A stretch of DNA of 64,000 nucleotides from Actinomycetota bacterium (GTDB lineage: Bacteria; Actinomycetota; Actinomycetes; Nanopelagicales; Nanopelagicaceae). The position numbers and the translations under genes are program-made. Within the stretch, counting starts at the first letter, position 1; every line of letters begins with the position of its first letter. The stretch lies in NCBI GenBank assembly GCA_947449535.1, contig CANFRP010000005.1, positions 1 through 64,000 of the forward strand. The letters run 5' to 3'. Below the pieces are notes generated by a model, which ran no database searches, was not told where the DNA came from, and saw only the letters and a program-made list of their open reading frames with translations. Of this stretch, positions 1-64,000 are shown piece by piece.

Positions 1-1
1 T

Positions 2-1486
2 GAAGAAGTAATTGCTAAGTGGGATCCGGTACTTGGTCTGGAAGTTCACGTAGAACTCAATACCAATTCCAAGATGTTTTGTGGATGCGCGACTGAATTT
101 GGTGCTGAACCAAATACTCAAACCTGCCCAGTCTGCCTCGCACTTCCTGGCGCACTGCCTGTTGTTAATGAGAAAGCGATCGAATCGACCATATTGATTG
201 GGCTAGCGCTCAACTGCAAGATCGCTCCTTACTCACGTTTTGCTCGTAAAAATTATTTCTACCCCGATATGCCGAAGAACTTCCAGATCTCTCAATATGA
301 CGAGCCAATCTGCTTTGATGGATATGTTGATGTTGAAATCGATACCGACGAGGGACCCAAGCAATTTCGCATCGAAGTCGAGCGCGTTCATATGGAGGAA
401 GACACAGGTAAGTCACTTCACGTGGGTGGTGCAACCGGTCGAATCCACGGCGCCGACTACTCATTGCTCGACTACAACCGCGCCGGTATTCCACTCGTTG
501 AAATCGTGACCAAAATTGTTCCAGGGACCGGTAAATACGCACCAGAAGTCGCCCGGGCATATGTCGCTGAGCTTCGAGATATTTTGCGTGGCCTCAAAGT
601 CTCTGATGTGAAGATGGAGCAGGGCTCACTTCGTTGTGACGCCAACGTTTCCTTAAAGCCCATTGGCTCAGATGTTTTGGGTACCCGTTCTGAAACTAAA
701 AATGTGAACTCATTGCGATCTGTCGAACGCGCTATTCGCGGTGAGATGATCCGTCACGCTGAATTGTTAAATGAGGGCAAGAAAGTTAAGCAAGAGACGC
801 GCCACTTCCAAGAGGAGACCGGACTTACTCGCTCTGGTCGCTCCAAGGAGCAGGCCGAGGATTACCGCTACTTCCCAGATCCAGATTTAGTTCCCGTAAC
901 ACCAGCTGCATCATGGATTGAAGAACTTCGCGCAACTCTTCCGGAGAAGCCATCGCTTCGTCGTGCACGTTTGCAAGAGGCATGGGGTGTACCGGATAAA
1001 GAGATGGCAGCACTCGTTAATGCCGAGCTGCTCGATGTTGTGGAAGAGACTGTGGGCCTCGGCGCAGATCCAGCAAAAGCTCGTACTTGGTGGATGGGTG
1101 AAATTTCACGTATCGCCAACGAAAAGGAAGTTACTGCCACATCACTTATTACTCCTGCCCAAGTCGCAGAAATCGTTGCCCTTGTTGCATCAGGAGATCT
1201 GACCGACAAACTTGCCCGCCAAGTTGTCGATGGTGTTATTGCTGGCGAAGGTTCACCTTCCCAAGTTATCGAAAAGCGTGGTCTCAAAGTCGTCTCTGAT
1301 GATTCAGCGTTGATGGCTGCGATTGAAGCAGCTATCGCTGCTCAGCCAGATACTGCAGAGCGCATTCGTGGCGGCAATATTCCAGCAGCAGGTGCGCTTA
1401 TTGGCGCAGTCATGAAAGCCACAGGCGGACAAGCAGATGCGGCTAAAGTTCGCGAGCTATTGTTAAAGCACTTAGGCCAGGGATAA
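2..1486 (+). CDS. gatB: Aspartyl/glutamyl-tRNA amidotransferase subunit B, 5' truncated by the window edge
   Basis: Frame is open from base 2 ([29 protein letters not shown]...), with typical GatB motifs ([23 protein letters not shown]). Confidence 0.95.
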
Positions 1487-1506
1487 AAGGTTAAGAAAGA
1501 GGAGCC

Positions 1507-3183
1507 ATGAGCAATCCAATGAAGCCACGTTCTGGAATGGTCACTGATGGCATGGAACGTGCTCCGGCTCGCGGAATGCTGCGCGCAGTTGGCATGGGGG
1601 ATGATGATTGGGTTAAACCACAGATCGGTATTGCCTCATCGTGGAATGAAATTACTCCCTGCAATCTTTCGCTTGATCGTTTAGCTAAGGCATCTCGCAA
1701 AGGTGTAATCGATGCTGGTGGATTCCCGATGCAATTTGGCACCATCTCAGTATCAGATGGAATTTCTATGGGCCATGAAGGTATGCACTTCTCATTGGTC
1801 TCTCGCGAAGTTATTGCAGACTCAGTAGAAACCGTCATGCAGGCAGAGCGCCTAGATGGCATGGTGACATTTGCCGGTTGTGACAAATCACTTCCTGGCA
1901 TGATGATGGCGGCAGCTCGTATCGATGTTGCCAGCGTCTTTGTTTATGCAGGATCAACATTGGCCGGAAATGTGGATGGCAAAGATGTCACCATTATCGA
2001 TGCCTTTGAAGCAGTCGGTGCCTGTGCTCGTGGACTAATTTCGCAAGAGCAAGTCGACAAGATTGAACGCGCAATCTGTCCGGGCGAAGGTGCTTGCGGT
2101 GGCATGTATACCGCTAACACTATGGCAGCGGTTGGCGAAGCAATTGGCCTCTCGCTTCCAGGGTCGGCATCACCTGCAGCAGTCGATCGTCGCCGCGATG
2201 ATTACGCCGTTAAATCTGGCGCCGCAGTTGTTGAATTAATTCGCAAGGGGATCACTACTCGCGATATTTTGACAAAGAAGGCATTTGAGAATGCAATCAC
2301 AGTCGTGATGGCACTGGGTGGATCTACCAATGCAGTTCTTCACTTACTTGCCATCGCCAATGAAGCGGAAGTTGATCTCACGCTCGAAGATTTCCATCGA
2401 ATTGGATCAAAAGTGCCACTACTGGGCGATCTCAAACCATTTGGTAAATACGTCATGACTGATGTCGATCGGGTCGGCGGAATTCCTGTGGTTATGCGCG
2501 CGCTCTTTGACGCCGGATATTTGCACGGTGATTGCCTCACCGTCACTGGCAAAACTTTGGCGGAAAATCTAGAAGAGATCACTCCACTTGATCCAGATGG
2601 TGAAGTTCTCCATGCCATCAAAACTCCGTTAGCACCAGGCGGGGGAATCACCATTCTTGGTGGGTCACTTGCACCCGAAGGCGCAGTCTGTAAGACAGCA
2701 GGAATTGAAGTGGAACATTTCGAAGGCCCGGCCCGGGTATTTGAACGCGAGCAATCTGCAATGGAAGCTTTAGAAAATGGCACCATTGTCGCTGGCGATG
2801 TTGTTGTTATTCGCTACGAAGGTCCCAAGGGAGGACCGGGAATGCGCGAAATGTTGATGATTACTGGTGCAATCAAGGGCGCCGGTCTCGGTAAATCAAC
2901 ACTACTTCTCACCGATGGTCGCTTCTCTGGCGGATCTACTGGACTTTGCGTAGGACACGTTGCACCGGAAGCAGTTGATGGGGGACCGATCGCATTTATT
3001 AAAGATGGTGATCGCATCCGCATTAATACCGTCGATCGCACATTGGATCTTTTGGTTGATGAAGCAGAAATGACCGAGCGCCGTAAACACTTCGCACCCG
3101 TCCCACATAAATTTAAGCGAGGCGTCCTTGCGAAATATGCCAAGGTCGTGGGTTCGGCCTCACAGGGCGCGGTCTGCTCTTAA
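1507..3183 (+). CDS. ilvD: Dihydroxy-acid dehydratase
   Basis: 558 aa ORF with IlvD motifs ([45 protein letters not shown]); GAGGAG upstream. Confidence 0.96.
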
Positions 3184-3230
3184 TTCGTTCAGAAAGCCCT
3201 GACCAAATAATGAGATCTCCGTCTCAGGGG

Positions 3231-3259
3231 TTGACTCATGGCTGTGCTCGCGCGAGAAT
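3231..3259 (+). promoter_or_regulatory. Promoter of the ilvB leader: TTGACT-N17-GAGAAT
   Basis: TTGACT at 3231-3236, 17-nt spacer, GAGAAT at 3254-3259; the expected start site falls on the A of the leader ATG. Confidence 0.7.
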
Positions 3260-3265
3260 TAGCGC

Positions 3266-3304
3266 ATGACATCATCAGTGGTGATTCGAGAGCGCGCGAT
3301 CTAG
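3266..3304 (+). CDS. Branched-chain amino acid leader peptide MTSSVVIRERAI*
   Basis: 12-codon ORF with Val-Val-Ile and a terminal Ile, between a promoter and an intrinsic terminator upstream of ilvB. Confidence 0.75.
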   Translation: MTSSVVIRERAI

Positions 3305-3324
3305 TCCAACTAGATGGCGTGCTA

Positions 3325-3353
3325 CCCCTCAGTTAAACACTGAGGGGTTTCTC
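3325..3353 (+). terminator. Intrinsic terminator/attenuator upstream of ilvB
   Basis: CCCCTCAGT-TAAAC-ACTGAGGGG (9-bp stem) followed by TTTCTCATTT. Confidence 0.85.
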
Positions 3354-3403
3354 ATTTAGCCACAACACATGAGCCACAACAATTAAGGAAGGGAGATGAA
3401 CAT

Positions 3404-5146
3404 ATGAGCAATCAGCAAATTACGGGGGCAAGTGCACTCGTCAAAGCGTTAGAGCTTTCTGGCGTTGACGTGATGTTCGGTATCCCTGGTGGTGCAATTC
3501 TTCCTGCTTATGATCCGATCTTTGACAGCCCGATCCGCCACATTTTGGTGCGCCACGAACAAGGCGCAGGACATGCGGCAACTGGCTACGCACAAGCGAC
3601 TGGAAAAGTTGGCGTGTGTATCGCTACCTCCGGACCTGGTGCTACCAATTTAGTTACTCCACTTGCTGATGCGCAGATGGACTCAGTTCCGATCGTGGCC
3701 ATCACGGGTCAAGTCTCTTCAGGCGCAATCGGCACAGATGCTTTCCAAGAAGCCGATATTCGCGGAATCACGATGCCAGTAACCAAGCACAGCTTCCTTG
3801 TTACCGATCCAGCAGATATCGCAGGCGCAGTTGCGCAGGCATTTCATATTGCAAGCACGGGTCGCCCAGGTGCAGTCCTTGTCGATATCGCAAAAGATGC
3901 GCTACAGAAGATGACAGATTTCAATTATCCAAAAGATATAAAGCTTGCTGGTTACCACCCGGTGATGGTGCCGGACGAAGGCGCCGTTCGTGATGCCGCT
4001 CGTTTGATCGCAGAATCTAAATCGCCCGTTCTCTACGTTGGTGGCGGAGTCATTAGATCAGAAGCGCACAAAGAGTTAATGAAGCTCGCTGAACTTACCG
4101 GTGCACCAGTTGTCACAACATTGATGGCTCGTGGCGGATTCCCTGACTCTCATCCTCAGCATCTTGGTATGCCGGGAATGCACGGAACAGTTGCTGCAGT
4201 AACTGCACTTCAGAAATCAGATCTGCTCATTACTTTAGGAGCCCGCTTTGATGATCGTGTTACTGGAAAGCTTTCAACTTTTGCCCCGAGTGCAAAAGTT
4301 ATTCATGCAGATATAGATCCAGCGGAAATTGGCAAGAATCGTCGTGCAGATGTTGCACTCGTGGGAGATCTTAAAATCACTATTGATGCGCTAATTCCAG
4401 CCGTCAAACATGAATTCAAGAAGTCCCAACCTGATCTCACTGAATGGTGGACGTTAGTTAATTCATATCGTTCTAAATTCCCATTGGGTTATGACCATCC
4501 TGAAGATGGCTCACTCTCACCTCAATATGTGATTGAACGGCTTGGAAAAATCGCTGGCCCAGATGCAATTTATGTTGCAGGTGTGGGACAACATCAGATG
4601 TGGGCTTCGCAATTTGTTAATTACGAGAATCCACGTACTTGGCTCAACTCTGGTGGCCTGGGCACAATGGGTTACGCAGTTCCTGCTGCCATGGGCGCAA
4701 AAGTGGGCGCACCAGATAAGACCGTGTGGGCGATCGATGGCGATGGTTGCTTCCAGATGACTAACCAAGAGTTAGTTACTTGTGCACTCAACAATATTCC
4801 GATCAAAGTCGCCATCATTAACAATGAAAGCCTCGGCATGGTTCGCCAATGGCAGACCCTGTTCTATAACGAGCGTTATTCCAATACCGAACTTCACTCC
4901 AAGCGCATTCCAGATTTCACCAAGTTGGCAGATGCGATGGGTTGCGTTGGACTTCGTTGCGATTCCAAGGACGATGTCGATAAGACAATCGCTCAAGCAA
5001 TGGAAATTAACGATCAACCGGTAGTAGTGGACTTCAGCGTATTCCGTGATGCCATGGTCTGGCCGATGGTTGCCGCTGGTGCATCTAATGATGACATTGT
5101 CGTTGCGCGTTCAATGGCACCTATCTGGGATTCACAGGAGCTCTGA
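3404..5146 (+). CDS. ilvB: Acetolactate synthase large subunit
   Basis: 580 aa; [36 protein letters not shown]-binding [12 protein letters not shown]. Confidence 0.96.
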
Positions 5147-5151
5147 TTAAT

Positions 5152-5658
5152 ATGACAACAAGGCAGAAGCACACACTCTCCGTTCTCGTAGAGAACAGCC
5201 CTGGCGTACTTGCTCGCGTCTCTTCTTTATTCTCGCGTCGCGCTTACAACATCGATTCACTTGCTGTGGGTCCAACAGAAAATCCTGATTATTCACGAAT
5301 GACAATTGTGATTGATGTTGAAGGTCATGCCCTTGAGCAAGTCGTGCAACAACTCGACAAGCTCGTCAATGTCATCAGCATTACCGAACTCGATCCCATC
5401 GTTTCGGTGCAGCGCGAACTTCTCTTGGTGAAAGTCGCGACCACTGCGACCACTCGTTCGCAGGTCCTTGAGACCGTTCAACTTTTCCGAGCCAAAGTCG
5501 TCGATGTTGCACAAGATGCAGTCACGATCGAGGCGACCGGAAATGCTGAGAAGATCCAAGCTCTCCTCAGCGTGCTTGAGCCATATGGCATTAAGGAATT
5601 GGTCCAATCTGGGCTTGTCGCGATCTCGCGCGGGCTCAAGACTGGGTCAAATCAATAA
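5152..5658 (+). CDS. ilvN: Acetolactate synthase small subunit
   Basis: 168 aa ACT-domain protein (HTLSVLVENSPGVLARVSSLFSRRAYNIDSLAVGPTE). Confidence 0.96.
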   Translation: MTTRQKHTLSVLVENSPGVLARVSSLFSRRAYNIDSLAVGPTENPDYSRMTIVIDVEGHALEQVVQQLDKLVNVISITELDPIVSVQRELLLVKVATTATTRSQVLETVQLFRAKVVDVAQDAVTIEATGNAEKIQALLSVLEPYGIKELVQSGLVAISRGLKTGSNQ

Positions 5659-5678
5659 TTTCAACGCTTTAGAATTAA

Positions 5679-8355
<2,677 letters not shown>

Positions 8356-8357
8356 AT

Positions 8358-9410
8358 ATGTCTAATAGTTCCAAGGTGAGTTTCAATCTAGCAGTCATTG
8401 CTGGCGATGGAATTGGTCCTGAGGTTGTTGCCGAAGGTATCAAAGTCTTGGATGCAGTATCTGCAAAGTACGGTGTCACATTTGCAAAGACGGAATATGA
8501 CCTCGGTGCCAAGTATTGGCACAATACCGGGGAGACTCTTCCAGACTCTGTGCTTGCAGATCTCGCTAAATCAGATGTTATTCTCTTGGGCGCAGTCGGA
8601 GATCCGACCGTACCCAGCGGCGTGCTTGAACGCGGCCTCTTATTAAAGCTTCGTTTTGCATTTGATCACTACATCAATCTTCGTCCCGCCAAACTTTGGC
8701 CGGGCACCAAGTCACCACTTGCTGGTGATCCTGCAATTGATTTCATCGTTGTCCGGGAAGGAACCGAAGGGCCATACGTTGGCGCTGGCGGAGTTCTGGC
8801 TTTCGGCACCGAAAATGAAATTGCTACAGAGGAATCACTCAATACTCGTCGCGGAGCTGAGCGCGTTATTCGCGATGCTTTTGCCCGCGCATCGGCTCGC
8901 CCGCGCAAGAAGTTGACCCTGGTCCATAAGAACAATGTGCTTACTCGCGCTGGTGGACTTTGGACTCGCACCTTTAACGATGTCGCTAAGGAATTTCCAG
9001 ATATCACAACGGATTATTTACATGTTGATGCAGCGTCCATGTTCTTTGTTACCAATCCAGAGCGCTTTGATGTAGTTGTTACCGATAACCTCTTCGGAGA
9101 TATCTTGACTGATATTGCTGCTGCAATCTGTGGCGGAATAGGACTTGCCGCTTCGGGCAATATCAATCCAACCGGAAAATTCCCATCAATGTTCGAGCCA
9201 GTACACGGCTCTGCTCCAGATATTGCCGGCAAGAATCTTGCTGATCCGACCGCAACCGTCATGTCAGTTGCGATGTTGCTTTCACACCTTGGTCTCAATG
9301 AGGCTGCTGCCGACGTTGAGCGCGCAGTTGCAGCAGACTTACTTTCTCGTGGCGATTCCAAACGCAGTACTTCGGAAATTGGAAGTGCGCTAGCAGGGGC
9401 CGTGAAGTAA
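8358..9410 (+). CDS. leuB: 3-isopropylmalate dehydrogenase
   Basis: 350 aa; [43 protein letters not shown]. Confidence 0.94.
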
Positions 9411-10496
9411 ATGAAAGTAAATCTCACTCCTAATCCATCACCTGTATCTGACGCTGATCGCACCGCAAAAATTGCGGAAGGTGGGTTTGGTAAGCACTAC
9501 ACCGACAATATGGTGATTGCGAATTGGAGCGAGGCCGATGGTTGGAGCGATGCCACGCTTCAGGCTTATGGTCCGATCACACTTGATCCAGCAACAGCGG
9601 TCTTTCATTATGGTCAAGAGATCTTTGAAGGAATGAAGGCTTACACACAGCCAGATGGAAGCATCTCGCTTTTTCGGCCGGAAGCAAATGCAGCTCGCTT
9701 TGCACGCAGCGCAGCGCGCCTTGCACTTCCAGAAATGCCGATCGACTTCTTCGTCGATACCGTTAAAGAATTAGTGAAGCAGGATCGCAAGTGGACTCCG
9801 ACGCAGGTCGGCGAGTCGCTCTACATTCGCCCTTTCATGATCGCTACCGAAGTAGGACTTGGAGTTCGTCCATCAAATAAGGCGATGTACTTACTAATCG
9901 CAACTCCAGCATCTGCATATTTCAATGCCTCCAAAGCAGTCACAGTATGGATCTCTACCGAATTCGTTCGCGCAGCTCCCGGCGGTACTGGTGAGGCAAA
10001 ATGCGGCGGCAACTACGCAGCATCACTCGTTGCCCAAAAACAAGCCGCAACTCAAGGATGCGATCAAGTGGTCTGGTTAGATGCCAATGAACGCAAATGG
10101 GTGGAGGAGATGGGCGGCATGAACCTCTACTTCATCAAGGGCGTCGGCAAAGAAGCAACTGTTATTACCCCCAAGCTCACAGGAACACTTCTTCCTGGTA
10201 TCACTCGCGATTCAATTCTGACGGTCGCGAAAGATCTCGGCTATAAAGTTGAAGAGACAATGCTGTCGATCGATGATTGGCGCGAGGGCGTTGCATCAGG
10301 TGAAATTACCGAAATTTTTGCATGTGGAACTGCTGCTGTAATCACTGCAGTTGGCGCAGCTAAGAGTGTGCACGGTACCTGGCCAACCGGCAATGGTGAG
10401 CCCGGCCCGATCACTATGGAGATTCGTAATCACTTGCTGGGCATTCAGCATGGGACCGTAGCGGATAAGCATGGATGGAATGTGAAGGTCTGTTAA
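9411..10496 (+). CDS. ilvE: Branched-chain amino acid aminotransferase
   Basis: 361 aa; YGQEIFEGMKAYTQPDGSISLFRPEANAAR. Confidence 0.95.
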   Translation: MKVNLTPNPSPVSDADRTAKIAEGGFGKHYTDNMVIANWSEADGWSDATLQAYGPITLDPATAVFHYGQEIFEGMKAYTQPDGSISLFRPEANAARFARSAARLALPEMPIDFFVDTVKELVKQDRKWTPTQVGESLYIRPFMIATEVGLGVRPSNKAMYLLIATPASAYFNASKAVTVWISTEFVRAAPGGTGEAKCGGNYAASLVAQKQAATQGCDQVVWLDANERKWVEEMGGMNLYFIKGVGKEATVITPKLTGTLLPGITRDSILTVAKDLGYKVEETMLSIDDWREGVASGEITEIFACGTAAVITAVGAAKSVHGTWPTGNGEPGPITMEIRNHLLGIQHGTVADKHGWNVKVC

Positions 10497-12079
10497 TGAA
10501 TGACAACTTTCATATCTATGACACCACCCTTCGTGATGGAGCCCAACAAGAAGGCTTAAATCTCACCGTTCATGACAAGCTTGCAATTGCGCGTCATCTC
10601 GATGATCTCGGGGTCGGTTTTATCGAAGGTGGATGGCCGGGCGCTAATCCAAAGGACACCGAATTTTTTAAGCGCGCCCAAACAGAGTTGAAATTAAAAA
10701 ATGCAACATTCGTTGCATTTGGCGCGACTCGTCGCCCAAATGTGAAGGCAGCTGATGACACTCTTCTTCGCGCACTTCAAGATTCCGGGGCGCCAGCAGT
10801 TACTTTGGTGGCCAAGAGCCATGATCGCCACGTCGATTTAGCTCTCAAAACCAACCTTGATGAGAATCTGGCGATGATCCGTGATTCAATTAAATTCTTG
10901 CGCGATGGTGGCCAACGAGTTTTTCTCGATGCCGAACATTTCTTTGATGGCTACCTTTCAAATAAGGCATACGCGCTAGAGGTTGTACGCACTGCTGCGG
11001 AAGCTGGCGCCGATGTCGTTGCCCTGTGTGACACAAACGGTGGAATGTTGCCGGATGAACTTTCCCAAGTTGTTCATGAAGTACTTGGTCTTTCAGGTGC
11101 GCGGCTTGGTATTCATTGCCACAACGACACAGGGTGCGCGATCGCTAACTCACTTGCTGCTGTTGCTGCAGGTGCCACTCACGTACAAGGAACCCTTAAC
11201 GGCTATGGAGAGCGCACCGGTAACGCCGATCTCGTCTCCATCATTGCTAATTTAGAATTGAAGAAGCAACAGAAGGTATTGCCCGAAGGATCACTTCGGG
11301 AAGCGTTTCGGATCTCCCATGCGGTAGCCGAAGTTACCAATGTCGCACCATCTCCTCGTCAGCCATTTGTTGGTGTTTCCGCCTTTGCTCATAAAGCTGG
11401 CTTGCATGCAAGTGCAATCAAAGTAGATCCCAATCTCTATCAGCACGAAGATCCAGCATCTGTCGGAAACGATATGCGCATGCTGGTCTCTGATATGGCT
11501 GGTCGCGCATCCATCGAATTGAAATCTGCCGAGCTGGGAGTGGAACTTGGCGATGATAAGGAAGTTGTCACTCGCGTGGTTGCTCGAGTCAAAGAGATGG
11601 AAGCTCGTGGCTATACCTTTGAAGCGGCTGATGCCTCCTTCGAACTTCTTCTTCGAGAAGAGATTGATGGAAAGCGAGCGCACTTCTTCACCATTAATCA
11701 TTGGGAGATCTCGGTCATTCGCGATGAGAAAGATTTGGTTACCTCTAAGGCCACCGTTTCCATCACTGCTGGCACAGAAGAGATTTCTGCCACCGGTACC
11801 GGAAATGGTCCAGTAAATGCAATCGATAACGCGCTCCGTTCTGGCCTGGAAGAAATTTATCCAGAACTCGCCGCGCTCGAACTTACTGATTACAAAGTTC
11901 GCATCCTCGAAGGTCGCCTTGGAACTGGTGCGATAACTCGCGTATTGGTAGAAACCAAAGATGCGCAAGGAGAGTGGAGCACTATTGGTGTCCACGAGAA
12001 TGTGATTGCAGCATCTGCTGCTGCGTTGGAAGATGCCGTGACATATGGCCTACTCCGTCAAGGACGCAAGCCCGAATAG
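10496..12079 (+). CDS. cimA: Citramalate synthase (LeuA/CimA family)
   Basis: IYDTTLRDGAQQEGLNLTVHDKLAIA, GGWPGANPKD, HCHNDTGCAIANSLAAV; start at 10496 overlaps the ilvE stop (TAATG). Confidence 0.9.
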   Translation: MNDNFHIYDTTLRDGAQQEGLNLTVHDKLAIARHLDDLGVGFIEGGWPGANPKDTEFFKRAQTELKLKNATFVAFGATRRPNVKAADDTLLRALQDSGAPAVTLVAKSHDRHVDLALKTNLDENLAMIRDSIKFLRDGGQRVFLDAEHFFDGYLSNKAYALEVVRTAAEAGADVVALCDTNGGMLPDELSQVVHEVLGLSGARLGIHCHNDTGCAIANSLAAVAAGATHVQGTLNGYGERTGNADLVSIIANLELKKQQKVLPEGSLREAFRISHAVAEVTNVAPSPRQPFVGVSAFAHKAGLHASAIKVDPNLYQHEDPASVGNDMRMLVSDMAGRASIELKSAELGVELGDDKEVVTRVVARVKEMEARGYTFEAADASFELLLREEIDGKRAHFFTINHWEISVIRDEKDLVTSKATVSITAGTEEISATGTGNGPVNAIDNALRSGLEEIYPELAALELTDYKVRILEGRLGTGAITRVLVETKDAQGEWSTIGVHENVIAASAAALEDAVTYGLLRQGRKPE

Positions 12080-12082
12080 GTT
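12077..12082 (+). promoter_or_regulatory. Candidate -10 element (TAGGTT) 6 nt before xerC ATG, leaderless-type
   Basis: TAGGTT-N6-ATG with no SD; part of a recurrent pattern (see findings). Confidence 0.5.
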
Positions 12083-12088
12083 CGACTT

Positions 12089-12988
12089 ATGTCAGCAGAG
12101 CTAATCGCGCAATACGAAGAGCATCTGGCACTTGTTCGCCATCTCGCAGATAACTCCATAAAAGGATATGTCTCCGATCTCCAATCATTTCTTACCCATA
12201 TGGAGAAGTTGGGGATTACTGAATTCCATAATCTGGAATTAACCCACCTTCGTTCATGGCTCGCTAACTTGCAGAGCATGGGAATTTCGCGAGCAACATT
12301 GATTCGTAGAATTGTTTCGATTCGCGCTTTTACCTATTGGGCGACCAGCAACGGGTGGATCGCCTCTGATATTGGCGCGCAATTATCTATTCCAAAGCCC
12401 CACAAAACTCTGCCAGCAGTACTCAATCAGAGCGACACCACAATTGTTCTGGACTCTCTACAAACTCGCTGCGATCAAGAGCCAACGCCAATTCACTACC
12501 GCGATTTAGCAGCTGTCGAAATCCTCTATGCCGCGGGCATCCGAGTATCCGAACTCTGTGGACTCAATTTGGCGGATATTGATCGCTCCCGAAATACATT
12601 GCGAGTTATCGGCAAAGGCGATAAAGAACGCACTGTTCCACTGGGAATTCCAGCGATGCGCGCATTGGAAAATTGGATTTCACTTGCTCGTCCGCAACTA
12701 GCTACCGAAATATCTGGCCAAGCAGTCTTCATTGGTTCCCGGGGAAAGCGAATTGATCAACGCACTATTCGCGAAATTGTGTATCAGGCAATGTCAGCAG
12801 TGGGATCAACGATGGGACCACATGGACTTCGCCATACTGCCGCCACTCATTTATTAGAAGGTGGCGCCGACCTTCGTACCGTTCAAGAGATTTTGGGCCA
12901 TTCATCACTTGCAACAACTCAGATTTACACCCATGTGAGCCCGGAGCGCCTCAAAGCTGCATACAAGCAAGCCCATCCTCGGGCTTAA
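12089..12988 (+). CDS. xerC: Tyrosine recombinase XerC (host chromosome dimer resolution)
   Basis: 299 aa; GKGDKERTVPLG, MGPHGLRHTAATHLLEGGADLRTVQEILGHSSLATTQIYTHVS. Confidence 0.88.
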   Translation: MSAELIAQYEEHLALVRHLADNSIKGYVSDLQSFLTHMEKLGITEFHNLELTHLRSWLANLQSMGISRATLIRRIVSIRAFTYWATSNGWIASDIGAQLSIPKPHKTLPAVLNQSDTTIVLDSLQTRCDQEPTPIHYRDLAAVEILYAAGIRVSELCGLNLADIDRSRNTLRVIGKGDKERTVPLGIPAMRALENWISLARPQLATEISGQAVFIGSRGKRIDQRTIREIVYQAMSAVGSTMGPHGLRHTAATHLLEGGADLRTVQEILGHSSLATTQIYTHVSPERLKAAYKQAHPRA

Positions 12989-13066
12989 TTTGGCGCACCT
13001 ACGCCCAGCCTTTAGGATTACCCCAGCAGAAACCCAAGAAATTGGGGCTCTGACTTCACGCACTTG

Positions 13067-13213
13067 ATCTGATGAATTTCAGATAACCATTTCGGTCCCG
13101 GATTTATTCGGGTCGGTGTTCAAGTGCTAGGGGCCAAACAAATTGTTAGGCCGACAACCGAGTGCACTCGTTGCAGTTATATCTGCGCGCGTGCAAAAAA
13201 GGAGAACACTGCC
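13067..13213 (+). promoter_or_regulatory. Candidate structured rpsB 5' leader with several consecutive hairpins
   Basis: ATCTGA-tgaatt-TCAGAT (13067-13084); GGCC-A-AACAA-A-TTGTT-A-GGCC (13132-13152); CAAcCGAG-TGCA-CTCGTTG (13155-13173); GCAG-TTATAT-CTGC just downstream. Confidence 0.5.
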
Positions 13214-14023
13214 ATGGCAGTTGTAACAATGCGAGAACTCCTCGACAGCGGAGTCCACTTCGGACACCAGACTCGTCGTTGGAATCCAAAGATGAAGCGC
13301 TTTATTTTTGCCGAGCGCAATGGCATCTACATTATCGACATCCAACAGTCACTTGCACTTATTGATAGCGCATATGAATTCATCAAGGACACCGTCGCAA
13401 AGGGCGGACATATCCTTTTCGTTGGAACAAAGAAGCAAGCACATGTCCCAATCATCGAACAAGCAGCTCGCGTAGGAATGCCTTACGTTACAGAGCGCTG
13501 GCTCGGCGGCATGCTCACTAACTTTCCAACTGTCTACAAGCGCATCTTGCGTTTGAAGGAGTTGGAAGCACTAGAAAATTCAAATGATCAACTCCTCACA
13601 AAGAAGGAGCTCTTGGTACTTCGTCGCGAGCGCGAGAAGCTCACCAAGAACCTCCAAGGTATCCGCGATATGACCAAGTTGCCTTCAGCAATCTGGGTAG
13701 TCGATACCAAGAAGGAGCACCTTGCAGTTCAGGAAGCTCACAAGTTGGGTATCCCAGTTGTTGCAATTTTGGACACCAACTGTGATCCAGATGAAGTTGA
13801 TTACAAGATTCCAGGCAACGATGATGCGATTCGTTCGATCGCACTTCTTACTCGCGTCATCACTGATGCAGCAGTCGCCGGCCTTGCAGCACGTTCTGCA
13901 ACCGCCGCAGCTGCCGCAGCACAAGCTGATGCAGTAAAGAACACGGCTACTGCAGAGCTCGAGAAGGAAATTCTCGAAGCATCTACTACAGCTACTCCAG
14001 AAGTTGAAGGAGAGGCGAAGTAA
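13214..14023 (+). CDS. rpsB: 30S ribosomal protein S2
   Basis: [28 protein letters not shown]; true ATG at 13214 with AAAGGAG upstream, not the longer ORF at 13124. Confidence 0.97.
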
Positions 14024-14851
14024 TTGGCTTACACAGCAGCAGATGTAAAGAAGCTCCGCGAGGAGACTGCAGCAGGCATGTTGGATTGCAAGAAGGCGCT
14101 TGATGAAGCCGATGGCGATTACCAAAAAGCTGTAGAGCTCATTCGCGTTAAGGGTCTTAAGGGTGTTACCAAGCGCGAAGGCCGCACAACATCAAATGGT
14201 TTGGTACTTGCACGCGCTGAGAACAATCTCGGTGTGATGCTTGAACTCAACTGTGAAACAGACTTCGTTGCAAAGGGAGATCGCTTCCAAGAACTCGCAA
14301 ACGAATTGTTGGCTCATCTTGAGTCCAGCAAGATTGGCGAGCTTGCCGCATTCCTGTCATCTACTATGGCTAACGGCAAGACCGTTCAGACTGTGATCGA
14401 TGAGAGCAATGCAACACTTGGTGAGAAGATCGAACTTCGTCGTATTGCCGTACTCGATGGAAAGCCAGTCTCGCTCTACTTGCACCGCACCAGCCCAGAT
14501 CTTCCACCTCAGGTGGGAGTTCTCGTTCAGTTGGCTGTCGATGCAGTTGAGGCAGGCAAAGATATTGCTCAGCACATCGCAGCATTCGCTCCACAATATG
14601 TTCGTCGCGAGGATATTCCTGCGGTGGAGATTGAGAAAGAGCGCCGTATTGCGGAAGAGACAGCTCGCGAAGAGGGTAAGCCAGAGGCCTCACTCTCTAA
14701 GATCGTCGAAGGTCGCGTGACTGGATTTGTGAAGGAAGTTAGCTTGCTCGAGCAATCTTTTGCTAAAGATGCCAAGAAAACTGTTCAGCAGATCCTCGAT
14801 GAGGCAAAGACAGCCGTGTCGGCGTTTCACCGATTCCGAGTTGGTCAGTAA
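14024..14851 (+). CDS. tsf: Elongation factor Ts
   Basis: AADVKKLREETAAGMLDCKKALDEADGDYQKAVELIRVKG; TTG start. Confidence 0.97.
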   Translation: MAYTAADVKKLREETAAGMLDCKKALDEADGDYQKAVELIRVKGLKGVTKREGRTTSNGLVLARAENNLGVMLELNCETDFVAKGDRFQELANELLAHLESSKIGELAAFLSSTMANGKTVQTVIDESNATLGEKIELRRIAVLDGKPVSLYLHRTSPDLPPQVGVLVQLAVDAVEAGKDIAQHIAAFAPQYVRREDIPAVEIEKERRIAEETAREEGKPEASLSKIVEGRVTGFVKEVSLLEQSFAKDAKKTVQQILDEAKTAVSAFHRFRVGQ

Positions 14852-14907
14852 TCTAGGCGTAGGGAATTAAACAGACCTAAAATCTGAATAGTCCGAAAAC
14901 TTAAAGA

Positions 14908-14956
14908 TAAGGAGCACTCACTATGGCCCGCAAAGGTTACAAGAGAGTGCTCCTTA
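14908..14956 (+). promoter_or_regulatory. 12-bp perfect inverted repeat spanning SD and start codon of pyrH
   Basis: TAAGGAGCACTC (14908-14919) and GAGTGCTCCTTA (14945-14956), 25-nt loop containing the ATG at 14923. Confidence 0.8.
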
Positions 14957-15639
14957 AACTTTCTGGAGAAGTATTTGGCGGCGCTGCCGGTATCGGTGTT
15001 GATCCTGATGTTGTGCATGATGTAGCCCAACAAATCGCTGAAGTTGTTCGCAGCGGAACTCAAATTGGAATTGTTGTCGGTGGCGGTAATTACTTCCGCG
15101 GAGCAGAGCTCTCACAGCGCGGAATGGATCGCGCTCGCGCTGACTATATGGGAATGCTCGGAACAGTCATGAACTGCCTAGCCCTCCAGGATTTCCTCGA
15201 AAAAGAGGGAATCGAAACTCGTGTTCAAACTGCAATCACGATGGGCCAAGTTGCCGAGCCATACATTCCACGCCGCGCAATTCGCCACCTCGAAAAAGGA
15301 CGCGTGGTAATTTTTGGCGCCGGTGCGGGAATGCCATTCTTTACTACCGACACAGTTGCGGCCCAGCGCGCACTTGAAATTGGATCAGAAGCATTGCTCT
15401 TGGCAAAGAGTGGCGTGGATGGTGTTTATAGCGCCGATCCAAAGAAGGACGCTTCGGCCACAAAGTACGAAACCATTTCTTACGATGAAGTTCTCACAAA
15501 ATCGCTAGCTGTAGCAGATGCCGCAGCATTTAGTTTGTGCCGCGAAAACAAGCTTCCCATTATCATCTTTGATCTCAAGAACAAGGGCAACATCGCTCGC
15601 GCCGTTAAAGGCGAGAGTATTGGAACTCTCGTCTCCTAA
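14923..15639 (+). CDS. pyrH: UMP kinase
   Basis: 238 aa; [49 protein letters not shown]. Confidence 0.96.
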
Positions 15640-15673
15640 TTTTCCCACTCATAAATATCTCTGAAGGAGCGCC

Positions 15674-16237
15674 ATGTCGGATATCGCAGCAACTTTGAGC
15701 GAAGCAACAGCAAAGATGGATAAGGCTGTTGAAGTAGCGAAGGAAGATTTTGGTTCTATCCGTTCTGGTCGTGCTCATCCATCAATGTTTGCCAAAATCA
15801 ATGTTGATTACTACGGCACCTATACCCCGCTCTCTCAGCTTGCAACTGTTCAAGTACCTGAGGCGCGGATGGCGATTGTTAGCCCGTTCGACAAGGGAGC
15901 AATGGCAGTAATTGAAAAAGCAATTCGCGAATCAGATCTAGGTGTAAACCCAGCATCAGATGGCGCAGTTATTCGTGTTAATTTTCCCGAGCTCACCGAA
16001 GAGCGCCGCAAGGATTACATCAAAGTTGCCCGCACTAAAGGTGAGGATTCCAAAATCTCGATCCGCAATATCCGTCGCACAGCGAAGGAAGCAATTGAGA
16101 AGATGGAGAAAGATGGAATTGCTGGTAAAGATGATGTGGCTCGTGGCGAAAAAGATCTCGAGAAAATCACTTCCGATCATGTCGCAAAGATCGATGATTT
16201 ATTGAAGCATAAAGAAGCTGAGCTTCTCGAAGTCTAA
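15674..16237 (+). CDS. frr: Ribosome recycling factor
   Basis: 187 aa; SIRSGRAHPSMFAKINVDYYGTYTPLSQLA; GGAG upstream. Confidence 0.96.
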   Translation: MSDIAATLSEATAKMDKAVEVAKEDFGSIRSGRAHPSMFAKINVDYYGTYTPLSQLATVQVPEARMAIVSPFDKGAMAVIEKAIRESDLGVNPASDGAVIRVNFPELTEERRKDYIKVARTKGEDSKISIRNIRRTAKEAIEKMEKDGIAGKDDVARGEKDLEKITSDHVAKIDDLLKHKEAELLEV

Positions 16238-16238
16238 A

Positions 16239-17087
16239 ATGGATGACTTACATTCCCTCAACGAGGCGATTAATAAGAAGGCGGGGCGCAAGCTCATTCC
16301 TTCTATCTTTGTTGCGATAGTTATTCTCGCGCTCGTTTTTGGAACTGTTTATTTAGTCCCCGCACTTTTCGCAGGACTTCTCTGGATCGCTGTTTTACTC
16401 GCAATTCGCGAGCTCTCTCATGCATATCGCGCGGGTGGAATCGATCTCCCCGAAAATATTCTCTACCTTGCATCTACCGCAATTATGTTGGCCGCTTGGT
16501 ATGGCCGAGTCACCGGACTCTCGGTAGCAATGGCTGTTGCCATTCCCAACGTCTTGGTCTACATACTTTTTAAGACCCCAAAAGATTTCATTCGCCGATC
16601 AACTTCTGCAACATTCGCGCTCTTCTATATTCCTTTTCTTGCCGGATTCATCGTCTTGCTTGCTCATGCCGATAACGGGCCATCACGAATTTTGACGATG
16701 GTAGTTCTTGTTAGCTGCAACGATACTTTCGCTTATCTCTTCGGAGTTCTCTTTGGAAAACATAAACTTGCACCAGAGGTGAGTCCAAAGAAGACTTGGG
16801 AAGGTCTGATTGGTTCGGTAATTGCTACCACTATTGGCGCAGCGCTCGTCTTTCAATATTCCTTGGATAAGCCTTTTTGGGTGGGAGCTTGCGTTGGTTT
16901 CGCCACTGTCTTCACATCTACTGCGGGCGATCTCATCGAATCTGCAGTCAAGCGCGATCTCTCCATCAAGGATATGAGCACCCTGCTACCGGGGCATGGT
17001 GGAATTCTCGACCGAATTGATTCTGTTCTCTTTACTGGGCCCGCCATCTGGTTTGCTCTCGAATTTATCAAGCACTTCAACCTCTAA
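16239..17087 (+). CDS. cdsA: Phosphatidate cytidylyltransferase
   Basis: 282 aa membrane protein; [31 protein letters not shown]. Confidence 0.92.
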
Positions 17088-17109
17088 GAAGATCGGATCA
17101 CCCATCACC

Positions 17110-18225
17110 ATGGATGAAATTAAGTTGGTCTTCGATGAGCCCAAGCAGAGAGTAAAGCCGCCCAAGCACTTTGCAGACCTGACTCCGGAAGAGCGCAAAG
17201 CTCGCGCCGTTGAGTTGGGAATTCCCGCATTTCGCGCCAATCAAATGGCAGTTCACTTCTTTACGCACTACAACGATGAGACAGATACGTGGAGCGATAT
17301 TCCCAAAGATCTTCGCGATACCTTGGCGAAAGAGTTTGTACCGAAGTTGATCACCTTAGTTCGGACGGTGACTGCCGATGGTGGTCGCACCCGGAAAGAT
17401 CTCTGGAAATTGCACGATGGCGTATTGGTGGAGAGCGTTCTGATGCGCTACACCGATCGCACGACAGTCTGCATCTCTTCGCAAGCTGGTTGTGGCATGA
17501 ACTGCCCATTCTGCGCAACTGGTCAAAGTGGACTGACTCGAAATCTAACTGCTGGTGAAATTACGGCACAAGTAGTCGCCGCTGCTCGCGCTTGCGCCAC
17601 CGGTGAATTACCTGGAGGAGAGACTCGACTTTCTAATGTTGTATTTATGGGGATGGGGGAGCCACTTGCAAATTACAACGCAGTGATGCGCTCTGTCCGC
17701 AATATCACTGCGCCTGCGCCCGATGGTTTGGGAATTAGCGCACGGTCAGTCACCGTATCTACTGTGGGTCTTGTTAATGGAATCGATAAATTGCGGGAAG
17801 AGGGAATCCCGGTCACACTCGCAGTTTCATTGCACACACCTGATGATGAACTCCGCGATACATTGGTTCCAATAAATTCTCGATTTAAAATTCGCGAGGT
17901 ATTAGCAGCGGCAGATGCGTATGAAGCCAAAACCGGTCGGCGCTATTCCATTGAATACGCACTCATTCGAGATATCAATGACCAAGCTTGGCGCGCAGAT
18001 CTTCTCGGCCGCTTGCTTAAGAATCGCAATGCCCACGTCAATCTCATTCCACTAAATCCCACTCCTGGATCAAAGTGGACCGCATCTCGCCCCCACGATG
18101 AGGCGGAGTTTGTGCGAATTCTCGAAGGCTATGGGGTTCCGGTCACCGTTCGCGATACCCGAGGACGCGAAATTGATGGAGCATGTGGTCAATTGGCTGC
18201 CGCCGAAGTAATCTCTGGGACATGA
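17110..18225 (+). CDS. rlmN: 23S rRNA (adenine2503-C2)-methyltransferase, radical SAM
   Basis: [24 protein letters not shown]; likely ATG at 17110. Confidence 0.94.
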
Positions 18226-19649
18226 AAAAACTTCAGAACTTTATTGACGGAAAATTCCAGCCATCAGCATCTGGTGAAACTACCGATGTAATTAATCCTG
18301 CTACTGGTGAGGTTTATGCTCAAGCGGCGAAATCCAATTCAGCCGATGTTGATCAAGCCATGAAAGTTGCCTCCAAAGCTTTTGAGACCTGGCGTGATTC
18401 CACTCCGTCCGAACGCCAGCGCGCACTTCTCAAAATAGCTGATGCGATCGAGAATCGTGCTGAAGAGATCATCGCCATTGAATCCGAGAACACCGGCAAG
18501 CCTTTATCGCTCACCGCTTCTGAAGAAGTGCCACCAATGATCGATCAGATCCGCTTCTTTGCTGGCGCTGCGCGCAATTTAGAGGGGCGTTCTGCTGGTG
18601 AATATATGCACGGCATGACTTCATTTATTCGTCGCGAGCCAATTGGGGTTTGCGCTCAAGTCACACCGTGGAATTACCCCATGATGATGGCAGTCTGGAA
18701 GTGGGCGCCGGCAATTGCTGCTGGAAATTCTGTTGTTCTCAAGCCAAGTGATACCACGCCCGCATCGACATTGTGGATGGCCGAGCTAATGTCAGAGTTT
18801 CTTCCATCTGGAGTATTTAACGTAGTCACCGGCGATCGAGATTCTGGTCGTGCGCTTGTCGAACACCTCACTCCATCTATGGTTTCAATTACCGGATCAG
18901 TTCGCGCCGGTATTGAAGTTGCTAAATCTGCTGCATCTGATGTGAAGAAAGTTCACCTCGAACTTGGTGGCAAGGCCCCGGTAGTTGTCTTTGCAGATGC
19001 AAATCTTGAAGCCGCCGCTGAAGCTATTGCGATTGCTGGATATTTCAATGCGGGACAAGATTGCACAGCGGCAACTCGGGTCATGGTAGAGGCAAGTGCC
19101 TACGATGATTTTGTTGCACTTCTCGCTGCACAAGCAAGAAATAACATTTCAACCGGCGCACCTACTGAAGATGTCTTATATGGCCCAGTCAATAACGCCA
19201 ATCAATTAGCCCACGTGAAGGGCTTTATCGATCGCCTGCCCGATCACGCTCAGATTCAAGCCGGTGGAAGCGTCGTTGATCGCGCTGGATACTTCTTCAA
19301 TCCCACCGTAATTTCTGGTCTTAAGCAGAGCGATGAGATTATTCAAAACGAAGTCTTTGGACCGGTTATTACCGTTCAGAAATTTAGCGATGAGGCGGAA
19401 GCGGTTCGCTATGCCAATGGAGTTAATTATGGATTGGCTTCCAGCGTCTGGACGCGTGATCACGGCCGCGCAATGCGGATGGCGAAAGCCTTCGACTTTG
19501 GTTGCGTCTGGATCAACACCCATATTCCACTTGTCGCCGAGATGCCTCATGGCGGCTTCAAGCATTCGGGCTATGGCAAGGATCTATCCAGCTATGGTTT
19601 CGAGGATTACACCCGCATCAAGCATGTGATGACTAATCTCAACGCCTAA
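18222..19649 (+). CDS. NAD-dependent aldehyde dehydrogenase, probable gamma-aminobutyraldehyde dehydrogenase
   Basis: ALDH motifs ([48 protein letters not shown]); adjacent to polyamine transport genes. Confidence 0.85.
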
Positions 19650-19762
19650 TTCGAGCAGCGCCTGAGAAAAATGCCTCAGCCCAGTGTCATGAAAACCTCT
19701 TCTGAGGCTCTAGGATTTGGGCGTCCGATTGGTTCAGTACTCAAAGAAGGTTGGTCGTCACC

Positions 19763-20950
19763 ATGGCTCAAGATTTCGATCATTCAATTCCACCAGACCT
19801 CGCATCATTAGTCTCCGCTCCTGTTTCACGTCGTGCGATTCTCGCCGGTGGAGCTGGAATTGGAGCAGCGTCGCTCGTAGGTTTTAACGCATCAGCCGCC
19901 ACATCAGCTCATGCAGCAGGAACAGTTCGTTGGGGAAACTGGGGTTATTACATTGACCTCGATGAGAAAACAAATAAGTACCCGACACTTGAAGATTTCA
20001 CAAAGAAGACCGGAATCAAGGTCGTTTATAAAGAAGCCATTGATGACAATGACAGCTTCACCGCGAAGGTAACACCGCAGCTTCGCCTTAAGAAAGATAT
20101 TGGCTATGACTTAGTAACACCTACTGAGTGGATGGCAGCACGTTGGATCAACTCAGGCTTCACTCAAAAATTTGATAAGAAAAATATTCCAAATGCAAAG
20201 AATTTGATTGACATTCTTGCGCACCGTCCATTTGATCCAAATCGCGAAAGCTCCATGCCGTATGCCGGAATCTTGGCTGGCATCGCATGGAATAAGAAGA
20301 AGCTCCCTAAGGGAATTTCGGCGATGGATCAACTCTTTGATAAGAAGTACAAGGGTCAGCGCCAGATCTTGGTTCTCTCTGAAATGCGCGACACTATTGG
20401 TCTGATCATGATGTGGCAGGGCGTAGATATCGCCGGCAACTTCACTGAAGCGCAATTTATGAATGCCGTTGATAAGTTCAAGCAACTTCTCAAGGATGGT
20501 TACATCGGACAGGTCAAGGGCCAGAGCTACGCCCAAGATCTCCAGGCCGGAAACGTCACTGCTGTAATTGGTTGGTCGGGAGATATTTCCCAGCTCAACA
20601 TTCAAGTAGGTAGCGATCAATTTGGTTTCGCAGTTCCAGAATCAGGCGGAACTTTCTCAAGTGATAACTTCATTATCCCTTCTACCTCAACCAATAAGGC
20701 AGGGGCCGAGAAGTTAATTAACCACTATTACGATCCTGCAATCGCAGCTCGACTCTCTGCTTACATCAACTATGTCTCACCTGTTAAGGGAGCAAAGGAA
20801 GCTATGGCGAAAGTTAACCCGAAGCAGGTTAATAACCCATTGATCTTCCCTACTGATGCAATGTGGAAGAAGCTTCATGTATTCCGTGGCCTCACTGCCG
20901 CTGAGCAATTGAAGTTCTCTACCGCCTTCCAAGCAGCGACAGGCAAGTAA
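19763..20950 (+). CDS. potD: Spermidine/putrescine ABC transporter substrate-binding protein with Tat-type signal
   Basis: SRRAILAGGAGIGAASLVGF twin-Arg signal; GTVRWGNWGYYID...TGIKVVYKE; upstream of potABC. Confidence 0.85.
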   Translation: MAQDFDHSIPPDLASLVSAPVSRRAILAGGAGIGAASLVGFNASAATSAHAAGTVRWGNWGYYIDLDEKTNKYPTLEDFTKKTGIKVVYKEAIDDNDSFTAKVTPQLRLKKDIGYDLVTPTEWMAARWINSGFTQKFDKKNIPNAKNLIDILAHRPFDPNRESSMPYAGILAGIAWNKKKLPKGISAMDQLFDKKYKGQRQILVLSEMRDTIGLIMMWQGVDIAGNFTEAQFMNAVDKFKQLLKDGYIGQVKGQSYAQDLQAGNVTAVIGWSGDISQLNIQVGSDQFGFAVPESGGTFSSDNFIIPSTSTNKAGAEKLINHYYDPAIAARLSAYINYVSPVKGAKEAMAKVNPKQVNNPLIFPTDAMWKKLHVFRGLTAAEQLKFSTAFQAATGK

Positions 20951-20952
20951 TA

Positions 20953-22095
20953 GTGACCGACGCTTCAACTTCTGCAAAGGGAGATCTCAAGCTTTCGCAT
21001 CTCACCAAGTCTTATGGTGATTTCAACGCAGTAGATGATCTCTCTTTGACCATTCCGGAAGGTTCCTTCTTTGCACTGCTGGGACCTTCTGGGTGTGGCA
21101 AGACAACAACACTTCGTATGATTGCCGGATTGGAAGAACCAACTTCTGGAACATTGCATATTGGCACCACCGATATCACTGATATGAAGCCTTATCGCCG
21201 TCCGGTAAATACGGTTTTCCAGAATTACGCGCTCTTCCCACACCTCACCATCTTTGAAAATATCGCTTTTGGTCTACGCCGTCGCGGAATTTCAGATGTG
21301 AACGAGCAAGTAAATAAAGTTCTTGATTTAGTAGAGCTACCACATCTTGCCCAGCGCAAACCAACTCAACTTTCAGGCGGCCAGCAACAACGTATCGCTG
21401 TTGCTCGCGCAATCGTCAACCGCCCGGCACTTTTGTTGTTGGATGAGCCACTCGGCGCACTAGATCTCAAGCTCCGCCGCCAGATGCAGATCGAATTGAA
21501 ATGGATTCAGACTGAAATTGGTCTTACCTTTGTTCACGTTACGCATGATCAAGAAGAGGCCATGACTATGGCTGACACTATTGCAGTAATGAATGAAGGA
21601 AAGATTGAGCAGATGGGAACGCCTGCCGACCTCTATGACAATCCAAAGACTGCTTTTGTCGCTAACTTCCTCGGGCAATCGAACCTGATTGAGGGCACCA
21701 TTGTTGGTTCAGATGGCGATTCACATGTAGTGGATTGCTTTGGCCAGAAAGTTCAGGTCCAAAAGAACCGTTCGGTAGCTAAGGATTCCTCTGTTCTCTT
21801 TGGCATTCGCCCAGAGAAGATTCGAATTCATCCCTCCACTGAAACTCATTCGGGATGTTTGTTGACCGGTGGACATATCTCTGATGTTTCCTATATCGGC
21901 GTCAGTACTCAATACCAGGTAGAGATGCCATGGGGCCAAGAGTTGATGGTCTTTGAGCAGAACGATGATGGAATTCCGCCGCTTGCTAAGGGTGACGCAG
22001 TTAATCTCACTTGGGAATCTGTATTTTCATTTGCACTCGACGGTAATCAAGATGCAACTGCAGGCTCTGAAGTAAGTCCCGACGAGGAAGAATAA
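20953..22095 (+). CDS. potA: Spermidine/putrescine ABC transporter ATP-binding protein
   Basis: GPSGCGKTTTLRMIAGLEEPTSG, LSGGQQQRIAVARAI, LLLDEPLGALDLKLR; GTG start. Confidence 0.92.
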   Translation: MTDASTSAKGDLKLSHLTKSYGDFNAVDDLSLTIPEGSFFALLGPSGCGKTTTLRMIAGLEEPTSGTLHIGTTDITDMKPYRRPVNTVFQNYALFPHLTIFENIAFGLRRRGISDVNEQVNKVLDLVELPHLAQRKPTQLSGGQQQRIAVARAIVNRPALLLLDEPLGALDLKLRRQMQIELKWIQTEIGLTFVHVTHDQEEAMTMADTIAVMNEGKIEQMGTPADLYDNPKTAFVANFLGQSNLIEGTIVGSDGDSHVVDCFGQKVQVQKNRSVAKDSSVLFGIRPEKIRIHPSTETHSGCLLTGGHISDVSYIGVSTQYQVEMPWGQELMVFEQNDDGIPPLAKGDAVNLTWESVFSFALDGNQDATAGSEVSPDEEE

Positions 22096-22097
22096 AC

Positions 22098-23000
22098 GTG
22101 GCAGCAATCGCGCCAGCTAAGGCGATTCGAAGCGTTACCTCACTTCGTAAAAAGGTAGCAACTCCCTACTTCTTGCTGCTCCCTGGATTGCTCTGGTTAC
22201 TTCTCTTCTTTGTATCGCCAATCTTGACAACCCTCAGCATGTCTACAAAGACAGTGAAAGCTGACTCAGGAAGTTTTGATCAGACTTATGTGCAGAATTA
22301 TCATTGGGCAAATTATTGGGACTTCCTCGTTGAATCTCGACCACAATTTATTCGCTCATTTCTCTATGCGGGCCTTGCTACCATTTTGGCGCTGGCAATT
22401 GCTTACCCATTAGCGTATGCAATCGCATTTAAATCTGGCAGATGGAAGAACGTTCTTCTCGTGCTAGTTGTGGCTCCATATTTTTGTTCCTTCATTCTTC
22501 GCACAATGGCATGGAAACAAATTCTCTCGCAAGACAATTTTATATTTAAGGCACTTCAGTCGCTTCACCTCGTGGATTCTTCGGTGCAGCTCACCTCCAA
22601 CGCTGTTGCTGTAGTCGTGGGGCTTGCCTATAACTTCTTGCCATTTATGACTCTGCCGCTTTATTCCAGCCTCGAGCGAATTGATCCTCGCACTTTAGAA
22701 GCATCTGGCGATCTCTATGCCAATGGTTTCACCACGTTCCGCAAGGTGACAGTTCCTTTATCTATGCCAGGCGTCGTAGCCGGAACTCTTCTCACCTTTA
22801 TCCCGGCAGCTGGCGATTTTGTTAATACCGAAATTTTGGGAAATTCCAACACAACAATGATTGGTAGTGTCATTCAGGCACAATTTAATGAGACTAGAAA
22901 TTATCCCAAAGCCTCTGCGCTCTCATTTATTTTGATGATCACTATCTTGGTAATGGTTCTAACCTACGTTCGTAAAGCAGGAACGGAGGATTTAGTTTAA
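22098..23000 (+). CDS. potB: Spermidine/putrescine ABC transporter permease
   Basis: 300 aa permease; ASGDLYANGFTTFRKVTVPLSMPGVVAGTLLTFIPAAGDFVNTEILG. Confidence 0.88.
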   Translation: MAAIAPAKAIRSVTSLRKKVATPYFLLLPGLLWLLLFFVSPILTTLSMSTKTVKADSGSFDQTYVQNYHWANYWDFLVESRPQFIRSFLYAGLATILALAIAYPLAYAIAFKSGRWKNVLLVLVVAPYFCSFILRTMAWKQILSQDNFIFKALQSLHLVDSSVQLTSNAVAVVVGLAYNFLPFMTLPLYSSLERIDPRTLEASGDLYANGFTTFRKVTVPLSMPGVVAGTLLTFIPAAGDFVNTEILGNSNTTMIGSVIQAQFNETRNYPKASALSFILMITILVMVLTYVRKAGTEDLV

Positions 23001-23800
23001 TGAGCACAATCTCTCGCTGGCTCTCGCGAAACCTCCTTCGTGTTTATGCCGCCTTCGCATTTACTTTCCTCTTTATTCCTGTCGCATATGTATTTGCCTT
23101 CTCTTTTAATGATTACCACCGCTCCAATATTGTCTGGCGTGGCTTCACCTTTAATAACTGGCTCCATCCATGTGATGCCTTGGAGATCTGCCCCGCTCTC
23201 GGCAATTCCATCAGAATCGGTTTGCTCTCCACTTTAGTTGCCACCATTCTCGGCACCATGATCGCATTCGCGCTAGGTCGCTATGCCTTTCGCGGAAAAG
23301 GTGCGATCAACACCTTGATCTTCTTGCCGATGGCTACCCCAGAACTCGTCATGGGTGCATCGCTACTCACGATCTTCTTGGCGATGGGATTTAATCCAGG
23401 CTTCTGGACTGTTGTGATTGCGCACGTCATGTTCTGTATCTCATTTATTGTGGTGACCGTTAAGGCTCGAATCGCTTCTCTCGATCCACGCCTGGAACAA
23501 GCGGCAATGGATCTCTATGCCGATGAGAAGGAAACTTTTCGCCGGATCACTTTCCCACTTGTAGCTCCCGGAATTGCAGGCGCAGCGCTCCTTGCCTTTA
23601 GCCTCTCCTTTGATGATTTCATCATTACCTATTTCAATAATGGCGCCGATTTCCAGACATTCCCCGTCTTTGTTTATACCCACGCAGGCCGTGGATTGCC
23701 TGCGCAAGCAAATGTAATTGCATCCTCTATGTTCTTTATTGCGCTCTTTTTAGTGGTGGCTGGACAGATTGTGGGCAATAAGCGCAAAGTTAAGGCTTAG
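23000..23800 (+). CDS. potC: Spermidine/putrescine ABC transporter permease
   Basis: 266 aa permease; AAMDLYADEKETFRRITFPLVAPGIAGAALLAFSLSFDDFIITYF. Confidence 0.88.
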   Translation: MSTISRWLSRNLLRVYAAFAFTFLFIPVAYVFAFSFNDYHRSNIVWRGFTFNNWLHPCDALEICPALGNSIRIGLLSTLVATILGTMIAFALGRYAFRGKGAINTLIFLPMATPELVMGASLLTIFLAMGFNPGFWTVVIAHVMFCISFIVVTVKARIASLDPRLEQAAMDLYADEKETFRRITFPLVAPGIAGAALLAFSLSFDDFIITYFNNGADFQTFPVFVYTHAGRGLPAQANVIASSMFFIALFLVVAGQIVGNKRKVKA

Positions 23801-23809
23801 TCTTAGATC

Positions 23810-24808
23810 ATGGTTAACCACGGAAATATGTATGGTCCGGCATTTACATTTCTCGGCATTCCTACTTGCGATTTAGCAAAGCCAGAGAGCTTTAAAGGTG
23901 CAGATGTCATCATTGTTGGGGCACCGATCGATTCCGGAACTTCTCATCGCTCTGGAGCCAAGCATGGTCCACAAGCAATTCGTGGAGGAGATTACCTTCC
24001 ACATGATGCAGAGCGCCCGCATCTTTCGATGCGCGTTGATGCACTTCAAGAGTTAAAGATTTATGACGCAGGCGACCTGTTAATGCCAGGAGGAGATCTC
24101 ATTGCATCACTCAAAGTATTGGAAGAAGCCACTGAATTAATCTCTCGTAGTGGAGCAATTCCAGTAGTACTAGGTGGAGATCACTCCATTGCCTCTGCCG
24201 ATGTTGCGGGTATTGCACGCCATCGAGGAATGGGCAAAGTCTCGATGATTCACTTCGATGCACACGCAGATACTGGTGAGACTCAATTTGGCGCTCTGGT
24301 CGGACATGGAACACCGATGCGCCGTCTGATCGATTCCGGCGCAGTTCGGGGCGATCGTTTCTTGCAACTCGGCTTACGCGGATATTGGCCTGATGATGTG
24401 ACGCTCAAATGGATGCGCGATCAAGGAATGCGGTCCTATGAGATGACCGAGATTCATCATCGCGGAATGAAAGAAGTTCTGGATGAGTCTTTTGAAACGC
24501 TCACTAATGAATGCGATGGCGTTTTCTTATCAGTTGATATCGATGTAGTTGATCCCGGCATGGCTCCCGGAACCGGCACACCAGAGCCTGGTGGAATGAC
24601 AAGCCGTGAATTACTGGAAGCAGTTCGTCGAATTTGTTTAGAGCTGCCTATTGTAGGAATGGATATCGTTGAAGTTGCTCCTGCATATGACAACTCGGAG
24701 ATCACCGCAATTCTTGCAAACCGCGTAGTACTGGAAGCACTTAGCGCAATCACTCTGCGTAAAAAAGGCGGCTCCTACTCACCGGTTCGCAATCTTCTCG
24801 ATCGATAG
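23810..24808 (+). CDS. speB: Agmatinase/ureohydrolase family enzyme (substrate uncertain)
   Basis: Mn-binding GGDHSIA, HFDAHADTGE, SVDIDVVDPGMAPGTGTPEPGG. Confidence 0.8.
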   Translation: MVNHGNMYGPAFTFLGIPTCDLAKPESFKGADVIIVGAPIDSGTSHRSGAKHGPQAIRGGDYLPHDAERPHLSMRVDALQELKIYDAGDLLMPGGDLIASLKVLEEATELISRSGAIPVVLGGDHSIASADVAGIARHRGMGKVSMIHFDAHADTGETQFGALVGHGTPMRRLIDSGAVRGDRFLQLGLRGYWPDDVTLKWMRDQGMRSYEMTEIHHRGMKEVLDESFETLTNECDGVFLSVDIDVVDPGMAPGTGTPEPGGMTSRELLEAVRRICLELPIVGMDIVEVAPAYDNSEITAILANRVVLEALSAITLRKKGGSYSPVRNLLDR

Positions 24809-24823
24809 GCGATACTTCATCCC

Positions 24824-25954
24824 ATGCGCTCGATCGTTATTTTGGGATCCACGGGGTCTATTGGCGTTCAAGCACTTGAGATCATCGCAGCCAACCCAAA
24901 TAAGTTTCGAGTGGTTGCCCTCTCTGCTGGGTCAAGGAATCTTCCACTTCTGATTGAACAAGCGAAGAAATTTTCGGTTCCTATCGTTGGCACAACTGCT
25001 GATCGCCAAGTAGCGCTGGATCTGGCCGGTGATATTCAAGTAATTGATGGACCACTTGCATCTACTGAAATTGCCACTATTCCATGTGACATCGTTCTCA
25101 ATGGAATTACAGGTTCAATTGGATTGGGTCCAACTCTGGCGGCGCTCGGAGTAGGAAATAAAGTTGCCTTAGCAAATAAAGAATCTCTGGTTGCCGGCGG
25201 CGATCTGGTTATGGCTTTTGGCCATGACAAAATCATTCCAGTAGATTCCGAGCATTCTGCTTTGTATCAATGTTTCTTAGCTGGCAAAAGTTCAGAGGTA
25301 AAGAAAGTAATTCTTACCGCAAGTGGTGGCCCATTTAGAGATCGGGCTGATCTCAGTGGTGTCACGGTGAAAGAAGCACTGTCGCATCCCACCTGGGCCA
25401 TGGGTCCAATGGTCACGATTAATTCTGCAACCTTGATGAATAAGGGCTTGGAAATAATTGAAGCGCACTATCTCTTTAATCTGCCTTATTCTCAGATCGA
25501 AGCAGTCATTCATCCGCAATCTGTTGTGCACTCTATGGTCGAATTCATCGATGGATCCACGATTGCCCAAGCAAGCCCTCCCAATATGAAGGGGCCGATC
25601 GCCTACGCATTAGCGTCTGGTGATCGCGTGGCGCATGCCACCAAGCCAATTGATTGGACTTCCACTCATACCTGGTCATTTGCACCCATCGATACCAATC
25701 GCTTCCCTGCAATTGATTTAGCACTTAGATGTGGCGAGCTCGGGGGAGGACTCCCAGCAATTTTTAATGCTTCAAACGAAGTTGCAGTAGACGCATTCTT
25801 GAGCGGTCGAATAACCTTCACCTCTATCGTGGATATCGTCGAAGCAACTGTTCAAAAATTGGGAAGCGGATCACCGATCGTGGCCCGCAATCTCGCTGAT
25901 GTCAGTGCTATCGAAGATGATGCTCGCCGAGTAGCAATCAGCTTGCTACCTTAA
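24824..25954 (+). CDS. dxr: 1-deoxy-D-xylulose 5-phosphate reductoisomerase
   Basis: VILGSTGSIGVQALEII, ALANKESLVAGG, DSEHSALYQCF. Confidence 0.96.
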   Translation: MRSIVILGSTGSIGVQALEIIAANPNKFRVVALSAGSRNLPLLIEQAKKFSVPIVGTTADRQVALDLAGDIQVIDGPLASTEIATIPCDIVLNGITGSIGLGPTLAALGVGNKVALANKESLVAGGDLVMAFGHDKIIPVDSEHSALYQCFLAGKSSEVKKVILTASGGPFRDRADLSGVTVKEALSHPTWAMGPMVTINSATLMNKGLEIIEAHYLFNLPYSQIEAVIHPQSVVHSMVEFIDGSTIAQASPPNMKGPIAYALASGDRVAHATKPIDWTSTHTWSFAPIDTNRFPAIDLALRCGELGGGLPAIFNASNEVAVDAFLSGRITFTSIVDIVEATVQKLGSGSPIVARNLADVSAIEDDARRVAISLLP

Positions 25955-25969
25955 TTAATTGGAGATTGT

Positions 25970-27151
25970 GTGAGTTTTATTGGAGCTTTAGCTTTCGTTG
26001 TCGCACTTCTCTTCTCGGTGATGATTCACGAGTTTGGCCACTTCATCTTTGCTAAGAAATTTGGCATGAAAGTGACGGAGTTCTTTTTAGGTTTTGGAAA
26101 GCGTTTATGGTCGTTTCGTCGCGGCGAGACAGAATTTGGCATTAAAGCAATTCCCGCTGGTGGATATTGCCGAATCGTAGGAATGTCGCCTCGGGAGACT
26201 TTGACCGAGGATGAGAAGCCTCGCGCTTTCTATATCGCCTCTGTCCCTAAGCGATTGATCGTTCTCGGGGCTGGATCTTTCTTCCACTTTGTTCTGGGAT
26301 TCATAATTCTTATCGTTTTATTTGCTGGCGTTGGCACAACTGTCGTCACAAATACAGTGGGATTTGTACCTCAGTGCATTTCTGCCACTGCCACAAAATG
26401 CGCCCCATCAGATCCTGCCTCACCGGCATTTGTTGCAGGCGTTAAAGCGGGCGATCAGATCATCGCTATTGATGGTGTCAAATACAAGAAGTGGGCGGAT
26501 GCCGTAACGAAAATTCGCTCCTCCATCAACAAAGAGCTAGCTCTCACCATTGATCGCAGTGGAACGACTCTGACTATTCCCGTCACCACCATCTCCAAAA
26601 GCCTTGATGGGAAAGAAATTGGAATCATTGGCGTTAATAATAAAATTGGTAATCAACAGCAAGATATAGGTCAAGCCATTGGATCTAGTACATCTCTCAC
26701 CGGGCAGCTATTGAAGAGTAGCGTTACCTCCCTGATCTCCCTCCCAGCTAAGATTCCAGCGCTCTTTCGCGAAACATTTGGTAATGAGAAGCGCGACCCA
26801 CAAGGATTAGTTGGGGTAGTAGGTGTCGCTCGCGTTTCAGCTCAGACTGCAAGTGATTCTCGACTTGCTACCCGCGAAAAATTAGCTACCTTCTTATTGA
26901 TTGTTGCTAGCCTCAATATTTTCGTTGGTGTATTTAATCTTCTTCCTTTATTGCCACTCGATGGCGGACATATGGCGATCGCCATTGTCGATGGATTCCG
27001 ACGTTGGTGGGCACGAATGAAAAAGCGGCCAGCACCTGCGCCGATCGATGTGGAACGCCTCACTCCTGTGACGATTGTCGTATTTGGCCTGCTCGCAGTT
27101 CTCTCGTTGCTGCTCCTCGCCGCAGATATCGTCAATCCCGTTCACATTTAG
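25970..27151 (+). CDS. rseP: Site-2 intramembrane metalloprotease, M50 family
   Basis: [29 protein letters not shown] region, [16 protein letters not shown] start. Confidence 0.9.
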
Positions 27152-27165
27152 GGCAGAATAACGCC

Positions 27166-28317
27166 ATGGTAAATCTTGGAATGCCGGCAACCCCACCCCC
27201 TACCTTGGCTCCTCGTCGAAAGAGCAAGCAACTCAAAGTAGGAAATGTTCTCGTAGGTGGAGATGCGCCAGTCAGCGTGCAATCAATGTGCACAACGCTT
27301 ACGGCAGATGTGAATTCCACACTTCAACAAATCGCAGAGCTCACTGCTTCTGGTTGCCAGATTGTTCGCGTGGCAGTTCCCAGCCAAGATGATGCCGATG
27401 CCCTTGCGCAGATTGCAAAGAAATCACAGATTCCGGTTATTGCTGATATTCACTTTCAGCCTAAATATATTTTTGCAGCGATTGATGCTGGGTGCGCAGC
27501 AGTTCGAGTTAATCCAGGCAATATCAAGCAATTTGATGACAAAGTTAAGGAAGTTGCTAAAGCTGCAGGAGATGCCGGAATTCCTATTCGCATTGGCGTA
27601 AATGCGGGATCACTCGATCCCCGACTTCTCGCAAAGTACGGCAAAGCAACCCCAGAAGCACTCGCAGAATCTGCGCTCTGGGAAGCATCACTCTTTGAAG
27701 AGCATGGCTTTAGTGACATTAAGATTTCAGTAAAGCATCATGATCCCGTCACTATGGTGCAGGCATATCGGCTCCTCGCATCGAAATGCGATTATCCATT
27801 GCATCTTGGCGTGACTGAAGCTGGTCCGATTTTCCAGGGCACCATTAAATCTGCAACTGCTTTTGCGATACTTCTCTCGGAAGGAATTGGCGACACTATT
27901 CGCGTATCCCTCTCTGCCCCGCCAGTAGAAGAAGTAAAAGTTGGAATCTCTATTCTGGAATCTCTCAATTTGCGCCAGCGTAAATTAGAGATCGTCTCCT
28001 GCCCATCATGCGGTCGCGCCCAAGTCGATGTTTATACCCTGGCCGAGAAAGTGCAAGCGGGCTTACAAGGTATGACTGTTCCACTGCGCGTTGCGGTAAT
28101 GGGCTGCGTTGTTAATGGACCCGGTGAAGCTCGCGAAGCTGATCTCGGTGTTGCATCAGGCAATGGCAAGGGCCAAATTTTCGTTAAGGGCGTCGTTATA
28201 AAGACTGTCCCTGAGGCGCAAATTGTTGAAACTCTTATTGAAGAGGCGATGCGCCTTGCAGAAGAGATGGAAGCAGCGGGAACTCCTTCGGGCGAGCCCG
28301 TAGTTACAACCTCCTAA
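27166..28317 (+). CDS. ispG: 4-hydroxy-3-methylbut-2-enyl diphosphate synthase
   Basis: [30 protein letters not shown]; true start at 27166 within the longer ORF. Confidence 0.95.
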
Positions 28318-28342
28318 GCAATTCATTAGATAAGGTTGCGAC

Positions 28343-30073
28343 ATGTTAAAAATGTCGACCTTATTGCTGCGCACACTTCGCGATGACCCAGCTGATGCTG
28401 AAGTCGCAAGCCACAAGCTCCTAGTCCGCGCAGGATATGTTCGTCGGGTAGCGGCAGGTATTTATGCCTGGCTTCCATTGGGTTACATCACCCTTCGCAA
28501 TATTGAACGGATCGTCCGCGAAGAGATGGATGCAGCAGGTTTCCAAGAAGTTCACTTCCCTGCCTTGCTACCTAAAGATCCTTACGAGAAGACAAATCGC
28601 TGGGAAGAGTACGGCTCAGATTTATTCCGCCTGCAAGATCGCAAGGGCAATGATTATTTGCTCGGCCCAACCCATGAAGAGATGTTCACGCTTATGGTCA
28701 AGGGGGAGTACTCCTCTTATAAAGATCTTCCACTTTCGATCTATCAAATTCAAACAAAGTATCGCGATGAGACTCGTCCGCGTTCTGGAATTATCCGTGG
28801 TCGCGAATTTGTCATGAAGGATTCATATTCATTTGACCTGGACGATGATGGTTTAGCGCTCTCCTATGAGAAGCATCGCAACGCCTATATCAAGACTTTT
28901 GATCGCCTTCATATGAAGTACAACATCGTCTCAGCCGTATCTGGTGCAATGGGCGGCTCTCGCTCGGAGGAATTCTTGGCGCCATGCGGTACTGGTGAAG
29001 ATACTTATGTGCTCTGCGAGAAATGCGGATATGCAGCAAATGTTGAGGCCATGGTCACCAAAGTGGCTCCATTTTCAGGGGATACCCCGGCTGCAATGGA
29101 AGTTTTTGACTCACCAAATACTCCGACAATTGATTCACTCGTCGAGCTCCTTAACGCGACATTTGGCGGAGGATTTAAGGCGAGCGACACTTTGAAGAAT
29201 GTTCTCTTGATGGCAGATGATGAAGCAATCTCTGTCTTGGTACCGGGTGACCGCGAAGTTGACCTCAAGCGTTTGCAAGCAAATCTGCATGGAGTTGAAG
29301 AGCTTCGCCTCTTCGATGATGGAGATTTTGCCAAGCGCCCAGGATTGGTTAAGGGGTACGTCGGTCCACAAGATGCAGCAAAACTTGGGCTTCGCCTCTT
29401 TGCCGATCCACGTGTTCAGATTGGCTCACATTGGGTCACCGGTGCGAATGCAAAAGATAAGCATGTTCGCTTTGTGACGCACGGTCGCGACTTTGAAGTA
29501 GAACGTTTCATCGAAGCGGCTGAAGTTCGCGCTGGAGATTTATGTCCGGAGTGCGCAACTCCAGTTGTGATCGATCGCGCTATTGAAATTGGCCACATCT
29601 TTCAACTCGGCCGCAAATATGCCGAAGCCCTTGATCTCACGGTTTTGGATAAAGATGGAAAGCCGCGAGTGGTAACGATGGGTTCTTATGGAATTGGTGT
29701 CTCACGCGCAGTAGCGGCAGTAGCCGAGCAAACACATGATGAAATTGGTCTGTGTTGGCCACGTGAAATAGCGCCGGCAGATATTCATATAGTTGCTACT
29801 GGTAAAGATGATCAACCATTTGATGTTGCGCTCCAGCTCGCTACCGATTTAGAGAATTCTGGAATGCGGATCATGTTAGATGATCGCCGCGATGCAAGCC
29901 CGGGCGTAAAATTTAAAGATTCCGAATTGATCGGCATCCCCTTTATTGTGGTGGTTGGTAAAGCACTTGCTGATGGCAAAATCGAACTTCGCGTGCGCAA
30001 AAGTGGCGAGAAAGCGGAGATTGCCCTCGATGGCGCTGTCGCTCACATTCTCAAAACCGTAACTGCTGAATAA
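28343..30073 (+). CDS. proS: Prolyl-tRNA synthetase
   Basis: 576 aa; [49 protein letters not shown]. Confidence 0.96.
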
Positions 30074-30079
30074 TTTTTA

Positions 30080-30850
30080 ATGTCGGCTACCACAGCAATC
30101 TTCTTGGCGCTCGCCTCCGGGTTTGCCGGGTTTGTTGATGCAATTGCCGGCGGTGGTGGATTAGTTCAACTACCTGCCCTGCTTATTGGAATCTCAGATA
30201 AGCCACTTCCTATGATCCTCGGAACAAATAAAGTTCCATCAATTTTTGGCACTTCCACTGCGGCAGTCAATTATTTTCGCAAAGTAAAACCCGATCTTCG
30301 CCTGACTCTCTTTATGGCTGCTCCCGCCCTTCTTGGATCAGTCGCCGGAGCACGTCTAGCCTCAAGTATTGCTAAGGATTTCTTTCGCCCATTTATTTTA
30401 GTGATGCTTGTTTTGGTCGCCCTTTACACCTGGAAGCGCCCGCATTTAGGCCTTGAAGAGAAGTTGAAATTCACTCATACAGTTCGACTATTGCTGGTGT
30501 CCCTTTTTGGTCTCACTATTGGTTTTTACGATGGAATATTTGGACCAGGTACTGGAACCTTTCTGATCTTCCTACTTGTCGGAGTCATTGGTTATGGATT
30601 TCTCAAGGCATCGGCGACGGCCAAAGTCGTCAATATCTCCACAAATTTGGGCGCTATTGCAACATTCCATCTCACTGGACATATCTGGTGGAAACTTGGC
30701 CTCTTTCTTGCGATTGCAAATGTCACTGGCGCAATTCTTGGTTCGCGCCTTGCAATTCGCGGAGGTTCTACCCTGGTCCGAAAAGTCTTCTTACTTGTGA
30801 CGGTATTGCTTATTGCAAAGTTGGGTTATGATTGGCTAGTAAGTAAGTAG
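30080..30850 (+). CDS. TSUP family (TauE/SafE) membrane permease
   Basis: 256 aa; SGFAGFVDAIAGGGGLVQLPALL, GFYDGIFGPGTGTF. Confidence 0.85.
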   Translation: MSATTAIFLALASGFAGFVDAIAGGGGLVQLPALLIGISDKPLPMILGTNKVPSIFGTSTAAVNYFRKVKPDLRLTLFMAAPALLGSVAGARLASSIAKDFFRPFILVMLVLVALYTWKRPHLGLEEKLKFTHTVRLLLVSLFGLTIGFYDGIFGPGTGTFLIFLLVGVIGYGFLKASATAKVVNISTNLGAIATFHLTGHIWWKLGLFLAIANVTGAILGSRLAIRGGSTLVRKVFLLVTVLLIAKLGYDWLVSK

Positions 30851-30885
30851 TAAGAAAAAAACTAAATAGAGAGGCAGGACCATAG

Positions 30886-31350
30886 ATGTCGAAGGATGCC
30901 ATCGACGCAATCACCTCCGCTATAAGTCCAGTTATTGAGGCCGGCGGTAATTATCTAGAAGAAGTCACAGTCACAAACGCGGGCAAGCTCCGCATCATTA
31001 CCGTTATTGTCGATAACGAAGTTCACCTTAATCTTGATCAAGTTACTGCTGCATCTCGTGAAATCTCCGAGATCATTGAAAATATCGCGGAACTAGGTGA
31101 TCACCCATTTACTTTAGAAGTTACCTCTCCAGGCGTGGATCGTCCGCTTACTCTTCCTCGCCACTGGCGCAAGAACAAAGGCCGACTGGTAATTGTTACT
31201 AAGAACGATGGATCTCAGCAAAAAGGTCGTATTGGTGAAAGTGCCGAATCTTCAGTCGTACTCGATACCGGTGAAGTGAACTTCGCCGATATTGAAAAGG
31301 CCATGATCGAAATTGAGTTCAAATCACTCAAAAGTGAGGGCTCAGAATGA
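30886..31350 (+). CDS. rimP: Ribosome maturation factor
   Basis: FTLEVTSPGVDRPLTLPRHWRKNKGR. Confidence 0.93.
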   Translation: MSKDAIDAITSAISPVIEAGGNYLEEVTVTNAGKLRIITVIVDNEVHLNLDQVTAASREISEIIENIAELGDHPFTLEVTSPGVDRPLTLPRHWRKNKGRLVIVTKNDGSQQKGRIGESAESSVVLDTGEVNFADIEKAMIEIEFKSLKSEGSE

Positions 31351-32408
31351 GCGTTGATGTTGATGCGCTGATAGCTCTTACTATCGAGAAGCAGATTCCA
31401 CTCGAGAAGATGATTAGCGCAATTGAAAATGCCGTGACTGAGGCATATCGTGAATTGGAAGATGCCAAAGCTCAAGGGCGCGCTGTCCTTAATCGTGATA
31501 ATGGTGAGATTCTTATTCACGTTCCGCTCTACGATGATGAGGGCATTTACACCGAGACGGAAGTGCATTCTCCTGAAGGCTTTGATCAAGTCATCTCACG
31601 AATTACCCGGAAAGAGATTAAGGGGCGCATGCGCGCTGCTAAAGATGCAGATATTGTGGAAGAGTTTTCAGCAAGTGTCGGTGATGTTATTTCTGGAATC
31701 GTTCAGCAAGGCCGAGATTCAACGATTATTTATGTTGACCTCGGACGTTGGGAAGGAAAGATCCCTGCTAATGAGCAAATCCCTACCGAGTCTTACAAAC
31801 ATGGTCAACGAATTAAGGCATTTGTTGTCGGCGTAGTGCAGGGAGAGAAAGGTCCAGAGATCACACTCTCTCGTACCCATCCGCTTCTCGTAAAAGCACT
31901 CTTCACTTTAGAAGTGCCCGAGCTCAAAGATCGTGTCGTAGAAATTGTTGGTGTTACCCGCGAACCTGGTCAACGCTCGAAAGTATCTGTACGTTCTCAT
32001 CGCTCAGGAGTTTCCCCGAAGGGCGCACTAATTGGTCCTATGGGTGCGCGCGCGAAAGCAGTCACTGATGAATTGAATGGTGAGAAGATCGATATCGTTG
32101 ATTACTCTGAAGATTTGGCACTTTATGTATCAAATGCCCTCGCACCTGCGCGCGTGACAAGTGCTGAACTGGTCGATGCCGAAACGAAATCGGTCAAAGT
32201 AATCGTTCCTGATTTCCAACTGTCATTGGCAATTGGCAAGGATGGCCAGAACGCCCGACTTGCGGCGCGCCTGACTGGTTGCCGCATTGATATCCACCCA
32301 GATAATCCTGTGGCGAGAATCGAAAAGCCCAAGCCGGTTGTGGAAGAAGCACCTGAAGTGGATCCAGAATCGCAGGCTCCCGCTACGCGTGATTTCAGGT
32401 CCAATTAA
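31347..32408 (+). CDS. nusA: Transcription termination/antitermination factor
   Basis: 353 aa; KVSVRSHRSGVSPKGALIGPMGARAKAVTDELNGEKIDIVDYSED. Confidence 0.95.
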   Translation: MSVDVDALIALTIEKQIPLEKMISAIENAVTEAYRELEDAKAQGRAVLNRDNGEILIHVPLYDDEGIYTETEVHSPEGFDQVISRITRKEIKGRMRAAKDADIVEEFSASVGDVISGIVQQGRDSTIIYVDLGRWEGKIPANEQIPTESYKHGQRIKAFVVGVVQGEKGPEITLSRTHPLLVKALFTLEVPELKDRVVEIVGVTREPGQRSKVSVRSHRSGVSPKGALIGPMGARAKAVTDELNGEKIDIVDYSEDLALYVSNALAPARVTSAELVDAETKSVKVIVPDFQLSLAIGKDGQNARLAARLTGCRIDIHPDNPVARIEKPKPVVEEAPEVDPESQAPATRDFRSN

Positions 32409-32468
32409 CGCAGCCAGTGGGGCTCGCGGTAAGGTTGGGTTATTGATTTTTCGGTTGTGAGGAGCACG

Positions 32469-32711
32469 ATGGCGATTCCCATTCGGAGTTGCATCGCTTG
32501 TCGCAAACGAGAGAACAAAAAGGATTTACTTCGCGTGATTCGAGTCGGCGCCCAAGTGGTTGCTGATCCCGAGAATCGCAAAGTAGGCCGCGGGGGATGG
32601 CTACATCGGGAATGTCTCGAGATGGCAATCACTCGGAGATCTTTCGAAAGAGCGTTGAAGTCAGATGAGAATCTTGACCTAGCCCCTCTGGTGAAATATC
32701 TACAGAAATAA
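32469..32711 (+). CDS. ylxR: YlxR-family RNA-binding protein (DUF448)
   Basis: IPIRSCIACRKRENKKDLLRVIR...GRGGWLHREC; GAGGAG upstream of ATG 32469. Confidence 0.88.
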   Translation: MAIPIRSCIACRKRENKKDLLRVIRVGAQVVADPENRKVGRGGWLHRECLEMAITRRSFERALKSDENLDLAPLVKYLQK

Positions 32712-32750
32712 ACCGCCAGAAAATTTCTGGTAACTATTAAAGGAGCAAAT

Positions 32751-32786
32751 ATGTCTTCCTTGAAAAGGGAACTAACACAATCATGA
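32751..32786 (+). CDS. Candidate infB leader mini-ORF 1: MSSLKRELTQS*
   Basis: AAAGGAG-N5-ATG SD; stop overlaps the ATG of mini-ORF 2 (ATGA). Confidence 0.55.
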   Translation: MSSLKRELTQS

Positions 32787-32873
32787 GCGCGTCACGCTCA
32801 TGAGTAAGGCATACATTTAGGCTCCAATCACGAAAACGTGGGGCCTCCTAGAAGCAAGAATAGGAAGTCGATA
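32781..32873 (+). promoter_or_regulatory. infB leader: hairpins and tandem stop-start mini-ORFs
   Basis: TCATGAGCG-CGTCA-CGCTCATGA hairpin (32781-32803); mini-ORFs MSASRS* (32783-32803) and MSKAYI* (32800-32820); AGGCTC..CACG-AAAA-CGTG-GGGCCT (32819-32846); TCCTA/TAGGA (32846-32865) covering the infB SD. Confidence 0.65.
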
Positions 32874-35534
32874 GTGGCCAAGGTCCGCGTTTACGAGTTA
32901 GCAAAAGAAGTTGGTTTAGAGAGCAAAGAGCTCCTCGCGAAGTTACAAGAAGTCGGCGAGTTCGTTCGTTCCGCATCCTCAACTGTTGAAGCGCCAGTAG
33001 TGCGTAAGTTGATGGAAAAATTCCCTGAGCTCAAGGCTGCACAAGCCCCAGCAAAGCCAGTGAAAAAAGCTGCCGCAAAGAAAGCTGCTGCAAAACCTGC
33101 AGCGCCTTCACAAGAAGAGATTGAAGCGGCGCTCGCTTCGCTTCCAGAAGAGACCCGTTCCCAAATTGCCGCGATGCCAAGTGCGCCAATTTCCGAACCC
33201 CATACAAATACTTCAGTTCCACCAGCTGCATCAAAGCCAGCACCTGGCGCTCCAACAATTCCTTCTCCCGCTATGCCGCGACCACCGCGCGCAGGAAATA
33301 ATCCATTTACTGCAGGATCAAATGGTGCAATTCCACGTCCACCTGCACAACGTCAGTTGCGTCCAGGTGAGCGTCCACCGATGGCAGGTAATCGTCCAGG
33401 TTCAGTACGTCCAGGATTTGCGGCACGTCCGCAAGTAGGTCGCCCAGGATTTGCAGGCGCTCCTCGTCCAACAGGTTCTGGTGCTGGTACAGGTGCACCA
33501 TCTTCTCCGTACCGCACAACAGGTGCAGGAGCCGGAGCTCCCGGTGCACCAGGTGGAAATTTTGGTCCGAATAAAACTGGCGGTCCAGGTCGTCATCAAC
33601 GCGGCGGTGCTGCAGGCGCATTTGGAAAACAAGGTGGCAAGTCACGTAAAGCGCATAAGAGTAAGAAAGCATTGCGTGAAGAGTTCGACAATATGGCAGC
33701 GCCATCACTGGGCGGAGCAGTTATCCCTCATGGTGATGGAAAGACTTCTATTCGCCTACGCCGTGGCGCAACTCTGATGGATTTTGCCGAGAAGATCGGT
33801 GGCGATCCAGCAGCTCTAGTGTCAGCGCTCTTCCACTTGGGTGAAATGGTTACTGCTACCCAATCAGTTGATGAAGATACTTTCATGCTGCTCGGAGCAG
33901 AACTTGGTTATGTTATTCAAGTAGTTAGCCCAGAAGATGAAGACCGCGAGCTACTCTCTGAGTTTGATATCAATCTTGAGCAGGAACTTGCTGATATCAG
34001 CGATGAAGATCTTGTTGTGCGCTCGCCAATTGTTACCGTCATGGGCCACGTCGATCACGGTAAGACTCGTCTCTTGGATGCGATTCGTCAGACTGAAGTT
34101 ACAAAATCAGAAGCTGGTGGAATTACTCAGCACATCGGTGCTTATCAAATTCACCATGATCACGATGGCGTCAATCGTGCAATCACCTTTATTGATACAC
34201 CAGGTCACGAAGCATTTACCGCTATGCGTGCTCGTGGTGCAAAGGTCACAGATATCGCAGTACTCGTAGTTGCCGCTGATGATGGAGTGATGCCTCAGAC
34301 CATTGAAGCTCTCAACCACGCACAAGCTGCAGATGTTCCAATCGTTGTCGCTGTAAACAAGGTCGATAAGGAAGGCGCCAACCCAGATAAGGTCCGCCAG
34401 CAATTGACCGAGTACAACCTCGTCGCTGAGGAGTACGGCGGAGACACTATGTTCATCAACGTATCTGCGAAGGCAGGCACCGGTATTGATGAGCTAATCG
34501 ATGCGATCCTCTTGGTTGCAGATGCTGCAATTGATCTTCGCGCCGTAGCAGATGATGTTGCTCGCGGTGTTGCAATTGAAGCTAATCTCGATAAGGGCCG
34601 TGGTCCGGTTGCAACTGTTTTGGTTCAACGAGGAACACTTCATGTCGGAGATGCCATTGTCGCTGGTGGTGCATACGGCCGTGTTCGTGCCATGTTAGAT
34701 GAGAATGGAAAGCCTGTTGAAGAAGCTGGTCCATCTCGCCCAGTTCAAGTTCTCGGTTTCACATCTGTTCCGGGCGCTGGCGACACATTTATGGTTGCGG
34801 AAGATGATCGCACTGCTCGCCAGATTGCTGAGAAGCGCCAGCTTGCAATGCGTAATGCTCTTCTCGCTAAGACTCGTAAGAAAGTCTCACTCGAAGACTT
34901 TATGGAGCAATCCAAGATCTCAACTCTCAATCTCATCATCAAGGGCGACGTTTCTGGATCCGTGGAAGCTCTCGAAGATGCGCTCATGCAACTCGATGTT
35001 GGCGACGAAGTTGATCTTCGTGTTATCCATCGCGGCGTAGGCGCAATCACAAAGGGTGATGTGACTCTTGCATCTGCTTCAACTGCTGTAATCATCGGTT
35101 ACAACGTAAAGCCAGAACCGCAGACTGCAATCTTTGCTGATGCTGAAGGCGTAGAGATTCGTTTCTACACCGTCATCTACCAGGCCATCGAAGAGATCGA
35201 AGCTTCACTCAAGGGCTTGCTTAAGCCAGAGTTTGAAGAAGTCGTCCTTGGAAATGCTGAAGTTCGCGATATCTTTAAATCATCAAAGGTCGGCGATATC
35301 GCAGGTTCTATCGTTCAAGATGGACTTATCCGACGCAATGCAAAGGCTCGTACTTTGCGCGCCGGTGTTGTTATCGCAGAAGGCCTCACCATCGAATCGC
35401 TTCGCCGATTTAAGGATGATGCCACTGAAGTTCGAGAAGGATTTGAGTGCGGTATCGGACTCGGAAACTTCAAGGAGCTTGAAGTAGGCGACATCATTCA
35501 GACCTACGAGTTGCAAGAGAAGAAGCGCGCATAA
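32874..35534 (+). CDS. infB: Translation initiation factor IF-2
   Basis: [24 protein letters not shown]..., GTPase [27 protein letters not shown] start at 32874. Confidence 0.96.
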
Positions 35535-35537
35535 TTC

Positions 35538-35954
35538 ATGGCTTCCAATCGCGCACTTAAAGTGGCAGACCGCATTAGAGAAGTGGTTGCACATTCCCTA
35601 GAGACGCGGGTCAAAGATCCGCGTCTTGGGTTTGTGACACTTACTGATGTTCGAGTCACTGGCGATCTCCAGCAAGCATCAATTTTTTATACCGTGATGG
35701 GAGATGATGCTGCTCGTATTGATACCGCTGCTGCTCTCTCTTCGGCAAAAGGAATGTTGCGATCTGAAGTTGGCGCGCAGCTAGGTTTGCGAATTACACC
35801 GACCATTGAATTCTTTGAAGATGGATTGCAGGAGACTGCAAGTGCAATGAATGATCTAATGGCGCAAGTTCGTGCGCGAGATGCCGAGCTTGCCAAGATC
35901 CGTGAAGGTGCAAAGCCAGCTGGCGATGCAGACCCTTATAAGGTTCGCGAATAA
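35538..35954 (+). CDS. rbfA: Ribosome-binding factor A
   Basis: RALKVADRIREVVAHSLETRVKDPRLGFVTLTDVRVTGDLQQASIFYTV. Confidence 0.95.
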   Translation: MASNRALKVADRIREVVAHSLETRVKDPRLGFVTLTDVRVTGDLQQASIFYTVMGDDAARIDTAAALSSAKGMLRSEVGAQLGLRITPTIEFFEDGLQETASAMNDLMAQVRARDAELAKIREGAKPAGDADPYKVRE

Positions 35955-35963
35955 TTTTCTTAG

Positions 35964-36836
35964 ATGTCAGCGCACGGATTTCTCCTTGTAGATAAAGCAG
36001 GCGGTATGACGAGCCACGATGTTGTGGCAAAGATGCGAAAGAAATTTGGTACCAAGCGAGTCGGCCATGCCGGCACTCTCGATCCGATGGCTACCGGTGT
36101 TTTAGTTTTAGGTATAGGAAATGCAACTCGATTGCTGCAATATGTCACTGATGGAGTAAAGGCCTATGACGGCACTATCCGCCTAGGTTCGGCGACTCAC
36201 ACAGATGACAAAGAGGGAGATCTGATAAGTCAGAAAAATCCTTCGGGAGTCAGTGATGAAGCAATTGCTGCCGGCCTCACATCAATGGTGGGAACGATTA
36301 AGCAACGCCCTAGCTCAGTCTCTGCAATCAAAATAGATGGGAAAGCCGCGCACCAACGTATTCGCGAAGGTGAAGATGTAGTAATTCCCGAGCGTGAAGT
36401 AACCATTTCTGAAATCTCCATTCTCGCCATCGATCGTGGTGCGGATTTCATTGATATTAAAGTTTCTGTCACCTGCTCCGCTGGAACATATATTCGCGCC
36501 ATTGCACGGGATTTAGGTGAAATGCTGGAAGTAGGCGGTCATCTCACCGAGCTTCGCCGCACCCTTGTCTCTCCCTTTAGCCTTGATGAATGCGCACCCC
36601 AAGAAAGCGTCGAACCAATTTCCATTGCAGATGGAATAGCTCGAATATTTCCATGCCGAGATCTGGAATTAGATGAGATGACTGAAATCTCCTTCGGTCG
36701 CTTTCTGGCTCCCAATCCTGGCGCTGGCATATTCGCTGCGCTAAATGCGCAAGGTGAATTTGCAGCGCTCCTGGTGAATAAAGAGATCACAGGCAAAACG
36801 ATGGCTGCCCCCATTCTCGTTGCTGTGAAAGAATAA
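35964..36836 (+). CDS. truB: tRNA pseudouridine(55) synthase
   Basis: GFLLVDKAGGMTSHDVVAKMRKKFGTKRVGHAGTLDPMATGVL. Confidence 0.96.
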   Translation: MSAHGFLLVDKAGGMTSHDVVAKMRKKFGTKRVGHAGTLDPMATGVLVLGIGNATRLLQYVTDGVKAYDGTIRLGSATHTDDKEGDLISQKNPSGVSDEAIAAGLTSMVGTIKQRPSSVSAIKIDGKAAHQRIREGEDVVIPEREVTISEISILAIDRGADFIDIKVSVTCSAGTYIRAIARDLGEMLEVGGHLTELRRTLVSPFSLDECAPQESVEPISIADGIARIFPCRDLELDEMTEISFGRFLAPNPGAGIFAALNAQGEFAALLVNKEITGKTMAAPILVAVKE

Positions 36837-36840
36837 GCAG

Positions 36841-37716
36841 ATGTCGACCACCGTCATTATTGGAATTTTCGATGGAGTTCATTGTGGTCATCAAGAACTC
36901 TTGGCTTTGGCCAAGAGCCACGGTCATGTCACTGCTCTAACTTTCGATCCTCACCCCACATCGATATTCGCTCCAGAGCGCACACCGTCGCAAATCATTT
37001 CGATCGATGATCGTATTGCGCTATTAAAAAAGCATGGAGCTGATGAGGTCGTTGTTATTCCCTTTACAAAGGAATTCGCGGCGCTATCTCCGGCGGATTT
37101 CATCGCTCAGATCTTGGTCGAAAAGTTGCATGCTTCGCATGTCATCGTGGGGGAGAACTTCACATTCGGACATAAGGCAGCGGGAACTGCACAAACGCTT
37201 AAGGATTCTTCGGCAGGTTTTGCAACTTCGATTGTGAAGCTAGAAGAGAATCGTGGAGTTCCGGTCTCATCTACTCGGATTCGCCATCTGATTTCAGATG
37301 GAGATATCGAGCGCGCGGCAGAACTGCTCACTCGCAATCATTACCTCGTGGGACCTGTTGTGCATGGCGAGAAGCGTGGTCGCGAAATTGGCTACCCGAC
37401 TGCAAATATCGGGCTCACCTCACTTGCCACAATTCCGGCCGATGGAATTTACGCCGGTTGGCTCACAGTCGAAGGTGATCGTTGGCCAGCTGCAATCTCA
37501 ATTGGCACCAACCCAACTTTTCCAGGTGTTCGTGGTCGCCAAGTTGAGGCATATGCCCTCGATCAGGTTGGACTCGATCTCTACGATAAAGTCGCAACTG
37601 TTGAGTTTGTGGCTCGTCTTCGCGATACCTTGAAATTTGATGGACTTGATCCATTGCTCGTGCAGATGAAGAAAGATTGTGACCAAGCGCGCGACTTACT
37701 AGTAGGAGGAAAATAA
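36841..37716 (+). CDS. ribF: Riboflavin kinase/FAD synthetase
   Basis: VIIGIFDGVHCGHQELLALA, GREIGYPTANIGL. Confidence 0.94.
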   Translation: MSTTVIIGIFDGVHCGHQELLALAKSHGHVTALTFDPHPTSIFAPERTPSQIISIDDRIALLKKHGADEVVVIPFTKEFAALSPADFIAQILVEKLHASHVIVGENFTFGHKAAGTAQTLKDSSAGFATSIVKLEENRGVPVSSTRIRHLISDGDIERAAELLTRNHYLVGPVVHGEKRGREIGYPTANIGLTSLATIPADGIYAGWLTVEGDRWPAAISIGTNPTFPGVRGRQVEAYALDQVGLDLYDKVATVEFVARLRDTLKFDGLDPLLVQMKKDCDQARDLLVGGK

Positions 37717-38313
37717 ATGCAAGCAGATATGTGGTTCGATCCGATTTGCCCATTCGCTTGGATAACCTCTCGTTGGTTAATTGAAGTAACTCCGCAGCGC
37801 AATCTCCAAGTGGATTACAACATCATGTCACTTGCTCACCTCAATAAGGATCGCGAAGTTGATGCGGCACATGCAGATGCATTTGCGAAATCATGGTTTG
37901 CTACCCGCTTAATCGCTGGCGTTAAAGCAGAGCATGGCGCCCAATATGTGCTCCCGCTCTACACCGCAATCGGCACTCGAATCCATAATCGGAAAGAGAA
38001 GTTGTCGAAAGAACTCTTGCTCTCAGCAGTTCAAGAAGTGGGACTAGTAGAAGATGTTATGAATTACTGCGATGACAGCTCATGGGATGCTGAAGTAATA
38101 AAGTCACATGATGCTGCGATTGCACTTGTAGGAAGTGATGTCGGCACTCCTGTGATTGGAGTTGCTGGAGTCGGCTTCTTTGGCCCAGTTATTTCACCAG
38201 CCCCCAAAGGCGTTGAAGCGGCCAAACTTTGGGATGGCGTGCTTGCATTGGCCCAATATCCAGGCTTCTTTGAACTCAAGCGCTCACGTACTGTGGGACC
38301 GATTTTTGATTAA
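37717..38313 (+). CDS. DsbA-family protein, Rv2466c-like (mycothiol-dependent) with monothiol CPFA motif
   Basis: WFDPICPFAWITSRWLIEV...GTPVIGVAGVGFFGPVIS...FFELKRSRTVGPIFD. Confidence 0.8.
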   Translation: MQADMWFDPICPFAWITSRWLIEVTPQRNLQVDYNIMSLAHLNKDREVDAAHADAFAKSWFATRLIAGVKAEHGAQYVLPLYTAIGTRIHNRKEKLSKELLLSAVQEVGLVEDVMNYCDDSSWDAEVIKSHDAAIALVGSDVGTPVIGVAGVGFFGPVISPAPKGVEAAKLWDGVLALAQYPGFFELKRSRTVGPIFD

Positions 38314-38326
38314 TTACCCCCGCTGG

Positions 38327-38406
38327 TAAACTTTATCCACAAGCGAGTAATCGTGCCTTCGTGATTTACACCGAGGCCCTCGTGACAGTTACAGGGAGTA
38401 CCACAC
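38327..38406 (+). promoter_or_regulatory. Candidate rpsO promoter (-10 TAAACT) and structured leader
   Basis: TAAACT at 38327-38332; CCTTCGTG-ATTTA-CACCGAGG hairpin competing with CGAG-GCC-CTCG and CCCT...AGGG before the SD GGGAG. Confidence 0.45.
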
Positions 38407-38676
38407 ATGGCATTACAGCCAGCCGAGAAAAAAGAGATCATCACAAAGTACGGAACTTCCGCGACTGACACAGGAAGCCCAGAAGCACAGATCGCATTGC
38501 TATCACGCCGCATTGAGCAGATCACCGATCACCTCAAGACCAACAAGCATGACCACCACAACCGTCGTGGACTTTTGCTTCTCGTTGGTAAGCGCCGCCG
38601 TATTTTGCAATACCTCGCTAAGACAGATGTAACTCGTTACCGCGCAATTATCGAAAAACTCGGTATTCGCCGCTAA
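38407..38676 (+). CDS. rpsO: 30S ribosomal protein S15
   Basis: [49 protein letters not shown]. Confidence 0.97.
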
Positions 38677-38759
38677 GTAATTTAAGAGTTAAGTAAAAGC
38701 TAATTAGCAATCCCGCTATGCAGCTAAGCAAGACAGTTGGCAAGACCTCACATTCGCTA

Positions 38760-38840
38760 ATTGGTCCTCGGTAGTGGTTTCCGGATTTGATATCCGTGAA
38801 CTTCGATCGAAGATCCATTTCGGAGTGTCAGGGGTTTTGC
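38760..38840 (+). ncRNA. Probable Actino-pnp type leader RNA upstream of pnp
   Basis: Position between rpsO and pnp; GGTCCTCGGTAGTGGTTTCCGGATTTGATATCCG...CTTCGATCGAAG...CGGAGTGTC with CGGAT/ATCCG, CTTCG/CGAAG and TTCCG/CGGAG pairings. Confidence 0.6.
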
Positions 38841-38865
38841 AAGCTTTAAAGAAATGGAGCGACCT

Positions 38866-41073
38866 ATGGAAGGTCAAGATGTTAAGTTCGCCGTTGCAAA
38901 GATTGATAACGGCAAGTTCGGAAAGCGCGAGATCCGTTTTGAAACCGGCCGCCTAGCACGTCAAGCTGCAGGTACTGCAGTCGTATATCTCGATGATGAT
39001 TCAATGTTGCTCTCAGCAACAACAGCATCGAAGCAACCAAAAGAGCATTTCGACTTCTTCCCACTTACCGTGGATGTTGAAGAGCGTATGTATGCAGCAG
39101 GAAAAATCCCTGGTTCATTCTTCCGTCGCGAAGGACGTCCATCAGAGGATGCAATCCTTACCTGCCGTTTGATCGATCGCCCACTTCGCCCATCATTCGC
39201 GAAGGGTCTTCGTAACGAAATTCAGATCGTTGTGACCGTTATGGCTCTCAACCCAGATCACATGTACGACGTAATCGCGATCAACGCGGCATCTATGTCG
39301 ACTCAACTCGCAGGATTGCCATTCTCTGGCCCAATCGGTGGAGTGCGCGTTGCACTTATCGAAGGTCAATGGGTTGCATTCCCGAACCACTCAGATCTTG
39401 AGAAGGCTGTATTCGACATGGTCGTTGCAGGTCGTATCTCCAATGATGGCGATGTTGCCGTCATGATGGTGGAAGCAGAAGCAACAGTTCAGACAATCGA
39501 CCTCATCAAGAATGGCGCAGTTGCACCAACTGAAGAGATTGTTGGACAGGGACTTGAAGCTGCAAAGCCATTCATTCGAATTCTCTGTGAAGCACAGATG
39601 GAACTCGCAAAGGTCGCTGCTAAAGAGACTGGCGAATTCCCTCGCTTCTTGGATTACCAAGATGATGTTTACGCTGCAGTTGAAAAGGCATCGAAAGATG
39701 ACATTGCAAAGGCACTTACCATTGCTGGTAAGCAAGAGCGCGAAACCAAGCTCGATGAGATCTCTGATTCTGTTAAGGCATCTTTTGCTACAGAGTTTGA
39801 AGGCCGCGAGAAGGAAGTTTCTGCAGCCATTCGCTCAGTCACCAAGAAGCTTGTACGTCAGCGCGTATTGCGCGACAAGATCCGTATCGATGGCCGTGGT
39901 CTTCGCGACATTCGTCCATTGACCGCCGAGGTTGAAGTTGTTCCTCGCGTTCACGGTTCTGCAATCTTTGAACGTGGCGAGACTCAGATCCTGGGAGTCA
40001 CCACACTTAATATGCTTAAGATGGAGATGCAGCTCGATACTTTGAGCCCAGAGCATCACAAGCGTTACATGCACAACTACAACTTCCCTCCTTACTCAGT
40101 AGGAGAGACCGGCCGCGTTGGATCACCAAAGCGCCGCGAAATCGGACACGGTGCACTCGCAGAGCGCGCCCTACTTCCTGTTCTTCCATCACGCGAAGAG
40201 TTCCCTTACGCAATCCGTCAGGTCTCAGAAGCGCTTGGATCAAACGGCTCAACTTCTATGGGTTCAGTATGTGCATCGACTATGTCATTGCTTAACGCTG
40301 GTGTTCCTTTGAAGTCTCCTGTTGCAGGTATTGCTATGGGTCTTATCTCTGATGATGTTGATGGAAAGACAGAATATGTCGCCCTCACAGATATCCTCGG
40401 AGCAGAAGATGCATTTGGCGATATGGACTTCAAGGTTGCCGGTACCCGTGATTTCGTAACCGCACTTCAACTCGATACCAAGCTCGATGGAATTCCTGCA
40501 TCAGTACTTTCTGCAGCGCTCCTTCAAGCTAAAGAAGCACGTATCACCATCCTCGATGTCATGATCCAAGCTATTGATGCACCAGATGAGATGAGCTTGC
40601 TCGCTCCTCGCATCATCAGCGTCAAGGTTCCGGTCGATCTGATCGGTGCCATCATCGGACCTAAGGGCAAGATGATCAACCAGATTCAAGATGAGACCGG
40701 CGCAGATATCACCATTGAAGATGATGGAACTGTCTACATCGGTGCACTCGAAGGTTCACAAGCAGAAGCAGCAAAGGCCATGATCGATGCAATTGCAAAC
40801 CCAGTAGTTCCCAAGGTTGGCGAGCGTTTCAATGGCGCTGTTGTAAAGCTTGCAACATTCGGTGCATTTATCTCACTCGTACCAGGCAAAGATGGCTTGC
40901 TCCACATCTCGCAGATTCGCAAGATGCATGGCGGAAAGCGCATCGAGAACCTAGAAGAGGTCATGAAGGTCGGCGACAAGATTCAAGTCGAGATCCAAGA
41001 GATCGATCCAAAGGGCAAGTTCTCATTGGTTGCTGTTGACGCAGATGGAAACATCTACGGCGCCGGAGAATAA
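38866..41073 (+). CDS. pnp: Polyribonucleotide nucleotidyltransferase
   Basis: [49 protein letters not shown] and S1 domains; likely ATG 38866 with GGAG at 38855 (38854 also possible). Confidence 0.96.
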
Positions 41074-41087
41074 CCAGAAGTAAAAGA

Positions 41088-43105
<2,018 letters not shown>

Positions 43106-43130
43106 TTTTCCCAGAGACTAAGGAGCAGAC

Positions 43131-43382
43131 ATGTCATCAATAACTATGTATGGAGCAGATTGGTGCGGAGATTGCCGCCGCTCAAAGCGATTCTTGGACG
43201 ACAACAAGGTGTCATACACCTATGTCGACGTTGAAGTAGATCTCACTGCAGCTGACAAAGTCATCGAAATCAATGGGGGAGCGAAATCAATCCCAGTAAT
43301 CGTTTTTGAAGATGGAACTCATCTCACCGAGCCATCCGATAATGATCTCAAAGCAAAGCTTGAGGCACTAAAAGTTCTTTAA
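43131..43382 (+). CDS. Mycoredoxin/glutaredoxin-like protein
   Basis: TMYGADWCGDCRRSKRFLDDNKVSYTYVDVE; 83 aa. Confidence 0.88.
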   Translation: MSSITMYGADWCGDCRRSKRFLDDNKVSYTYVDVEVDLTAADKVIEINGGAKSIPVIVFEDGTHLTEPSDNDLKAKLEALKVL

Positions 43383-43389
43383 TACCTAA

Positions 43390-43695
43390 TTAATATCGAT
43401 ACACAATCGCAGATGTAATAGCGGCGCCGACTACCACTACTGGGAAAGGCGCCTTTGCTATGAGCGCAGCAATCGCAAATCCCACACCCGCAGCGCGGTG
43501 ATCGATGATGTACTTGGTCTTTTCAGTCATGGTTTGAACGATAACCAGACCACTGAGTAGCGCGATCGGAATCAAATTATTAATGCGCTGAATCCGAGGA
43601 TGGCTGAGCCAGAACTCTGGGACGGCAGAACCTAAATATTTCAAAGCAAAGGCAAGAGCGCTAGAACCAATCAGCGCAATCCAAGTTTTACTCAC
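43390..43695 (-). CDS. azlD: Branched-chain amino acid export subunit, AzlD family
   Basis: Small hydrophobic ORF following AzlC in the same direction; start chosen as GTG at 43695. Confidence 0.8.
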   Translation of the reverse strand: MSKTWIALIGSSALAFALKYLGSAVPEFWLSHPRIQRINNLIPIALLSGLVIVQTMTEKTKYIIDHRAAGVGFAIAALIAKAPFPVVVVGAAITSAIVYRY

Positions 43696-44332
43696 TTCGC
43701 CACCCCACAACAATGGCGATTAGTGCACAACTAATAATCGGAACTCCTGCGGGAACGTTGGGAACCAGCACTAAAGCGAGAACAAGTGATGCTGCCGCAA
43801 CTGCCCAAGTCGCGCGCTCTTTTAGTCGCGGCCAGAGCATTCCCAAGAAAGCGGCAGGAACAGCGGCATCAAGACCCCAAGCTGATGGATCGCCAATCGC
43901 GTTTGCACCGAGTGCGCCCATTAGAGTGAAGAGATTCCAGAAGAGAAAGACGCCTAGGCCGGTGTACCAAAATCCTTTGCGGGCATCGACCTCATTCGAT
44001 TGAGAAAGTGCAACGCCAGTGGATTCATCGATGGTGATTTGTGCGCCTATTGCTCGTCGCCAACCTTTATGTTTCAAGATAGAAGACATGCGCAATCCGT
44101 AGAGAGCATTTCGAGTACCAAGCAGAGTCGAGGTTGCGATCGCACTTGCCGCAGAACCACCTGCGCCCATGACTCCAATCACTGCGAATTGGGATGCGCC
44201 AGAGAATAAAAGGAGCGAGAGTAGGCAAGCTTGAAGAACGGTGAAATGGTTAGCGACTGCGGAAGCGCCAAATGCTGAACCATATGCGCCCACCGTAAAA
44301 CTCACGCTAAAGGAATCTCGCTTCACTGACAC
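43688..44332 (-). CDS. azlC: Branched-chain amino acid export subunit, AzlC family
   Basis: SVSFTVGAYGSAFGASAVANHFTVLQACLLSLLLFSGASQFAVIGVM; the ORF extends past thyX start, so a GTG near 44332 is more likely. Confidence 0.8.
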   Translation of the reverse strand: MSVKRDSFSVSFTVGAYGSAFGASAVANHFTVLQACLLSLLLFSGASQFAVIGVMGAGGSAASAIATSTLLGTRNALYGLRMSSILKHKGWRRAIGAQITIDESTGVALSQSNEVDARKGFWYTGLGVFLFWNLFTLMGALGANAIGDPSAWGLDAAVPAAFLGMLWPRLKERATWAVAAASLVLALVLVPNVPAGVPIISCALIAIVVGWRSE

Positions 44333-44387
44333 GCCGATATTCTGCCGTATCCACCAAGGCTTGCGTGCCGTTCTATAGGGTCGGGGC

Positions 44388-45122
44388 ATGAGTGAGAAAA
44401 CTGAGCATTTCCCAATCCAGTTCCGTGAAGATATGACCGTAGAACTCGTTAAGGCAAGCGCGAGCGATTCAGATGTTATCTGGGCAGCGCGGGTATCGAC
44501 TGCGGGTGATAAATCCTTGGAATCTGTGGGAAGTGATGCTTCAGAGGCTGCCGGTCTCATTAACTACTTGGCCCGTGAACGACATGGCTCTCCCTTCGAG
44601 CACACCTCCATGACTTTCTTTATTTCGGCACCAATCTTTGTATTCCGTGAATTCATGCGTCACCGCATCGCTTCTTACAATGAAGAGAGTGGTCGATATC
44701 GCGAATTGCGTCCGGTCTTCTACGTGCCCAGCAAAGAGCGCAAACTCGTTCAAGTAGGAAAACCAGGTGCGTATACATTTGTAGATGGAACCACTGAGCA
44801 GTACACAATGACCGTTGCTGCTATTAAAGAGACCTGCACCTTGGCATATGAGAATTACACAAAATTATTGGATGTCGGAGTTGCTCGCGAAGTTGCCCGC
44901 GCAGTCTTGCCCGTGACTTTATATTCATCGATGTATGTGACAATGAATGCTCGTGCGCTGATGAATTTCCTGTCACTTCGCACTTCAAGTGAGGGTTCAC
45001 ATTTTCCTAGCTACCCACAACGTGAAATTGAGATGGTTGCCGAGCAAATGGAAGCCCATTTTGCACAATTGATGCCTCTCACATACGGGGCCTTCCAAAA
45101 GTCTGGACGAATTGCTCCTTAA
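44388..45122 (+). CDS. thyX: Flavin-dependent thymidylate synthase
   Basis: RHRIASYNEESGRY (ThyX RHR motif), 244 aa. Confidence 0.96.
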   Translation: MSEKTEHFPIQFREDMTVELVKASASDSDVIWAARVSTAGDKSLESVGSDASEAAGLINYLARERHGSPFEHTSMTFFISAPIFVFREFMRHRIASYNEESGRYRELRPVFYVPSKERKLVQVGKPGAYTFVDGTTEQYTMTVAAIKETCTLAYENYTKLLDVGVAREVARAVLPVTLYSSMYVTMNARALMNFLSLRTSSEGSHFPSYPQREIEMVAEQMEAHFAQLMPLTYGAFQKSGRIAP

Positions 45123-45140
45123 TCAGGGTAACCTTCGCCT

Positions 45141-46031
45141 ATGCATATAGAAGCGCCATTTGGCCGAATGCTCACCGCGATGGTGACGCCATTCAATAAA
45201 GATCTCTCCGTGGATTGGGCTGGAGTCGACCGACTCGCTCGCCACTTAGTTGATCACGGCCACGACGGAATCGTCGTTAACGGCACAACGGGTGAAGCGC
45301 CAACAACTAAGCCTGAAGAGAAAGATGAAATTATCCGCGTTGTAAAAGCGGCAGTGGGAGATCGCGTCAAAGTTCTCGCTGGTGCTGGTGATAACGAAAC
45401 CTCTTTCTCGGTCGATCAAGCAAAGCGTGCGGAAAAAGCTGGCGCTGATGGAATCTTGATTGTCACTCCCTATTACAACAAGCCACCACAGGCTGGTATC
45501 AAAGCCCACTTCTTGGCAGTCGCTAACTCCACCAACCTTCCTGTGATGATGTATGACATCCCAGGACGTACCGGAGTTGAACTTGAATCAGAGACAATTA
45601 TTTCTTTATTCGAGCACCCTCAGATCGTTGCGCTCAAAGATGCCAAAGGAAATGTCGCTGCAACCTCTTGGGTAATCAAGCGCTGCGGTGTTCCGGTTTA
45701 CTCTGGCGATGACATTCTCAACTTGCCACTTCTCTCTGTAGGAGCGGTCGGATTTGTATCTGTTTGCGGACATACCGTCGGCAACGAACTCAAAGAGATG
45801 CTCAATGCCTGGTTTGCAAATAATGCAGAACGTGCACTAGAAATTCACCAACAACTATTACCGGTATTCACCGGAACCTTCCGCACCCAAGGTGCGATAT
45901 TGACTAAGGCAGCCATGAACATGATGGGCCTACCTGGCGGTTTTACTCGTTTGCCACTTGTCGATGCCACCGAAGCGCAGATCGCGCAATTGCGGGAGGA
46001 CCTACAAAGCGGCGGAGTAAAAATTAACTAA
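45141..46031 (+). CDS. dapA: 4-hydroxy-tetrahydrodipicolinate synthase
   Basis: VNGTTGEAPTTKPEEK, VTPYYNKPPQAGI, MYDIPGRTGVEL. Confidence 0.95.
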   Translation: MHIEAPFGRMLTAMVTPFNKDLSVDWAGVDRLARHLVDHGHDGIVVNGTTGEAPTTKPEEKDEIIRVVKAAVGDRVKVLAGAGDNETSFSVDQAKRAEKAGADGILIVTPYYNKPPQAGIKAHFLAVANSTNLPVMMYDIPGRTGVELESETIISLFEHPQIVALKDAKGNVAATSWVIKRCGVPVYSGDDILNLPLLSVGAVGFVSVCGHTVGNELKEMLNAWFANNAERALEIHQQLLPVFTGTFRTQGAILTKAAMNMMGLPGGFTRLPLVDATEAQIAQLREDLQSGGVKIN

Positions 46032-47713
46032 TGAATCATCCCCATCCAGACCTGCCTTACCCTCCTAAACTTCAAGATAAAACTCTTCGGATCGTGGCCC
46101 TAGGTGGCCTCGGTGAGATCGGTCGCAATATGACCGTCTATGAATACGAAGGCAAACTATTGGTTTTGGATTGTGGCGTTCTCTTTCCAGAAGAGTCACA
46201 ACCAGGAATCGATCTGATCCTTCCGGATTTCTCCTATATTCGCGATCGCCTCGATGACATCGTCGCAATTGTTTTAACGCATGGCCATGAAGACCATATC
46301 GGCGCAGTCCCATATCTCTTGCGCGAAAAGAGCGATATAAAAGTAGTGGGATCAAAACTTACTTTGGCCTTTACTGAAGCAAAGCTCAAGGAGCGTCGCA
46401 TTACCGCCCCGCTGATTGAAGTCCACGCAGGAATGGTGGAGAAGTTCGGTCCCTTCGAACTTGAATTCGTTGCAGTTAATCACTCAATTCCAGATGCGCT
46501 AGCGGTTGCCATTAAAACTCCCGCTGGTGTTGTGCTTGCTACTGGTGATTTCAAAATGGATCAATTGCCACTAGATGGCCGCATTACCGACCTCGCCACA
46601 TTTGCTCGCCTAGGCGCCGAAGGCGTTGACCTCTTCATGGTCGATTCCACTAACGCCGATGTTCCCGGATTTACCACTCCGGAGCGAGATATTTCTCCGG
46701 TATTAGATCGAGTGATCCGACAAACAGAGCGTCGCGTGGTCGTTGCATCATTTGCTTCACATGTTCACCGAATCCAGCAAATTATCGATGTAGCAGTCCA
46801 ACATGATCGCAAAGTTGCTTTTGTTGGACGTTCAATGGTGCGCAATATGAAGCTCGCAGAAGATATGGGCTACCTCACTGTTCCTAAGGGCTTAGTTGTC
46901 GATGCCAAGAACTTGGATGACTACGGCGACAAAGTTGTATTGATCTGCACCGGATCACAAGGCGAACCACTTGCTGCACTTTCCCGAATGGCCAATGGTG
47001 ATCACCAGATCCGAGTGGGCAAGGGCGATACCGTTATTTTGGCTTCATCACTTATCCCAGGTAATGAAAACTCGGTCTTTCGAGTAATTAACGAACTCAC
47101 CCGCTTTGGCGCAAATGTCGTCCATAAGGGCAATGCCATGGTTCACGTATCTGGCCACGCAGCCGCTGGTGAACTCTTGTATTGCTACAACATCGTTAAG
47201 CCAAAGAATGTGATGCCAATCCATGGCGAATGGCGCCACCTTCGCGCAAATGCCGAGCTTGCAATAAAGACGGGCGTTCCTCGCACCAACACTTTGGTAG
47301 TCGAAAATGGAATTGTTATTGATATGGCCGATGGCTATGCAGATGTCGCTGGAGCAGTTGCAGTGGGATATGTCTATGTCGATGGTCAGAGCATTGGTGA
47401 AATTACCGAAAGTTCTTTGAAGGATCGCCGTATTCTCGGTGAAGAAGGATTTATCTCGGTAGTTGTCGTCATCGAATCGCAAACGGGAAAGATTGTTGCT
47501 GGACCAGATATCCATGCCCGAGGATTTACGGAAGATAATTCACTCTTTAATGAAGTCAAAGGAATGATTGAGAAAGCACTTGCTCATGCCGTTGCTAATG
47601 GCATTAATGGCACCCATAAGCTTCAACAAGTTGTTCGTAAAACTGTGGGAAGTTGGGTTGGCGATGAACATCGTCGCAAGCCAATGATTGTTCCTGTAGT
47701 AATTGAGGTCTAA
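46031..47713 (+). CDS. rnj: Ribonuclease J
   Basis: GHEDHIGAVPYLL, GDFKMDQLPLDG, VHVSGHAAAGELLYCYNIVKPKNVMPIHGEWRHL. Confidence 0.93.
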   Translation: MNHPHPDLPYPPKLQDKTLRIVALGGLGEIGRNMTVYEYEGKLLVLDCGVLFPEESQPGIDLILPDFSYIRDRLDDIVAIVLTHGHEDHIGAVPYLLREKSDIKVVGSKLTLAFTEAKLKERRITAPLIEVHAGMVEKFGPFELEFVAVNHSIPDALAVAIKTPAGVVLATGDFKMDQLPLDGRITDLATFARLGAEGVDLFMVDSTNADVPGFTTPERDISPVLDRVIRQTERRVVVASFASHVHRIQQIIDVAVQHDRKVAFVGRSMVRNMKLAEDMGYLTVPKGLVVDAKNLDDYGDKVVLICTGSQGEPLAALSRMANGDHQIRVGKGDTVILASSLIPGNENSVFRVINELTRFGANVVHKGNAMVHVSGHAAAGELLYCYNIVKPKNVMPIHGEWRHLRANAELAIKTGVPRTNTLVVENGIVIDMADGYADVAGAVAVGYVYVDGQSIGEITESSLKDRRILGEEGFISVVVVIESQTGKIVAGPDIHARGFTEDNSLFNEVKGMIEKALAHAVANGINGTHKLQQVVRKTVGSWVGDEHRRKPMIVPVVIEV

Positions 47714-47715
47714 GT

Positions 47716-47745
47716 AGCGAGGGCGCGCCTGCGCTAACTTTTACT
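47716..47745 (+). terminator. Intrinsic terminator after rnj
   Basis: AGCG-A-GGG-CGCG-CCT-G-CGCT stem-loop (47716-47735) with one mismatch, followed by AACTTTTACT. Confidence 0.55.
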
Positions 47746-47769
47746 CACTTTTCTTTACACTTACACATC

Positions 47770-50100
47770 ATGGCCGCACGTAAAAAATCTCGTTCCACGA
47801 AGAAATCTTCCTCTCCAGTCGAAGTCCTTCTTCGTGCGCTGGGTGCTATCTGGCGTGCTGGTGCCAAAGCCATCGGATCCTCTATTCGCTTCATTTTCAG
47901 AGGCGCCAAAGAGTTAGATCCGGTGCACCATCGTGATGGTCTCGCATTTTTTATCTTTATCTTTGCCTTAATTTCTGCAGCAGGTATTTACATCAGCCAT
48001 AAGAATCCAGTGGGCAAGGTGATGTATTACGGCCTACATGGCGCTTTCGGAGCGCTCGCTTGGTTGGCACCGATCGCATTCTTTTATTTCTCTTTTCGAC
48101 TCTTTCGCACACCGGAGGAGAAGCGATCCACCGGACGAATCACTGTTGGCGCGCTTATTTTGCTTCTCACAGCAAGCGGCCTGCTACATATTCTTCGCGG
48201 CGCAGATGGCAAAGGCATAGAGGCTTATTACTCTGCAGGTGGATTAGTGGGTTATGGCGTTGCGACTCCGCTAGATGCCCTTATGACTTCAGTGTTAACA
48301 ATTCCTGTTCTTATCATTATTATGATTTTTGGTCTCTTGATCATTACTGCCACACCGGTCTCACAAGTAGCTTCTCGTATTCGAGCTCTCATTCATATGG
48401 GAAGTAGAGCGAAGGCAACTCCAGTTGTGGATGCCGACTTTGAAATTTCCGATACTCCAGCTTTTGATACGCCACTTGTTCAAGGATTTGTCCATGAAGA
48501 GGAGGAGCTCGACGAAGAAGATTTCGATGAGGAGTTCACTCTTGAATTGCCACGCGAACCCCTAGCTTCGACACCCGTGAAGCCAACCCCACCAGCACCT
48601 ACTGGGCCGGCCAAACAAATGTTGCTTACTGCCGATACTCCATATCAATTACCTCCGATGGATCTCTTGAAAGCAGGACCTGCAGCGAAAGCAAAGTCAA
48701 AGGCCAATGACACAGTCGTTGCTGCGTTGACTCAAGTATTTGAACAATTTAACGTCGATGCTGAAGTGACAGGTTTTATGCGTGGCCCGACTGTCACGCG
48801 CTATGAAATTGAACTTGGCGGGGGAGTGAAAGTCGAGGCAATTACAGCCCTCGCCAAGAACATTTCCTACGCAGTTGCAAGTGGAGATGTTCGCATTCTC
48901 TCGCCTATTCCTGGTAAATCTGCCGTTGGCATTGAGATCCCAAATGTTGATCGCGAGATGGTGACGCTCGGAGATGTATTGCGTTCATCTGTTGCCTCCA
49001 ATGATGCTCATCCCATGGTTATTGCGCTAGGTAAAGATGTCGAAGGCCAATTTATCTGCGCCAATCTTGCGAAAATGCCTCACCTCCTTGTTGCTGGCGC
49101 AACAGGCGCTGGCAAATCCTCGATGATCAACTCACTTGTCGTATCGATTTTGATGCGCGCGACTCCCGACGATGTTCGCCTCGTGATGATTGATCCTAAG
49201 CGAGTAGAGCTCACTTCCTATGAAGGTATTCCGCACTTGATCGCTCCCATCATTACAAACCCAAAGAAAGCTGCTGATGTATTGGCATGGGTTGTTCGTG
49301 AGATGGATATGCGTTATGACGATCTCTCCAATTTTGGATTTAGGCATATCGATGATTTCAATAAAGCAGTACGGGCTGGAAAAATCACCGTGCCGGCGGG
49401 AAGCGAGCGCGTACTCGAGCCTTACCCATATCTCTTGGTCATCATCGATGAGCTTGCAGATTTGATGATGGTTGCTGCTCGGGAAGTGGAAGAGAGCATT
49501 GTTCGAATTACCCAGCTTGCTCGCGCCGCTGGAATCCATTTAGTTATTGCAACCCAGCGCCCAAGCGTCGATATTGTCACTGGCCTCATTAAGGCAAATG
49601 TTCCTTCACGTCTTTCATTTGCAACCTCTAGCCTGGCTGATTCTCGAGTCATTTTGGATACACCTGGTGCCGAGAAACTTGTGGGCCAAGGCGATGCACT
49701 CTTCTTGCCGATGGGCGCAAGTAAAGCGCTACGTATTCAAGGTGCATATGTCTCAGAGCGCGAGACCGAAGCAGTGGTTAATTTTGTTAAACAACAACTT
49801 CAACCTGTGTATCGACTAGATCTCAATGCTCCAGTAAAAGCACATGTGATTGAAGATGATATTGGCGATGATATGGATCTCTTATTGCAGGCAGTTCAAC
49901 TTGTTGTCTCTACTCAATTTGGTTCCACCTCAATGTTGCAACGCAAACTTCGCGTTGGGTTTGCAAAGGCAGGTCGCTTAATGGATCTCATGGAGAGCCG
50001 TGGAATTGTTGGTCCCTCTGAAGGTTCTAAAGCGCGCGTGGTTCTCATAACTGCTGAGCAAATGCCAGACCTACTCGAGCAACTCCAAGGAAACTTGTAA
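47770..50100 (+). CDS. ftsK: DNA translocase FtsK/SpoIIIE
   Basis: Four TM segments, GATGAGKSSMINSLVVSILMRATPDDVRLVMIDPKRVEL, C-terminal gamma winged helix. Confidence 0.95.
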   Translation: MAARKKSRSTKKSSSPVEVLLRALGAIWRAGAKAIGSSIRFIFRGAKELDPVHHRDGLAFFIFIFALISAAGIYISHKNPVGKVMYYGLHGAFGALAWLAPIAFFYFSFRLFRTPEEKRSTGRITVGALILLLTASGLLHILRGADGKGIEAYYSAGGLVGYGVATPLDALMTSVLTIPVLIIIMIFGLLIITATPVSQVASRIRALIHMGSRAKATPVVDADFEISDTPAFDTPLVQGFVHEEEELDEEDFDEEFTLELPREPLASTPVKPTPPAPTGPAKQMLLTADTPYQLPPMDLLKAGPAAKAKSKANDTVVAALTQVFEQFNVDAEVTGFMRGPTVTRYEIELGGGVKVEAITALAKNISYAVASGDVRILSPIPGKSAVGIEIPNVDREMVTLGDVLRSSVASNDAHPMVIALGKDVEGQFICANLAKMPHLLVAGATGAGKSSMINSLVVSILMRATPDDVRLVMIDPKRVELTSYEGIPHLIAPIITNPKKAADVLAWVVREMDMRYDDLSNFGFRHIDDFNKAVRAGKITVPAGSERVLEPYPYLLVIIDELADLMMVAAREVEESIVRITQLARAAGIHLVIATQRPSVDIVTGLIKANVPSRLSFATSSLADSRVILDTPGAEKLVGQGDALFLPMGASKALRIQGAYVSERETEAVVNFVKQQLQPVYRLDLNAPVKAHVIEDDIGDDMDLLLQAVQLVVSTQFGSTSMLQRKLRVGFAKAGRLMDLMESRGIVGPSEGSKARVVLITAEQMPDLLEQLQGNL

Positions 50101-50180
50101 TTCGACCTCTAAATGTTCGACACCATAGGTGATTCTCAGGGTGAGTTCATTTCTCCACGCTTGATCTGAAACCTCTGAAC

Positions 50181-50210
50181 TTGTCCCAAAGTACCCACCT
50201 CTCTTATTCT
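50181..50210 (+). promoter_or_regulatory. Candidate promoter TTGTCC-N18-TATTCT upstream of the RodZ-like gene
   Basis: Near-consensus -35/-10 hexamers in the 163-nt gap after ftsK. Confidence 0.5.
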
Positions 50211-50263
50211 TAGCACCTCAAGTTCCCCATCTTTCGAAGATTTGAGAAGAAGAGGTTCAGCTC

Positions 50264-51010
50264 GTGTCAGAGAAATCAAAGACTGTCGGCGTCGCATTAC
50301 ATGCCGCGCGCACATCAGCTGGATTTTCCCTTCAAGAAATTTCTGACATTACGCGTATTCGTAAAGATGTTTTAAAGGATCTTGAAGCAGATAATTTCGT
50401 TTCATCGGGTGGAATGGCTTACGCGCGTGGACATATCCGCAGTATTGCAAAAACCATAGGTGCAGATTCTGATGCCTTGATTGTCCTCTTCGAAGAGACA
50501 ACTGGCGAAGTAGATCGTCCGATGATTGACCTTCTCACTGAAAATAATGCGACTACCCCTCGTCGCCAACTTCCTAAAGTTTCTTATAAAGCGATGTCTG
50601 GCATAGCAGCTGGAATCGTCGGATTAATTTTTCTTGGCTCAGTAGCATCTTCATACATTTCTCCTGCTGCGCCTTCTGCATCAAAGAAGGAACCAACTTC
50701 AACAGCTACATCCTCAAATGAGCCAGTCACGACTGTTGCCACAAAGACAACCGGAGTCACTGTCGTTGTTACTGGTACAAACGGCAAGAGTTGGATCGGT
50801 GTTACCGATAGCGCAGGGGCGCAAGTATTTAGTGGGCAAATTACTACCGGTGAGAGCAAGACATTTACCGATGATCTGCTTGTTCAATTAGTTGTGGGAA
50901 ATGCCGGCGCTGTCTCATTAAATGTCAATGGCAAAGAACTTGGCACTCCAGGCAAGATCGGTGAGGTCGCGCACCTTCAATTCGACCCTAACTCATCTAA
51001 TCAAGGGTAA
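50264..51010 (+). CDS. RodZ-like protein (N-terminal HTH, TM segment, C-terminal DUF4115-like domain)
   Basis: GVALHAARTSAGFSLQEISDITRIRKDVLKDLE...; TM IAAGIVGLIFLGSVASSYI; GTG start. Confidence 0.82.
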   Translation: MSEKSKTVGVALHAARTSAGFSLQEISDITRIRKDVLKDLEADNFVSSGGMAYARGHIRSIAKTIGADSDALIVLFEETTGEVDRPMIDLLTENNATTPRRQLPKVSYKAMSGIAAGIVGLIFLGSVASSYISPAAPSASKKEPTSTATSSNEPVTTVATKTTGVTVVVTGTNGKSWIGVTDSAGAQVFSGQITTGESKTFTDDLLVQLVVGNAGAVSLNVNGKELGTPGKIGEVAHLQFDPNSSNQG

Positions 51011-51054
51011 GTTCCAAGCCACTTTTTGATCTCTCGGCAGGTAGCATTGCCGCA

Positions 51055-52464
51055 ATGAGCACTTCCCAAAAATCTCGCACTGTCGCATTAGTGACTCTCG
51101 GATGTGCACGCAATGAAGTTGATTCTGAAGAGCTTGCTGGCCGCTTGGCTGCGGATGGTTGGACCTTGGTCGAAGATGCCGCCGATGCTGAGGTTGCGGT
51201 AATTAATACCTGCGGATTTATCGAGAGCGCTAAGAAGGATTCAGTAGATGCACTCTTGGAAGCGCACTCTCTCAAGGGCAATGGGATTACCCAGGCTGTA
51301 GTAGCTGTGGGATGCATGGCAGAGCGTTACGGCAAGGAACTAGCCCAGGCTCTCCCGGAAGCAGATGCAATTCTGGGATTTGATGATTACAAAGATATTT
51401 CCGCTCGCCTACAAACCATCATTGGTGGTGGGTCGATCCAAGCACATACTCCGCAAGATCGCCGCACACTTTTGCCAATCTCTCCGGCCGAACGTGCTGC
51501 TAATCGCGACGCCGTCATGTCCGAGCGTCCTGCGCCAATGGGACAAGGTTTACGGGTAATGCGAAAGCGCCTGGAGAAAGCTCCGGTAGCACCACTCAAG
51601 ATCGCCTCGGGTTGCGATCGCCGATGCTCCTTCTGCGCCATTCCGATGTTCCGTGGCTCTTTCGTCTCGCGCCGTCCCACCGAGATTTTGGATGAAGCGA
51701 AATGGCTAGCCGATCAAGGCGTTACCGAGATCTTCTTAGTTTCGGAAAATACGACCTCTTATGGCAAAGATTTCGGCGACCTCAAGGTTCTGGAAAAGAT
51801 GCTGCCTGATCTATCTGCGATAGATGGGATTGAGCGAATTCGCTTGTCTTATCTCCAGCCGGCAGAGATGCGCCCATCACTCTTGCAGGCAATGGTCAGC
51901 ATTCCCAAAGTTCTTCCCTATTTCGATCTCTCCTTCCAGCACGCAGCCCCAACTGTCCTACGTCGGATGCGTCGTTTTGGCGGAGCAGAAGAATTCCTTC
52001 ACCTCATTACTCAAATTCGGGCGCTCTCTCCCGAAGCTGGCATCCGCTCCAATGTGATCGTCGGATTTCCGGGTGAGACAGAAGCGGAATACCAAGAGCT
52101 CGTTCAATTTATATCGGAAGCGCGTATGGATGCAGTTGGTGTCTTTGGATATTCCGATGAAGATAAGACAGAAGCGCTCACATTAGAAAATAAAGTAGAT
52201 CAAGATCTTATAAACCATCGCCTCAACGAGCTCTCCACGATGGTGGATGAATTCATTATGCAGCGAGCCGAGGAGCGTATCGGCGAGAAAGTTCGCGTAT
52301 TGATTGAAGATGAAGAGCTTCAAGAAGGTCGAGCAGAGCATCAAGGACCAGAAGTTGATGGCTCCACCTTCATTCAAGGTCGTGGTCAATATCGAGTGGG
52401 AGACTATGTAGATGCAGTCGTTACTGATGTTGCAGGTGCAGATTTGGTAGCCCAGCCGCTATGA
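51055..52464 (+). CDS. rimO: Ribosomal protein S12 methylthiotransferase
   Basis: VALVTLGCARNEVDSEELAGRLAADGW, SGCDRRCSFCAIPMFRGSF. Confidence 0.95.
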   Translation: MSTSQKSRTVALVTLGCARNEVDSEELAGRLAADGWTLVEDAADAEVAVINTCGFIESAKKDSVDALLEAHSLKGNGITQAVVAVGCMAERYGKELAQALPEADAILGFDDYKDISARLQTIIGGGSIQAHTPQDRRTLLPISPAERAANRDAVMSERPAPMGQGLRVMRKRLEKAPVAPLKIASGCDRRCSFCAIPMFRGSFVSRRPTEILDEAKWLADQGVTEIFLVSENTTSYGKDFGDLKVLEKMLPDLSAIDGIERIRLSYLQPAEMRPSLLQAMVSIPKVLPYFDLSFQHAAPTVLRRMRRFGGAEEFLHLITQIRALSPEAGIRSNVIVGFPGETEAEYQELVQFISEARMDAVGVFGYSDEDKTEALTLENKVDQDLINHRLNELSTMVDEFIMQRAEERIGEKVRVLIEDEELQEGRAEHQGPEVDGSTFIQGRGQYRVGDYVDAVVTDVAGADLVAQPL

Positions 52465-53000
52465 CAAATAAGAATTTAAATCTTCCCAATGCACTCACTG
52501 TCTTGCGTTTACTTGCGCTTCCGTTCTGCGCCTACGCTCTTTTTAAGAATGGTGGTGACGATGCGACTTGGCAGTGGATTGCATGGAGTGGCTTCTTCCT
52601 CGTTGGCCTGACTGATTTTTTTGATGGCAAAGTCGCTCGTGCGCGCCATCAGATCACAAGCTTCGGTACTTTTCTAGATCCGGTTGCAGATAAAGCCGCG
52701 ATCGGCACCGCAATGATCGGCCTCTCTATTCAAGGAAAATTATGGTGGTGGGTCACCATCGTTATTTTGCTCCGCGAAATCGCAGTCACGGTACTTCGCC
52801 TAGCTGTCATTCGGGGTGGGGTAATCCCTGCCAGTAAGGGCGGAAAGCTCAAGACGATGTTCCAAGGTTTTGGAGTTGGCTTCTACATCCTCCCGCTCCC
52901 ACATTGGGCGCTACTTCCACGTGATGCCTTTATGGCAGTCGCAATTATTTTGACCATCACCACGGGCTTTGACTATTTTGCGAAAGCGCTGCGTCGATGA
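52461..53000 (+). CDS. pgsA: CDP-diacylglycerol--glycerol-3-phosphate 3-phosphatidyltransferase
   Basis: NLPNALTVLRLLALPF, DFFDGKVARARHQITSFGTFLDPVADK. Confidence 0.93.
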   Translation: MTNKNLNLPNALTVLRLLALPFCAYALFKNGGDDATWQWIAWSGFFLVGLTDFFDGKVARARHQITSFGTFLDPVADKAAIGTAMIGLSIQGKLWWWVTIVILLREIAVTVLRLAVIRGGVIPASKGGKLKTMFQGFGVGFYILPLPHWALLPRDAFMAVAIILTITTGFDYFAKALRR

Positions 53001-53464
53001 TTGATGCAACAGCTGTAGTTAAGAAATTAAAGAAGAAGGGGCTGACGCTCTCGTGCGCTGAATCGATTACTGGTGGCGGACTCGCATCAGCCATCACTGA
53101 TATTGCTGGATCATCCGCCGTCTTTGAAGGCGCGATCATCTCGTATTCCGATTCGGCTAAAACTAAGTTACTTGGAGTCTTCAAGCGTTTAATCACCAAG
53201 CACACTGCAGTCTCCGAAGAGGTGGCCATCGCAATGGCGGTCGGTGCCCGCGCTCAATTCAAAACTGATTATGCAATCGCTACCACTGGCGTCGCCGGGC
53301 CTGGTAAGGCCTATGGACAGAAAGCCGGGACCGTCTGGATTGCCATCGCCTCTAAGAAATCCACTCAGACAATCTCGCTCCAGCTCACTGGAGATCGCTC
53401 CGCTATTCGCCACGCAACAATAGAGAGCGCTTTAGCCACTTTTGAGCGTATCCTTAGCACGTGA
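52997..53464 (+). CDS. cinA: CinA C-terminal domain nicotinamide-nucleotide amidase
   Basis: [36 protein letters not shown]...[21 protein letters not shown]. Confidence 0.9.
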
Positions 53465-53730
53465 CCCTTCTACGTACCCATATCGGTAGCACCCTGCGCA
53501 GCGCTCGCGTTGCCCAAGGTCGCACCCTGCGCGATGTCGCCAAAGGCGCTCGCGTCTCATTGGGTTATCTATCCGAAGTAGAACGTGGTCAGAAAGAAGC
53601 TTCATCCGAACTTTTGAATTCCATCTGCCAGGCACTCGATCTCTCATTGAGTACTGTCATGGTCGATGTTGCGCTTCTCGTTAAGACCGCCGAGAGCCCA
53701 ATCCTGACAGTGGTCGACGACGCCGCTTAA
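53461..53730 (+). CDS. clgR: ClgR-type Xre family transcriptional regulator
   Basis: [45 protein letters not shown]; directly downstream of pgsA-cinA. Confidence 0.88.
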
Positions 53731-53731
53731 A

Positions 53732-54256
53732 GTGTCGCCGGATCCTACGAAGTACGCGCCACAAATGGCCACCCAACAACGTTCTCGCGCTGCAATTCTT
53801 GCTGGCGCAAAAGCTGTCATTGCCGAAGATGGTAATTACGAATCCAACATGATTGAGATTGCAGCTCGCGCACAAGTGTCTCGTGCGACTGTCTATAACC
53901 ACTTTGCAGATAAAGAAGAAATGATGTTGACGCTTCTGGAATCAGAGATTGAGCGCCTCACCGAATTAGCGAAAACTGCTGCAAATCCCATGGAAGCGCT
54001 GCGAGCCCTTTCGCAAGATATCTCTAACGATCCAGCCCTCCGTAAAATGGTGACGAGTGACCCTTTGGATATCGCTCGCTTTGTGACGGTCACCGATCAT
54101 CCACTTTGGACCAAAGTCTTTGAATCAGCCACGGCCGTTTTCGGACTTGATAATTCTGGTGTTGTCATTCGCTGGTTAATTGGCCAAATTGGCGCGCCAC
54201 TCACCGCGGCGGAATCTGCTCATCAAGCAGAGCAGATCGCTCGCGCGCTCGCTTAG
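53732..54256 (+). CDS. TetR family transcriptional regulator
   Basis: QRSRAAILAGAKAVIAEDGNYESNMIEIAARAQVSRATVYNHFADKEEMMLTLL; start may instead be the downstream ATG at 53765. Confidence 0.85.
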   Translation: MSPDPTKYAPQMATQQRSRAAILAGAKAVIAEDGNYESNMIEIAARAQVSRATVYNHFADKEEMMLTLLESEIERLTELAKTAANPMEALRALSQDISNDPALRKMVTSDPLDIARFVTVTDHPLWTKVFESATAVFGLDNSGVVIRWLIGQIGAPLTAAESAHQAEQIARALA

Positions 54257-54261
54257 TTGAT

Positions 54262-54453
54262 ATGAGAATCACTGAACTCAAAAGCCGGATGGCTGATTAC
54301 TTCGCTGATTCAGATACCTATGCCCGCGACATCGTTCACTCTGAATTAGGTGGTCGCACCGTCAATGAAGCTTTAACAGCGGGGGATGAGCCCGGGGATA
54401 TTTGGAGAGCTGTCATCGCCCACAATCCGGAGATGCCTCTTAAATTTAGGTGA
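54262..54453 (+). CDS. DUF3046 family protein
   Basis: MRITELKSRMADYFADSDTYARDIVHSELGGRTVNEALTAGDEPGDIWRAV; position upstream of recA. Confidence 0.85.
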   Translation: MRITELKSRMADYFADSDTYARDIVHSELGGRTVNEALTAGDEPGDIWRAVIAHNPEMPLKFR

Positions 54454-54497
54454 GTATTCCTAGGTCATGACTGAGCATTGAGGCTAACATTTCAATT

Positions 54498-55922
54498 ATG
54501 AAAAGAGTCGCCTTCTTAACTGCAATAACATTCTGTATGTCGCTCACTAGCTTTTTCATGAGCGGAGAGAGCAAAGCGGCACTTCGGACTTGTACTGGGA
54601 AAGAAATTGCTCTTGTTAATTCATATAAGGCGCAGCAACAAATCCAAAGATTTTATCCAGATTCATCTTCTGATTCCATCATTTCTGGACTCGGGCTCAA
54701 AATTGATAATATTTATAACTCCTGCGATACGGCAAGTTTTAAGTATGGATCACCAGGAGCAAAGGCTCCCGCTTGCACTTCTTCTGATATTGATTGGTTA
54801 ACAAATATTAGGACGGCCTATTCTCAACAAGTCAATTTGGAAGCTCAAAATTCCAATGATATAGATACGTCCAGAAAAGCCTACGATCGCTATATCTCCA
54901 GTGGGCAAACTCAAATGGCGCAAAACACGAGTCTGGCGATCTCGAAATTACAAAAAGAAATTCAGCATCATTATCTTATGCAAGTTTATTATAAAAACGC
55001 TTTTGCAGCTATCTCTAGCTCGTGCAAGAACTCTTCAGTTACTTTGCCGCCAAGGGCGCTCGATCAAAACCAGAGTAATTCCAGTCAGACTGGAGCAAAT
55101 TCGCCTTTGAGTAGTTTTCCTGAAAGATATATGGGATATCGCTCAGGTGACATTAGCCCAGTGTCTATCACAAGTCAGTCATGCGGACCGAACGCGCCTC
55201 ACAAAGTATCAATCGACACTCTTGATTCAACTAACAAGTGGCAAAGAACTGAATTGGACTCGTCTGATAAATATGACTTGAGCGGAAAGTACGCGATTCA
55301 AGTTAAGACTATTCCGGTTGATTCATTTCGAACAAATATTGGGAATGGTAGTTGGAGAGGAATTAAATGGCCATATCAAACCCAAAATGCGTTCACTGTC
55401 GAACGATGCGATTTTGCAAATAGGGGCTCACACGCGAATAAGAATTATGACTTATCAGTTTTTGGAACGGCTAAGGGGACTTGGACTCGACAAGCTGTTG
55501 ACAATTTAGATCCTTTTACCTATGAATCTTTGGGATTCAACTATCAAGTAGATGCCACAACAGTAGAGAATTTTGATGACCCAAAATGGAGTTGCGCCGT
55601 TAAGAAACCAGTAACCACATCGGTTAAGAAGAATGGCAAGGTTGTGAAGGTGACGACTCCTGCCGTTTCTGATTTTAAAGTTAACGTCAGTTCAGATGGC
55701 GAGGCTTTGAGTATTTGGGAGTGTGATGATTTGAAACAAGGAAAGTTCCTCAAGGTTCAAAGTATCTCTCTCGCCAATGCGTGGGACACTACGGAAAAAA
55801 CTGGGAAGGGCGAAACGCTTTGGGAGGTTGCAAAGCTAGATCCTAAGTATCCCAACTGGACTTGGGCGTGCCCTGCAGGAACTGGCTCCAAGACTTGCTT
55901 CCAGGTCTCTTCACTTAAATAG
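54498..55922 (+). CDS. Orphan secreted protein of unknown function, 474 aa, Cys-containing
   Basis: Sec-like signal (MKRVAFLTAITFCMSLTSFFMSGESKA), about ten mature Cys, W-x-C motifs near the C terminus; no family recognised. Confidence 0.85.
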   Translation: MKRVAFLTAITFCMSLTSFFMSGESKAALRTCTGKEIALVNSYKAQQQIQRFYPDSSSDSIISGLGLKIDNIYNSCDTASFKYGSPGAKAPACTSSDIDWLTNIRTAYSQQVNLEAQNSNDIDTSRKAYDRYISSGQTQMAQNTSLAISKLQKEIQHHYLMQVYYKNAFAAISSSCKNSSVTLPPRALDQNQSNSSQTGANSPLSSFPERYMGYRSGDISPVSITSQSCGPNAPHKVSIDTLDSTNKWQRTELDSSDKYDLSGKYAIQVKTIPVDSFRTNIGNGSWRGIKWPYQTQNAFTVERCDFANRGSHANKNYDLSVFGTAKGTWTRQAVDNLDPFTYESLGFNYQVDATTVENFDDPKWSCAVKKPVTTSVKKNGKVVKVTTPAVSDFKVNVSSDGEALSIWECDDLKQGKFLKVQSISLANAWDTTEKTGKGETLWEVAKLDPKYPNWTWACPAGTGSKTCFQVSSLK

Positions 55923-55968
55923 GCGGGCGCAGCGGCCTTCGGCGTGTCTGGGGACCAATCTGGCCTTT

Positions 55969-55982
55969 CGAACAGATGTTCG
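55969..55982 (+). promoter_or_regulatory. LexA (SOS) box upstream of recA: CGAAC-AGAT-GTTCG
   Basis: Perfect match to the Gram-positive/actinobacterial CGAAC-N4-GTTCG operator, overlapping candidate -10 TACCCT at 55984-55989. Confidence 0.9.
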
Positions 55983-56148
55983 GTACCCTTAAGCCATTCG
56001 CTCCGCGTGAAAACGCCGGGTGGATATGCCCAACCTGAGCGGTTCCACAGTTCCGCGGTAGCCCCCGCTCCCGCCGTCAGTGGTCTTCCGTACCTTCAGG
56101 ACCGTACATGACGCACCGACCGGTGCCAGTTAAAGAGAGAAGGAAATC

Positions 56149-57219
56149 ATGGCTTCAGATAAAACTGAGAAGCAGTCCAATGATCGCACCAAAGCCTTAG
56201 ATACAGCCCTAGCCCAGATCGAGCGTCAATTCGGTAAGGGATCAGTAATGAAGATGGGCGATCGTGGCCCAGTAGTCCAGGAAGTAATTCCTACAGGTTC
56301 GATTGCGTTAGATATCGCACTCGGAATCGGTGGACTTCCACGTGGACGTATCGTAGAAATCTACGGACCAGAATCTTCCGGTAAGACCACAGTCGCATTG
56401 CATGCAATCGCAAATGCACAGCGTGCAGGTGGCATCGCAGCATTTATCGATGCAGAGCACGCACTTGATCCAGAGTATGCCCGCAAGCTCGGTGTAGATA
56501 TCGACGCACTTTTGGTTTCACAGCCAGATACCGGTGAGCAAGCACTTGAGATCATGGATATGTTGGTTCGCTCCGGCGCCATCGATATCGTCGTTGTGGA
56601 CTCTGTTGCAGCACTTACCCCTCGCGCTGAAATTGAAGGCGAGATGGGCGATTCCCATATGGGTCTCCAAGCACGTTTGATGTCGCAAGCGCTTCGTAAG
56701 ATCACTGGTGCACTTCACAACTCAAATACCACCGCTATTTTCATTAACCAGCTTCGCGAGAAGATCGGTGTCTTCTTTGGTACACCAGAGACCACCACTG
56801 GCGGTAAGGCGCTTAAGTTCTACGCATCCGTGCGTTTGGATATCCGCCGTATCGAAACTCTTAAGGAAGGCGCAGATGCAGTCGGTAACCGTACTCGCGT
56901 CAAAGTCGTCAAGAACAAGATGGCCCCTCCATTCAAGCAAGCAGAGTTCGACATTATTTACGGCGTTGGAATCTCACGTGAAGGCTCACTCATTGACCTT
57001 GGCGTAGATCTCGGCATCGTCAAGAAAGCTGGCGCTTGGTATACCTACGAAGCCGATCAGCTCGGTCAGGGTAAGGAGAATGCTCGTGCATTCTTGATCG
57101 ACAACCCAGATCTCGCCAACGATATTGAGAAGAAGATCCGCGAGCATTACGTTCCGGTGACAGTTGATCCAGCACTTGTTGCAGCAATTGATGAAGCAAC
57201 AGCTGAGGTCGATTTCTAA
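56149..57219 (+). CDS. recA: Recombinase RecA
   Basis: [60 protein letters not shown]; no intein seen. Confidence 0.98.
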
Positions 57220-57248
57220 TCGCTATCCAGAAGAAGATCCCCAATTCC

Positions 57249-57728
57249 ATGAAGGAAGAGAATCTTCCAGCCGATCCCTACTCCTATGCCGAGACTGTGG
57301 CGTATCACTCGCTCGCACCTCGCGCACGGAGTAGGGCGGAGCTGCACCAGATTTTGCTGAAGCGAAATGTGAGTGAAGAGATTGCAATCTCCGTTCTCGA
57401 TAACCTGGAACTACAAGGTCTCCTCAATGATCTTGAATTCGCGCAATTGTGGTCCGAATCCCGTCAACGTCAGAAGAAGCTCTCCAAGCGAGTAATCGTG
57501 GGGGAGCTTCGGATGAAGGGCGTTGCTCAGGACATTATTGATGAGGCCGTTGATTCCATTGATGTGGAAGCTGAATATTCAATGGCACTTGAATTAGCGA
57601 CGAAGAAATATCGCTCCTGCTCACATCTAGATCCCGATGTTATCTATCGACGGGTGAGTTCTTTGCTCCAGCGAAAAGGCTTTGATCACAGCATTACATC
57701 GCGCATCATGCGCGAATTAGTAGCCTAA
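57249..57728 (+). CDS. recX: RecA regulator RecX
   Basis: LAPRARSRAELHQILLKRNVSEEIAISVLDNLELQGLLNDLEFAQLWSESR. Confidence 0.9.
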   Translation: MKEENLPADPYSYAETVAYHSLAPRARSRAELHQILLKRNVSEEIAISVLDNLELQGLLNDLEFAQLWSESRQRQKKLSKRVIVGELRMKGVAQDIIDEAVDSIDVEAEYSMALELATKKYRSCSHLDPDVIYRRVSSLLQRKGFDHSITSRIMRELVA

Positions 57729-57752
57729 TTCCAACGCCCCTAAGATTGGGCT

Positions 57753-59207
57753 ATGTCGCTTGATCTAGATCGCCCGCGCACCTTTGTGGTGGAGACCTAT
57801 GGCTGTCAGATGAATGCCCACGACACTGAGCGCATCTCAGGCCTACTTCTTCAAGCAGGCTACACGCAGGCACTGGAAGGTTCAGATCCTGACTTAGTAG
57901 TTTTTAATACCTGCGCAGTTCGTGAAAATGCAGATAACAAGCTTTACGGAAATCTCTCCTTCTTGGCTCCGCGTAAGAAATCAGATCCTGGCTTTCAAAT
58001 TGCCGTGGGCGGATGCATGGCGCAGAAAGATCAAGATTCGATTATTAAGCGCGCACCTTATGTCGATGTTGTCTTTGGAACTCACAACATCGGCTCACTT
58101 CCAGAGCTCTTGGAGCGTGCCCGCATTGAAGAGGAATCTCAAGTAGAGATCAAAGAATCACTTGAACATTTCCCTTCCACTCTTCCGGCCCGTCGTCACT
58201 CCGCCTTTAGTGGTTGGGTCTCAGTCTCTGTCGGTTGCAATAACACCTGCACCTTCTGCATCGTTCCTGCACTTCGCGGAATCGAGAAGGATCGTCCAGC
58301 AGATGACATTCTCAAAGAAGTTCGGGCACTTGTCGATCAAGGCGTCCTTGAGATTACTTTGCTGGGTCAGAACGTCAACGCCTACGGTGTTGAAGTTGGT
58401 GATCGCGGAGCCTTTGCCAAGCTACTGCGCGAATGCGGCAAGATCGATGGACTAGAGCGCGTTCGTTTTATGTCACCGCATCCTCGTGACTTCACTGATG
58501 ATGTAATTGAAGCAATGGCCCAGACTCCAAATGTCATGCCGCATCTACATATGCCATTGCAATCAGGTTCGGATCGAATTTTGCAAGCGATGCGTCGCTC
58601 CTATCGTCGCGATCGTTACTTAGGAATAATCGAAAAAGTGCGCACCGCAATGCCACATTCCACAATTACCACCGACATCATTGTGGGTTTCCCTGGAGAG
58701 AGTGACGAAGATTTTGCAGAGACCATCTCCTTAGTTGAAGAGGCTAAGTTCTTAGCCGCCTATACCTTCCAATATTCCAAGCGCCCCGGCACGCCCGCCG
58801 CCTCCATGCCAGATCAAATTTCGGACGCAGTAATGAAAGTGCGCTATGAAGCGCTCCATAAATTACAACAAGAGATCTCTGGGATTGTGAATCAACAAGT
58901 AGTCGGCACCACGCAGGAGATTTTGGTTGCCGATGTTGAAGCATCACGTGATCGCATGACTGGGCGCCTTAAGGATTTTCGCTTGGCTCACTTCGCTGTA
59001 GATCCCGCCAACCCGCCACGCCCGGGCGATGCGATTACGACCGTAATTACCGAAGCATCACCAAACTTTGTCATCGCATCGAATTTGCCAATCGATATTC
59101 GCAAGACTCGGGGAGGAGATGCAACCCAAGCGCGCGCTCATGAAGCCGGTCCAACTCCGATAATGGTGGGTATGCCGACGCTTGCTGCGCTAAAGGCCCG
59201 TCAATAA
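57753..59207 (+). CDS. miaB: tRNA-2-methylthio-N6-isopentenyladenosine synthase
   Basis: [39 protein letters not shown]. Confidence 0.96.
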
Positions 59208-59209
59208 AT

Positions 59210-60124
59210 ATGTCCGCACAGCTCATCATCATTGCAGGAGCAACTGCAACAGGTAAGAGTGATCTTGCAGTTGAGTTAGCGAAGGAAATAAATGCAGAGA
59301 TAGTTAATGCCGACTCCATGCAGCTCTATCAGGGGATGGATATTGGTACTGCAAAACTCACCGTGGCCGAGCGCCAAGGCGTTCCACACCATTTACTGGA
59401 TCTCGTTTGCGTTAAAGACGATGTCAATGTTGCTTGGTATCAAGAACTCGCGCGCGCAAAAATTGATGAACTTCGGGGCGCAGGAAAATCAGTTGTAGTT
59501 GTCGGAGGTACGGGTCTCTACATTAAAGCAATTTTGGATGACCTCAACTTCCCCGATACCGATCCCGATATTCGCCAGAAAATTACTGATGAAGCAGAAG
59601 CGCTTGGAAACGAGGCGATGCATGCACGACTCGCATCCTTGGATCCAGCTGCGGCACTTGCAATCCCGAAAGAGAATGTGCGCCGCGTAATTCGCGCCCT
59701 AGAAGTTATTGAGATTACTGGCGCCCCTTACACCGCTTCACTTCCTCGGGAAGGATCTTCACGCTATCCGGATGCTCGGCAATTTGGATTAGTTCTTGAC
59801 CGTGAGAAATTAGATCCACGCATCGATGCCAGAGTAGAAAAGATGTGGGAGCGCGGATTAGTGGAGGAGACAGCGCGCCTCATTAAAGAAGGACTTCTCG
59901 AAGGACAGACAGCCCAACGTGCATTGGGCTATGCCCAGATAATCAAAATGGCGATGGGTCAGATGTCTGAGGCGGAAGCCAAAGAAGAGACGAAGCGAGC
60001 CACGCGCCAGTATGCCCGCCGCCAAGAAACCTGGTTCTCCAAAGATCTTCGCATCACTTGGATTGCGCCAGCAAGCACTTCAGTCCACCTGGAGAAGGTC
60101 CTAGCCTCTATCATCACAACATGA
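59210..60124 (+). CDS. miaA: tRNA dimethylallyltransferase
   Basis: IIIAGATATGKSDLAVELAKEINAEIVNADSMQLYQGMDIGTAKLT. Confidence 0.96.
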   Translation: MSAQLIIIAGATATGKSDLAVELAKEINAEIVNADSMQLYQGMDIGTAKLTVAERQGVPHHLLDLVCVKDDVNVAWYQELARAKIDELRGAGKSVVVVGGTGLYIKAILDDLNFPDTDPDIRQKITDEAEALGNEAMHARLASLDPAAALAIPKENVRRVIRALEVIEITGAPYTASLPREGSSRYPDARQFGLVLDREKLDPRIDARVEKMWERGLVEETARLIKEGLLEGQTAQRALGYAQIIKMAMGQMSEAEAKEETKRATRQYARRQETWFSKDLRITWIAPASTSVHLEKVLASIITT

Positions 60125-60933
60125 TCGCAACTTACGGCCACGGCACTGAGAATGATTTTGTGCTTATTTACGATCCGCAAAACGAAATTGAGCTAACTCC
60201 AGCGCAAGTTGCGCGGATGTGTAATCGCACAACTGGCATTAAGAATGGCCTTGGTCGGATTGGCGCAGATGGCGCAATTCGCATCACCAAAATCGATGGC
60301 AAATGGTTTATGGATTACCGCAACAATGATGGAACTACGGCAGAGATGTGTGGCAATGGAATTCGAGTGATGGCTAGATATATTGTCGAGCGAGGACACC
60401 AGGCCGCTGGCATATTTTCCATCGATACTCGCGATGGTCGTAAATTCTTAGCAGTTCCAGATTCTGGCGATATCTCGGTTAATATGGGTGGCGTACAAGA
60501 AGTTTTTGGCGAAATCACTGCGACATCAAATGGCCACACGTGGACTGGATTTAATATCAATGTCGGAAATCCGCATGCTGTTGTCTTTGTCGATGATCTT
60601 TCGCAAGCGGGAGATTTACTCACGGCGCCAGTCGTTGCACCTGAGGATGAATATCCCGAAGGCGTCAATGTGGAATTTGTTCAATTCTTACCGAATGGCG
60701 AGATTGCGATGCGCGTACATGAGCGAGGCGTAGGGGAGACTCGATCCTGCGGAACCGGCACTTGCGCCGTAGCACTCGCCGCAACTCTGCAGAAGAAGAT
60801 GAAATTGCCATCACGTTGGGTGATCAATCCACCAGGCGGCCGGATCGTTGTGGAGATAGACCCTCATTCCAATGCCACTATGACTGGACCTGCAGTAATT
60901 CTGGAAGAACATGATGTGAGTAGCTATTTGTGA
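60121..60933 (+). CDS. dapF: Diaminopimelate epimerase
   Basis: MIATYGHGTENDFVLIYD, RNNDGTTAEMCGNGIRVMARY, GVGETRSCGTGTCAVA; start at 60121 preferred over 60058. Confidence 0.94.
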   Translation: MIATYGHGTENDFVLIYDPQNEIELTPAQVARMCNRTTGIKNGLGRIGADGAIRITKIDGKWFMDYRNNDGTTAEMCGNGIRVMARYIVERGHQAAGIFSIDTRDGRKFLAVPDSGDISVNMGGVQEVFGEITATSNGHTWTGFNINVGNPHAVVFVDDLSQAGDLLTAPVVAPEDEYPEGVNVEFVQFLPNGEIAMRVHERGVGETRSCGTGTCAVALAATLQKKMKLPSRWVINPPGGRIVVEIDPHSNATMTGPAVILEEHDVSSYL

Positions 60934-62381
60934 GCACTGACGGCCGTGATGATGGACTCGATATTGATATCGACACTCTTCTTAAGGAATCTGCTCGCGT
61001 CGCGGCAGAATTTGATGCCGCAGAATCTGGGGCAGATCAATACGAAGCGAATCAACACGATCTCCAAGATCGCCAAGCGCTACGACGTGTTGCTGGCCTC
61101 TCCACCGAGCTTCAAGATATTTCGGAAGCCGAATATCGCCAACTTCGATTAGAGAAAGTTGTATTAGTAGGCGTATGGACTGAGGGAACATCCCTCGATG
61201 CCGAGAACTCCATGAAGGAGTTGGCGGCGCTTGCGGAAACTGCGGGCTCGGAAGTTTTAGAGGCTCTGATTCAGCGGCGCGACAAAGCTGATCCATCTAC
61301 CTTCATTGGTTCTGGAAAAGTCGTTGAACTTCGGCAAGCAGTTGTTGCCACTGGCGCAGATACAGTCGTATGCGATGGCGAGCTATCTCCAGCGCAATTG
61401 CGATCCCTCGAAGATAAAGTCAAAGTAAAAGTAATTGATCGCACCGCACTCATTCTCGACATCTTTGCCCAACACGCGAAGAGCCGCGAAGGAAAGGCGC
61501 AAGTAGAACTCGCTCAGATGACTTATCTCTTGCCAAGACTGCGTGGCTGGGGTGATTCACTCTCACGCCAAGCTGGCGGAATTGGTGGCCGCGGCCCTGG
61601 TGAAACAAAGATCGAAACCGATCGCCGGCGCATCAATGACAAGATGGCAAAGCTCCGAAAAGAAATTAAGGAGATGAAAACTTCTCGTGATACCAAGCGA
61701 CAGGAGAGACGTCGACACAATATTCCCTCTGTGGCAATCGCGGGATATACCAATGCTGGAAAATCATCGCTGATGAATCGCCTGACTGGTGCAGGGGTGC
61801 TCGTAGAAAACGCACTCTTCGCGACCCTTGACCCCACGGTTCGCAAAGCCACTAGTTCTGATGGTCGCGTGTATACCCTCTCCGACACTGTGGGATTTGT
61901 GCGCCATCTTCCGCACCAATTAGTTGAGGCATTTAAATCGACTTTGGAAGAAGTATCCGAAGCAGATCTCATTGTGCATGTTGTCGATGGCTCTCATCCA
62001 GATCCCATGGAACAAATCCGTGCCGTGCGCGAGGTAATAAACGATATTGGCGGGGGCGAGATCACCGAAATTATCGCCATCAATAAAGCAGATGTGGCCG
62101 CGCCTGAAGTCATGATGCAATTGTTGCGCGAGGAATCCAACAGCTTTGCTTTCTCGGCGCGAACTGGATTCGGTATCGACACTCTGATCAAAGCTATCGA
62201 GAGCTCGCTTCCCCGGCCTCGGGTAGAAATCACCGCAACAATTCCCTTTAATCGTGGCGATATCGTCTCGGCCATTCATGAGCGAGGCGAGATTATCTCT
62301 GAGGATTATTCAGGCGAGGGAACGATCATTCATGCGATGGTCGATGGTGCAATTGCCGAGAAGATTTCCCGTCTAAACTAG
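60930..62381 (+). CDS. hflX: GTPase HflX
   Basis: GGIGGRGPGETKIETDRRRINDKMAKLRKEI, VAIAGYTNAGKSSLMNRLTGAGV. Confidence 0.96.
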   Translation: MSTDGRDDGLDIDIDTLLKESARVAAEFDAAESGADQYEANQHDLQDRQALRRVAGLSTELQDISEAEYRQLRLEKVVLVGVWTEGTSLDAENSMKELAALAETAGSEVLEALIQRRDKADPSTFIGSGKVVELRQAVVATGADTVVCDGELSPAQLRSLEDKVKVKVIDRTALILDIFAQHAKSREGKAQVELAQMTYLLPRLRGWGDSLSRQAGGIGGRGPGETKIETDRRRINDKMAKLRKEIKEMKTSRDTKRQERRRHNIPSVAIAGYTNAGKSSLMNRLTGAGVLVENALFATLDPTVRKATSSDGRVYTLSDTVGFVRHLPHQLVEAFKSTLEEVSEADLIVHVVDGSHPDPMEQIRAVREVINDIGGGEITEIIAINKADVAAPEVMMQLLREESNSFAFSARTGFGIDTLIKAIESSLPRPRVEITATIPFNRGDIVSAIHERGEIISEDYSGEGTIIHAMVDGAIAEKISRLN

Positions 62382-62385
62382 TCAT

Positions 62386-63072
62386 ATGCCTCAGATATTT
62401 GAGCTCAAAGATCTCACCACCGATGCCGAGATTGAAGCAGCTGTCGATGTAGTGGTAGCCGCAATTCGTAACGGTGAAACAGTTGTCCTTCCCTTAGAGA
62501 GTGCATATGTTTTTGCTTGCGATGCTTTCTCAGTCGAGGCGGTGCGCCATATTCATATGCTTCGCGGTGATGACTACGGAACGGCAGCGCAAGTATTAAT
62601 TGGTAATTTGCGAACACTAGATGGCATCACCCAAAACCTTGCCGATGATTTATCCCAACTCGCACAAGCATTCTGGCCGGGTCTGCTCACGCTTAATGTT
62701 CAACCACACATGGGTCTTGCTTGGGATCTAGGAGATCAAGGCGACTTAGGTGAATTCGCCGTAAGAATTCCCAACCACTCATTTGCTCTCAAAGTATTGG
62801 AGAAGAGCGGTCCACTTGCTGCTGCGAGCGCTTCGTTACAAGGTCGACCTCCTGCACGTTCACTCGATGACATCATTGTGCTGAACTCAGATATCGCCGT
62901 CTTTGTGGATTACGGCCCACTCGAAGCTGGACCTGCATCTAGCGTCGTCTCACATCGCGTTATTGGTCATGATGCTGGCCTCGAGGTTATTCGGGTGGGT
63001 GGGATCTCACTAGAAGAGATGGCCGCAGTTGTGCCCGCGCTCATGAGCGAAAATCGCGATTCCACCGAATAG
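62386..63072 (+). CDS. Sua5/YciO/TsaC family threonylcarbamoyl-AMP synthase-like protein
   Basis: [22 protein letters not shown]...; position next to glyA. Confidence 0.8.
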
Positions 63073-63082
63073 GCTTCGGGGC

Positions 63083-64000
63083 ATGAGTAACGAAACATTC
63101 TTTGGCCCAGATTTCCCAGCGCTACAGTCGCAAGATCCAGATATTGCAGCAGTGTTGCTGAGCGAACTAGATCGTCAGAGAAAGAACCTTCAATTAATCG
63201 CTAGCGAGAATTTCACTTCACCAGCAGTACTTGCCGCTTTGGGGTCGACTCTCTCCAATAAATATGCCGAAGGTTATCCAGGTAAGCGTTATTACGGTGG
63301 TTGTGAAGAAGTAGATAAAGTCGAAGTTATTGGCATCGAGCGAGCTAAAGCTCTCTTCGGTGCAGAGCATGCAAACCTTCAGCCTCACTCTGGTGCAAGT
63401 GCCAACATTGCTGTCTACCAGGCATTTACTAAGCCAGGGGACACTGTTCTAGCAATGTCACTTCCGCATGGTGGCCATCTCACTCACGGATCGCATGTTA
63501 ACTTCTCCGGTAAATGGTTCAACGTCGTCTCCTATGGCGTTCGTCAAGATAATGAGCTGATCGATTATGACGAGCTACGTAGACTGGCAATCGAAAATAA
63601 ACCAAAGATGATTTGTAGTGGCGCTACTGCCTACCCAAGCTTGATCGATTTTGAAACTGTTCGCTCCATCTGCGATGAAGTAGGCGCAATCATGTGGGTG
63701 GATGCTGCTCACTTCATTGGCCTAGTGGCCGGCAAGGCGATCCCATCACCAGTGCCTTATGCAGATGTTGTCTCATTTACTACCCATAAAGTTTTGCGCG
63801 GACCGCGCGGTGGAATGATTCTCACTAAAGCCGAGCACGCAGCTGCAATTGATAAAGCAGTATTTCCGGGGATGCAAGGTGGTCCCATCATGAGCGCAGT
63901 GGCCGGCAAGGCAATCGCCCTCAAGGAAGCGGCAACCCCTGCCTATCAGGCATATGCCAAGAACGTTATTACAAATGCCCAAGCACTCTCTGATGCCTTA
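63083..64000 (+). CDS. glyA: Serine hydroxymethyltransferase, 3' truncated by the window edge
   Basis: Open frame from ATG 63083: [73 protein letters not shown]...; PLP-site region [13 protein letters not shown]. Confidence 0.96.

Follow-up and report, generated by a model that had tools for sequence, protein, structure and literature searches.

How is ilvB controlled from the interval that separates it from ilvD? The question is raised by a 64,000-nucleotide stretch of DNA (the window) from a genome of 1.46 Mb in 60 contigs, assigned to the Nanopelagicales (freshwater acI-type). Between ilvD, which ends at position 3183, and ilvB, which begins at 3404, lie in order a promoter, a short leader ORF, a hairpin (P1), and a terminator hairpin (T), all on the forward strand. 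A preliminary description read this arrangement as a leaderless Val/Ile leader-peptide attenuator of ilvB, related to that of Corynebacterium, and the reading is supported by the codon conservation and promoter–ATG spacing described below. The −35 box TTGACT (3231–3236), of which TTGAC is kept in nearly all homologs, and the −10 box GAGAAT (3254–3259) are identified by sequence and by promoter scan; the spacer between them is 17 nt and a further 6 nt lead to an ATG, so that the pattern originally given, TTGACT-N17-GAGAAT-N6-ATG, matches base for base. The ATG opens a conserved ORF of 12 residues (3266–3304), MTSSVVIRERAI followed by a stop, with the codons ATG ACA TCA TCA GTG GTG ATT CGA GAG CGC GCG ATC TAG. 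Its GTG GTG ATT (3278–3286) encodes the Val-Val-Ile run that had been noted, at positions 5–7.

The hairpin previously placed at about 3292–3322, over the end and stop of the ORF, extends from 3291 to 3323. This is P1, recovered by folding, covariation, and ribosome-masked folding; it has 14 pairs with one internal mismatch, overlaps the end of the leader ORF, and holds the stop codon TAG (3302–3304) within its 5′ arm. The terminator said to follow it is found by both folding and terminator scan at 3324–3348 (ACCCCTCAGT-TAAAC-ACTGAGGGGT), adjoining P1 with a 0-nt linker; its tail, TTCTCATTT, is an interrupted U-tract (UUUCUCAUUU). Between 3150 and 3420 the scans return exactly one promoter site, that of the leader (0.4 expected), and exactly one terminator, T (0.2 expected). 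The leader folds at −44.0 kcal/mol, versus −22.1 ± 3.3 for dinucleotide shuffles (z = −6.6; 0 of 200 as low). A strict scan of the window for leaderless genes yielded no clear second case. Among the Rfam 15 covariance models, none matches 3180–3420 at E values up to 5, and none matched an ilvB leader at the gathering threshold in eight other Actinomycetes loci; anywhere in the window, only the Actino-pnp RNA (RF01688), at 38760–38818, exceeds its Rfam threshold.

Directly downstream of the element is the gene for the large subunit of acetolactate synthase, ilvB (3404–5146, forward strand; above the cut-offs of NCBIfam NF005860 and TIGR00118), followed in tandem on the same strand by ilvN, ilvC, serA, leuB, ilvE, and cimA (5152–12079), presumably the rest of the operon. 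The assignments of ilvN and serA come from NCBIfam and that of cimA from TIGR00977; ilvC, leuB, and ilvE are named by resemblance of their reading frames. No promoter-like site was detected on the forward strand in 3360–13200, and the element therefore probably governs the entire seven-gene cluster. In this genome cimA (10475–12079) lies directly after ilvE inside the ilvB cluster; in many other Actinomycetes it has its own leader.

The element is conserved across hundreds of genomes, which excludes a chance origin. A covariance model built from 20 Nanopelagicales sequences (R1) matches 186 of the 201 genomes of the order, and 104 of 108 among good genomes; it also finds the corresponding place in Jiangella, Nocardioides, Cellulomonas, Dactylosporangium, and others. 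In its own genome R1 has one true copy. A weak second match there (G000:C2:32243–32316) proved to be an ordinary terminator between convergent genes. A class-wide model (R2), run on 148 genomes sampled evenly across the class, matches 141 of them and 67 of 71 genera; five of the seven genomes without a match belong to a single family (f35: G290, G299, G308, G326, G334), where the element is either lost or strongly diverged. Across P1 and T, 22 of 24 pairs have changed on both sides (201 cells vs. 69.5 in shuffled alignments) in an alignment fitted to the model with 3 spurious rows among 57; sliding the partners destroys the signal, and an independent MAFFT alignment of 20 sequences shows covariation in the same direction. 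For T, covariation is seen in helix 3 of alignment A2. The ilvB attenuator is thus no peculiarity of Corynebacterium or Streptomyces; it is close to universal in the class, streamlined freshwater actinobacteria included, and a covariance model is now supplied where Rfam has none.

Upstream regions were taken from 110 ilvB loci, and the leader, P1, and T could be read in 100 distinct ones. Leader peptides rich in V, I, and L are conserved class-wide. Nanopelagicales leaders mostly carry V(V)VI and then stop, either within 0–1 codons (MSTTFVVVI, SVVVIR) or after about five further codons (ending RERAI); in other Actinomycetes the runs are LVVI, ILV, LLVV, and similar. The preliminary description would have been contradicted by a terminator kept where the leader ORF and its Val/Ile codons were not. 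The codons proved to be conserved, and they are constant in amino acid rather than in nucleotide sequence: the V(1–5)I run has 18 different spellings among 48 Nanopelagicales leaders, and it is therefore the amino acids that are under selection. The final Ile before the stop, which had also been singled out, is indeed present but is not a conserved sensor, since the residue is I or L within the genus and differs again outside it; nor would Ile12 be a useful one, since a ribosome at that position already covers P1. In three loci (L027, L042, L043) the leader is MLSRISVRLERAS followed by a stop, without a run of branched-chain amino acid codons, and the promoter, P1, and T are kept; this lineage may have a reduced or altered sensor.

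The first choice of start codons gave a small bonus to branched-chain amino acid content and to a spacing of 6–7 nt, and the measurement was therefore repeated blind, picking the best promoter regardless of any ATG and then measuring the distance to the next ATG or GTG. Nanopelagicales leaders showed a spacing of exactly 6 nt in 45 of 51 cases, and leaders of other Actinomycetes one of 6 or 7 nt in 41 of 49. Such conservation is strong, if indirect, evidence for leaderless transcripts, with a predicted 5′ end at or next to A3266. Leaderless starts have been mapped for the related leader of C. diphtheriae (PMC5784534) and for S. lividans IlvL (PMC8079986). A literature search found nothing on leader peptides of the Nanopelagicales. 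Leaderless ilvB leader peptides with attenuation are established in Corynebacterium and Streptomyces, and the C. glutamicum leader was reportedly found by Morbach et al. in 2000 to be translated without a ribosome binding site. Canestrari et al. are likewise said to have described, in 2020, leaderless Cys leader peptides in mycobacteria; these resemble the window leader as predicted here, being leaderless short ORFs that serve as amino-acid sensors, and differ in responding to cysteine and in their genes and structures.

What does the arrangement of leader ORF and hairpins imply about function? Folding was repeated with the RNA masked by a 26-nt ribosome footprint, as used for M. tuberculosis (PMC13236596). 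With the A site at V5, V6, I7, and the stop codon, the energy left to the window's P1 is −21.0, −13.1, −6.0, and 0.0 kcal/mol, respectively. When the footprint lies at the first branched-chain amino acid codon, P1 retains 70% or more of its energy in 47 of 49 Nanopelagicales and in all 49 other leaders; when it lies at the stop codon, P1 is left with at most 25% in 49 of 49 and 48 of 49. Conservation therefore protects the register in which control codons, P1, and stop lie, and that register also holds in short-ORF leaders, whose stop falls just before P1.

We consider it likely that the element attenuates transcription of the ilvB operon through ribosomes translating a leaderless leader peptide, with P1 as its antiterminator, a role that P1 probably has to judge from its position and register. 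The transcript would begin with the A of the leader ATG or a base beside it, and the ribosome would initiate without a Shine–Dalgarno sequence. With Val and Ile both plentiful, it would reach the stop codon in the 5′ arm of P1 and cover that arm with its footprint; P1 would then not form, T would, and transcription would terminate. With Val- or Ile-tRNA in short supply, the ribosome would stall at Val5, Val6, or Ile7, and P1 could form just ahead of it, fully at Val5 and partially at Val6 and Ile7. T would then fail, and RNA polymerase would read into ilvB-ilvN-ilvC-serA-leuB-ilvE-cimA. The role proposed for P1 is that of the H2 hairpin of C. glutamicum (PMC11857589) and of the anti-terminator of M. 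tuberculosis (PMC13236596).

The step from P1 to the failure of T is hypothetical: T pairs with a probability of about 0.98 at every ribosome position, and equilibrium folding therefore gives no switch. The preliminary description had seen no classical antiterminator on the 5′ arm of T and suggested that the switching logic may differ. The first observation stands, in that folds masked at V5, V6, I7, and the stop left T at about 0.98 and produced no 2:3 antiterminator of the classical type, but P1 itself is probably the antiterminator rather than an incidental hairpin; because P1 takes this part by position, another need not be sought on the 5′ arm of T. Pairings of the leader UCAGU or of the Val codons with T, considered by eye, are short and not kept in all lineages. 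The second suggestion holds in part: P1 and T share 0 bases, whereas in Corynebacterium at least 3 nt of T go into the antiterminator. Before the 3′ arm of T is made, P1 captures 0 nt of its 5′ arm in the window, and the same holds for 34 of 49 Nanopelagicales. Since the two hairpins have no bases in common, we propose a steric effect, by which a 14-bp P1 abutting T with a 0-nt linker would stop T from closing its lowest pairs in the RNA exit channel. The junction is the constant part of the element; in 100 ilvB leaders the linker is 0 nt in 77, 1 nt in 13, and 2–4 nt in 10, with no such constraint on how long P1 is or how far downstream ilvB begins. Of the window's 15 terminator-like hairpins—a small sample—T alone has an abutting hairpin below −13 kcal/mol. 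The interrupted U-tract of T counts against the attenuator explanation as a whole. The abutting junction without shared bases offers a test case for a hairpin that blocks termination without base competition.

It is also conceivable that the attenuator is the same but P1 a pause or synchronization hairpin, like the trp 1:2 hairpin, with T forming by default and starvation readthrough arising from altered ribosome–polymerase coupling. The compatibility of P1 and T and the stability of T in every masked fold would agree with this, as would the 3′ end of P1, about 10 nt before the loop of T, where a hairpin-stabilized pause could sit. However, a pause hairpin leaves unexplained why the linker stays at 0–4 nt in all ilvB leaders, and at 0–1 nt in the cimA leaders described below, while P1 length varies widely, and why a ribosome at the stop codon would always overlie P1. 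We regard this alternative as unlikely.

The closest experimentally studied relative is the ilvBNC attenuator of Corynebacterium, with the ilvB-II motif (PMC11857589, PMC10272879), which resembles the window in its leaderless peptide (a predicted feature of the window), its control codons, and an antiterminator over the end of the ORF followed by a terminator. In C. glutamicum, Val-to-Ala changes in the leader abolish induction, and expression falls by 80% when the start codon of the leader is replaced (both reported in PMC11857589). An attenuator of the C. glutamicum type would work with three hairpins, the antiterminator and terminator competing for boundary bases and an anti-antiterminator forming without translation. 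The same computation, applied to the published C. ulcerans leader, does extend the antiterminator into T, and such tendencies appear in a few Nanopelagicales (among L047–L055) and in other species. The Corynebacterium leader has an anti-antiterminator, and at least 3 nt of its T also belong to the antiterminator; the window's P1, in contrast, takes 0 nt of the 5′ arm of T and is intact without a ribosome (probability 0.95), and neither overlap nor anti-antiterminator is therefore found there, the latter being present in the folds of a few relatives. Switching through boundary bases common to both hairpins, as in Corynebacterium (PMC11857589), thus does not apply to the window, and a three-hairpin attenuator of this kind is improbable. 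The 80% drop nonetheless fits an anti-antiterminator that the window lacks, and so counts against the explanation favored here.

Other relatives bear on the same reading. The M. tuberculosis ilvB1NC attenuator (PMC13236596) likewise has control codons (LVVI), an anti-terminator that is covered when a ribosome stands at the stop, and a terminator, and changing LVVI to AAAA abolishes its induction; its folds are described as mutually exclusive, whereas those of the window are compatible and abutting. Leaders with terminators before ilvB are described in PMC1262725, PMC8079986, and PMC13236596. Streptomyces IlvL (S. lividans MRTRILVLGKRVG, then a stop; PMC8079986; Seliverstov et al., 2005, PMC1262725) shares the branched-chain amino acid leader peptide (leaderless, as predicted for the window), the hairpins, and a U-rich terminator before ilvB; its control run is ILVL, where the window has VVI, and the relation of P1 to T is not among the features described in the accessible parts of PMC8079986 and PMC1262725. 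In S. coelicolor, changed leader control codons are reported there (PMC1262725) to be without effect, which counts against attenuation by the leader peptide.

A further explanation is that translation is not sensed at all, P1 and T acting constitutively as a tandem terminator of transcripts that read through from ilvD, and the leader ORF being incidental. With ilvD ending just upstream on the same strand, such a terminator would be well placed, but ilvD and the leader are separated by a promoter; conservation extends to the ORF, its Val/Ile codons, and the precise promoter–ATG distance; and the codons of the cimA paralog change with the pathway product. Codon conservation largely refutes this explanation, and we think it very improbable. 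A ligand-binding riboswitch (for ppGpp or a branched-chain amino acid, for example) with an overlapping ORF is scarcely credible: Firmicutes ilvB is under ppGpp riboswitches (as stated in PMC10272879), but the Rfam search was negative at E up to 5, there is no conserved unpaired core, the P1 loops differ in length and sequence, and the C. ulcerans relative does not respond to ppGpp (PMC10272879).

In many genomes of the class R2 has a second match, which in the seven examined (L174–L180) lies directly upstream of a citramalate synthase-like ORF; three of these ORFs are confirmed by TIGR00977 and the rest by sequence resemblance. Citramalate synthase feeds isoleucine synthesis. Among cimA loci from the class (L181–L210), 22 of 30 have the element at most a few hundred bases upstream (for example, L176:111–192 and L194:1326–1416), and the paralog is present in at least 10 Actinomycetes families. 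An R1 search found no second copy in the window's genome, where cimA sits within the ilvB cluster. Covariation is seen in 15 of 24 pairs (79 cells vs. 24.3 shuffled), and the P1–T linker is 0 or 1 nt in 23 of 23 cimA leaders folded. Although their ORFs were picked by promoter and position only, the leader peptides contain Ile runs (MLHHGIIIN, MLRPCIIIH, MSTSTIIIA, MTTTVIIT, each ending at a stop): Ile makes up 22% of their residues and Val 5%, compared with 16–24% Val in ilvB leaders. The codons change with the pathway product, a strong comparative argument for the control codons as the sensor. The re-coded copy amounts to a natural experiment—the same RNA scaffold, another downstream gene, and the matching amino acid—and, the negative mutation result in S. 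coelicolor notwithstanding, speaks for sensing through the control codons.

A literature search found no isoleucine-coded cimA leader, and an attenuator of this kind is apparently undescribed. As far as the search extended, the novelty would lie in the demonstration for Nanopelagicales, the near-universal distribution in the class with a shared P1–T scaffold, the lack of base sharing, and the Ile-coded cimA copy. We suggest, tentatively and as a possibility to which we give rather less than even weight, that most Actinomycetes use a self-contained antiterminator that has no base in common with T and acts by steric abutting (with a linker of 0–1 nt in most), and that this scaffold was duplicated and its Val/Leu/Ile codons re-coded to Ile before cimA.

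Two kinds of cimA leader depart from the common pattern. Those of L178 and L197 (MTSCITT and MASTCITT, each followed by a stop) have one Ile plus Thr codons, and perhaps sense threonine as well. In a family with genomes of 6–10 Mb (f19; L202:3187–3316 and L209:3217–3346), about 40 extra bases are present in the P1 region, and the leader peptide MIIGSRRAGPQ, with its stop, is kept.
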